A stretch of DNA of 36,602 nt, taken from Flavobacteriales bacterium. Lineage in GTDB: Bacteria > Bacteroidota > Bacteroidia > Flavobacteriales > TMED113. A program made the translations under genes and the position numbers. Below the pieces are notes generated by a model, which was not told the origin of the DNA, ran no database searches, and saw only the letters and a list, made by a program, of their open reading frames with translations. The stretch spans positions 1 to 36,602 of the forward strand of contig PBKX01000003.1 of NCBI GenBank assembly GCA_002722215.1, given 5' to 3'. Positions 1-36,602 of this stretch are shown here, one piece after another. The first letter of the stretch is position 1. Each line of letters begins with the position of its first letter.

Positions 1-1
1 C

Positions 2-49
2 CCAAGTGGTGATGCCCCAAGTGGTGATGCCCCAAGTAAGGAACATTAA
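2..49 (+). CDS. C-terminal end of an unidentified protein with PSGDA repeats (partial)
   Basis: Frame 2 reads two copies of PSGDA, then PSKEH and a TAA stop at 47-49. The DNA shows the matching 15-bp direct repeat (CCCAAGTGGTGATGC twice, then a partial third copy). The other two forward frames stop or lack this regular pattern, so this is probably the low-complexity tail of a gene that starts outside the window. Alanine/proline/acid-rich tails occur on some Bacteroidota ribosomal proteins, but too little is visible to name the gene. Confidence 0.55.
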   Translation, partial: PSGDAPSGDAPSKEH

Positions 50-83
50 AATAGATTTTTCTTACTAAACAACTAGATGATTT

Positions 84-117
84 AAAAAATAAAAGCACCC
101 ACTTTCGTAGATGCTTT
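84..117 (-). terminator. Intrinsic terminator of tRNA-Asn
   Basis: Read on the minus strand, AAAGCATCTAC and GTGGGTGCTTT form an 11-bp stem (two G-U pairs) closed by a GAAA tetraloop. It is followed by TATTTTTT. It begins 9 nt after the tRNA-Asn 3' end. The hairpin has no T-run in the plus direction, so it serves the minus-strand tRNA. Confidence 0.7.
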
Positions 118-125
118 ATCTGTTG

Positions 126-199
126 CTCCCCCTCTAGGGCTCGAACCTAGGACCCTCTGATTAACAGTCAGATGCTCTAACCAACTGAGCTAAGGAGGA
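126..199 (-). tRNA. tRNA-Asn (anticodon GTT)
   Basis: The reverse complement folds as a 74-nt cloverleaf. Acceptor TCCTCCT pairs with AGGGGGA (one T-G wobble), the D arm contains GCTCAGTTGGTTAGAGC, the anticodon stem CTGAC/GTCAG-like segment encloses the loop with GTT, and the T arm is CTAGG-TTCGAGC-CCTAG. The discriminator base is G. CCA is not encoded (the next bases are CAA), so it must be added after transcription. Confidence 0.95.
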
Positions 200-218
200 T
201 TTTTATTATATTGGACGT

Positions 219-226
219 CAAATATA
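219..226 (-). promoter_or_regulatory. Bacteroidota -7 box for tRNA-Asn
   Basis: The minus strand reads TATATTTG, an exact match to the Bacteroidota TAnnTTTG element, 19 nt upstream of the mature tRNA 5' end. That predicts a leader of roughly 10-15 nt. I see no clear TTG at the -33 position, so only the -7 half is supported. Confidence 0.45.
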
Positions 227-269
227 AAAAATTTCTCTTAGAGATATGTCTTAATTTAATTTTATTACT

Positions 270-1187
270 ATGAGTTTATTAATTGTTGGCACCGTAGCTT
301 TTGATGGCATTGAGACACCTTTTGGAAAGGTTGATAAAATATTGGGTGGGTCTGCCACTTATATTGGTATTGCCGCATCGTACTTTTCCTCCGTTTCTAA
401 TTTGATTTCCGTGGTCGGGGGAGATTTTTTAAAAAGTGATATTAATCTCTTGGAGAAACACAATGTAGATTGTACTGGATTAGAGGTTATTAAAACTGAA
501 AAAACATTTTTTTGGTCTGGTCGATATCATAAAAACATGAATATGCGAGATACGCTCGAAACAAGATTAAATGTATTGGAGAATTTTCACCCCAAGATCC
601 CCAAAAAATATCAAGACTGTGAATACTTAATGCTTGCTAATTTAATGCCATCTATTCAACTAGAGGCAATCAAAAAATTAAACAATAGGCCCAAATTAAT
701 AGTTACAGATACCATGAATTATTGGATAGATAGTTGTTTAAATGATTTGCTCAATGTTATATCTAAAACGGACGTCCTTATTATAAATGATGAGGAGGCG
801 CTCCTTCTTTCTGGTTGTCAAAATGTTATAGAGGCGGCACAAAAAATACAGACCATGGGGCCAAAATTTTTAATAATAAAAAAAGGTACGGAGGGAGCCC
901 TATTGTTTGGTGAAAACAGAATGTTTTCCTGTCCAGCTTTTCTTGTTCAACGCTGTATTGATCCAACTGGTGCTGGCGACACATTTGCTGGCGCATTTAT
1001 TGGAAGTTTATATTCTTCGAAAAACACATCTTTTGATGATATGAAAACAGCTTTAATTCAGGCTTCCGCAATGGCATCATTTTGTGTTGAAGATTTTGGT
1101 GTGAAAAATATTATTAATCGAGATTTCTCTGAAATTAAATGCCGAATATTAGATCTCGAGAATCGTATTAAATTTTTAATCAAATAA
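270..1187 (+). CDS. PfkB-family sugar/nucleoside kinase
   Basis: A cytosolic ribokinase-like kinase that transfers a phosphate from ATP to a sugar or nucleoside; the exact substrate cannot be read from the sequence. The 305 residues begin with the family's beta-strand and Gly-rich segment (ILGGSATYIG, near residue 24). Near residue 231 is the PfkB signature DPTGAGDTFAGAF, whose Asp is the catalytic base and whose GAGD forms the anion hole. Length is normal. In Flavobacteria, as I recall, a PfkB kinase often sits beside rnhA-purN-acpP, which fits here. Its 3' end overlaps the convergent rnhA by 12 bp. Confidence 0.85.
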   Translation: MSLLIVGTVAFDGIETPFGKVDKILGGSATYIGIAASYFSSVSNLISVVGGDFLKSDINLLEKHNVDCTGLEVIKTEKTFFWSGRYHKNMNMRDTLETRLNVLENFHPKIPKKYQDCEYLMLANLMPSIQLEAIKKLNNRPKLIVTDTMNYWIDSCLNDLLNVISKTDVLIINDEEALLLSGCQNVIEAAQKIQTMGPKFLIIKKGTEGALLFGENRMFSCPAFLVQRCIDPTGAGDTFAGAFIGSLYSSKNTSFDDMKTALIQASAMASFCVEDFGVKNIINRDFSEIKCRILDLENRIKFLIK

Positions 1188-1658
1188 GCTATTATTTTCG
1201 GAGTTTGTTAGTTCATATTCTTTATCTACTTTTAGTGTCCGAGAATTTGATGCTTGAACCGCCAAATAATCACATCTTTCATTCTGTATGTGTCCAGCAT
1301 GCCCTTTTACCCATTTCATTGTAATATTGTGATTTTTATAACTCTGAAGAAACCTTTGCCATAAGTCTTTGTTTTTCTTTTTCTTATATTTTATTTTTTC
1401 CCAATTAAAAACCCACTTTTTATTAATCGCATCCACAACATATTTGGAGTCTGAGTATATTATAATTTCATGCCCTGATTTCTGAATTTGCTCAACCCCA
1501 ATGATTACAGCTAACAATTCCATTCTGTTGTTTGTTGTGAGTCGAAAGCCATCTGACAATTCTTTGGTGTGTTCACCATATTCTAAAATAACACCATAGC
1601 CTCCAGGGCCAGGATTTCCCCTAGCAGCTCCGTCTGTATAAATATTAATTTTTCCCAT
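1176..1658 (-). CDS. rnhA: Ribonuclease HI
   Basis: This enzyme cleaves the RNA strand of RNA-DNA hybrids (R-loops, primers) using two divalent metal ions. The 160-aa protein carries all the expected active-site elements: YTDGAARGNPGPGG (first Asp, near residue 8), NNRMEL (Glu), IYSDSKYVVDA (second Asp), KGHAGHIQNERCD (His and last Asp). The C-terminus extends slightly past the core fold. It is the second gene of a purN-rnhA pair on the minus strand, with a 14-bp overlap with purN, and its own 3' end overlaps the PfkB gene. Confidence 0.95.
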   Translation of the reverse strand: MGKINIYTDGAARGNPGPGGYGVILEYGEHTKELSDGFRLTTNNRMELLAVIIGVEQIQKSGHEIIIYSDSKYVVDAINKKWVFNWEKIKYKKKKNKDLWQRFLQSYKNHNITMKWVKGHAGHIQNERCDYLAVQASNSRTLKVDKEYELTNSENNSLFD

Positions 1659-2214
1659 CTAATAAAGTTTCAATTATTCTTGGAAAGAATTTCATTTCTA
1701 ATTTATGGACTTTTTTCTGAATATCTTTAGGTCGTATACATGAATCTATGGGGCATTGAGCCTGAAAGATTACTGCCCCATCATCATACTTTTTGTTTAC
1801 AAAATGTATTGTTATTCCTGATTTGGTTTCTTTTGCATAAAATACTTTATTATGAACATGAATTCCATACATTCCTCTTCCTCCATATAAGGGTAGTAGA
1901 CTAGGATGTATATTAACTATTTTATTTTTATAACAATCAATAATCGATTCTGGTATTTTTAATAAAAATCCTGCCAAAACAATAAAGTCTATTTTTTTTA
2001 TGTTTAATTCTTTTAAAACTGAACCTTTGTTTAGTGAGTTTTTAGTAAAAACAAAGGTGTCGACATTATGTTTCTTGGCTCTATTTAAAACATTTGCACC
2101 TGGCCTATTAGACAGAATTAATTCTACTTTTATCTTGTTGTTTTGCTTAAAGTATTTTATAATATTTTCTGCGTTTGATCCGTTTCCAGAAGAAAATATA
2201 GCTATTTTTTTCAT
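1645..2214 (-). CDS. purN: Phosphoribosylglycinamide formyltransferase (GART)
   Basis: This enzyme catalyses the third step of purine synthesis, moving a formyl group from 10-formyl-THF to GAR. The 189 residues match the usual PurN size. The N-terminal SGNGSNAENI loop binds the GAR phosphate. The catalytic Asn-His pair lies in VNIHPSLLPLYGG (near residue 100), and the Asp in KKYDDGAVIFQ (near residue 143). It is transcribed divergently from acpP, an arrangement common in Flavobacteria, and is translationally coupled to rnhA downstream. A near-consensus promoter lies in the 127-bp divergent gap. Confidence 0.95.
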   Translation of the reverse strand: MKKIAIFSSGNGSNAENIIKYFKQNNKIKVELILSNRPGANVLNRAKKHNVDTFVFTKNSLNKGSVLKELNIKKIDFIVLAGFLLKIPESIIDCYKNKIVNIHPSLLPLYGGRGMYGIHVHNKVFYAKETKSGITIHFVNKKYDDGAVIFQAQCPIDSCIRPKDIQKKVHKLEMKFFPRIIETLLDGKN

Positions 2215-2250
2215 TTCAAAAAACTATTAAAATGTTGAAAAACATGTAAA

Positions 2251-2279
2251 TAAAGGTATGCTTTTATTAGTCTTATCAA
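2251..2279 (-). promoter_or_regulatory. Candidate promoter of purN-rnhA
   Basis: On the minus strand, TTG is followed after exactly 18 nt by TACCTTTA, one base from the TAnnTTTG consensus. It sits 37 nt upstream of the purN ATG. Spacing and position fit a Bacteroidota sigma-A type promoter. The final-base mismatch keeps this tentative. Confidence 0.4.
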
Positions 2280-2341
2280 TAAATAAATTATATTATATTT
2301 ACCGCTAATACAATTAAACTATAACTTAAAATTATATAATT

Positions 2342-2575
2342 ATGTCTGAAATATCATCAAAAGTAAAGGCAATTATCGTAGACAAATTGGTTATCGATGA
2401 AAGTGAGGTTACTAATGACTCTAATTTTATGTCTGACTTGGGGGCAGACTCACTGGATACCGTTGAATTGATTATGGAGTTTGAAAAGGAGTTTGATCTT
2501 CAAATTCCAGATGATGAAGCGGAAAAAATAACCACTGTGGGAGAGGCTATCAAGTATATTGAAGAGCGAGCTTAA
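2342..2575 (+). CDS. acpP: Acyl carrier protein
   Basis: The small acidic carrier holds growing fatty-acyl chains on a 4'-phosphopantetheine arm. The 77 residues include the attachment motif [12 protein letters not shown], in which the Ser (near residue 36) accepts the arm. This is followed by the acidic helix II/III surface ([16 protein letters not shown]) that contacts partner enzymes. fabF follows after 12 bp, so the carrier and condensing enzyme are made together. The upstream region is very AT-rich, with no visible Shine-Dalgarno, as usual for the phylum. Confidence 0.97.
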
Positions 2576-2587
2576 ATAAATTAAAAT

Positions 2588-3841
2588 ATGGAGCTTAAGA
2601 GAGTTGTCATTACTGGATTAGGAGCTCTTACACCAATCGGAAACAATATCTCTAATTATTGGAGGAGTTTGGTCGAGGGAGTAAGTGGTGCCGCAAATAT
2701 TACCCATTTTAACGCTGGGAAATTTAAAACGCGGTTTGCTTGTGAAATCAAAGGGTTTGACCCACTTCTATATTTTGATAGAAAGGAGTTGCGGAAATAT
2801 GATGATTATACTATTTATGGTCTAGTTTCTGCCGACGAGGCAATTAAAGATTCCGGATTAAAATTAGATGATATTGAAAAATCTTCTGTTGGGGTGATTT
2901 GGGGCTCTGGAATTGGCGGAATCAAAACTTTTTCGTATGAGGTGGGAGAATATATCAGAGGGGGGGAGAATCCTCGTTTTAATCCTTTTTTTATTCCAAA
3001 AATGATTGCCGATATTGCAGCAGGAATTATTTCAATTAAATACGGGTTTCAGGGACCAAATTTTGCTACTGTTTCAGCCTGCGCCTCCTCTTCACACGCT
3101 ATTATTGATGCATTTAATTATATCCGTCTTGGAAAAGCGTCTGTTTTTGTTTGTGGGGGGTCTGAAGCATCTGTCCATCCCGCTGGAGTAGGGGGGTTTA
3201 ATGCTCTCAAGGCGCTATCCACAAACAATGATCACCCCAAAAAGGCCTCCAGGCCATTTGACTTAAATCGTGACGGATTTGTTTTAGGGGAGGGATCTGG
3301 GGCTTTGATTTTAGAAGACTATAGCCATGCTGTTGCTAGAAATGCGAAAATTTATGGTGAAGTAGTTGGTGGCGGTATGTCTGCAGATGCGCATCATATT
3401 ACGGCTCCTCATCCTGAGGGGAAAGGAGCTGTTATTGTGATGACAAATGCTCTATCTGATGCGAAAATTAATCCTAGCGATATAGATTATATTAATGTTC
3501 ATGGAACATCAACGCCGCTAGGAGATGTCTCTGAAATGAAAGCAATACATAGTGTCTTTAGAGAGCATGTCTATAGCCTCAGTATTAGCTCTACTAAATC
3601 TATGACAGGCCATCTTTTGGGGGCGGCGGGAGCAATAGAGAGTATTGCTTGTATATTAGCTCTGAATGATGGTGTTGTGCCGCCAACCATTAATTTAAGT
3701 CATTTAGATCCCGGCCTAGACAAAAGAGTAAACTATACTGCTAACGTGGCTCAAAATAAAGAGCTTAAATATGCCCTGTGTAATACTTTTGGTTTTGGGG
3801 GGCATAATGCCTCTATTGTCTTTAAAAAAATGGAGAATTAA
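2588..3841 (+). CDS. fabF: 3-oxoacyl-ACP synthase II
   Basis: This elongating condensing enzyme of type II fatty-acid synthesis joins malonyl-ACP to acyl-ACP. The 417-aa length is typical. The Cys-His-His triad is complete: SACASSSHA (nucleophile Cys, near residue 165), HGTSTPLGD (first His, near residue 305) and GHLLGAAGA (second His, near residue 341). The C-terminal glycine-rich NTFGFGGHNAS segment is also present. It follows acpP directly. In related genomes rnc normally comes next; here the IPExxxVDY gene starts 22 bp after the stop. Confidence 0.97.
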   Translation: MELKRVVITGLGALTPIGNNISNYWRSLVEGVSGAANITHFNAGKFKTRFACEIKGFDPLLYFDRKELRKYDDYTIYGLVSADEAIKDSGLKLDDIEKSSVGVIWGSGIGGIKTFSYEVGEYIRGGENPRFNPFFIPKMIADIAAGIISIKYGFQGPNFATVSACASSSHAIIDAFNYIRLGKASVFVCGGSEASVHPAGVGGFNALKALSTNNDHPKKASRPFDLNRDGFVLGEGSGALILEDYSHAVARNAKIYGEVVGGGMSADAHHITAPHPEGKGAVIVMTNALSDAKINPSDIDYINVHGTSTPLGDVSEMKAIHSVFREHVYSLSISSTKSMTGHLLGAAGAIESIACILALNDGVVPPTINLSHLDPGLDKRVNYTANVAQNKELKYALCNTFGFGGHNASIVFKKMEN

Positions 3842-3863
3842 TTACGCTTTTAATTAAAAAAAT

Positions 3864-4328
3864 TTGAAACTGAAAATTAGTCATGATATAGATTTCCAAT
3901 TAATTGGCATTCAGTCAGAAATGAAAGATTATCAATTTGCCTATTTTTTAAATCGATCAACTCTTTTTATGTTTAAGCGTATGATAAAAGATATTAGCTA
4001 TATGATTAACTCTAAAAAGATTTATTTTTCTGCTTTTGAGCATCGAGAGATTGATTTACGTAGATCTAGTTTTTTAATAAAAAACCAAGCTTTTTATAGT
4101 CAGCCAGTAAATAATGCTTTGAATTTATTTAATGAAACAAGAATTAAACAGTCCACCTTTTTAATCCCTGAGTTAAAAGAGTTTAATTATTTTATGAAAT
4201 TTGTTGGAATCTGGAAAAAAGAAGAGCTTTTAGAGCAGAAAAAATTTTTAACTAATCTTCCCGGAATTCACTCTCCGACCAATATTGATGTCAGCCGAAT
4301 AAAATCTATTACTAATTTAATTTTTTAA
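3864..4328 (+). CDS. IPExxxVDY-family protein
   Basis: A 154-aa Bacteroidota-specific protein of unknown function, normally found between rnc and pyk. The family's name-giving motif is seen in the variant form IPELKEFNY near residue 107. The N-terminal pattern (FQLIGIQSEMKDYQFAYFLN) also fits my recollection of the family. The reading begins with TTG. The next in-frame ATG, 19 codons later, would cut off the conserved N-terminal stretch, so I keep the TTG start. It lies 2 bp upstream of pyk and is probably co-transcribed with it. Confidence 0.7.
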   Translation: MKLKISHDIDFQLIGIQSEMKDYQFAYFLNRSTLFMFKRMIKDISYMINSKKIYFSAFEHREIDLRRSSFLIKNQAFYSQPVNNALNLFNETRIKQSTFLIPELKEFNYFMKFVGIWKKEELLEQKKFLTNLPGIHSPTNIDVSRIKSITNLIF

Positions 4329-4330
4329 GT

Positions 4331-5767
4331 ATGATTGAGCGAAAATATAGACTGAAAAGAACAAAAATTGTTGCAACTATTGGGCCTTCTTCATTGAGCA
4401 AAAATAAAATTCGAAAAATGATTTTAGCTGGGCTCAATGTATGTAGGATAAATTTTTCTCATTGTAATCATGAAAATGCTTTAAAAATTGTATCTATTGT
4501 AACAGAGTTAAATATTGAGCTTAACTCCCATGTTGCAATCATGGGGGATCTTCAAGGGCCTAAATTAAGAATTGGTGAAGTTGAGGCTGAAAACCTATTA
4601 ATAAAAAACTCTATTGTTACTGTGCAAGAGGGGACTAAAAAATCTAATAATAAAAATATTTTTATTAACTATAAAAATATCTCTCATGACATCGCAATTG
4701 GTGACAAAATCTTATTAGATGATGGGAAAATTATATTGCGAGCTGAGAGAGTTAGTGGACTAAAAATATCTTGTGTTGTTTTACAGGGAGGCGAAATAAA
4801 AGCAAACAAAGGCTTTAATCTACCAAACACAGCGATTTCATTACCAACAATTACCCCTAAAGATTATAAAGACCTATTGTTCTGTATTAAAAATAAGGTT
4901 GAGTGGGTTGCTTTGTCTTTTGTAAGAAATAGTAAAGATCTTGTCCAGCTAAAACAACTGATCCATGAGAATGAGGGCAACGTAAAAGTAATCGCAAAAA
5001 TTGAAAAACCAGAAGCTGTTAAAAATTTAAATGCTATAATTTTACACTCAGACGCATTAATGGTTGCGAGAGGAGACCTTGGTGTTGAGGTTCCTACGCA
5101 AAAAGTACCTGTTTTACAAAAAAAAATTGTCCGAGCATCTCGAAAAAAAGCAAAACCCGTCATTATTGCAACTCAAGTAATGGACAGTATGACACATAGC
5201 CTATCTCCAACAAGAGCTGAAACTAACGATGCGGCTAATGCTGTGTTTGATGGTGCTGATGCGTTAATGTTGTCTGGGGAAACTTCAATCGGCAAATACC
5301 CCACTCGAGTTGTAAGGACAATTTCTAAAATTATTTTAGATGTTGAAGCATCCGATGAACGAAAACACTTTAATAAGCTACTTCCATTTAAGTCAAACAA
5401 AAGATATATTTCTGATTCAATTTGTTATCAAGCTTCTGAAATAGCCAACCAAGTTGGAGCAAAAGCAATTTTAGCATTTACAGCATCCGGTTATAATGCC
5501 CAAAAAATATCTTCCAACCGACCTAATTCTCATGTTTGTGTATTTACGCATAATCGAAAACTATTAAATACATTAAGTTTAATCTGGGGGGTTTTAGGCT
5601 TTTATTATAACAAGTTTGAAACTACTGATATTGCTATCGAAGAAACACAACAAATCTTAATGGAAGAAAAAATTATTAAAAAAGGAGACTTTGTTATTAA
5701 TATCGCTAGTATGCCCATTAAAGAAAAAGGAATGACAAATATGTTAAAATTGGAAAAAATAAAGTAG
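4331..5767 (+). CDS. pyk: Pyruvate kinase
   Basis: Pyruvate kinase catalyses the last step of glycolysis, PEP + ADP to pyruvate + ATP. The 478 residues show TKIVATIGPSS and INFSH near the N-terminus, MGDLQGPKLRIGE before the B domain, KIEKPEAV with the catalytic Lys near residue 220, MVARGDLGVE (metal-binding), and the long TRAETNDAANAVFDGADALMLSGET-type helix region. The C-terminal domain (ASEIANQVGAKAILAFTASG) is the usual allosteric part. It closes the acpP operon, and its stop is 9 bp from the convergent pheS stop. Confidence 0.96.
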   Translation: MIERKYRLKRTKIVATIGPSSLSKNKIRKMILAGLNVCRINFSHCNHENALKIVSIVTELNIELNSHVAIMGDLQGPKLRIGEVEAENLLIKNSIVTVQEGTKKSNNKNIFINYKNISHDIAIGDKILLDDGKIILRAERVSGLKISCVVLQGGEIKANKGFNLPNTAISLPTITPKDYKDLLFCIKNKVEWVALSFVRNSKDLVQLKQLIHENEGNVKVIAKIEKPEAVKNLNAIILHSDALMVARGDLGVEVPTQKVPVLQKKIVRASRKKAKPVIIATQVMDSMTHSLSPTRAETNDAANAVFDGADALMLSGETSIGKYPTRVVRTISKIILDVEASDERKHFNKLLPFKSNKRYISDSICYQASEIANQVGAKAILAFTASGYNAQKISSNRPNSHVCVFTHNRKLLNTLSLIWGVLGFYYNKFETTDIAIEETQQILMEEKIIKKGDFVINIASMPIKEKGMTNMLKLEKIK

Positions 5768-5776
5768 CGCTTTATT

Positions 5777-6784
5777 TTATTTAAATTGTTTTAAAAATCG
5801 TAAGTCATTTTCAAAAAACAGCCTAAGATCATCTACCTGATGTAATAACATCGCTATTCTCTCCACACCTAATCCGAGTGCGAATCCGGAAAATCTATTG
5901 GAGTCTATTTTTACATTATCTAAAACATTTGGGTCTATCATTCCACATCCCATGATTTCTAACCAGCCTGTACCCTTGGTTATTCGGCGGTCTGTTTCTG
6001 ATTGTAGGCCCCAATAAATGTCTACTTCTGCGCTCGGCTCTGTAAAAGGAAAAAAAGATGGCCGGAAACGAACTTTAACCTCTTTTCCGAATAAGCTTTT
6101 CACAAAATACATAATCATTTTTTTTAGATCTGAAAAGCTGACCCCTTGGTCTATATATAGGCCCTCAATTTGATGAAACAAACAATGGGCTCTTGCTGAT
6201 ATATCTTCTTTTCTATAAACTCTTCCTGGCGATATAATTCTAATTGGGGGGGTGTTGTTTTCCATGTATCTGATTTGAACAGAAGATGTATGTGTTCTTA
6301 ATAAAATATCCGGATTTAGCTCAATAAAAAATGTGTCTTGCATGTCTCTAGCTGGATGATCCTGAGGCATATTTAATGCGGAAAAATTATGCCAGTCATC
6401 TTCTATCTCAGGTCCATCTGAAAGACTAAATCCAACCTTATTAAAAATCTCTATAATTTGATTTTTTACCCTAGTAAGCGGATGCTCTGCCCCTAATGCC
6501 TCATAATTCGGGGGCATCGTTACATCTAGTTCATTTTTTTGTTTTTCCAAATCATCGCCTTTTTCTATTTTTTCTATTTTTTCTTCCGTGATTTTTTTGA
6601 GTGTATTTAGCAGTTTTCCTGTTTGCTTCTTTTCGTCATTTGACAACCTTTTAAACTCTAAAAAGAGGTCATTTAAGATTCCGTTTTTAGCTAAAAAGTG
6701 TTTTTTTATTTTTTGAGCATCATCAATAGTCAAGACCTCTGTTTTTTTTATATCATTTATGTATTTTTTTATTTTTTCTTGCAT
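5777..6784 (-). CDS. pheS: Phenylalanine-tRNA ligase alpha subunit
   Basis: This is the catalytic alpha chain of the alpha2-beta2 PheRS, which charges tRNA-Phe in the cytosol. The 335 residues begin with a lysine-rich coiled-coil region (about 1-90) that grips tRNA. Class II motifs follow: EHPLTRVKNQI, RTHTSSVQIRYM, GRVYRKEDISARAHCLFHQ (motif 2) and ALGLGVERIAML (motif 3). pheT is not in this window, so the beta subunit gene lies elsewhere. It runs divergently from a lipoprotein gene, and the 55-bp gap contains -7 boxes on both strands. Confidence 0.95.
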   Translation of the reverse strand: MQEKIKKYINDIKKTEVLTIDDAQKIKKHFLAKNGILNDLFLEFKRLSNDEKKQTGKLLNTLKKITEEKIEKIEKGDDLEKQKNELDVTMPPNYEALGAEHPLTRVKNQIIEIFNKVGFSLSDGPEIEDDWHNFSALNMPQDHPARDMQDTFFIELNPDILLRTHTSSVQIRYMENNTPPIRIISPGRVYRKEDISARAHCLFHQIEGLYIDQGVSFSDLKKMIMYFVKSLFGKEVKVRFRPSFFPFTEPSAEVDIYWGLQSETDRRITKGTGWLEIMGCGMIDPNVLDNVKIDSNRFSGFALGLGVERIAMLLHQVDDLRLFFENDLRFLKQFK

Positions 6785-6791
6785 TTATATA

Positions 6792-6799
6792 TATATTTG
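6792..6799 (+). promoter_or_regulatory. -7 box for the small lipoprotein gene
   Basis: TATATTTG is an exact TAnnTTTG match 40 nt upstream of the lipoprotein ATG. The -33 position is T-rich but has no clean TTTG. Low-complexity AT sequence makes chance matches likely here. Confidence 0.3.
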
Positions 6800-6808
6800 C
6801 TAGTATAT

Positions 6809-6816
6809 CAAATTTA
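6809..6816 (-). promoter_or_regulatory. -7 box for pheS
   Basis: The minus strand reads TAAATTTG, an exact TAnnTTTG match 24 nt upstream of the pheS ATG. It lies 9 bp from the opposing -7 box, so the two start regions would overlap. No -33 TTG is evident. Confidence 0.3.
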
Positions 6817-6839
6817 CATGATATTAAATAATTGTTACT

Positions 6840-7241
6840 ATGATTATCCCTAAATTAAATAAAATTATATTAATAGTTAGTCTTCTGATTCTAACACAGT
6901 GTTACAAAGAACCATTCTTTGAACTGAGTGTAGAGGTAATAGATCAGGATTTAAACCCTGTTCCTAATTGCTTAATTACAATAGAGATCACAGATGTTGA
7001 TAATGGCAACTTAATTTCTGAAGAAATCCTTGAAGATGTTTTTAGTGGAACGACTAATTCTGGTGGATCGGTTGACTTTAGTTTTGAAAATAAGGCCTTT
7101 GTTGCTGCACGAGCATGTTTTTCTTCTGAAGAGCTTACCCCCACTATGTGTAAAGAAGGACATGTATATTTAGAAGAAAATGAAACAAAAAAACTTACCC
7201 TAATGATACAGTCTAATGGTGACTGCTCATATTGCTTTTAA
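6840..7241 (+). CDS. Small secreted lipoprotein with Ig/carboxypeptidase-regulatory-like fold
   Basis: A 133-aa protein of unknown role. It has a lysine-containing N-terminus, a hydrophobic stretch (ILIVSLLIL) and a lipobox-like LTQC, so it is predicted to be lipid-anchored outside the inner membrane; Gln at -1 is less usual than Gly, Ala or Ser. The mature part (ELSVEVIDQDLNPVPNCLITIEI and a later Gly-rich turn) looks like a beta-sandwich domain of the carboxypeptidase-regulatory type. Four cysteines are clustered in the C-terminal half. It overlaps the convergent gene by 4 bp. No function can be assigned. Confidence 0.65.
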   Translation: MIIPKLNKIILIVSLLILTQCYKEPFFELSVEVIDQDLNPVPNCLITIEITDVDNGNLISEEILEDVFSGTTNSGGSVDFSFENKAFVAARACFSSEELTPTMCKEGHVYLEENETKKLTLMIQSNGDCSYCF

Positions 7242-7600
7242 AAATCTATCCCTGATTCCGAAAAATATAAAATAGACGCCTCCTTCATTAAAATAGTTTG
7301 CTCTCCACCTTTTAGTGGGGGGAGCGTTGTGTTTGTTTTCCAGTGAGGCCATCCGTCTTCATCTTTTCCTATATATTCATAATAGCCATACCGACTTAGC
7401 AGTTTGCAGATTGCTATGTGTAATAAATTGATTTTTTCGTCTTTTGTGAAATCTCTATAGCCCTGTCCTAGCTCATTTACCCCGATTAAAAAAAGTATCG
7501 CCTGAAGGTCTAACTTTTTTCCATCTCCGAATTTTAGGCTTATAAAATCAACTAATGCTTCCCATTTTTTTTTATTATTCTCTGTACTATTTCTATCCAT
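7238..7600 (-). CDS. Conserved hypothetical protein downstream of pgk
   Basis: A 120-aa soluble, predominantly helical protein with no signal peptide or membrane segment. Recognisable blocks are LDLQAILFLIGVNELGQG and GYYEYIGKDEDGWPHW. I recall similar proteins annotated as hypothetical across Bacteroidota, but I cannot name a domain. It starts 14 bp after the pgk stop on the same strand and so is probably co-transcribed with pgk. Its 3' end overlaps the lipoprotein gene by 4 bp. Confidence 0.65.
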   Translation of the reverse strand: MDRNSTENNKKKWEALVDFISLKFGDGKKLDLQAILFLIGVNELGQGYRDFTKDEKINLLHIAICKLLSRYGYYEYIGKDEDGWPHWKTNTTLPPLKGGEQTILMKEASILYFSESGIDF

Positions 7601-7614
7601 AATAATTTCTGAAT

Positions 7615-8796
7615 CTATCGAATCAACCTTAATCCTTTTGTCCCTGGCAAATCTTCATTTTTAAAAAACTCTAACATTGCTCCACCTCCAGTCGAAATGT
7701 AGCTAAATTGGTTTTTGAACCCAAACCTAGAAATATCTGAAATTGTGTCTCCGCCACCAATCACACTATATGCTCCTTTTTTTGTCTCTTTTATAATACT
7801 CTCCGATATTTTTTTTGATCCATTGGAAAAGTCTTTAATTTCTGATATTCCCATTGGGCCGTTCCATACGATTAGCTTTGAGCCTTTAATTCTTCTACAA
7901 AAGAACTGAACTGTCTTCGGGCCAATATCAACTCCGAAATAACCTTCTGGAATGAGCCTGATATCTACAGCTCTTTGGTTTGTTTTTTGTGTTATGTCGT
8001 CTGTAACAATACAATCTATTGGTAAAATTATTTTTGTATTACTTTTATTTGCTTGTTTTAAAAAACTTTCAACAACACTTAGTTCGCTTTCACTACAAAT
8101 TGATCTGCCAATTTGACCTCCATTATATTTAATAAATGGAAAGGCCATACCCCCCCCTATTAATATATTGTCTGCAATATTTAAAAAATTTTTAAGTATG
8201 TGTATTTTTGAACCTATTTTAGATCCACCAACAACAATCGTATAAGGGTGTCTAGGTGCTTCCTTTAAGTTTTTTAGCGTTTTTATCTCTGATTCTAACA
8301 AAAATCCTTTATATTTTTTGTTTTTGAAAAATTTGGTTATTGATGATACCGAAGCGTGATTCCTATGAGAGACCCCAAAGGCATCATTAACATATATATG
8401 CCCTAAGCTTGACAATATTTTGCTAAACTTTAAGTCGTTTGTTTTTTCTTCTATATAAAATCTTAAGTTCTCTAAAAGAATTACCCTGTGAGTACTCGAA
8501 TCAATAAGAGAGTTTGTTTTATTTGTGATTTCTGGGACAAAGAACACATCTAAACCTAACAGGCTCTCAATTATAGGAACTAATTTTTTCAAAGAAAATT
8601 GTTTTTGAATTCCATTTGGCCTTCCTAAATGAGACATTAAAATAATTTTAGTCTCTTGTTTTAAAAAATAATTTATTGTGGGGATTGATGCTTTAATTCT
8701 TGTTAAATCTAAAATTTGATCATTTTGTATGGGTACGTTATAGTCTACCCTGATTAAAACTTTCTTGATAGTTGAGGAATTAATTGTCATGCCCAA
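7615..8796 (-). CDS. pgk: Phosphoglycerate kinase
   Basis: This glycolytic enzyme converts 1,3-bisphosphoglycerate + ADP to 3-phosphoglycerate + ATP. The 393-aa length is normal. Visible motifs are LIRVDYNVPI (signature, with Tyr where Phe is common), MSHLGRPNG, LENLRFYIEEK, DAFGVSHRNHAS, VVGGSKIGSKI, VWNGPMG and the C-terminal nucleotide loops IGGGDTISD and STGGGAMLEFF. It leads a two-gene minus-strand unit with the 120-aa hypothetical gene and runs divergently from holB across a 79-bp gap. Confidence 0.96.
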   Translation of the reverse strand: MGMTINSSTIKKVLIRVDYNVPIQNDQILDLTRIKASIPTINYFLKQETKIILMSHLGRPNGIQKQFSLKKLVPIIESLLGLDVFFVPEITNKTNSLIDSSTHRVILLENLRFYIEEKTNDLKFSKILSSLGHIYVNDAFGVSHRNHASVSSITKFFKNKKYKGFLLESEIKTLKNLKEAPRHPYTIVVGGSKIGSKIHILKNFLNIADNILIGGGMAFPFIKYNGGQIGRSICSESELSVVESFLKQANKSNTKIILPIDCIVTDDITQKTNQRAVDIRLIPEGYFGVDIGPKTVQFFCRRIKGSKLIVWNGPMGISEIKDFSNGSKKISESIIKETKKGAYSVIGGGDTISDISRFGFKNQFSYISTGGGAMLEFFKNEDLPGTKGLRLIR

Positions 8797-8846
8797 AATT
8801 AATTTTTAAATTAATGTAAGTCAAGAATAAATATATCTAGTTTTAA

Positions 8847-8854
8847 CAAATCTA
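8847..8854 (-). promoter_or_regulatory. -7 box for pgk
   Basis: The minus strand reads TAGATTTG, an exact TAnnTTTG match about 50 nt upstream of the pgk ATG. I find no TTG at the right distance upstream, so support is partial. Confidence 0.3.
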
Positions 8855-8875
8855 TTTTGTAAATTTATTTTAAGA

Positions 8876-10045
8876 ATGTATTTTAAAAATGTTTTAGCAA
8901 ATAATAGTGTCAAAAACTCCTTGATTAAAGAGTGTTCTGCTAATCGGATCCCTCATGCACAGCTCTTTTTTGGCGGGGATCAAAGTCAACATCTCCCCTT
9001 AGCGCTAGCTTTTTCCACTTATTTGTTTTGTGAAAAAAAAACTACTGACTCGTGTGGCAAGTGTGTTAATTGTAGAAAAATGTTTAAATTGACACATCCT
9101 GACTTGCATTTCTTTTATCCAACAATTCGTGTTCAACAGCCAAAAGAAAAAATAGCTGAAAGCAAAAAGTGTTTTCCAAACTTTCAAAAAACAATACTTG
9201 AAGATCCATATTTAAGTCTACAAAACTGGGAAACAAAATTAAAGTCATCAAAAACAGCAAATATTAGATCAGCTGATTTAATTGAGATTTGTAAAATATC
9301 AAATCTTAAGTCTTATCAGGGGGGGTACAAAGTGTTTATTATTTGGGGGGCTGAAAAAATAATCACAAAATCAAGTGCCATCCTATTAAAAACTATTGAA
9401 GAGCCGCCCCCAAAAACAGTATTTATCCTAATTTCCAATGATCCAAACAAACTATTATCCACAATTAAATCCCGTCTTCAAGAAAAAAAAATGACAACTA
9501 TTGATTCGTGTGTTTTATTAGACCATTTTAAAAAAAAATGCCCTGAATTAAATGAGGCCATGATTAAAGATTTTGTCCGAAAAGGAGAATCTAATTATCA
9601 TAAAACTTTTGAGCTTTTAATTAATCCTGTTGAGGACGGGGAAATTTTTAATAATTTTGTTGAGTGGATTCGCTTGTGTTTTTTGTCAACAAACAAGAAG
9701 TCTAAATATGAAGGAGACTTTGCTATAATAAAATTAATCGACCATTGTGCTATGATGGCTAGCTTAGAGAGGGCTGCTCAATTAAGTTTTATTAAGTCAA
9801 CAGCACAAGTGTTTCGAAGAGCTTTTTTGTTAAATTACGAGCCCTCATTGGTTGTAGAGCCCTCCATTAAACATCCTAATTTTAGTCTTGACTCTTTTTC
9901 TAAATATGTTAACAATTATAATGTGCTTGAAATATTTGCCCTATTAAGCAATACTCACTATTATTTACATCGCTATAGTAATTCAAAAATATTATTTTTA
10001 GATTTATCTTTTCGTTTAGGAAAATTACTTCATAAAAAACCGTAA
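8876..10045 (+). CDS. holB: DNA polymerase III clamp-loader subunit delta'
   Basis: This is the stator subunit of the clamp loader that opens the beta sliding clamp. The 389 residues begin with the delta'/gamma-type N-terminus (ANRIPHAQLFFGG), a degenerate Walker A region, then a zinc module CGKCVNCRKM near residue 62 with an upstream Cys. GYKVFIIWGAEKI and LLKTIEEPPPKTVFILIS follow the order of the AAA+ core, and SRLQ corresponds to the sensor region (SRC/SRxQ). It is the first gene of a six-gene operon, with gldH starting 1 nt after its stop. Confidence 0.9.
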   Translation: MYFKNVLANNSVKNSLIKECSANRIPHAQLFFGGDQSQHLPLALAFSTYLFCEKKTTDSCGKCVNCRKMFKLTHPDLHFFYPTIRVQQPKEKIAESKKCFPNFQKTILEDPYLSLQNWETKLKSSKTANIRSADLIEICKISNLKSYQGGYKVFIIWGAEKIITKSSAILLKTIEEPPPKTVFILISNDPNKLLSTIKSRLQEKKMTTIDSCVLLDHFKKKCPELNEAMIKDFVRKGESNYHKTFELLINPVEDGEIFNNFVEWIRLCFLSTNKKSKYEGDFAIIKLIDHCAMMASLERAAQLSFIKSTAQVFRRAFLLNYEPSLVVEPSIKHPNFSLDSFSKYVNNYNVLEIFALLSNTHYYLHRYSNSKILFLDLSFRLGKLLHKKP

Positions 10046-10046
10046 A

Positions 10047-10499
10047 ATGGGGTGTTCTATTAAATTATTTATTTTTTCGGTGTTATTGCTTTGTGTCTCT
10101 TGTGATCGGCCTATATTAGATATACATTCTTTTCAAGATAATGAATGGGGTATCGAAGATGCTATAACATTTGATATTAAGGTCAAGGATGCCACACTTA
10201 AAAAAGAGTTGTCCCTGTTTTTTAGAAACACCCTGAATTATGAGTTTCGAAATTTATTCTTACTTGTTGAAATTTATACGGAAAGTCATATGCTAGAAAC
10301 AGATACCCTAGAATATGCAATCGCTGATAAGTATGGACGATGGCTAGGCTCGGGATTAGGAGAAACAAGAGACAATTACTTGCTTTTGAATCAAAATTAT
10401 AGTTTTCCAAAAACCGGAAACTATAGAATCGTTATTAAGCACGGGATGAGAAGTGATCCTTTAGTCGGGGTTTCTAAGTTGGGTTTTAAATTTAAATAA
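10047..10499 (+). CDS. gldH: Gliding-motility lipoprotein GldH
   Basis: GldH is a lipoprotein required for gliding in Flavobacterium johnsoniae and associated with the T9SS/gliding apparatus in Bacteroidota. The 150-aa length, N-terminal signal with a terminal LLCVSC lipobox-like Cys (residue 19 region), and blocks such as FQDNEWGIEDAITF, LNYEFRNLFLLVEI and DTLEYAIADKYGRWLGSGLG match the family as I know it. The residue at -3 is Cys rather than Leu. It lies between holB and the PBP1A gene, a common neighbourhood in Flavobacteria. Presence does not prove gliding; many T9SS-bearing non-gliders keep it. Confidence 0.85.
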   Translation: MGCSIKLFIFSVLLLCVSCDRPILDIHSFQDNEWGIEDAITFDIKVKDATLKKELSLFFRNTLNYEFRNLFLLVEIYTESHMLETDTLEYAIADKYGRWLGSGLGETRDNYLLLNQNYSFPKTGNYRIVIKHGMRSDPLVGVSKLGFKFK

Positions 10500-10506
10500 T
10501 CAAAAA

Positions 10507-12738
10507 ATGAAGCTTAACTTTTTTTATTTATTTTTTCGGTATCTTCTTCCTCTTTGTGTTGCTGTTCCATTTTTAGTATTAGGGTTTTGTCTTTTTTTAG
10601 CATCTTCTGGGGCCTGGGGAGACCTTCCTGATTTTCATGAGCTTGAAAATCCGGAAACTAACTTGGCGACAGAAATTATGTCGGCTGACAACAAAATTCT
10701 AGGCAAATATTTTTATGAAAATCGAACCCATGTAGAATATTCTGATTTATCCCCTGATTTAATTAATGCTTTAATTGCTACAGAAGACGAGCGTTTTTTT
10801 AATCACTCTGGCATTGATTTTATTGCATTAATCAGGGTTGTAAAAGGAATTATAACTAATAATACTAGTTTGGGGGGGGGCAGCACCATCACACAACAAT
10901 TGGCAAAAATGTTTTTTTCAAAAAAACCATCTTCTAGAATTGATAGAGTTAAACAAAAGTTCAAAGAATGGATTATTGCTGTTCGCATTGAAAGACAGTA
11001 TTCCAAAGAAGAGATTATTGCGATGTATTTAAATAGATTTGACTTTTTAAATTTAGCGGTCGGAATTAAGTCTGCCTCTAAAATTTATTTTAATAAATCT
11101 CCAATCGACCTTACTATTCAAGAATCCGCCACTTTAGTTGGGATGGCAAAAAATCCTTCTCTATATAATCCCCTTCGAAGATTAGAAAAAACAGAAAAAC
11201 GAAGAAATGTGGTTTTAAATCAAATGGTAAAAAACAACTACTTATCTAAAGATCTTAGGGATTCCTTAATTATGCTCCCTCTGGTTTTAAACTATAAAAA
11301 AGCGGATCATAATGAGGGACAAGCAACATATTTTAGGGAGCAACTTAGAGCGTTTATGACAGATTGGTCAAAAAAAAGGGAGGCTAAAACTGGAGAAAAA
11401 TATAACATCTATAAAGATGGGTTAAAAATATATACCACTATTGATTCTAAAATGCAAAAGTATGCGGAAATTTCAGTTGAAGAACATCTCAAAAAATTAC
11501 AAAATGAATTCTATTTACACTGGGATGGGTTTGAAAATGCTCCTTATGATACAAGCTGGAGAGCTGGTCAAATTGATACATTAATATTATTCCCTGCAAT
11601 AAAAAGGTCCGAAAGATATAGAAAACTTAAATTGTCTTGGTTTGATGAAGATAAGGTGTTAGAAATTTTCAACACTCCTGTTCCCATGTCTATTTTTTCT
11701 TGGAGCGGAAGAGTTGATACTGTGCTTAGTCCTCTCGACTCGATAAAATATTATAATTATTTTTTACATTCTGGATTAATTTCAATAGAGCCGGCTACTG
11801 GAGCAATCAAGGCTTGGGTTGGTGGAATTAATCATGAGCAATTTAAATATGATCATGTAAAAGAAGGAAAGCGACAGGTTGGTTCTACTTTTAAGCCATT
11901 TATTTACGCAACTGCGATCGATCAATTTAAGTATTCTCCCTGTTTTACTGTTCCTAATGTACAGGTGATCTTTGAAAAAGAAGAATGGGGATTAGATGAA
12001 GATTATATTCCTGAAAATGCCAATAAAAAATATGGCGGTGAGTTTACATTAACTGAGGGATTGGCAAAGTCTAAAAATACTGTTTCTGCATATTTAATGA
12101 AGCGAGTTAAGCCTAGAAAGGTTATTAATCTTGCGCGAAAGATGGGCATTGATAGTTATCTTCCAGCTGTTCCTTCATTATGTCTCGGCACAGCGGAAAT
12201 TTCATTGTTTGAAATGACTGGAGCATATAGTACTTTTGCTAATGAGGGGATGTATGTCGCTCCTCATTTTATTTCAAGAATTGAGGATAAAAATGGAATT
12301 GTTTTGGATCGGTTTGCTAGCTCACCTATTGAAATTTTAAGTAAGGAAAAAAATTATATTATGGTAAAGCTTCTAGAGGGTGTGGTTAATCAAGGTTCTG
12401 GTGGTAGGTTGCGGTGGAAATATGGACTTACTAATCAAATTGGAGCTAAAACAGGAACTACACAAAACCATTCCGATGGTTGGTTTATTGGTTTTGTTCC
12501 AAACTTGGTGACTGGGGTTTGGACTGGGGCAGATAATCGATCTGTTCGCTTTAGAGATCTTCACTTGGGTCAAGGGGCAGAAATGGCTTTGCCTATTTGG
12601 GCTAATTATATGAAAAATTTATATAGGGATAATTCTCTTGGGGTTTCGGCTAAAAACTTTCCGTTTCCTGAAAATGGTGTTTCTGTTATATTAGACTGTA
12701 ATCAAAAGGATAAAATTAATAATGATGAAGAATTTTAA
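10507..12738 (+). CDS. Class A penicillin-binding protein (PBP1A-like)
   Basis: A bifunctional peptidoglycan synthase, anchored in the inner membrane by one N-terminal helix (about residues 10-35). The glycosyltransferase domain (GT51) shows [14 protein letters not shown] and [14 protein letters not shown]. The transpeptidase domain has the SxxK motif in GSTFKPF (near residue 460), SxN in KSKNTVSAY (near 522) and KTGTT (near 648), so all penicillin-binding motifs are intact. The 743-aa length fits Bacteroidota PBP1A. The GGGS codons form a run of eight G's. It starts 7 bp after gldH and ends 2 bp before scoA. Confidence 0.95.
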
Positions 12739-12740
12739 TT

Positions 12741-13430
12741 ATGAATAAGTTATATAAAAATGGTTTGGATGCTATATTTGATATAAAAGACCACTCAACA
12801 ATTATGCTTGGTGGTTTTGGTCTTTGCGGGATCCCTGAAAATCTTATTTCCGCATTAGTGACCAAGAAAACAAAAGGCCTAACATGTATATCAAACAATG
12901 CTGGTGTCGACGATTTTGGTATCGGGCTGTTATTAAAAACGCGACAAGTAAAGAAAATGATTTCTTCATATGTTGGGGAAAATGCTGAATTTGAAAAACA
13001 ACTTCTAAGTGGAGAATTAGAGGTAGAGTTAATTCCACAGGGCACGTTAGCAGAAAGGTGCCGTGCTGCAGGCGCAGGAATTCCTGGTTTTTATACCCCT
13101 GCTGGTGTTGGAACTGAGGTTGCAGAGGGAAAAGAGGTGAAGGTTTTTAATGGCAAAAAACACCTATTAGAGCTTGCTTTTGAGTCGGATTTTGCCTTCG
13201 TAAAAGCATGGAAGGGAGATGCTCTTGGTAATTTAATTTATAGAGGAACTGCTAGAAATTTTAACCCCATGATGGCCGCGGCAGGTAAAATAACTATTGT
13301 AGAAGTTGAAGAGCTAGTCCCAGTTGGAGAGCTAGATCCAAATATAATCCATACACCAAGCATTTATGTCGATAGAATTTTCAAAGGAGAGAATTATGAG
13401 AAAAGAATAGAAAAAATAACTACACAGTAA
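12741..13430 (+). CDS. scoA: 3-oxoacid CoA-transferase subunit A
   Basis: Alpha chain of the heterodimeric succinyl-CoA:3-ketoacid (acetoacetate) CoA-transferase, used in ketone-body and butyrate-type metabolism. The 229 residues include [15 protein letters not shown] (CoA-binding glycine motif near residue 18), [16 protein letters not shown] and the family signature region [26 protein letters not shown] related specificity, such as another 3-oxoacid, cannot be excluded. scoB follows after 10 bp. Confidence 0.92.
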
Positions 13431-13440
13431 AATATATAAT

Positions 13441-14100
13441 ATGGGATTAAATAAATTTCAAATTGCTAAACGAATTTCAAAAGAGTTAAAAGATGGGGAT
13501 TATGTAAATTTAGGCATCGGTATACCCACATTAATAGCTAATTATATTCGAAAAGATATTTCTGTAATTCTACAATCTGAAAATGGCCTTTTGGGTATGG
13601 GACCTTTTCCAAATAAAAATAAAATTGATCCAGACATGATTAATGCTGGGAAAGAAACAATTACTACTCTAAGTGGGTCTGCCCTGTTTAGTTCAGCAGA
13701 AAGTTTTGGCATGATTAGGAGAGGGCGGGTGAATTTAACTGTTTTGGGGGCCATGGAGGTCTCTCAGGCTGGGGATATTGCAAATTGGAAAATTCCTGGG
13801 AAAATGGTAAAGGGAATGGGGGGAGCAATGGATCTTGTTGCATCTGCAAAAAATATAATTGTAGCAATGATGCACACTAATAAAAAAGGGCATTCTAAAT
13901 TGTTGAAAAAGTGTACACTTCCGATTACAGGATTAAATTGTATTAAAAAAGTGGTTACCAATTTAGCTGTTATTGATATTGAGAATAATATGTTTGTTTT
14001 AAAAGAACATGCTCCTGGCGTCTCTATAGAAGAAATTGTGGAAGCAACAGAGGGAGAATTGAAAATATCTGAGTCAGTGTGTGAAATGGATTTATCTTAA
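13441..14100 (+). CDS. scoB: 3-oxoacid CoA-transferase subunit B
   Basis: Beta chain of the same CoA-transferase. It carries the catalytic glutamate in the signature SENGLLGMGP (near residue 47), which forms a glutamyl-CoA thioester during the ping-pong reaction. Other conserved pieces are GDYVNLGIGIPTL, GGAMDLVASAKNIIVAM and a C-terminal EHAPGVSIEEIVEATEG. The 219-aa length is normal. The stop codon shares one base with the ATG of xth, so translation is probably coupled. Confidence 0.93.
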   Translation: MGLNKFQIAKRISKELKDGDYVNLGIGIPTLIANYIRKDISVILQSENGLLGMGPFPNKNKIDPDMINAGKETITTLSGSALFSSAESFGMIRRGRVNLTVLGAMEVSQAGDIANWKIPGKMVKGMGGAMDLVASAKNIIVAMMHTNKKGHSKLLKKCTLPITGLNCIKKVVTNLAVIDIENNMFVLKEHAPGVSIEEIVEATEGELKISESVCEMDLS

Positions 14101-14858
14101 TGAAGATTATCTCTTATAACATAAATGGAATTCGTGCTGCGATAAAAAAGGGACTAGTAAATTGGCTACAATCTTATTCGCCAGATATTGTTTGTTTACA
14201 AGAATTAAAAGCTAATGTAGATCAATTTGATGTTTCTGTTTTTGAAAAATTGGGTTATTCTTGTTTTTGGTATTCTGCTAAGAAAAAGGGGTATAGTGGT
14301 GTTGCAGTATTATCAAAAATAAAACCTAAAAATGTTGTATTTGGTTGTGGGGTTAATGCGTTTGATGATGAGGGCCGTATTATTAGGGCTGACTTTAATA
14401 ATCTGAGTGTTTTTTCATGTTACTTTCCCTCTGGTAGTAGTGGTGAAATTAGGCAGGCTTTTAAAATGGATTTTTTAGAGTTTTTTTACACTTTTATAAA
14501 AAAGTATCACCTTCAAAAAAATATTTTGGTTTGTGGTGATTATAATATCTGTCATAAACCTATTGATATTCATGACCCAATTAGAAACAAATACTCTTCT
14601 GGATTTCTAATCGAAGAAAGAGAATGGATGTCTGCGTTTTTAAAATTAGGTTTTGTAGATACTTTTCGGGAAAAAAATAGTTCCCCAAACAAATACTCTT
14701 GGTGGAGCTACCGGGCAAATGCCCGGCTTAATAATAAAGGTTGGCGAATCGACTACCATATATTAAGCGATAATCTGAAACAAAAGATTAAAAATGTAGA
14801 TATATTAAGTGACGTACATCACTCTGATCATTGTCCTGTTTTTCTAGAATTAAATTAA
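14100..14858 (+). CDS. xth: Exodeoxyribonuclease III (AP endonuclease family)
   Basis: A Mg-dependent repair nuclease that cleaves at abasic sites and trims 3' ends. The 252 residues carry the full EEP-fold set: YNINGIRAAIKKG, CLQELKA (metal-binding Glu near residue 34), GDYNICHKPIDIHDP (Asp/Asn active site near 150), WWSYR, RIDYHILSD and the terminal HHSDHCPVFLEL (catalytic Asp-His). It ends the holB operon and overlaps the convergent collagen-like gene by 4 bp. Confidence 0.95.
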   Translation: MKIISYNINGIRAAIKKGLVNWLQSYSPDIVCLQELKANVDQFDVSVFEKLGYSCFWYSAKKKGYSGVAVLSKIKPKNVVFGCGVNAFDDEGRIIRADFNNLSVFSCYFPSGSSGEIRQAFKMDFLEFFYTFIKKYHLQKNILVCGDYNICHKPIDIHDPIRNKYSSGFLIEEREWMSAFLKLGFVDTFREKNSSPNKYSWWSYRANARLNNKGWRIDYHILSDNLKQKIKNVDILSDVHHSDHCPVFLELN

Positions 14859-15754
14859 GGGCAATCCACTTCCTCGCCTAAAGTTAAGACCATTGATAGT
14901 CCAAATTCTATTGTTACAGAATAACATGTTCCATTTCCATCATTTATAGTAAGATTACTTAGGTCTAAGTATGTTGCTGGGGGGCCTGGTGGGCCCTGTT
15001 CGCCCTGTTCGCCCTGTTCGCCCTGTTCGCCTTGGGGGCCCTGGCTTAAAGCTTCTAAAAAATCTTGTACTGTTCCTGTATTACCCTCTTGTATCCAAAG
15101 CTGATATGTGTCCAGGCCAAGAATAAACTCCTCTATTGTCCCATCTCCCCCATTTTCAATCCAAGAGTCATAAATGCTCGGACCCTGTTCACCTTGTGGC
15201 CCAGGGTTGCCAACTAATCCTTGTTCCCCCGGAATTCCCTGTGGCCCGGGGGGGCCCTGTGGCCCAGTATTTCCTTGTGGTCCTACTGGTCCTGTTGTTC
15301 CAGCGGGTCCCTGTTCGCCCTGTTCACCTTGTGGCCCAGGGTTGCCCGGATTTGCACTTGTTTCAGAAAATAGTGCATATGGAACGCTTCTAAGCTGTGT
15401 GGAGCCCATGACCAAATAATCTTCTCCCATCTCTGCAATTCCTATTGTTAAAAAATGTGTGGAATTTCCCCAATCTATATTCTCAAAATTATCTCCCGGC
15501 ATTGGATCTCCGGCCCCAATTGCTAAGCTTACTAAGCCAATATTGTTTGTGGTGACAGAATAGTGTTGTTCTCTATATACTGGAAAATTGTCTGGGCTAT
15601 CTTCTGAAATACTAACCGAAATGTTAATCGTTTCATTAGCTCTGGGTTGCCAATTCATGTCACGAACAACCGTTTGATATGAAAAGGTTTGCGGTACTTG
15701 TCCCTGACAAATTGTAACTAACAACAATAAAAAAATAATATATCTATACTTCAT
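14855..15754 (-). CDS. Secreted collagen-like Gly-X-Y repeat protein
   Basis: A 299-aa exported protein with signal peptide [19 protein letters not shown]. Residues about 20-130 match a domain often seen at the N-terminus of Bacteroidota surface proteins ([20 protein letters not shown], ending [11 protein letters not shown]). A Gly-X-Y block rich in GPQ/GEQ follows (about 137-192), then two linker units with the [18 protein letters not shown] and [18 protein letters not shown] pattern, then a second GEQ block and a short C-terminal beta region with two cysteines. The GEQ block is encoded by exact 9-bp repeats. It has no T9SS tail. Last gene of the minus-strand secretion operon; surface role inferred, function unknown. 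Confidence 0.8.
14994..15029. repeat. Four perfect 9-bp tandem repeats in the collagen-like gene
   Basis: The plus strand shows CCCTGTTCG four times in a row. On the coding strand it reads as in-frame GEQ triplets. Because the unit is 9 bp, gain or loss of copies would change collagen length without a frameshift. Confidence 0.9.
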
Positions 15755-15755
15755 A

Positions 15756-16241
15756 TTAATTAAACTTTTGAATTTTATAAACTTGCTTGTTATTGGTTTT
15801 GAAATATATTTCTAAAAAATAAATTCCACTAGAAAAGTGGGATAAATCTATAGTTTGATTTTCTAGTCCAATAGTCTCTAGTGACGAAAACAGTTCTCTG
15901 CCGTTCATGTCTTTTATCTTTAGGCCTAGTGTCTTTTCTGTGTTACCATCAATATATATTATATCCTTTGCTGGGTTTGGATAAATATTAATGATCGCAT
16001 TTTCCGGCACTTCATTAATCATTGAAATTTGGTAATTTTCTTGATGAAATCCCTGTGTTAAAACACTTTCACCCTGCACAAAAGTTTCGATCGCTATCTC
16101 TCCCAAAGAGAAGCATAGGTTATAGTTATCCTGTGTAACGGTTCCTCCTGACGAAGAAATAAGTTGCGGAGTTATAATTGATGACTGCGCAAACAGAAAA
16201 CTAAAAGAAGACCAAAATAAAAATGTATATATTGTTCTCAT
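15756..16241 (-). CDS. Small secreted protein with T9SS type A sorting domain
   Basis: A 161-aa protein with a signal peptide (MRTIYTFLFWSSFSFLFAQ). The short mature segment (ISSSGGTVTQDNYNLCFSLGEIAIET then LTQGFHQENYQ) is a motif common at the front of T9SS proteins in Bacteroidota. A type A C-terminal sorting domain begins at INIYPNPAKDIIYI (near residue 85) and ends with FLEIYFKTNNKQVYKIQKF. Almost nothing lies between signal and sorting tail, so it is nearly a bare cargo tag. It starts 8 bp after the monooxygenase gene and ends 1 bp before the collagen-like gene. Function unknown. Confidence 0.8.
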   Translation of the reverse strand: MRTIYTFLFWSSFSFLFAQSSIITPQLISSSGGTVTQDNYNLCFSLGEIAIETFVQGESVLTQGFHQENYQISMINEVPENAIINIYPNPAKDIIYIDGNTEKTLGLKIKDMNGRELFSSLETIGLENQTIDLSHFSSGIYFLEIYFKTNNKQVYKIQKFN

Positions 16242-16249
16242 TAACTTAT

Positions 16250-17875
16250 TTATTCTTTAACAAACCCCTCTATTGCCACTTCTTTATCTGATTGTGTTTT
16301 AATAAAGTATTTTCCCGGGGAAAGGTTTGTGATATCTAATTTAATACTATTTCCGTCTGATTGAAAGTTTTCATTAAAAATAACTTCCAATAGTCTTCCT
16401 TGCGCATCATATAATTGTGTATTTAAATTTAATAGCGATTCAAAGTCAGAGGTAATATTAATTTGGTTTGTTGCTGGATTCGGGAAAAGGCTAAGTGATA
16501 CTGTTTCGTTTTCAACAAAGATTGTTTGGTTGTCTATCCCCAAATAGATGTTTTCGTCTCCCTCCTCATAAGGAATATAATAAATGGGACAAAAAAACAT
16601 TTCATCTGTTGTAAGCTCGCCCCAACCCATGTCAAAATCATTAGTATTATCATATGTTGCAATCGCCTCTATCCTTGACCCTGCCGGAATATGTTGCATG
16701 TATTCTGGGTAATAAAACCCTTGCCAATCAAAATCCCAGTCTGGAATTTTAATGATTGGAAGGGTTTCTCCACTTGGAGTTTCAGCATAAACCTCCCACG
16801 ATGTTCCCATTAAGTGAGAGTGCGGTAAAATTCCTAAAAGGCTCCAATCTTCTGGTAATTCGCAATACTGTTCCCCATACCCAACAATTTGGCCAAATTG
16901 TTGCACTGGGCCTGGTCCAAACATGTCTAAAAAATCAAAGGGGCCTGGTTGAAAATTTAAACAAGCCTCTATCTCTGTTTGAGTATTTGCAGGAATCTCC
17001 AAATCCAACCTCAGCCACATTTTCATTTGAACCTCTCTTTCTACCTCGGAAGCTGGTTTTGTAAATACGTTAATTGATGAACGATCCCACTCATCTATTG
17101 ATGAGGGCGCATAATGAATTTGACAAAGCAGGTCTGCTCCTGCTGGAATTTTCATGCCTAATTCACCATTCCAAACAATAGGATCCATCCCTGGAGCATA
17201 TCCGCCTAAAAAAACATAGTCGTTGGGACTAACCCCATCTAGACTAAACCCCCCAAAAGATTCATAACCTAAAACATCTGGTGAATCTGCATCTAGCGCT
17301 GCGGCAGTTCCCGTAACATCAACCATCATAATTGCATGATGTACAGCCTCTCTATTGTCCGGTCTAAATTCAATTGATTTTATGTATGTATCCTCTGTAA
17401 ACCCTGTTGGAAAAACAAAAACCCTATAATCGTCTGCATTGTTCCCTTCAATAAAATACTCTTCTTCCATTTCAAACACATAGTCAGGGTCTCCTATTGC
17501 TGAGCCCACGGGAAATGTTGGAATTTCTGTCTCTAGAGAAGGGTCGCCCTCTATCATTCCTCCTTCAACCCAGTCTGCTATTAATTGTTTTTCTTCTTCT
17601 GTTAAAAAACGTTGATCTAGCATCGAGTGGGGGGTGTACGTTGGGTCTGGAGGCCATGGAGGCATATATCCACTCTCTGTTACATAAATTAGATTTGTTC
17701 CTTGTGATGCAACCTCCTCATAATTAGTGAAAGATGACGGCCCGGCTTCACCAGACCGATGACACTCTGTACACTTATTATATATAATTGGTGATATGTG
17801 TTCCGAAAATGTTATTTCAGTTCCTGTTTGCCCAATTAGTATCTGGCCTATCAATAATAACGTCCAACATCTCAT
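16250..17875 (-). CDS. Secreted heme c / type II copper monooxygenase-like protein with T9SS tail
   Basis: The 541 residues combine three parts. A signal peptide and c-type cytochrome segment come first, with CTECH at 35-39 and a possible Met ligand in YMPPWPP near 71. A peptidylglycine-monooxygenase-like di-copper module follows: the His pair in EAVHHAIM (179-180), His in CQIHYAP (253), HxH in LPHSHLMG (351, 353), and a Met in DEMFFCP (425) that could complete the second copper site. A T9SS type A sorting tail begins near 460 (LFPNPATNQINI). Known relatives hydroxylate C-H bonds using ascorbate; here the heme could feed electrons instead (inference). Substrate unknown. It lies 11 bp downstream of the redoxin lipoprotein gene. 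Confidence 0.82.
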   Translation of the reverse strand: MRCWTLLLIGQILIGQTGTEITFSEHISPIIYNKCTECHRSGEAGPSSFTNYEEVASQGTNLIYVTESGYMPPWPPDPTYTPHSMLDQRFLTEEEKQLIADWVEGGMIEGDPSLETEIPTFPVGSAIGDPDYVFEMEEEYFIEGNNADDYRVFVFPTGFTEDTYIKSIEFRPDNREAVHHAIMMVDVTGTAAALDADSPDVLGYESFGGFSLDGVSPNDYVFLGGYAPGMDPIVWNGELGMKIPAGADLLCQIHYAPSSIDEWDRSSINVFTKPASEVEREVQMKMWLRLDLEIPANTQTEIEACLNFQPGPFDFLDMFGPGPVQQFGQIVGYGEQYCELPEDWSLLGILPHSHLMGTSWEVYAETPSGETLPIIKIPDWDFDWQGFYYPEYMQHIPAGSRIEAIATYDNTNDFDMGWGELTTDEMFFCPIYYIPYEEGDENIYLGIDNQTIFVENETVSLSLFPNPATNQINITSDFESLLNLNTQLYDAQGRLLEVIFNENFQSDGNSIKLDITNLSPGKYFIKTQSDKEVAIEGFVKE

Positions 17876-17886
17876 AATAATTCCAT

Positions 17887-18522
17887 TTAATAATTAATAA
17901 AACAGCCTATGGCTGTCGTTTCAAAATACACAATTTCTTGATCATTAACAACATTGGTTAACACCTCAAATAAATAATGTTCTGTTGGTGGGCTCCAATC
18001 TCCCAATGCCTCATAACTATTGTCTATCATTCCCCGATAAATTAACTCCCCATTTAATTCGACAAAAACTTCTGGCGTAACAATAGGTAAATAGTTTTGT
18101 GTATATGGACCTGGCTCATTGTTTTCTTCACTATAGTCTGGTGTTACTGCAAACGGTATGTCATATTTGACAACAAAATTTGACAAACTGCCTGCTGTAG
18201 ATAAAGAATTTGGAGAAAAGCCCCGAAATACCATATTGTGCCCCAGTGTGTCACAAAAATATCTATATGTATTTCTAAGTGGTCCACACATATATTGTGC
18301 AATCGGGCAATTTTCATAAAGAAAAACTGTTACCATTAATCCTATATTATTTGGCTTTGGATCACAAATAGATTCACAGTCTTCAAGTGTTGAAAATTCG
18401 CCGTCTACATTTTCTGTGCAATCCCCAAGACAAGAGTATCTTAATTCTGTATCAACATTTGTTTCACATCCAAAAAATAATAAGAACAAGAAAAACACCC
18501 AGCCTTTTAGTAAATTGTCCAT
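17887..18522 (-). CDS. Redoxin-like (thioredoxin-fold) lipoprotein
   Basis: A 211-aa protein with a lipoprotein signal (LFLLFFGC). Next is a short Cys-rich module, YSCLGDCTENVDGEFSTLEDCESIC, in a style common in marine Bacteroidota proteins. A redoxin-like domain follows, with ENCPIAQYMC in the active-site position (no CXXC; the two Cys are separated by six residues) and TPEVFVELNGELIYRGMID, which corresponds to the cis-Pro strand and a conserved YRGxID segment. The end ETTAIGCFI also matches redoxin domains that, as I recall, are fused to copper monooxygenases in Planctomycetes. First gene of the secretion operon; probably partners the monooxygenase. Confidence 0.72.
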   Translation of the reverse strand: MDNLLKGWVFFLFLLFFGCETNVDTELRYSCLGDCTENVDGEFSTLEDCESICDPKPNNIGLMVTVFLYENCPIAQYMCGPLRNTYRYFCDTLGHNMVFRGFSPNSLSTAGSLSNFVVKYDIPFAVTPDYSEENNEPGPYTQNYLPIVTPEVFVELNGELIYRGMIDNSYEALGDWSPPTEHYLFEVLTNVVNDQEIVYFETTAIGCFINY

Positions 18523-18527
18523 CTTAA

Positions 18528-18535
18528 CAAAGATA
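18528..18535 (-). promoter_or_regulatory. -7 box directly before the redoxin lipoprotein gene
   Basis: The minus strand reads TATCTTTG, an exact TAnnTTTG match, but only 5 nt separate it from the ATG. A start site at normal distance would give an almost leaderless mRNA. No TTG is seen at -33, so this may be chance. Confidence 0.25.
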
Positions 18536-18577
18536 GTAAATTATTATTTTAGGGCAGTCCTAATAATAGTAACTATG

Positions 18578-18649
<72 letters not shown>

Positions 18650-18682
18650 TTAATTTATAAGGTATAAATATTAAATTATTCC

Positions 18683-18690
18683 CAAATTTA
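18683..18690 (-). promoter_or_regulatory. -7 box for tRNA-Thr
   Basis: The minus strand reads TAAATTTG, an exact TAnnTTTG match 33 nt upstream of the mature tRNA 5' end. The -33 element is not evident. Confidence 0.35.
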
Positions 18691-18725
18691 ATAATTTGAA
18701 CTATATTGTTGTTGATAAATTAAAT

Positions 18726-20816
18726 ATGTCCCGGAGAAGAAAACGCGAATTGATCGATTTAAAAGAGAATATTCTAAATATTCTGAAATCTAGAACAGAG
18801 AATTTGAACCCTAAACAAATTGCCTGGGAATTAAACCTGAGGGGAAGTCAATATCAAAAAAAAATAACAAAAGCTATTTCAGATCTAGAAAAAAGTGGCC
18901 TAATTATCCGAAAAGAGAAGTATAAATTCCGATGTAATCAATCTTATCAACTAGTTGTTGGCACTATTGATATAAATAAACGAGGAGACGGATACGTTCA
19001 ATGCGGTGATTATAATGAAGATATTTTTATTAAAAAAAGTAACCGACTTAATTCTCTAAACAATGATACCGTTTCAGTTGAAATTATAAAAAATAGCCGC
19101 CATGTGCTAACCGGAAAAATAGAAAAAGTTTTGAAAAGAGGTCAAAATAAATTTATTGGTACTATTGATGACAATGGTAAAAACATTTTTTTTATTCCAG
19201 AAAATGATAAGGTCGGTTCTGATTTTTTTATTCCAACAGAATCGCTGAATGGAGCAAAACATAAAGATCGGGTTATCATTCAGCTTCTAGATTGGCCCGT
19301 GTCAGCTGGATGTCCTTTTGGAACTGTTATCCGAGTTCTTGATAACAACCCAAGCCTAAAAGCGGCTATTAGCTCTAGTGTTGAGGTTTTTGGAATACGA
19401 AATGAGTTTTCCAAAACAATTGGTGAAGAATTAAAGCATATTTCTAGTAAAATAAAAAAATCCGAAATTACTAAACGAAGAGATTTCCGAGAAGACATTA
19501 CTTTTACAATTGACCCAAAAGATGCTAAAGATTTTGACGATGCCCTGTCAATTAAATTTTTGCCCAACAAAAAAGTTCAAATTGGGGTTCATATTGCTGA
19601 TGTTTCACATTATGTCCCGGTTGGCTCTGAAGTTGACAATGAAGCTTTCTTAAGAGCCTTCTCTGTTTATTTTCCGGGAAAAGTAATTCCCATGTTGCCA
19701 GAAAAGCTATCCAATGAAATATGCTCATTGCGACCAAACGAAGACAAACTCTCTTTTTCTATTGTTTTTGAGGGTAGAGAGGGCGCGTCTGAATTAAAGG
19801 CGGTCTGGTTCGGCAAAGGAATTATTAATTCTGATTATAGGTTTCATTATGATGAGGTGGAAGATGTGTTATTGAAAAAAAGAGGGGGGTTTTATAAAGA
19901 ACTAGAAACACTAAATCAAATAGCACTGAATTTTCGATCCAAAAGGATGGAAAATGGCTCAATTGATTTTTGTAGAAAAGAAATTTGTTTTCAATTAAAC
20001 AATTTCAATGAGCCAACTCACTTAATTGAAAAAATACCGCTTCAAGCACATAAATTAGTTGAAGAGTTTATGTTATTAGCAAACAAAGCTGTTGCTAATA
20101 AATTAAATCGGGGCATCTATCGGGTTCATGATTTGCCTTGTGCTGATCAGTTAGAAGACGTTGCTAGATATTTAAAAAATTCTGGTTTTTCTGTACATTT
20201 AAATTCTAAAAAAAAGGATCTACCTATCAGAATAAATGCTATTTTAAAAAAACCCGGCATCAATGTCGATGTGTTTCAAAATCTAATTTTACGAGCTATG
20301 TCCAAGGCCTCTTATAGTACTCAAAATATAGGTCATTATGGACTGGGGTTCGCAAAGTATATGCATTTTACCTCTCCCATTCGACGATATGCCGACCTAA
20401 TAATACACAGGCTTCTTTTTAAGCACATTAATAGTGAGCAATATCATGTTCGTGGATTAGAAAAAAAATGTGCTCATTTTTCCAGTCTAGAAAAATTATA
20501 TGTTGATGTTGAACGAAAAATAAATAAATTTGTCCAATTGAAGCTGTTAGAAAATTCTGTTGGAAAGATGTTTTGTGGCACAATTTCTAGTATTGTAAAG
20601 TGGGGGGTTTATGTAGAGCTTAAAGGCGGAAGAGGAGAGGGGCTGATTCCAATAAAACAGTTTACTGAAGAAAAGTATTATCATAATTCCGATTTGTTTT
20701 CATTAATTAATCGAAAAAATGGACATAAATACATGTTGGGTGATGATGTTTCTGTGAAAATAAAATCTATTAACCTAGTCAAAAACGAGCTGGATTTGGC
20801 GCTTGTTAAATTATGA
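18726..20816 (+). CDS. rnr: Ribonuclease R
   Basis: A processive 3'-to-5' exoribonuclease of the RNase II/R family that degrades structured RNA. I use the ATG at 18726 (696 aa), which starts a basic MSRRRKRELIDLK segment, rather than the TTG 30 bp upstream given by the track. Domains in order: N-terminal winged helix (about 15-75), cold-shock domains, the RNB catalytic domain with TIDPKDAKDFDDALSI (metal-binding Asp cluster near residue 265) and HFTSPIRRYADLIIHR, and a C-terminal S1 domain (GTISSIVKWGVYVEL). It overlaps the next gene by 4 bp (ATGA). Confidence 0.94.
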   Translation: MSRRRKRELIDLKENILNILKSRTENLNPKQIAWELNLRGSQYQKKITKAISDLEKSGLIIRKEKYKFRCNQSYQLVVGTIDINKRGDGYVQCGDYNEDIFIKKSNRLNSLNNDTVSVEIIKNSRHVLTGKIEKVLKRGQNKFIGTIDDNGKNIFFIPENDKVGSDFFIPTESLNGAKHKDRVIIQLLDWPVSAGCPFGTVIRVLDNNPSLKAAISSSVEVFGIRNEFSKTIGEELKHISSKIKKSEITKRRDFREDITFTIDPKDAKDFDDALSIKFLPNKKVQIGVHIADVSHYVPVGSEVDNEAFLRAFSVYFPGKVIPMLPEKLSNEICSLRPNEDKLSFSIVFEGREGASELKAVWFGKGIINSDYRFHYDEVEDVLLKKRGGFYKELETLNQIALNFRSKRMENGSIDFCRKEICFQLNNFNEPTHLIEKIPLQAHKLVEEFMLLANKAVANKLNRGIYRVHDLPCADQLEDVARYLKNSGFSVHLNSKKKDLPIRINAILKKPGINVDVFQNLILRAMSKASYSTQNIGHYGLGFAKYMHFTSPIRRYADLIIHRLLFKHINSEQYHVRGLEKKCAHFSSLEKLYVDVERKINKFVQLKLLENSVGKMFCGTISSIVKWGVYVELKGGRGEGLIPIKQFTEEKYYHNSDLFSLINRKNGHKYMLGDDVSVKIKSINLVKNELDLALVKL

Positions 20817-22288
20817 CACATATAAAAAACTATATATATATTTCTTTTTTCCTTTTTTTGGGATGCGCAAACATTAGGCCTCCGACAGGCGGCGACAAAG
20901 ACCTCTCGCCACCAAAACTTGTCTTGGCAATCCCTGAAAAAAATAACCTAAACTTTAATGAAGAGTCAATTATTTTGGAGTTTGATGAATATATCCAAGT
21001 TAGAAATATGGAAAATATAAAAGTTTCCCCCGTTTGCACCCCCCCTCCAAAAGTGCTTGTTCGGGGGAAAAGGATTGAAGTTTTATTTTTTCAAAAACTA
21101 GAAAAAGAAACGACATATACTATTAATTTTTCTAAGGCGATTTCCGATATTAACGAGGGAAATGTTTTAGAAAACTTTACATATGTTTTTTCTACTGGTG
21201 ACATGCTCGATTCAGGAATAATCAAAGGTAATGTTAAAGACCTTTATTTTAATAAATTACTCCCCAATTCCCTTGTAGCCCTATACTCTTCCACAGACTC
21301 TAGCGATCTAAATTATTACACGTTCACAGAATTAAACGGCTCTTTTCTAATCAAGAATATAAAAAAGGGAGAGTATTTTGTTCGTGCTGTTATAGACGAA
21401 AATGATAATCTTCAATATGATCATGGAGAAATGACTTCTTTAATTAAAAGAATAAAAACATCTGAAATAGATAATGAAATTGGCGTTTTTTATATAAAAA
21501 ATTCGACTAAAATAAATGCAAAAAACATTAATAAGGGGGTCATCCGATTCGAACATGAAGCCGAAAAAACAAATATTAATATTCTTAATGCCGACGGACT
21601 TTGGAACAGGAAAAATTTTTCGTCTGATTTTTGGTTTCGTGACACTCCCCCATTTATTAAATATGAAAGCTTTGGGTTGATTGATTCTGTTCAGGTTTAT
21701 AATAATCTTCCCCCGGATTTAATCCTACACGGCCCTAGCTCTGTTGAGGAGATTTTATTAACAAAAAAAATAATCCTTAAATCTAATTCTCCTATTGATA
21801 GTTTTTTGGCTACTGGATTTAATTTAAACGAAAAAAATCCAGAGCTAGCTCTCACAGATCCCTTTACTATTGAAATTCCTGTTGATCCCATGAGCTGTGA
21901 TTTCTTTACTCTAAGTATTGATGGTGGTTCAATTTTAAATGAACAGGGGAAGAAAAATGACTCCATTGTCTTTAGTTTTAATCTGAATTCAAATGATTAT
22001 GGAATACTTAATGTGCTGTGCTCTAAAAAATCTGAAGAAACAATGATAGGTGAGTTGTTTCAAGATAAAAAGATTGTTAGAAAATGTTCTCTTTCTGATT
22101 CCACTTCTATGCAATTTCTTTCCCCTGGCGACTACTCTTTAAGAGTGTTTTCCGATCTTGACGGTAATAATGTTTGGACGCCTGGTGAAATTGAGAACAA
22201 CATTGAGCCTGAGCCAATTAAGGTTTATCATGGATTTATAGTAATTAAACCAAACTGGGAAGTTGATATTAGAGTTGAATCACCTTAA
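20813..22288 (+). CDS. Ig-like domain lipoprotein
   Basis: A 491-aa Bacteroidota lipoprotein family without a known function. The signal ends at FLFLGCANI, followed immediately by the typical RPPTGGDKDLSPPKL stretch. The first part is a SbsA/Big_5-type Ig-like domain (IILEFDEYIQV, ETTYTINFSKAI, FTYVFSTG). The centre has a carboxypeptidase-regulatory-like beta domain (SGIIKGNVKDLYFNKLLPNSLVALY, DENDNLQYDHG), and a related DLDGNNVWTPGEIE turn lies near the C-terminus. It is probably lipid-anchored to a membrane. Its start codon overlaps the rnr stop, and a hairpin terminator follows its own stop. Confidence 0.8.
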   Translation: MTHIKNYIYISFFLFLGCANIRPPTGGDKDLSPPKLVLAIPEKNNLNFNEESIILEFDEYIQVRNMENIKVSPVCTPPPKVLVRGKRIEVLFFQKLEKETTYTINFSKAISDINEGNVLENFTYVFSTGDMLDSGIIKGNVKDLYFNKLLPNSLVALYSSTDSSDLNYYTFTELNGSFLIKNIKKGEYFVRAVIDENDNLQYDHGEMTSLIKRIKTSEIDNEIGVFYIKNSTKINAKNINKGVIRFEHEAEKTNINILNADGLWNRKNFSSDFWFRDTPPFIKYESFGLIDSVQVYNNLPPDLILHGPSSVEEILLTKKIILKSNSPIDSFLATGFNLNEKNPELALTDPFTIEIPVDPMSCDFFTLSIDGGSILNEQGKKNDSIVFSFNLNSNDYGILNVLCSKKSEETMIGELFQDKKIVRKCSLSDSTSMQFLSPGDYSLRVFSDLDGNNVWTPGEIENNIEPEPIKVYHGFIVIKPNWEVDIRVESP

Positions 22289-22316
22289 CATATATAGTTA
22301 GCTATATGTGTTTTTT
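22289..22316 (+). terminator. Intrinsic terminator after the Ig-like lipoprotein gene
   Basis: CATATATAG and CTATATGTG pair over 9 bp (one T-G pair) around a TTAG loop, immediately followed by six T's. It begins right after the TAA at 22286-22288. The stem is AT-rich, so termination may be incomplete. It separates the rnr unit from sdhC. Confidence 0.55.
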
Positions 22317-22391
22317 ATAAATCTTATTGTTCAGTTATTCATACAATTTGTTGATTTATATTATATTGTTATTTTTTTAACAAACGCAAAA

Positions 22392-23042
22392 ATGAAATCA
22401 TCGATTATTAAAAAAATTTCCATGGCTCTTTCTGGGCTTTTTTTGGTTATCTTCCTAGCTCAGCATTTAGCAATTAATTTAACTTCGATTATTCCTGATG
22501 GCGGAAAAACATTTAATACTATTTCTCATTTTATGGGCTACAACCCCGTTGTCCAGTTTATACTCCAACCTATCTTAATTTTTGGGGTATGTTTTCATTT
22601 TATCATGGGATTTGTTTTAGAATATCAAAATAATCAGGCAAGAAATGAAAAATACATTTATCACAAAACAAGAAGCTCTTGGATATCTAAAAATATGATA
22701 ATCACAGGACTTGTAATTTTGGCTTTTTTAGGATTGCATTTTTATGACTTTTGGGTGCCTGAAATAGAATATAAATACATATCACAAGAGTCTCCCGATC
22801 CACTAAAGTATTTTCATGAACTAAAAGAAAAGTTCTATGGAGAAACTATTCGAACCATTATCTATTGTTTTTCTTTTATTTTGCTTGGCATGCATTTAAA
22901 CCATGGTCTTGCTTCATCTTTTCAATCAATTGGGGTTAGCAGTTACCGAAAAAAAATATTAAAACTGGCAGCAAATATTTACTCATTAATAATATCGATT
23001 GGGTTTATTAGCATTGCTATTTTTCATTATTTTATCCATTAA
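22392..23042 (+). CDS. sdhC: Succinate dehydrogenase cytochrome b subunit
   Basis: The membrane anchor of complex II, which passes electrons to menaquinone. I take the ATG at 22392 (216 aa, MKSSIIKKISMALSGLFLV), not the GTG at 22308, because the latter lies within the terminator hairpin and adds an unlikely leader. About five hydrophobic segments and conserved His residues (AQHLAINL, CFHFIMGFVLEYQNN, LGMHLNHGLASSFQSIG) fit the single-polypeptide B-type cytochrome with two b hemes. sdhA and sdhB follow, but a 148-bp gap with its own promoter intervenes. Confidence 0.88.
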   Translation: MKSSIIKKISMALSGLFLVIFLAQHLAINLTSIIPDGGKTFNTISHFMGYNPVVQFILQPILIFGVCFHFIMGFVLEYQNNQARNEKYIYHKTRSSWISKNMIITGLVILAFLGLHFYDFWVPEIEYKYISQESPDPLKYFHELKEKFYGETIRTIIYCFSFILLGMHLNHGLASSFQSIGVSSYRKKILKLAANIYSLIISIGFISIAIFHYFIH

Positions 23043-23094
23043 TTTTTTTTCTTTATCTGTTGAAATCACTATTCATTGATGTTATTTAGAATTG

Positions 23095-23109
23095 GACAAA
23101 ATAAGACAA
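23095..23109 (+). repeat. Distal pair of GACAA direct repeats upstream of sdhA
   Basis: GACAA occurs at 23095-23099 and 23105-23109, exactly 10 bp apart (GGACAAAATAAGACAAAT). The pair lies upstream of the predicted promoter and shares its core with the proximal triplet at the sdhA start. A binding role is inference. Confidence 0.4.
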
Positions 23110-23135
23110 ATCTGTACATTTTTGTTTTTTTTATT

Positions 23136-23165
23136 TTTGTTTTATGGTTAGTTGTTGTATATTTG
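23136..23165 (+). promoter_or_regulatory. Promoter of sdhAB
   Basis: TTTG at 23136-23139 and TATATTTG at 23158-23165 are separated by 18 nt, matching the Bacteroidota TTTG...TAnnTTTG promoter in both elements. Transcription would begin near 23170-23175, a short distance before either candidate ATG. It lies between sdhC and sdhA, so sdhAB can be expressed separately from sdhC. Confidence 0.6.
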
Positions 23166-23183
23166 TTTTTAAAAATCTAGGTA

Positions 23184-23208
23184 GACAAAGATGGACAAGG
23201 ATAGACAA
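23184..23208 (+). repeat. Proximal GACAA triplet, 10-bp spacing, at the sdhA start
   Basis: GACAA occurs at 23184, 23194 and 23204, each exactly one helical turn apart (TAGACAAAGA TGGACAAGGA TAGACAAATG). The array sits between the predicted transcription start and the ATG at 23209, and overlaps the ATG at 23191. Its position suits an operator or 5'UTR element. No function has been shown. Confidence 0.5.
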
Positions 23209-25389
23209 ATGTTAAGCATTAAAGAGGTGGCGGACATGTTAAATGTGTCCCAAAAAACCATCCGAAGGCATATCAGCTCTGGTAAAATACAGTCTGTGAA
23301 ACTTGGCGGAATTCACAGGATATCAAGCGAAGAAATAAACACGCTATTAGGGCCCGAACAACTTGTACAAGTGTCCCCTTGTGAAAATTTTCCATTTCCA
23401 AATAAAGTTCCTGAGGGGCCATTAGAAAATAAATGGGAAAACCATAAAGGCTCAATCAATCTTGTGAGCCCGGCAAACAAAAGAAACATTGATATTATTG
23501 TGGTTGGAACCGGTCTTGCTGGTGCATCTGCATCTGCCACTCTGGCCGAACTTGGTTACAATGTAAAAGCTTTTTGTTTTCAAGATTCTCCCAGAAGAGC
23601 CCACTCAATAGCCGCTCAAGGAGGAATTAATGCTGCTAAAAATTATCAGGGCGACGGCGACTCTAATTACAGGTTGTTTTATGACACAATTAAGGGTGGT
23701 GACTATCGATCTAGAGAAGCTAATGTTTATCGCCTTGCCGAAGTGTCTGGAAATATTATTGACCAGTGTGTTGCGCAGGGTGTTCCTTTCGCAAGAGATT
23801 ATGGCGGCCTGCTTGATAATAGATCTTTTGGTGGAGTTCTGGTTTCTAGAACTTTCTATGCTAAGGGCCAGACCGGTCAACAATTATTACTTGGAGCCTA
23901 TTCTGCTTTAAATAGACAAATAAATCGGGGGAAAGTAGAGATGTTTTCCCGGCATGAAATGATGGACCTGGTGTTGATTGAAGGAAAGGCTCGCGGAATA
24001 ATAACCCGAAATCTAGTTACGGGAGAAATTGAAAGACATGGTGCACATGCTGTTGTTATCGCCAGCGGAGGCTATGGTAATGTTTTTTACCTTTCCACAA
24101 ATGCCATGGGGAGTAATGTGACAGCAGGCTGGAAGGTTTATAAAAATGGAGCCCTTTTTGCAAATCCATGCTTCACACAAATACACCCAACATGCATTCC
24201 TGTTTCTGGAGATCATCAATCTAAACTAACTTTGATGTCCGAGTCTTTAAGAAATGATGGGAGAATCTGGGTACCAAAAAACAAGGAAGATGTTATAAAA
24301 ATCAGAAACAAAGAACTAAAACCAACTGAAATCGCTGAAAATGATCGGGACTATTACTTGGAAAGAAGATATCCTGCATTTGGTAATTTGGTTCCGCGAG
24401 ATGTGGCATCAAGGGCGGCGAAAGAAAGATGTGATGCTGGCTATGGGGTAAATAAAACGGGCCAAGCGGTATATCTGGACTTTGAATCCGCGATAATTAG
24501 ATATGGGAAAGAAAAAGCCGTCTCCTCAGGACAAAATGCCGAAGACAACAGCCTAGTTAAAAGGCTAGGAAAAGAGATTATTAAGGCTAAATATGGCAAC
24601 CTTTTTCAGATGTATGAAAAAATAGTTGATGAAAACCCATATGAAACACCTATGCAAATATTTCCAGCAGTACACTATACAATGGGTGGGGTTTGGGTTG
24701 ACTACAACTTAATGACCTCCATTCCTGGATGTTTTGCGATCGGTGAGGCTAATTTTTCAGACCATGGCGCAAATCGATTGGGCGCGTCTGCTCTTATGCA
24801 GGGGTTGGCCGATGGATATTTTGTCTTGCCGTATACTATTGGTGATTACCTGGCCGACGATATCAAAACTGGCCCCATTGATACTGAAGCAAAGGAGTTT
24901 AAGCTTGCAGAAAAAAGGGTGAAAGATTTTGTGTTCAATATTTTCAAGAATAAATCTGGCAAACCTGTTGATTATTATCATAAAAAGCTTGGTAAAATTA
25001 TGTGGGACAAATGCGGTATGTCAAGAAACAAAGATGGTTTAAAAAGTGCCATTTCTGAAATTAGAAACTTAAAAAAAGACTTTTATAAAAACGTTTTTGT
25101 TCCCGGTGACATGCACGAGTATAATGAAGAGCTTGCAAAAGCTGGTCGTGTTGCAGACTTTTTGGAATTAGGAGAACTTTTTGCCATAGATGCTTTAGAT
25201 AGAAACGAGTCTTGTGGGGGGCATTTTCGAGAAGAGTATCAAACCGCTGAAGGAGAAGCCTTAAGAAACGACTCTGATTATACTTTTGTCTCTTGCTGGG
25301 AATTTCAGGGAAAAGATCGGGCGCCCAAACTAAATAAAGAGCGCTTGTTATTTGAATCTGTTAAATTAAAATCTAGAAGCTATAAATAA
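23191..25389 (+). CDS. sdhA: Succinate dehydrogenase flavoprotein subunit with N-terminal helix-turn-helix fusion
   Basis: The C-terminal 660 or so residues are a normal Sdh[10 protein letters not shown] and [12 protein letters not shown], the FAD fold [19 protein letters not shown] (near 104), [15 protein letters not shown] with the His that binds FAD covalently, and [11 protein letters not shown]. In front, residues 7-54 read as an excisionase/MerR-like HTH ([20 protein letters not shown], then [20 protein letters not shown]), followed by a linker of about 20 residues. The total of 732 aa exceeds the usual 660-675. Starts: ATG 23191, or ATG 23209 just before the HTH. A GTG at 23371 would give an unfused 672-aa SdhA, but would leave the intact HTH frame unexplained. 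Two bp upstream of sdhB. Confidence 0.88.
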
Positions 25390-25390
25390 T

Positions 25391-26137
25391 ATGGACTTGA
25401 CACTTAAAATTTGGAGACAAAAAAAAGAGTATGAAAAAGGTGCGATGCACGCATATCAAATAAAAAACATAGAACCAGACATGTCATTTCTTGAGATGTT
25501 AGATGTTTTAAATCAAAAACTAATTAACGATGGAGTAGAGCCTGTAGCGTTTGATCACGACTGTAGAGAGGGGATTTGCGGTGCCTGCTCATTGGTAATA
25601 AATGGTGCTCCTCATGGGCCAGACTCCGGAACAACAACTTGCCAGTTACATATGAGAAGATTTAATACTGGTGACACTATTTATATTGAGCCATTTCGTG
25701 GATCCGCATTTCCTGTTATTAAGGATCTGGTGGTGGATCGAAGCGCATTCGACAGGATTCAACAGGCGGGGGGATATGTCTCTATAAACACGTCTGGGAA
25801 CACCGTGGACGCAAATGCAACCCCCATTCCAAAGCCCGATGCTGATGAAGCCTTTAATTCTGCGGCATGCATTGGTTGTGGTGCATGTGTTGCTGCGTGC
25901 AAAAATTCCTCAGCAATGCTTTTTGTTGGGGCAAAAGTTTCTCAATATGCTAACCTGCCACAAGGCAAAGTAGAAAGCAAAGATCGTGTCATTAATATGG
26001 TAAAGCAGATGGATAAAGAAGGTTTTGGTTCTTGCACAAATACTGGGGCTTGTGAAGCCCATTGTCCAAAAGAAATTTCAACAGACAATATTTTAACACT
26101 AAATCGCGAATATATAAAATCAAAACTAAACCAATGA
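25391..26137 (+). CDS. sdhB: Succinate dehydrogenase iron-sulfur subunit
   Basis: SdhB wires electrons from FAD to the membrane subunit through three clusters. All ligands are visible: [2Fe-2S] in [18 protein letters not shown] with a later TTTCQLHM, [4Fe-4S] in [11 protein letters not shown] (near residue 157), and [3Fe-4S] in [16 protein letters not shown] (near 219), whose Cys residues share the remaining positions. The 248-aa length is typical of B-type Bacteroidota enzymes. It begins 1 nt after sdhA stops and overlaps pepP by 4 bp (ATGA). Confidence 0.96.
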
Positions 26138-27420
26138 GATATAGAAAAATAGACAATACACTGTTTAAAGAAAATCGCTTTCAGTTTTCAAAACTATTGT
26201 TAAATAATTCCATTGCTATATTTAACTCCAATGATTTAATGCCCAAAAATGCCGACCAATTAATGACATTTAAGCAAAATAGCGACACTTTTTACTTGTC
26301 AGGGATAGATCAAGAAGAAACCATTATCGTGATTATTAAAAAACATGCCCAGGTTCGTGAACTTGTTTTTGTTAGAGAAACAAGTGAAACTCTAAAAATA
26401 TGGGAGGGTGAAAAGTTGTCGAAAGAAAAGGCCAGAGAGATTTCTGGATCTGGATCTGTGTTTTGGAACACGGATTTCAAGGGGATGTTGCCAGAGCTAA
26501 TGATTGGCATCGAAAACATATACCTAAATAGTAATGAGCATCCCCGGGCAAATATAGTTGTGGAAACAAGAGATGCTCGATTTGGTAAGTGGATGAGGTC
26601 TAAATATCCTAAACATGTTTATAAAAAAAGTGCCAAACTGTTGCACGCGCTCCGTGCGGTAAAAAAACCTGAAGAAATTAACTTAATTCAACATGCTTGC
26701 AGTATTACAAAGGGGGGGGTTGAGAGAGTTTGCAGGCATTTAAAGCCGGGTGTTTTTGAATATGAGATTGAGGCGGAAATAGTTCATGAATTTTTAACTA
26801 ACAATTCAAGAGGTTTTGCGTATGACCCCATTATAGCCTCGGGGGGGAATGCGTGTATTCTACATTATGACTCAAACAATGATGTTTGTAAGGATGGTGA
26901 TTTGGTGCTTATGGATTTTGGGGCCGAATATGCTAATTATACATCTGATCTAACTAGGTGTTTCCCTGTAAATGGTCGATTTAGTAAAAGACAAAAAGAT
27001 GTCTATAATAGTGTTTTGCGTGTTATGAATTCCGCAAAAAATCTCTTGAGGCCTGGGGTTTTGCTTCATGATTACGAAAAAGAAGTCGGCCTATTAATGG
27101 AAAAAGAATTGGTGGATCTTAAATTAATTTCTGTGAAAGATGTTGCTGAATCTAAATCTAATGGGGCTCCCGCTTATAAAAAATACTATATGCATGGAAC
27201 TTCTCACCACCTTGGATTAGATGTTCATGATGTTTCTGAGCCTAACAAGCCCCTTAAGGAGGGGATGGTTCTTACCTGTGAACCCGGAATATATATTCCA
27301 GAAGAAAATCTTGGTATAAGGCTAGAAAATGATATTCTTATAACGAAATCTGGGAATATTGACCTAATGGAAAACATACCCATAGCTGTCGAAGAGATAG
27401 AGGATGCGTTAAACATATAA
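26134..27420 (+). CDS. pepP: Xaa-Pro aminopeptidase (aminopeptidase P)
   Basis: A metallopeptidase (M24B) that removes an N-terminal residue preceding proline. I start at ATG 26134 (428 aa), which overlaps the sdhB stop, rather than 26062 inside sdhB. The N-terminal creatinase-like domain (about 1-170) precedes a pita-bread domain with the metal ligands [17 protein letters not shown] (two Asp), [13 protein letters not shown] (His), [10 protein letters not shown] and [10 protein letters not shown] (two Glu). The ORF includes an eight-G run (KGGV) and a seven-G run (SGGN). Convergent with thiL, 12-bp gap. Confidence 0.93.
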
Positions 27421-27432
27421 AAAACTATATAT

Positions 27433-28479
27433 TTATTTTTTTACTAAGAATGGGTCCCAACCCTCGGAGCTTAAGTCTATAGTCTGTTCTGAGCTAGTTA
27501 TTAATTCTATTTTATTTTTATCTGACGTTATGTGCCCAACAGCCTTAATTGAGCTGATTTTGGTAATTTTTTGATGTAATGTAGCGGGGGCCGTGAACAG
27601 TATTTCATAGTCTTCCCCTCCATGTAAAGCACAAAATAGCGGGCTAATATTAAGCTCACTCGCGACTTCCGATGTTTCTTCTGCAACAGGTATTTTATTC
27701 TCAAAAATCTTAACCCCCACACCGGATGCTTTACAAATATGTCTCAAGTCTGAACTTAGCCCGTCAGATAGGTCTATCATTGCCGAGGGGGTTATTCTTA
27801 ATTTTCTTAGCTCCCTAATAATATCAACTCGCGCCTCTGGCTTTAGCTGCTTTTCTAAAATAGTACTATATTGTGTTAGTTCTGGTTGAGACTTTTGATC
27901 TTCCATAAAAATTTGTTTTTCTCTTTCTAGTATTTGTAGTCCCAAGTAGGCCCCCCCCAAATCTCCAGAAACAAAAACAACGTCATTAGGCTGGGCGCCT
28001 GAACGATATGAGAGATCTGTGGAAGAAGGCTCTCCGATAATGGTAACGCTTATAATGAGGCCGGATGCACTACTAGTGGTGTCTCCTCCTATTAAATCAA
28101 TACTGTAGTTTTTACAGGCGGTGTGTATTCCAGAGTACAACTCTTCAATGTGCTCAACACTATATTTATTAGGAATTCCTAAAGATACTAGTGCATGAGT
28201 TGCTATTCCATTCATAGCACAAATGTCAGATATATTAACAATAATAGATTTGTAGCCCAAATGTTTTAGTGGGGTGTAGGTGGGATCAAAATGAACTCCC
28301 TCTGCTAGCATGTCTGTGCTAATCAGACAGTCTTTTTTGGCAAAATGCTCAATTACGGCCGAATCATCACCAGTCCCCTTTTTAGTTGATTTATGTTTGT
28401 TGCTACTGTCTTTAAGTATGCGGCTTATAAGTTCAAACTCCCCTATTTTAGATATTGGTGTAAATTTATTGCTCATCAT
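27433..28479 (-). CDS. thiL: Thiamine-monophosphate kinase
   Basis: ThiL phosphorylates thiamine monophosphate to the active cofactor TPP. The 348-aa protein follows the PurM/ThiL pattern: GDDSAVI (Mg-binding) near residue 41, STDMLAEGVHFDPTYTP, GYKSIIVNISDICAMNGIA, LIGGDTTSSASGLIISVTIIG, MIDLSDGLSSDL (near 232) and ALHGGEDYEILFTA. It stands alone on the minus strand between pepP and the suf operon. Two ATG codons in tandem begin it; the first is used here. Confidence 0.94.
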   Translation of the reverse strand: MMSNKFTPISKIGEFELISRILKDSSNKHKSTKKGTGDDSAVIEHFAKKDCLISTDMLAEGVHFDPTYTPLKHLGYKSIIVNISDICAMNGIATHALVSLGIPNKYSVEHIEELYSGIHTACKNYSIDLIGGDTTSSASGLIISVTIIGEPSSTDLSYRSGAQPNDVVFVSGDLGGAYLGLQILEREKQIFMEDQKSQPELTQYSTILEKQLKPEARVDIIRELRKLRITPSAMIDLSDGLSSDLRHICKASGVGVKIFENKIPVAEETSEVASELNISPLFCALHGGEDYEILFTAPATLHQKITKISSIKAVGHITSDKNKIELITSSEQTIDLSSEGWDPFLVKK

Positions 28480-28524
28480 TTTATTTTTTATGTTGAATTT
28501 ATAATATAATTTTCATTTATTGGC

Positions 28525-28555
28525 TTTCTAAATTATCCTAAACTAATTAAATTTG
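28525..28555 (+). promoter_or_regulatory. Candidate promoter of the suf operon
   Basis: TAAATTTG at 28548-28555 is an exact TAnnTTTG element, with TTTC 19 nt upstream in the place of TTTG. Transcription would start near 28562, 15 nt before the first ATG. I saw no clear regulator site such as an Iron-box. Confidence 0.45.
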
Positions 28556-28576
28556 TAAAAAACACTTCTATTTAAA

Positions 28577-28900
28577 ATGGTTACAGTTTCTGATGAAGCA
28601 AAAAAAGAACTTTTGGCATTAATGCAAAAAGAGGATGATTCCAAAAAATATGTTCGGGTGAGCGTCTCCTCGGGTGGATGTTCAGGTTTGTCTTACAACT
28701 TAGATTTTGACAGCAAACAATTATCTACTGACAAGGTTTTCGAGAACAACGATATAACTCTTTTGGTTGACGAAAAAAGCTATCTTTATTTAATCGGGAC
28801 CACATTAAGTTATAGCGGCGGTCTAAATGGAAAGGGTTTTGTTTTTAATAATCCTAATGCTGCTCGAACCTGTGGGTGTGGAGAAAGTTTTTCATTATAG
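28577..28900 (+). CDS. A-type Fe-S carrier (HesB/IscA/SufA-like)
   Basis: A 107-aa cluster carrier that passes assembled Fe-S units to target proteins. The three cluster-binding Cys are in place: SSGGCSGLSYNLDF (near residue 36) and the terminal CGCGESF. Length and fold are typical. It leads the suf operon and is separated from sufB by 12 bp, so it is presumably the SufA-like carrier, although paralogues share the same motifs. Confidence 0.9.
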   Translation: MVTVSDEAKKELLALMQKEDDSKKYVRVSVSSGGCSGLSYNLDFDSKQLSTDKVFENNDITLLVDEKSYLYLIGTTLSYSGGLNGKGFVFNNPNAARTCGCGESFSL

Positions 28901-28912
28901 TGATTATATAAT

Positions 28913-30361
28913 ATGGGGAGGAAAAAAGATAAAGAAATAATAGGGGAACTAACCAGTAAAAAGTACCCATACGGATTTGTATCTGATTTCGATTCGGACA
29001 CAATCGGTAAGGGCTTAAATGAGGATGTTGTGCGTCTTGTTTCTCGAAAAAAAAATGAACCAAAATGGATGCTTGAGAGACGCCTTGAAGCTCTTGAGAT
29101 ACTTCGCAAAATGACGCCACCAAAGTGGGCAAACTTAAAGTTTCAAAATATTAATTTACAGGACATTATTTATTACTCTGCTCCAAAAAAAAAGGCATCT
29201 TTAGCTAGCTTGGATGAGGCTGACCCCGAGCTAATTAAAACTTTTAATAAGCTTGGTATTTCTTTAGAAGAACAGAAAAGACTCGCTGGTGTTGCGGTTG
29301 ACGTTGTTATTGACAGCGTCTCTGTTTCAACCTCATTTAAGGATAAGTTGGCGGACCTTGGTATTATTTTTTGTTCAATGTCTGAAGCTATTCAAAAACA
29401 TCCTAATTTGATCAGAAAATATCTCGGAACTGTTGTGCCGGCAAAAGATAATTATTTTGCCGCACTAAATTCTGCCGTTTTTAGTGATGGTTCCTTTTGT
29501 TTTATTCCAGAAGGTGTGAGATGCCCAATGGAGCTGTCTACATATTTTCGGATCAACGAGGCTGGCACTGGTCAGTTTGAAAGAACGTTAATTGTTGCTG
29601 AACCGGGTAGTTTTGTGAGTTATTTAGAGGGTTGTACGGCCCCGCAAAGAGACGAGAATCAGCTTCATGCCGCCATTGTTGAGCTAGTTGCGCTAGATTC
29701 CTCTGAAATCAAATACTCAACCGTTCAAAACTGGTATCCTGGAGACAAAAATGGAAAAGGGGGTGTTTATAATTTTGTTACAAAGCGAGGGATTGCTCAC
29801 TCAAAAGCAAAAATATCATGGACACAAGTTGAAACAGGTTCCTCTATTACATGGAAATATCCATCTTGCATCCTGAAAGGAAATGATTCTGTTGGTGAGT
29901 TTTTCTCAATTGCTGTAACAAATAATTTTCAGCAAGCAGACACGGGAACAAAAATGATCCACATGGGAGAGCGAACAAAAAGCACTATTATTAGTAAGGG
30001 TATTTCTGCTGGCAAAAGCAATTCTAGTTATCGTGGTCTCGTAAAAATAAATAGACGGGCTAAAAATTCGCGAAACTTTTCTCAATGTGATTCATTGTTA
30101 ATGGGTAATTTGTGTGGGGCCCACACATTTCCTTATATTGATGTTAAAAACAGCTCTTCTGTTGTTGAACATGAGGCGACAACATCAAAAATTGGAGAAG
30201 ATCAACTGTTTTATTGTAATCAAAGAGGATTGGGAAATGACGAGGCTATTGCTATTATTGTAAATGGATATTGTAAAGACATTTTACAAAAACTGCCCAT
30301 GGAATTTGCTGTTGAGGCAAAAAAGCTCCTAGAGTTAACTCTTGAGGATAGTGTTGGATAA
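28913..30361 (+). CDS. sufB: Fe-S cluster assembly scaffold SufB
   Basis: SufB is the scaffold subunit of the SufBC2D complex on which the cluster is built. The 482 residues match Suf[16 protein letters not shown] near the N-terminus, [27 protein letters not shown], and the beta-helix core with [58 protein letters not shown] and [22 protein letters not shown]. It is followed after 14 bp by sufC. Confidence 0.97.
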
Positions 30362-30375
30362 AAACAAAAATATAT

Positions 30376-31116
30376 ATGTTAAAAATTGAAAACTTACAAT
30401 GCTCAATAAACGCAAACCCTGTTTTAAAGGGGTTAAACTTAAGCGTGAAGCCGGGTGAGGTGCATGCTATAATGGGACCAAATGGGTCTGGAAAAAGTAC
30501 GCTTGCGTCTGTTATTGCGGGCAATGATAATTATGATGTTGATGGTGGAGATATTAATTTTGATAATCAATCTATATTAGAAATATCTCCCGAAGAAAGA
30601 GCGCGAATGGGCATATTTATGTCCTTTCAATATCCTGTTGAAATTCCAGGGGTCAGTGTTAGTAATTTTATTAAAACTGCGGTGACCGCGATGCGCAAGT
30701 TTAGGGGAGAAAAGCCACTTAGCTCCTCTGATCTACTGAAGGCGATGAAGGAAAATATGGATTTATTGAAGATGGATTCTGGTTTTTTGTCTCGATCAAT
30801 GAACGAGGGCTTCTCTGGTGGGGAAAAAAAACGAAATGAAATTTTTCAACTAGCCATGCTAAATCCCAGGCTTTCAATTCTTGATGAAACTGATTCGGGT
30901 CTAGATATTGATGCTTTAAAAATTGTGGCAAATGGGGTAAATCGTCTCCGATCAGCTGAAAATTCCTTTATCATTATTACTCACTACCAAAGATTATTGG
31001 ACTATATTTCCCCTGATCATGTACATATTTTATCCGATGGAAAAATTGTTTCCTCGGGGAGCGCCGAGTTAGCGTTAAAATTAGAAAAAGAAGGTTATGA
31101 TGAAATCACAAAGTAG
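30376..31116 (+). CDS. sufC: SufC ATPase of the Fe-S assembly complex
   Basis: A soluble ABC-type ATPase that drives conformational changes in SufB/SufD. Walker A is GPNGSGKST (near residue 35), the signature is [13 protein letters not shown], and Walker B is [12 protein letters not shown] with the switch His in [11 protein letters not shown]. The 246-aa length is standard. Its last 20 bases overlap sufD, which suggests translational coupling. Confidence 0.97.
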
Positions 31117-32197
31117 CTTGGGGCTTGATAGTGTTGAGAACACTCTTCGGTCCATTGTAAGAGAATCTGATGCATACGTGATAATAAGAAATGGGCACTG
31201 TGATTTTGAGCTATCTAACATTCCTGACGGGGTGAATGTTATGGGCGAAAGTAAAGAAAAAGAGTTGGCTGCTACTATTTTGGCAAATAAGTTTGAATAC
31301 GTGGCTAAAGATGGCCAAATCGACGGTCTGCTTATTGAGTGTACTAGTTCTATAAGATTAGACGAGCCTCTTTATGTAATTTTTTTAGACAATAGTCAAA
31401 TTGAGCAGGGCAGAATTTATCATAATTTTTACCTGTTGCGCGAAGGGGTTCGGGTTAATATTATAGAAAAAAAATTATCCGATTTGGGGAGAGCAAAAAA
31501 ACAAAACCTAAACATGTTTTCTAGCTGGTTTTTGGAAAACGAGTCTGCGCTAACGTACTATGGTTATGAATTGCCTAACAAGTCCCCGTATTATTCAATT
31601 AATAATTGTGTAGTAATTCGACAAATGGGAAATAGTTCTTGTTCTTTTTTCACTTTCTATTGGGAGGGTGGTGTAACAAACAATGAGTTGGAGGTTTTTT
31701 TAGATGGTGAATTTGCTGCCTGCAAGCTTTATTCTGTGTCGTTATTATTAAACTCTACAATTGTCAACCACAAAATTAGAATGAACCATAACTTTCCAAA
31801 CTGTGAAAGTTGTCAGCTTTATAAAGGGGTTTTTAATGATAATTCCAGTAGCCATTTTGATAGTATTGTTTATGTTAACAAGCACGCCCAAAAAACATCA
31901 AGCACACAACAGAATAATAACATAATACTATCTGATTATGCGTCTGTTAAGTCAGATCCACAATTAGAAATATTTGCAGATGATGTAAAATGTGCTCACG
32001 GATCCACAGTTGGACAGGTTGACCCGAAGGCCCTTTTTTATTTGCAGTCTCGTGGGATTGGAAAAAAGGACGGAACAGCCCTATTGTTACAGGGCTTTTT
32101 GTGTGATGTTATTGATGAAATTGTTGACTTAAAATTAAGGGAGTTCACACTAAATGAATTTTATAAAATTCTTAGCATAAATCATTATTATGAATAA
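31097..32197 (+). CDS. sufD: Fe-S cluster assembly protein SufD
   Basis: SufD is the partner of SufB in SufBC2D. The 366-aa protein is on the short side (many SufD are about 420-440), mainly at the N-terminus. The C-terminal beta-helix part is clear: [25 protein letters not shown] and the conserved [22 protein letters not shown]. Divergent middle regions are usual for SufD. Two tandem ATGs (31097, 31100) start it within sufC, and it overlaps sufS by 8 bp. Confidence 0.92.
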
Positions 32198-33410
32198 TTA
32201 TGACCTAGAAAAAACAGCCAACTTATTTCCCTGCCTCAGTAGGGGTGAGGAAAAAATGATTTATTTTGATAATGCGGCAACAACTCAAAAACCAACAGTT
32301 GTTATTGATTCTATTGCGGATTTTTACACTAATGGTTATAGTAATATCCACCGAAGTGCTCACAACCTAGGCTTTAGAGCAACTCAACGATATGAAAACA
32401 GCCGAGGTGTCATTCGCCAATTTATTTCTGCCAGAGAATCCGATGAAATTATATTTACTAGCGGGGCAACTGAAAGTATTAATTTGGTGGCTAATTCTTT
32501 TGGTAAGAATATTGTTAACAAAAATGATATTATTCTCGTTTCTGAAATTGAACACCACTCTAATATGCTTCCTTGGCAACAGTTAGCAAAAGAAAAGGGC
32601 GCTAAGGTTAAAAATATTCCCCTTAATAAAGACCTAACAATTGATGTTGAGTCAATGAAAAAAGTATTAAATGATTCTGTGAAGCTTGTGGTGGTTCACC
32701 ACCTGTCCAATGTTACCGGGATTATGCAAGATATTAAAGAGATTGTGGGGGTTTTTCAGGAATTAGGTATTCCTGTTTTTGTAGACGGGGCTCAAGCACC
32801 AGCGCACATAAGGGTTGATGTAAAAGACTTAAATTGTGACTTTTATTGTTTTTCTGGACACAAGGCTTTTGGTCCCACCGGTACAGGGGTTTTGTTTGTA
32901 AAAGAAGAATTTGTCAAAAAAATGAGCCCATATAAAATGGGGGGGCAAATGGTTTCAAGGGCTTCCCTAATAAGCCCCGAGTGGGCAGATCCTCCGTTAA
33001 AATTCGAGGCTGGAACTCCAAATATTTCTGGAATAATTGGATTGTCTGCCGCTATTCAATTTATAGAAGATGTGGGGATGGAAAAAATAACTATTTATGA
33101 AAAAAGGTTGACAGAATATATGTTGGAGGAGTTAAGCCAAATTCCCGAACTAATAATTTATGGGGGGCAAAAGAAAGCCGCTCCAATTTTTTCTTTTAAT
33201 GTAGATGGGGTTCATCATTCTGATATAAGTACGCTATTGTCCGAAAACAATATCTTAGTGAGGTCTGGCCACCTTTGTAACCAAGGTTTAATGAATTATT
33301 TAAACATCGATGGGTGTGTAAGGGTTTCTTTAGCCTTCTATAATAAACTTGATGAAATAGATCAGTTTATTGTGGTGTTAAAAAAAATTTTATCATTCTT
33401 AAACAAATAA
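32190..33410 (+). CDS. sufS: Cysteine desulfurase SufS
   Basis: A PLP enzyme that extracts sulfur from cysteine for cluster building. The 406 residues show YFDNAATTQKPTVVID, IHRSAHNLG, IIFTSGATESINLVA, EIEHHSNMLPWQ, DGAQAPAHIRVDV and the PLP-binding Lys in CFSGHKAFGPTGTG (near residue 228). The catalytic Cys lies in VRSGHLCNQGLMNYL; Leu replaces the second His common at RSGHHC. It overlaps sufD by 8 bp and is followed by sufE after 6 bp. Confidence 0.96.
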   Translation: MNNYDLEKTANLFPCLSRGEEKMIYFDNAATTQKPTVVIDSIADFYTNGYSNIHRSAHNLGFRATQRYENSRGVIRQFISARESDEIIFTSGATESINLVANSFGKNIVNKNDIILVSEIEHHSNMLPWQQLAKEKGAKVKNIPLNKDLTIDVESMKKVLNDSVKLVVVHHLSNVTGIMQDIKEIVGVFQELGIPVFVDGAQAPAHIRVDVKDLNCDFYCFSGHKAFGPTGTGVLFVKEEFVKKMSPYKMGGQMVSRASLISPEWADPPLKFEAGTPNISGIIGLSAAIQFIEDVGMEKITIYEKRLTEYMLEELSQIPELIIYGGQKKAAPIFSFNVDGVHHSDISTLLSENNILVRSGHLCNQGLMNYLNIDGCVRVSLAFYNKLDEIDQFIVVLKKILSFLNK

Positions 33411-33416
33411 GTTTAT

Positions 33417-33830
33417 ATGGAGGGAGAAGCTAAAAAAATTATTTCTGAATTTTCATTCTTAAGCTCCTGGGAAGAAAAATATGAACATTTAATTTCTATG
33501 GGGCAAGAAATGCCTCAGCTTGATAATAGTTTGAAAATTGAAAAGAATTTACTGCGTGGATGTCAATCTAAAGTTTGGATAGTTTGCAAATATAATGCTG
33601 GAAAATTGTATTTTTATGCAGATAGTGATGCTTTGATAACGCGAGGAATTGTTGCTTTGGTTGTAAGACTTTACTCTGGTGCTACGCCACAAGAAATAAT
33701 TAACACAAAATTAAATGTGTTTTCAAAAATAGGGCTACAAGATCATTTATCAATGAATAGGGTAAATGGTTTAAATATAATGATTCAAAAAATTAATAGA
33801 CATGCAGTTAAATGTTTAAACGATGAATGA
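33417..33830 (+). CDS. sufE: Sulfur-transfer protein SufE
   Basis: SufE accepts the persulfide from SufS and relays it to SufB. The 137-aa protein has LSSWEEKYEHLISMG near the N-terminus, the active Cys in LLRGCQSKVWI (near residue 47), and GIVALVVRLYSGATPQEI later. The ORF overlaps the DUF59 gene by 8 bp, so they are probably expressed together. Confidence 0.95.
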   Translation: MEGEAKKIISEFSFLSSWEEKYEHLISMGQEMPQLDNSLKIEKNLLRGCQSKVWIVCKYNAGKLYFYADSDALITRGIVALVVRLYSGATPQEIINTKLNVFSKIGLQDHLSMNRVNGLNIMIQKINRHAVKCLNDE

Positions 33831-34140
33831 TGATTTACAAAAATTAGGAGAAGATGTTGTGGGTGTATTGTGCCAAATTTATGACCCCGAAATTCCAGTA
33901 AATATTTATGAATTGGGCTTAATTTACGATGTGGAAGTTAGTGATCAGTACGATGTTCGGGTTTTAATGACTTTTACGGCGCCGAACTGCCCTGTTTCTG
34001 AAACACTCCCCGTTGAAATTAAAGAAAAAATTGAAACTCTTGAAAAGGTAAAGAGCGCAACTATCGATATTACCTGGGACCCCCCTTGGGAAAAAGACAT
34101 GATGTCAGAAGAAGCAAAATTAGAATTAGGGTTTTTATAA
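33823..34140 (+). CDS. DUF59 (MIP18/SufT-like) Fe-S maturation protein
   Basis: A 105-aa protein of the SufT/Cia2 type, implicated in Fe-S target maturation. Typical blocks are IYDPEIPVNIYELGLIYDVEV and MTFTAPNCPVSETLPVEIKEKI, with the single conserved Cys in the second, then ITWDPPWEKDMMSEEAKLELG. It follows sufE with an 8-bp overlap and abuts the DUF2480 gene with no gap, which is the usual suf order in Flavobacteria. Confidence 0.9.
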   Translation: MNDDLQKLGEDVVGVLCQIYDPEIPVNIYELGLIYDVEVSDQYDVRVLMTFTAPNCPVSETLPVEIKEKIETLEKVKSATIDITWDPPWEKDMMSEEAKLELGFL

Positions 34141-34647
34141 ATGGTATCTAGAGAAATTGTTAACAAGGTGGAAGAGGCCGGTTTAATAACATTAGACCTC
34201 CAAGATTTTATAGTGCCGGGAAATCGATCAGAATTAGATTTAGCGGAATGGCTTGACGATGGGATGATTATTAAAGAGGTCTCCTTTAAAAAAAAATTAG
34301 AGGACTTTAATTGGGAAGAGTTAGCGGGCTCTTTTGTTGCTGTTTTTTGTTCTAAAGATGTGATTATTCCTCCTTGGGCCTATTTATTGGTCCAAACAAA
34401 ATTGCGGGATGTTGCTAGACAAGTTTTTTTTTCTGATATTCACACTATGAATTTATTGTTGTTTCAACAAAAGCTAAATACGCTAAACATAAAACAATAT
34501 GAAAACAAGCGAGTGTTTTTGAAGGTTTGTGTTGGCAACAAAATACCTATTGGGGCTTTTGCGCTTTTTGCTGACAAACTTTTTCCACATGTAAAGAGCC
34601 TCTTTTATGGAGAGCCTTGTTCAAGTGTTCCATTAATTAAAAATTAA
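34141..34647 (+). CDS. DUF2480 family protein
   Basis: A 168-aa Bacteroidota protein of unknown function, commonly found at the end of suf operons. Characteristic stretches are ITLDLQDFIVPGNRSELDLAEWL, FVAVFCSKDVIIPPWAYLLVQTKL and RVFLKVCVGNKIPIGAFAL. No signal peptide or membrane segment is seen, and scattered Cys residues do not form a known cluster motif. The location suggests a role linked to Fe-S assembly, but this is inferred from context only. Confidence 0.85.
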   Translation: MVSREIVNKVEEAGLITLDLQDFIVPGNRSELDLAEWLDDGMIIKEVSFKKKLEDFNWEELAGSFVAVFCSKDVIIPPWAYLLVQTKLRDVARQVFFSDIHTMNLLLFQQKLNTLNIKQYENKRVFLKVCVGNKIPIGAFALFADKLFPHVKSLFYGEPCSSVPLIKN

Positions 34648-34653
34648 ATTATT

Positions 34654-36602
34654 ATGAGAAAAATTATTCCGATTATTTTAAGCTTATTATTTATTCTACC
34701 AACCAACTCTTCTGCTGACGAGGGTATGTGGTTACCAATGTTTATTAAGCGGCTAAATATTGATGATATGCAAGCTAAGGGGTTGCAGTTAACTGCGGAA
34801 GAAATATATAGTGTTAATTCTGCTTCTTTAAAAGATGCTATTGTTAGTTTTAATGGCTATTGTACGGGAGAAATGATTTCTCCTAAGGGGCTACTTTTAA
34901 CCAATCATCATTGTGGTTATGATGCTATCCAAAACCATAGTTTGGGTGCAAACGATTATTTGGGTGATGGATTTTGGGCAAAGAGCCTAGCAGAAGAGCT
35001 TCCTAATGATGGAATGTTTGTTGATTTTTTAATTAGCATGAAAGATGTCTCTAAAGAGGTTTTAGATAGTATTAATTATAGTACCGAAGAAAATTTGCGC
35101 AATGAATTGATTAATAGTCGCATAGAATCTATTAAGGAGCGAGAAATAGGCGATTCAAATTATTGGGCAGAAGTCAAATCTTTTTTTGGGGGAAACGAGT
35201 ATTATTTATTTATTTATGAGCGCTACAACGATGTCCGTCTAGTTGGCGCTCCGCCAGAATCAATTGGTAAATTTGGTGGCGACACCGATAACTGGATGTG
35301 GCCAAGACATACTGGCGACTTTGCCCTTTTTAGAGTTTATGCTGCTCCAGATGGGTCTCCGGCGGAATATAGTCTTGAGAATGTACCTTTAAAACCAAAA
35401 CATTATTTGCCAATTTCTTTAGAAGGGGTTGACAATGATGACTTTACAATGATTATGGGTTATCCTGGTAGCACGGATCGATATTTGTCATCTTTTGGGG
35501 TACAAGAGGCTATTAATACATATAACCCTAATGTTGTGAAAGTTCGTGAAGCAAAGCTTGATATTCTTAATCGGCATATGCGTGAAAATAGGGATGTTAG
35601 TATTATGTATGCTAGTAAAAAGGCGCGAATTTCTAACTATTGGAAGTATTATATTGGACAAACTAGAGGTTTAAAAAGATTAGATGTTTACACAAAGAAA
35701 TTGGGTGTTGAGGCCGCCTTTCAAGAGTTTGCTAACTCTTCTGAATCTAATAGAGAAATTTATGGAAACGTTTTAAGTACAATGGAGTCAAGTTATCATG
35801 ATTTGTCGAAAACAACTTTATCTAGAGTCTACTTGAATGAGGCGGCTTGGTCTGGACCAAGCTTTGTGAGGCTTGCAAGAAGATCTGAGGCGTTTTTGAG
35901 AGCCCTAAATAGTGGTTGTGAAAAAACAATTGAGGCCGCCCTAGATAAGTTTAAAAATCAAGTAGATGATAATTTTAAAGAATATAAAAAAGAAATTGAC
36001 AAAGAGCTTTTTGTAAAAATGATGGAGATGTATTATTTCGGCGTGCCAAAAGATCAACTTCCGCCAATAATTGACTCGCTTCAAAGAAAGCACCGCGGTG
36101 ATTTTCAAAGATGGGGGAATCATTTATATGATAAATCTATTTTTGTTGATGCAGAAAAAATGGAGGCCTTTTTATCTTCGTTTAATAAAAATTTTACTGA
36201 TTTGGCTAGCTCTATTATAAAACAAGACCCAGCCTTTAAGATCCAAAAGGGTATTTTAAATAATTATTTTCAAAAAATCCGATCCAGTAACACGGAGCCT
36301 CAAAGGTCTTTAAATATTGCAAATCGTCTATTTATTGATGGTTTGCGAAAAATGAATCCTAATCATAAGTTTTATCCGAACGCTAACTTTACAATGAGGC
36401 TAACATATGGTTCAGTGGGTGATTATGCTCCGGGAGATGCTGTAGACTATGGTTTTATTACAACGCTCGATGGGGTAATAGAAAAAATGGATAATGATAA
36501 TCCCGAATTCATTGTTCCTGAAAAGCTTATGGAACTATATAAAAAGAAAGATTATGGTATTTACGCTGGTAACGACAACAAGTTAAATGTTTGCTTTATT
36601 TC
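34654..36602 (+). CDS. S46-family dipeptidyl peptidase (partial, runs off the window)
   Basis: A secreted or periplasmic serine dipeptidyl peptidase (DPP7/DPP11 type) for peptide utilisation. The frame is open from ATG 34654 to the end (649 codons), so the ORF track omits it. A signal peptide (RKIIPIILSLLFILPTNSSA) precedes DEGMWLPMFI, the catalytic His in LLTNHHCGYDAIQ (near residue 86), and TDNWMWPRHTGDFALFRVY with the catalytic Asp. The window stops at KLNVCFIS, just before the GNSGSP-like motif that should carry the nucleophile Ser. It has no neighbour link to suf beyond the 6-bp gap. Confidence 0.92.
   Translation, partial: MRKIIPIILSLLFILPTNSSADEGMWLPMFIKRLNIDDMQAKGLQLTAEEIYSVNSASLKDAIVSFNGYCTGEMISPKGLLLTNHHCGYDAIQNHSLGANDYLGDGFWAKSLAEELPNDGMFVDFLISMKDVSKEVLDSINYSTEENLRNELINSRIESIKEREIGDSNYWAEVKSFFGGNEYYLFIYERYNDVRLVGAPPESIGKFGGDTDNWMWPRHTGDFALFRVYAAPDGSPAEYSLENVPLKPKHYLPISLEGVDNDDFTMIMGYPGSTDRYLSSFGVQEAINTYNPNVVKVREAKLDILNRHMRENRDVSIMYASKKARISNYWKYYIGQTRGLKRLDVYTKKLGVEAAFQEFANSSESNREIYGNVLSTMESSYHDLSKTTLSRVYLNEAAWSGPSFVRLARRSEAFLRALNSGCEKTIEAALDKFKNQVDDNFKEYKKEIDKELFVKMMEMYYFGVPKDQLPPIIDSLQRKHRGDFQRWGNHLYDKSIFVDAEKMEAFLSSFNKNFTDLASSIIKQDPAFKIQKGILNNYFQKIRSSNTEPQRSLNIANRLFIDGLRKMNPNHKFYPNANFTMRLTYGSVGDYAPGDAVDYGFITTLDGVIEKMDNDNPEFIVPEKLMELYKKKDYGIYAGNDNKLNVCFI

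Follow-up and report, generated by a model that had tools for sequence, protein, structure and literature searches.

How would a copper hydroxylase of the PHM/DBH type obtain its electrons in a bacterium, and what might a redoxin encoded beside it contribute? PHM and DBH, from animals and other eukaryotes, are the classic examples of copper enzymes driven by ascorbate. The locus that raises these questions lies in the window, by which we mean the whole 36,602-nucleotide stretch of Flavobacteriales DNA that was analysed. Four minus-strand genes follow one another there, 11, 8 and 1 bp apart in the ORF list, in the order redoxin lipoprotein, monooxygenase, 161-aa T9SS-tailed protein and collagen-like protein. 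An RNase R-like gene (18696-20816) flanks the block on one side, and on the other an exonuclease III-like gene has its end at 14858.

The 161-aa protein (15756..16241, minus strand), recognised by Pfam and NCBIfam, follows the monooxygenase in 8/8 family genomes. The 299-aa collagen-like protein (14855..15754, minus strand; Pfam Collagen, E=2e-13), which has Gly-X-Y repeats and is encoded by the operon's last gene, is likewise kept in 8/8. The four-gene block as a whole is conserved in the window and in 7 further genomes of its family, one flank differing in some. A genome-wide search found no second occurrence of the collagen-like protein's N-terminal domain in the window's genome, and scans of the operon for promoters and terminators found no signal exceeding that of shuffled sequence. 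That genome comprises 1.43 Mb in 39 contigs, is 81% complete and has Flavobacteriales MAGs as its closest named relatives.

Heme and copper ligand positions of the monooxygenase

The monooxygenase is 541 aa long (16250..17875, minus strand) and was described from its ORF, Pfam, NCBIfam, alignment, an AF2 model and Foldseek. Taken alone, the window proteins drew weak or no calls from Pfam and NCBIfam apart from the T9SS tail, and alignments of relatives were needed; a PDB search with the monooxygenase as a single sequence returned no match. The AF2 model has a pLDDT of 80.7, with the heme domain mostly confident. This monoheme cytochrome c domain, at residues 23-110 (17546..17809, minus strand), is helical with high pLDDT, and Cytochrome_CBB3 was found in 50/70 family members; the window protein itself scores 17.8 bits against that Pfam model, whose cut-off is 27. 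The CTECH heme-binding motif (residues 35-39; 17759..17773, minus strand), already picked out by the sequence-only reading, is a CxxCH that is invariant in 104/104 sequences reaching it. MPPW at residues 71-74 (17654..17665, minus strand), with M71 as the likely distal heme ligand, is invariant in 105/105. Across the alignment of 105 relatives, C35, C38, H39 and axial M71 are invariant wherever present, and the heme cysteine pair are the only cysteines conserved in the family. A CxxCH with a distal Met in a small helical domain, as seen in model and alignment, is what characterises a class I c-type cytochrome.

The His ligands of a PHM-like di-copper centre, claimed from the sequence together with a candidate Met, hold up in the alignment. 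The published copper ligands of DBH are His262, His263, His333, His412, His414 and Met487 (PMC4846438). H179-H180 (17336..17341) align with His262/263 as predicted CuH ligands, H254 (17114..17116) with His333 as the third CuH ligand, and H352-S-H354 (16814..16822) with His412/414 as CuM ligands, all on the minus strand and all invariant. The candidate Met is M426 (16598..16600, minus strand), invariant in 104/104 and assigned as the CuM Met ligand (DBH Met487, PHM Met314) by spacing and fold, with no aligned residue pair. All six copper-ligand positions are invariant wherever present among the 105 relatives, and the heme and copper positions are also kept in 36-37 of 37 Planctomycetota sequences, one ORF being without the heme part. 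With every ligand invariant over 105 sequences, chance is excluded. The spacings H180-H254, H254-H352 and H354-M426 are 74, 98 and 72, compared with 70, 79 and 73 in DBH (ligand numbers from PMC4846438), and the excess of ~19 residues coincides with a poorly predicted insert in the AF2 model at about residues 314-335.

A double jelly-roll PHM fold is supported by the AF2 model and Foldseek, the best 31 PDB matches of the model all being PHM or DBH (top E=5e-14, target TM ~0.64). A 70-member family profile finds human DBH (4zel, E=2e-5), with HH, HY and HxH aligned. Pfam Cu2_monoox_C gives the window protein E=0.0011 and 18.9 bits, below the cut-off of 23, which is passed by a paralogue in the same genome (29.2) and by a fused relative (24.7). 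PHM holds the peptide carboxylate with a clamp of an Arg two residues before the first CuM His and a Tyr four after the CuM Met. The equivalent positions here are L350 and P430, which vary across the 105 sequences. As the clamp is missing, the substrate should differ from that of PHM, and PAM-type amidation of peptides is unlikely.

The T9SS sorting tail noted earlier on the same protein is equally clear. A type A sorting domain occupies residues 463-540 (16256..16489, minus strand; TIGR04183 and PF18962), scoring 37.5 bits against the TIGR04183 cut-off of 23 and E=5e-13 for Pfam Por_Secre_tail. The window's genome encodes SprA of the T9SS (2580 bits), which together with an above-cut-off sorting domain is the profile of type A cargo. 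CcsA-like and ResB-like proteins for cytochrome c maturation are encoded there too, and with these and SprA in the genome the cell could both attach heme and export through the T9SS.

Among the relatives, a 1037-aa paralogue (L009:6488-9601) has a Kunitz/BPTI domain in its tail (L009:6611-6796, minus strand; PF00014, E=7.5e-12), which follows Cys-rich GCTDxxACNY repeats; the core of the protein is the same heme/copper monooxygenase. This domain is a clear one that matches many PDB Kunitz domains, and it went unreported when Pfam was run on the whole protein. Four Flavobacteriales-type loci (L043, L050, L074 and L078) have two tandem heme/copper monooxygenase genes, with a redoxin beside them only in L043. 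Two Planctomycetota genomes (G200 and G201, those of L084 and L085) hold five or six heme-copper monooxygenase copies each, mostly redoxin fusions.

The redoxin lipoprotein

Ending 11 bp before the monooxygenase, the operon's first gene encodes a protein of 211 aa (17887..18522, minus strand), which the sequence-only reading had rightly taken for a redoxin lipoprotein. Its AF2 model (pLDDT 86.7) has a PRX-like fold and is matched by Foldseek to 2ywo, 2cvb, 2ywi and 3u5r; the family profile finds the same entries, 2cvb with E=8e-23. A Pfam scan of the window redoxin gave no domain match, while AhpC-TSA, the commonest Pfam domain among family members, is found in 37/44 aligned relatives. A thioredoxin fold, a Cys-Pro active site, a conserved TPE segment and a GCxI end together place it among the Redoxin/PRX-like proteins. 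The motif of typical peroxiredoxins, PxxxT/SxxC, is absent, the surroundings of C72 reading FLYENCPIAQY.

C72 (in ENCPIAQ; 18307..18309, minus strand) is invariant in 63/63 sequences and is the candidate catalytic cysteine. The second invariant cysteine, C207 (in AIGCFI; 17902..17904, minus strand), is kept in 62/63, the remaining one having an ambiguous residue, and G206 is invariant too. In the YRGMID segment (residues 162-167; 18022..18039, minus strand) Y162 and G164 do not vary. The sequence-only reading had linked the YRGxID and GCFI segments to redoxins that Planctomycetes fuse to such monooxygenases. The fusions do occur, but a GCxI ending does not mark out a monooxygenase partner, being present also in the stand-alone solved relatives 2cvb and 2ywi. 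Given the matches to solved PRX-like proteins, YRGxID and GCxI are segments of the wider PRX-like family and no signature of a link to a monooxygenase. Such redoxins occur in 45/148 genomes of the phylum sample, mostly without a monooxygenase.

The N-terminus carries a candidate lipidation cysteine, C19 (LFFGC; 18466..18468, minus strand), with similar lipobox-like signal ends in relatives, and then a four-cysteine segment (residues 31-53; 18364..18432, minus strand) that has no Pfam match. A Kunitz reading of this segment found no support. The N-terminal Cys-rich segments of these lipoproteins, as in the window (18364-18432) and in L112 (1774-2535), vary fast. In the L112 redoxin, from a relative in G006, the segment is made of GCTDxxACNY/NDLDxDGVCDE modules, for instance of GCTDGSACNY type, as is the tail of the Cys-rich paralogue L009. 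Modules common to the L112 segment and the tail of a Cys-rich monooxygenase paralogue hint that the redoxin may be surface exposed.

Gene pairing and fusion

The gene pair recurs in other genomes. The sequence-only reading had named two results that would refute it, His residues that fail to meet in a copper site in a predicted structure and no recurrent pairing; at the level of fold, ligand alignment and gene order neither was seen. At 79 loci the redoxin is adjacent in 50 and near in 4 (54/79), fused in 3/79, absent from 15 and cut by contig ends in 7; all 50 adjacent redoxins share the strand of the monooxygenase, 43 upstream and 7 downstream. These loci were chosen as the closest matches, so the phylum sample gives a less biased view of pairing. 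There, the monooxygenase is present in 13/147 other genomes from the window's phylum (Bacteroidota), with a redoxin neighbour in 5/13 carriers, from 4/7 families, one of the five being divergent. Pairing of the two genes is common, not universal. Whole clades in the tree of relatives keep heme and copper positions without an adjacent redoxin, so the redoxin is not essential to every such enzyme.

Within the window's family the monooxygenases come as three types: Cys-rich-tailed, T9SS (that of the window) and a 450-aa lipoprotein-like form. For the Cys-rich-tailed type, which includes the paralogue in the same genome, no adjacent redoxin was seen at the family loci. For the T9SS and lipoprotein-like types the redoxin is directly upstream or N-terminally fused in 16/16 loci, drawn from the window's family plus one near relative, and in the window. 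The window's genome has two redoxins of this kind, and both adjoin a monooxygenase, with a chance of ~0.0008 for each. The two genes are adjacent in Bacteroidota, Verrucomicrobiota, Latescibacterota, Planctomycetota and Kapaibacterium-type genomes, whereas all other neighbours change, and a neighbour search over the 79 loci turned up no third gene kept from phylum to phylum. Hymenobacter neighbour clusters, considered as extra partners, were rejected as congener synteny. A plasmid search found no close copy and one distant match, in an 11.9 Mb Nonomuraea record.

A second redoxin/monooxygenase pair, seen at L010:5382-7297 and in its relatives L117-L122, has genes that mostly overlap by a few codons, and in most cases its redoxin carries CPLC (CxxC), not CPIA, at the active site. 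At L020, L026, L033 and L052 a methionine sulfoxide reductase B-like gene, named from its sequence by eye, lies within ~5 kb of the pair.

Fusion is widespread in another phylum. In a Planctomycetota set made of a phylum sample and two genomes picked for holding matches, the redoxin is fused N-terminally in 27/37 distinct monooxygenase ORFs, always in the order redoxin, heme, copper; the monooxygenase occurs in 20/59 genomes of the Planctomycetota sample. Fusions are found also in Poribacteria and in the window's own family (L123 and L125). The latter stand far from the Planctomycetota and Poribacteria fusions on the tree, where the fused state needs 3 changes, and fusion arose separately within the window's family. 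The sequence-only reading had called the window's arrangement a split version of one system. Split and fused forms both exist, but descent from a fusion is not implied; with fusions at separate places among separate-gene neighbours, the two-gene arrangement may be the ancestral one. Folding did not use an alignment that combined fused, copper-only and redoxin-only sequences, because redoxin rows seemed to be set against monooxygenase positions there, judging by a Cys without variation at position 232 of the fused protein.

Proposed mechanism and alternatives

We lean towards a model in which the locus encodes an exported, heme-tethered dicopper hydroxylase with a thiol-redox partner, the heme serving as electron donor. 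The monooxygenase would cross the inner membrane and gain heme c at CTECH/M71 plus two coppers, and the type IX system would export it to the cell surface. CuM would hydroxylate a substrate C-H bond with O2, as in PHM/DBH, at the cost of one electron per copper. In PHM each copper receives one reducing equivalent from ascorbate, and O2 binds only at CuM (PMC6123673). As the PHM copper ligands are kept, copper chemistry like that of PHM is the most reasonable inference, and oxygen chemistry of the PHM type is, judging from the sequence, very likely. The covalent heme c domain would replace ascorbate, passing single electrons from an external reductant to the coppers. The invariant heme is the obvious point of electron entry, so the bacterial enzyme would not need ascorbate, and we consider a relay function for the heme probable. 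The redoxin, through C72 and C207, would be a dedicated thiol-redox partner whose step is maturation (heme-cysteine reduction or copper loading) or protection from peroxide. That it serves the monooxygenase in some way we hold with considerable confidence, and its permanent fusion in many lineages implies that it works close to the enzyme. A far more ambitious version would see widespread bacterial surface oxygenases using a built-in c-type cytochrome in place of ascorbate for PHM/DBH-type hydroxylation, here modifying the collagen-like fibre or T9SS protein of their own operon outside the cell, a picture that we regard as highly doubtful.

The alternative that survives best, if only as a tentative possibility, makes the redoxin purely a maturation factor, either a ResA/CcmG-like apocytochrome reductase or an SCO-like copper loader, which would act in the periplasm before T9SS export and take no part in catalysis. 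ResA structures are among its Foldseek matches, the heme cysteines are the monooxygenase's only invariant thiols, the redoxin directly precedes CxxCH in the fusions, and an exported enzyme beside a lipoprotein suits such a division of labour. Yet in most Planctomycetota copies fusion leaves the redoxin attached to the mature enzyme, one active-site cysteine with a distant second differs from the CxxC of ResA, and paralogues without an adjacent redoxin still keep the heme.

It is somewhat unlikely that the redoxin is instead a peroxidase clearing H2O2 from uncoupled copper turnover, in an enzyme otherwise self-sufficient. The two invariant cysteines would fit a peroxidatic/resolving pair, permanent fusion would fit protection on site, and the prevalence of AhpC-TSA matches points the same way, but NCPIAQ stands in place of the peroxiredoxin motif and the closest solved relatives are described as thioredoxin-like proteins, not peroxidases.

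We find it unlikely, too, that the heme domain is a sensor or structural part and that ascorbate, quinol or a similar small molecule reduces the coppers directly. Bacteria of this kind are not known to contain ascorbate, and invariance of the full CxxCH and distal Met across phyla is what a redox role predicts. On the other side, PHM and DBH run on ascorbate without heme (PMC6123673), and the N-terminal DOMON of DBH is folded like a heme cytochrome domain but lacks heme ligands (PMC4846438). That the pairing is inherited gene order with no functional link is very improbable: flanks are partly syntenic within the window's family and several clades lack the neighbour, but adjacency persists across phyla while other neighbours change, fusions arose more than once, and both such redoxins of the genome lie beside a monooxygenase, which chance would rarely give.

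Comparison with known systems

The fold, the heme domain and the redoxin are each known already, and fused relatives are present in public genomes; the window enzyme is a recurrent and apparently uncharacterised variant of a known enzyme class. A search of the open-access literature, with subscription papers and preprints outside its scope, found no paper on a heme-tethered enzyme of the PHM/DBH type or on the redoxin partner of one. If the hydroxylase with a heme donor is real, this would be a bacterial PHM/DBH branch with a covalent electron donor and a linked redoxin, self-contained and with an electron entry that can be seen optically. Such a heme-tethered branch bears on the origin of the PHM/DBH enzyme class, and its occurrence in 13/147 Bacteroidota and 20/59 Planctomycetota genomes, with multiple copies in some, suggests that it may represent a sizeable unrecognised oxidative activity at the bacterial surface.

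With PHM the window enzyme shares the fold, two copper sites (three His; two His and Met) and matching ligand spacing, whereas it adds an N-terminal heme c domain, a T9SS tail and a redoxin partner and does not conserve the Arg/Tyr clamp. DBH, the one family of known structure that the sequence profile picked up convincingly, resembles it further in that both DBH and tyramine beta-monooxygenase place an accessory domain before the copper core, but that of DBH is a DOMON without heme ligands (PMC4846438) and that of the window a covalent c-type cytochrome. The solved proteins 2cvb and 2ywo from Thermus and 2ywi from Geobacillus share the redoxin's fold, active-site Cys-Pro and GCxI end, although they stand alone and the window redoxin, a lipoprotein, carries an extra Cys-rich segment. 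We know of no link between these solved proteins and a monooxygenase. Cellobiose dehydrogenase, whose heme domain hands single electrons to LPMO, a secreted copper oxygenase, is similar in principle; the folds are unrelated and the heme there is of b type, so we offer it as an analogy only. Closest of all are the redoxin-cytochrome-monooxygenase fusions of Planctomycetota and Poribacteria, which have the same three domains, in the same order and with the same invariant residues, but as one polypeptide and, in those read, without a T9SS tail, where the window has two genes and predicted export to the surface.
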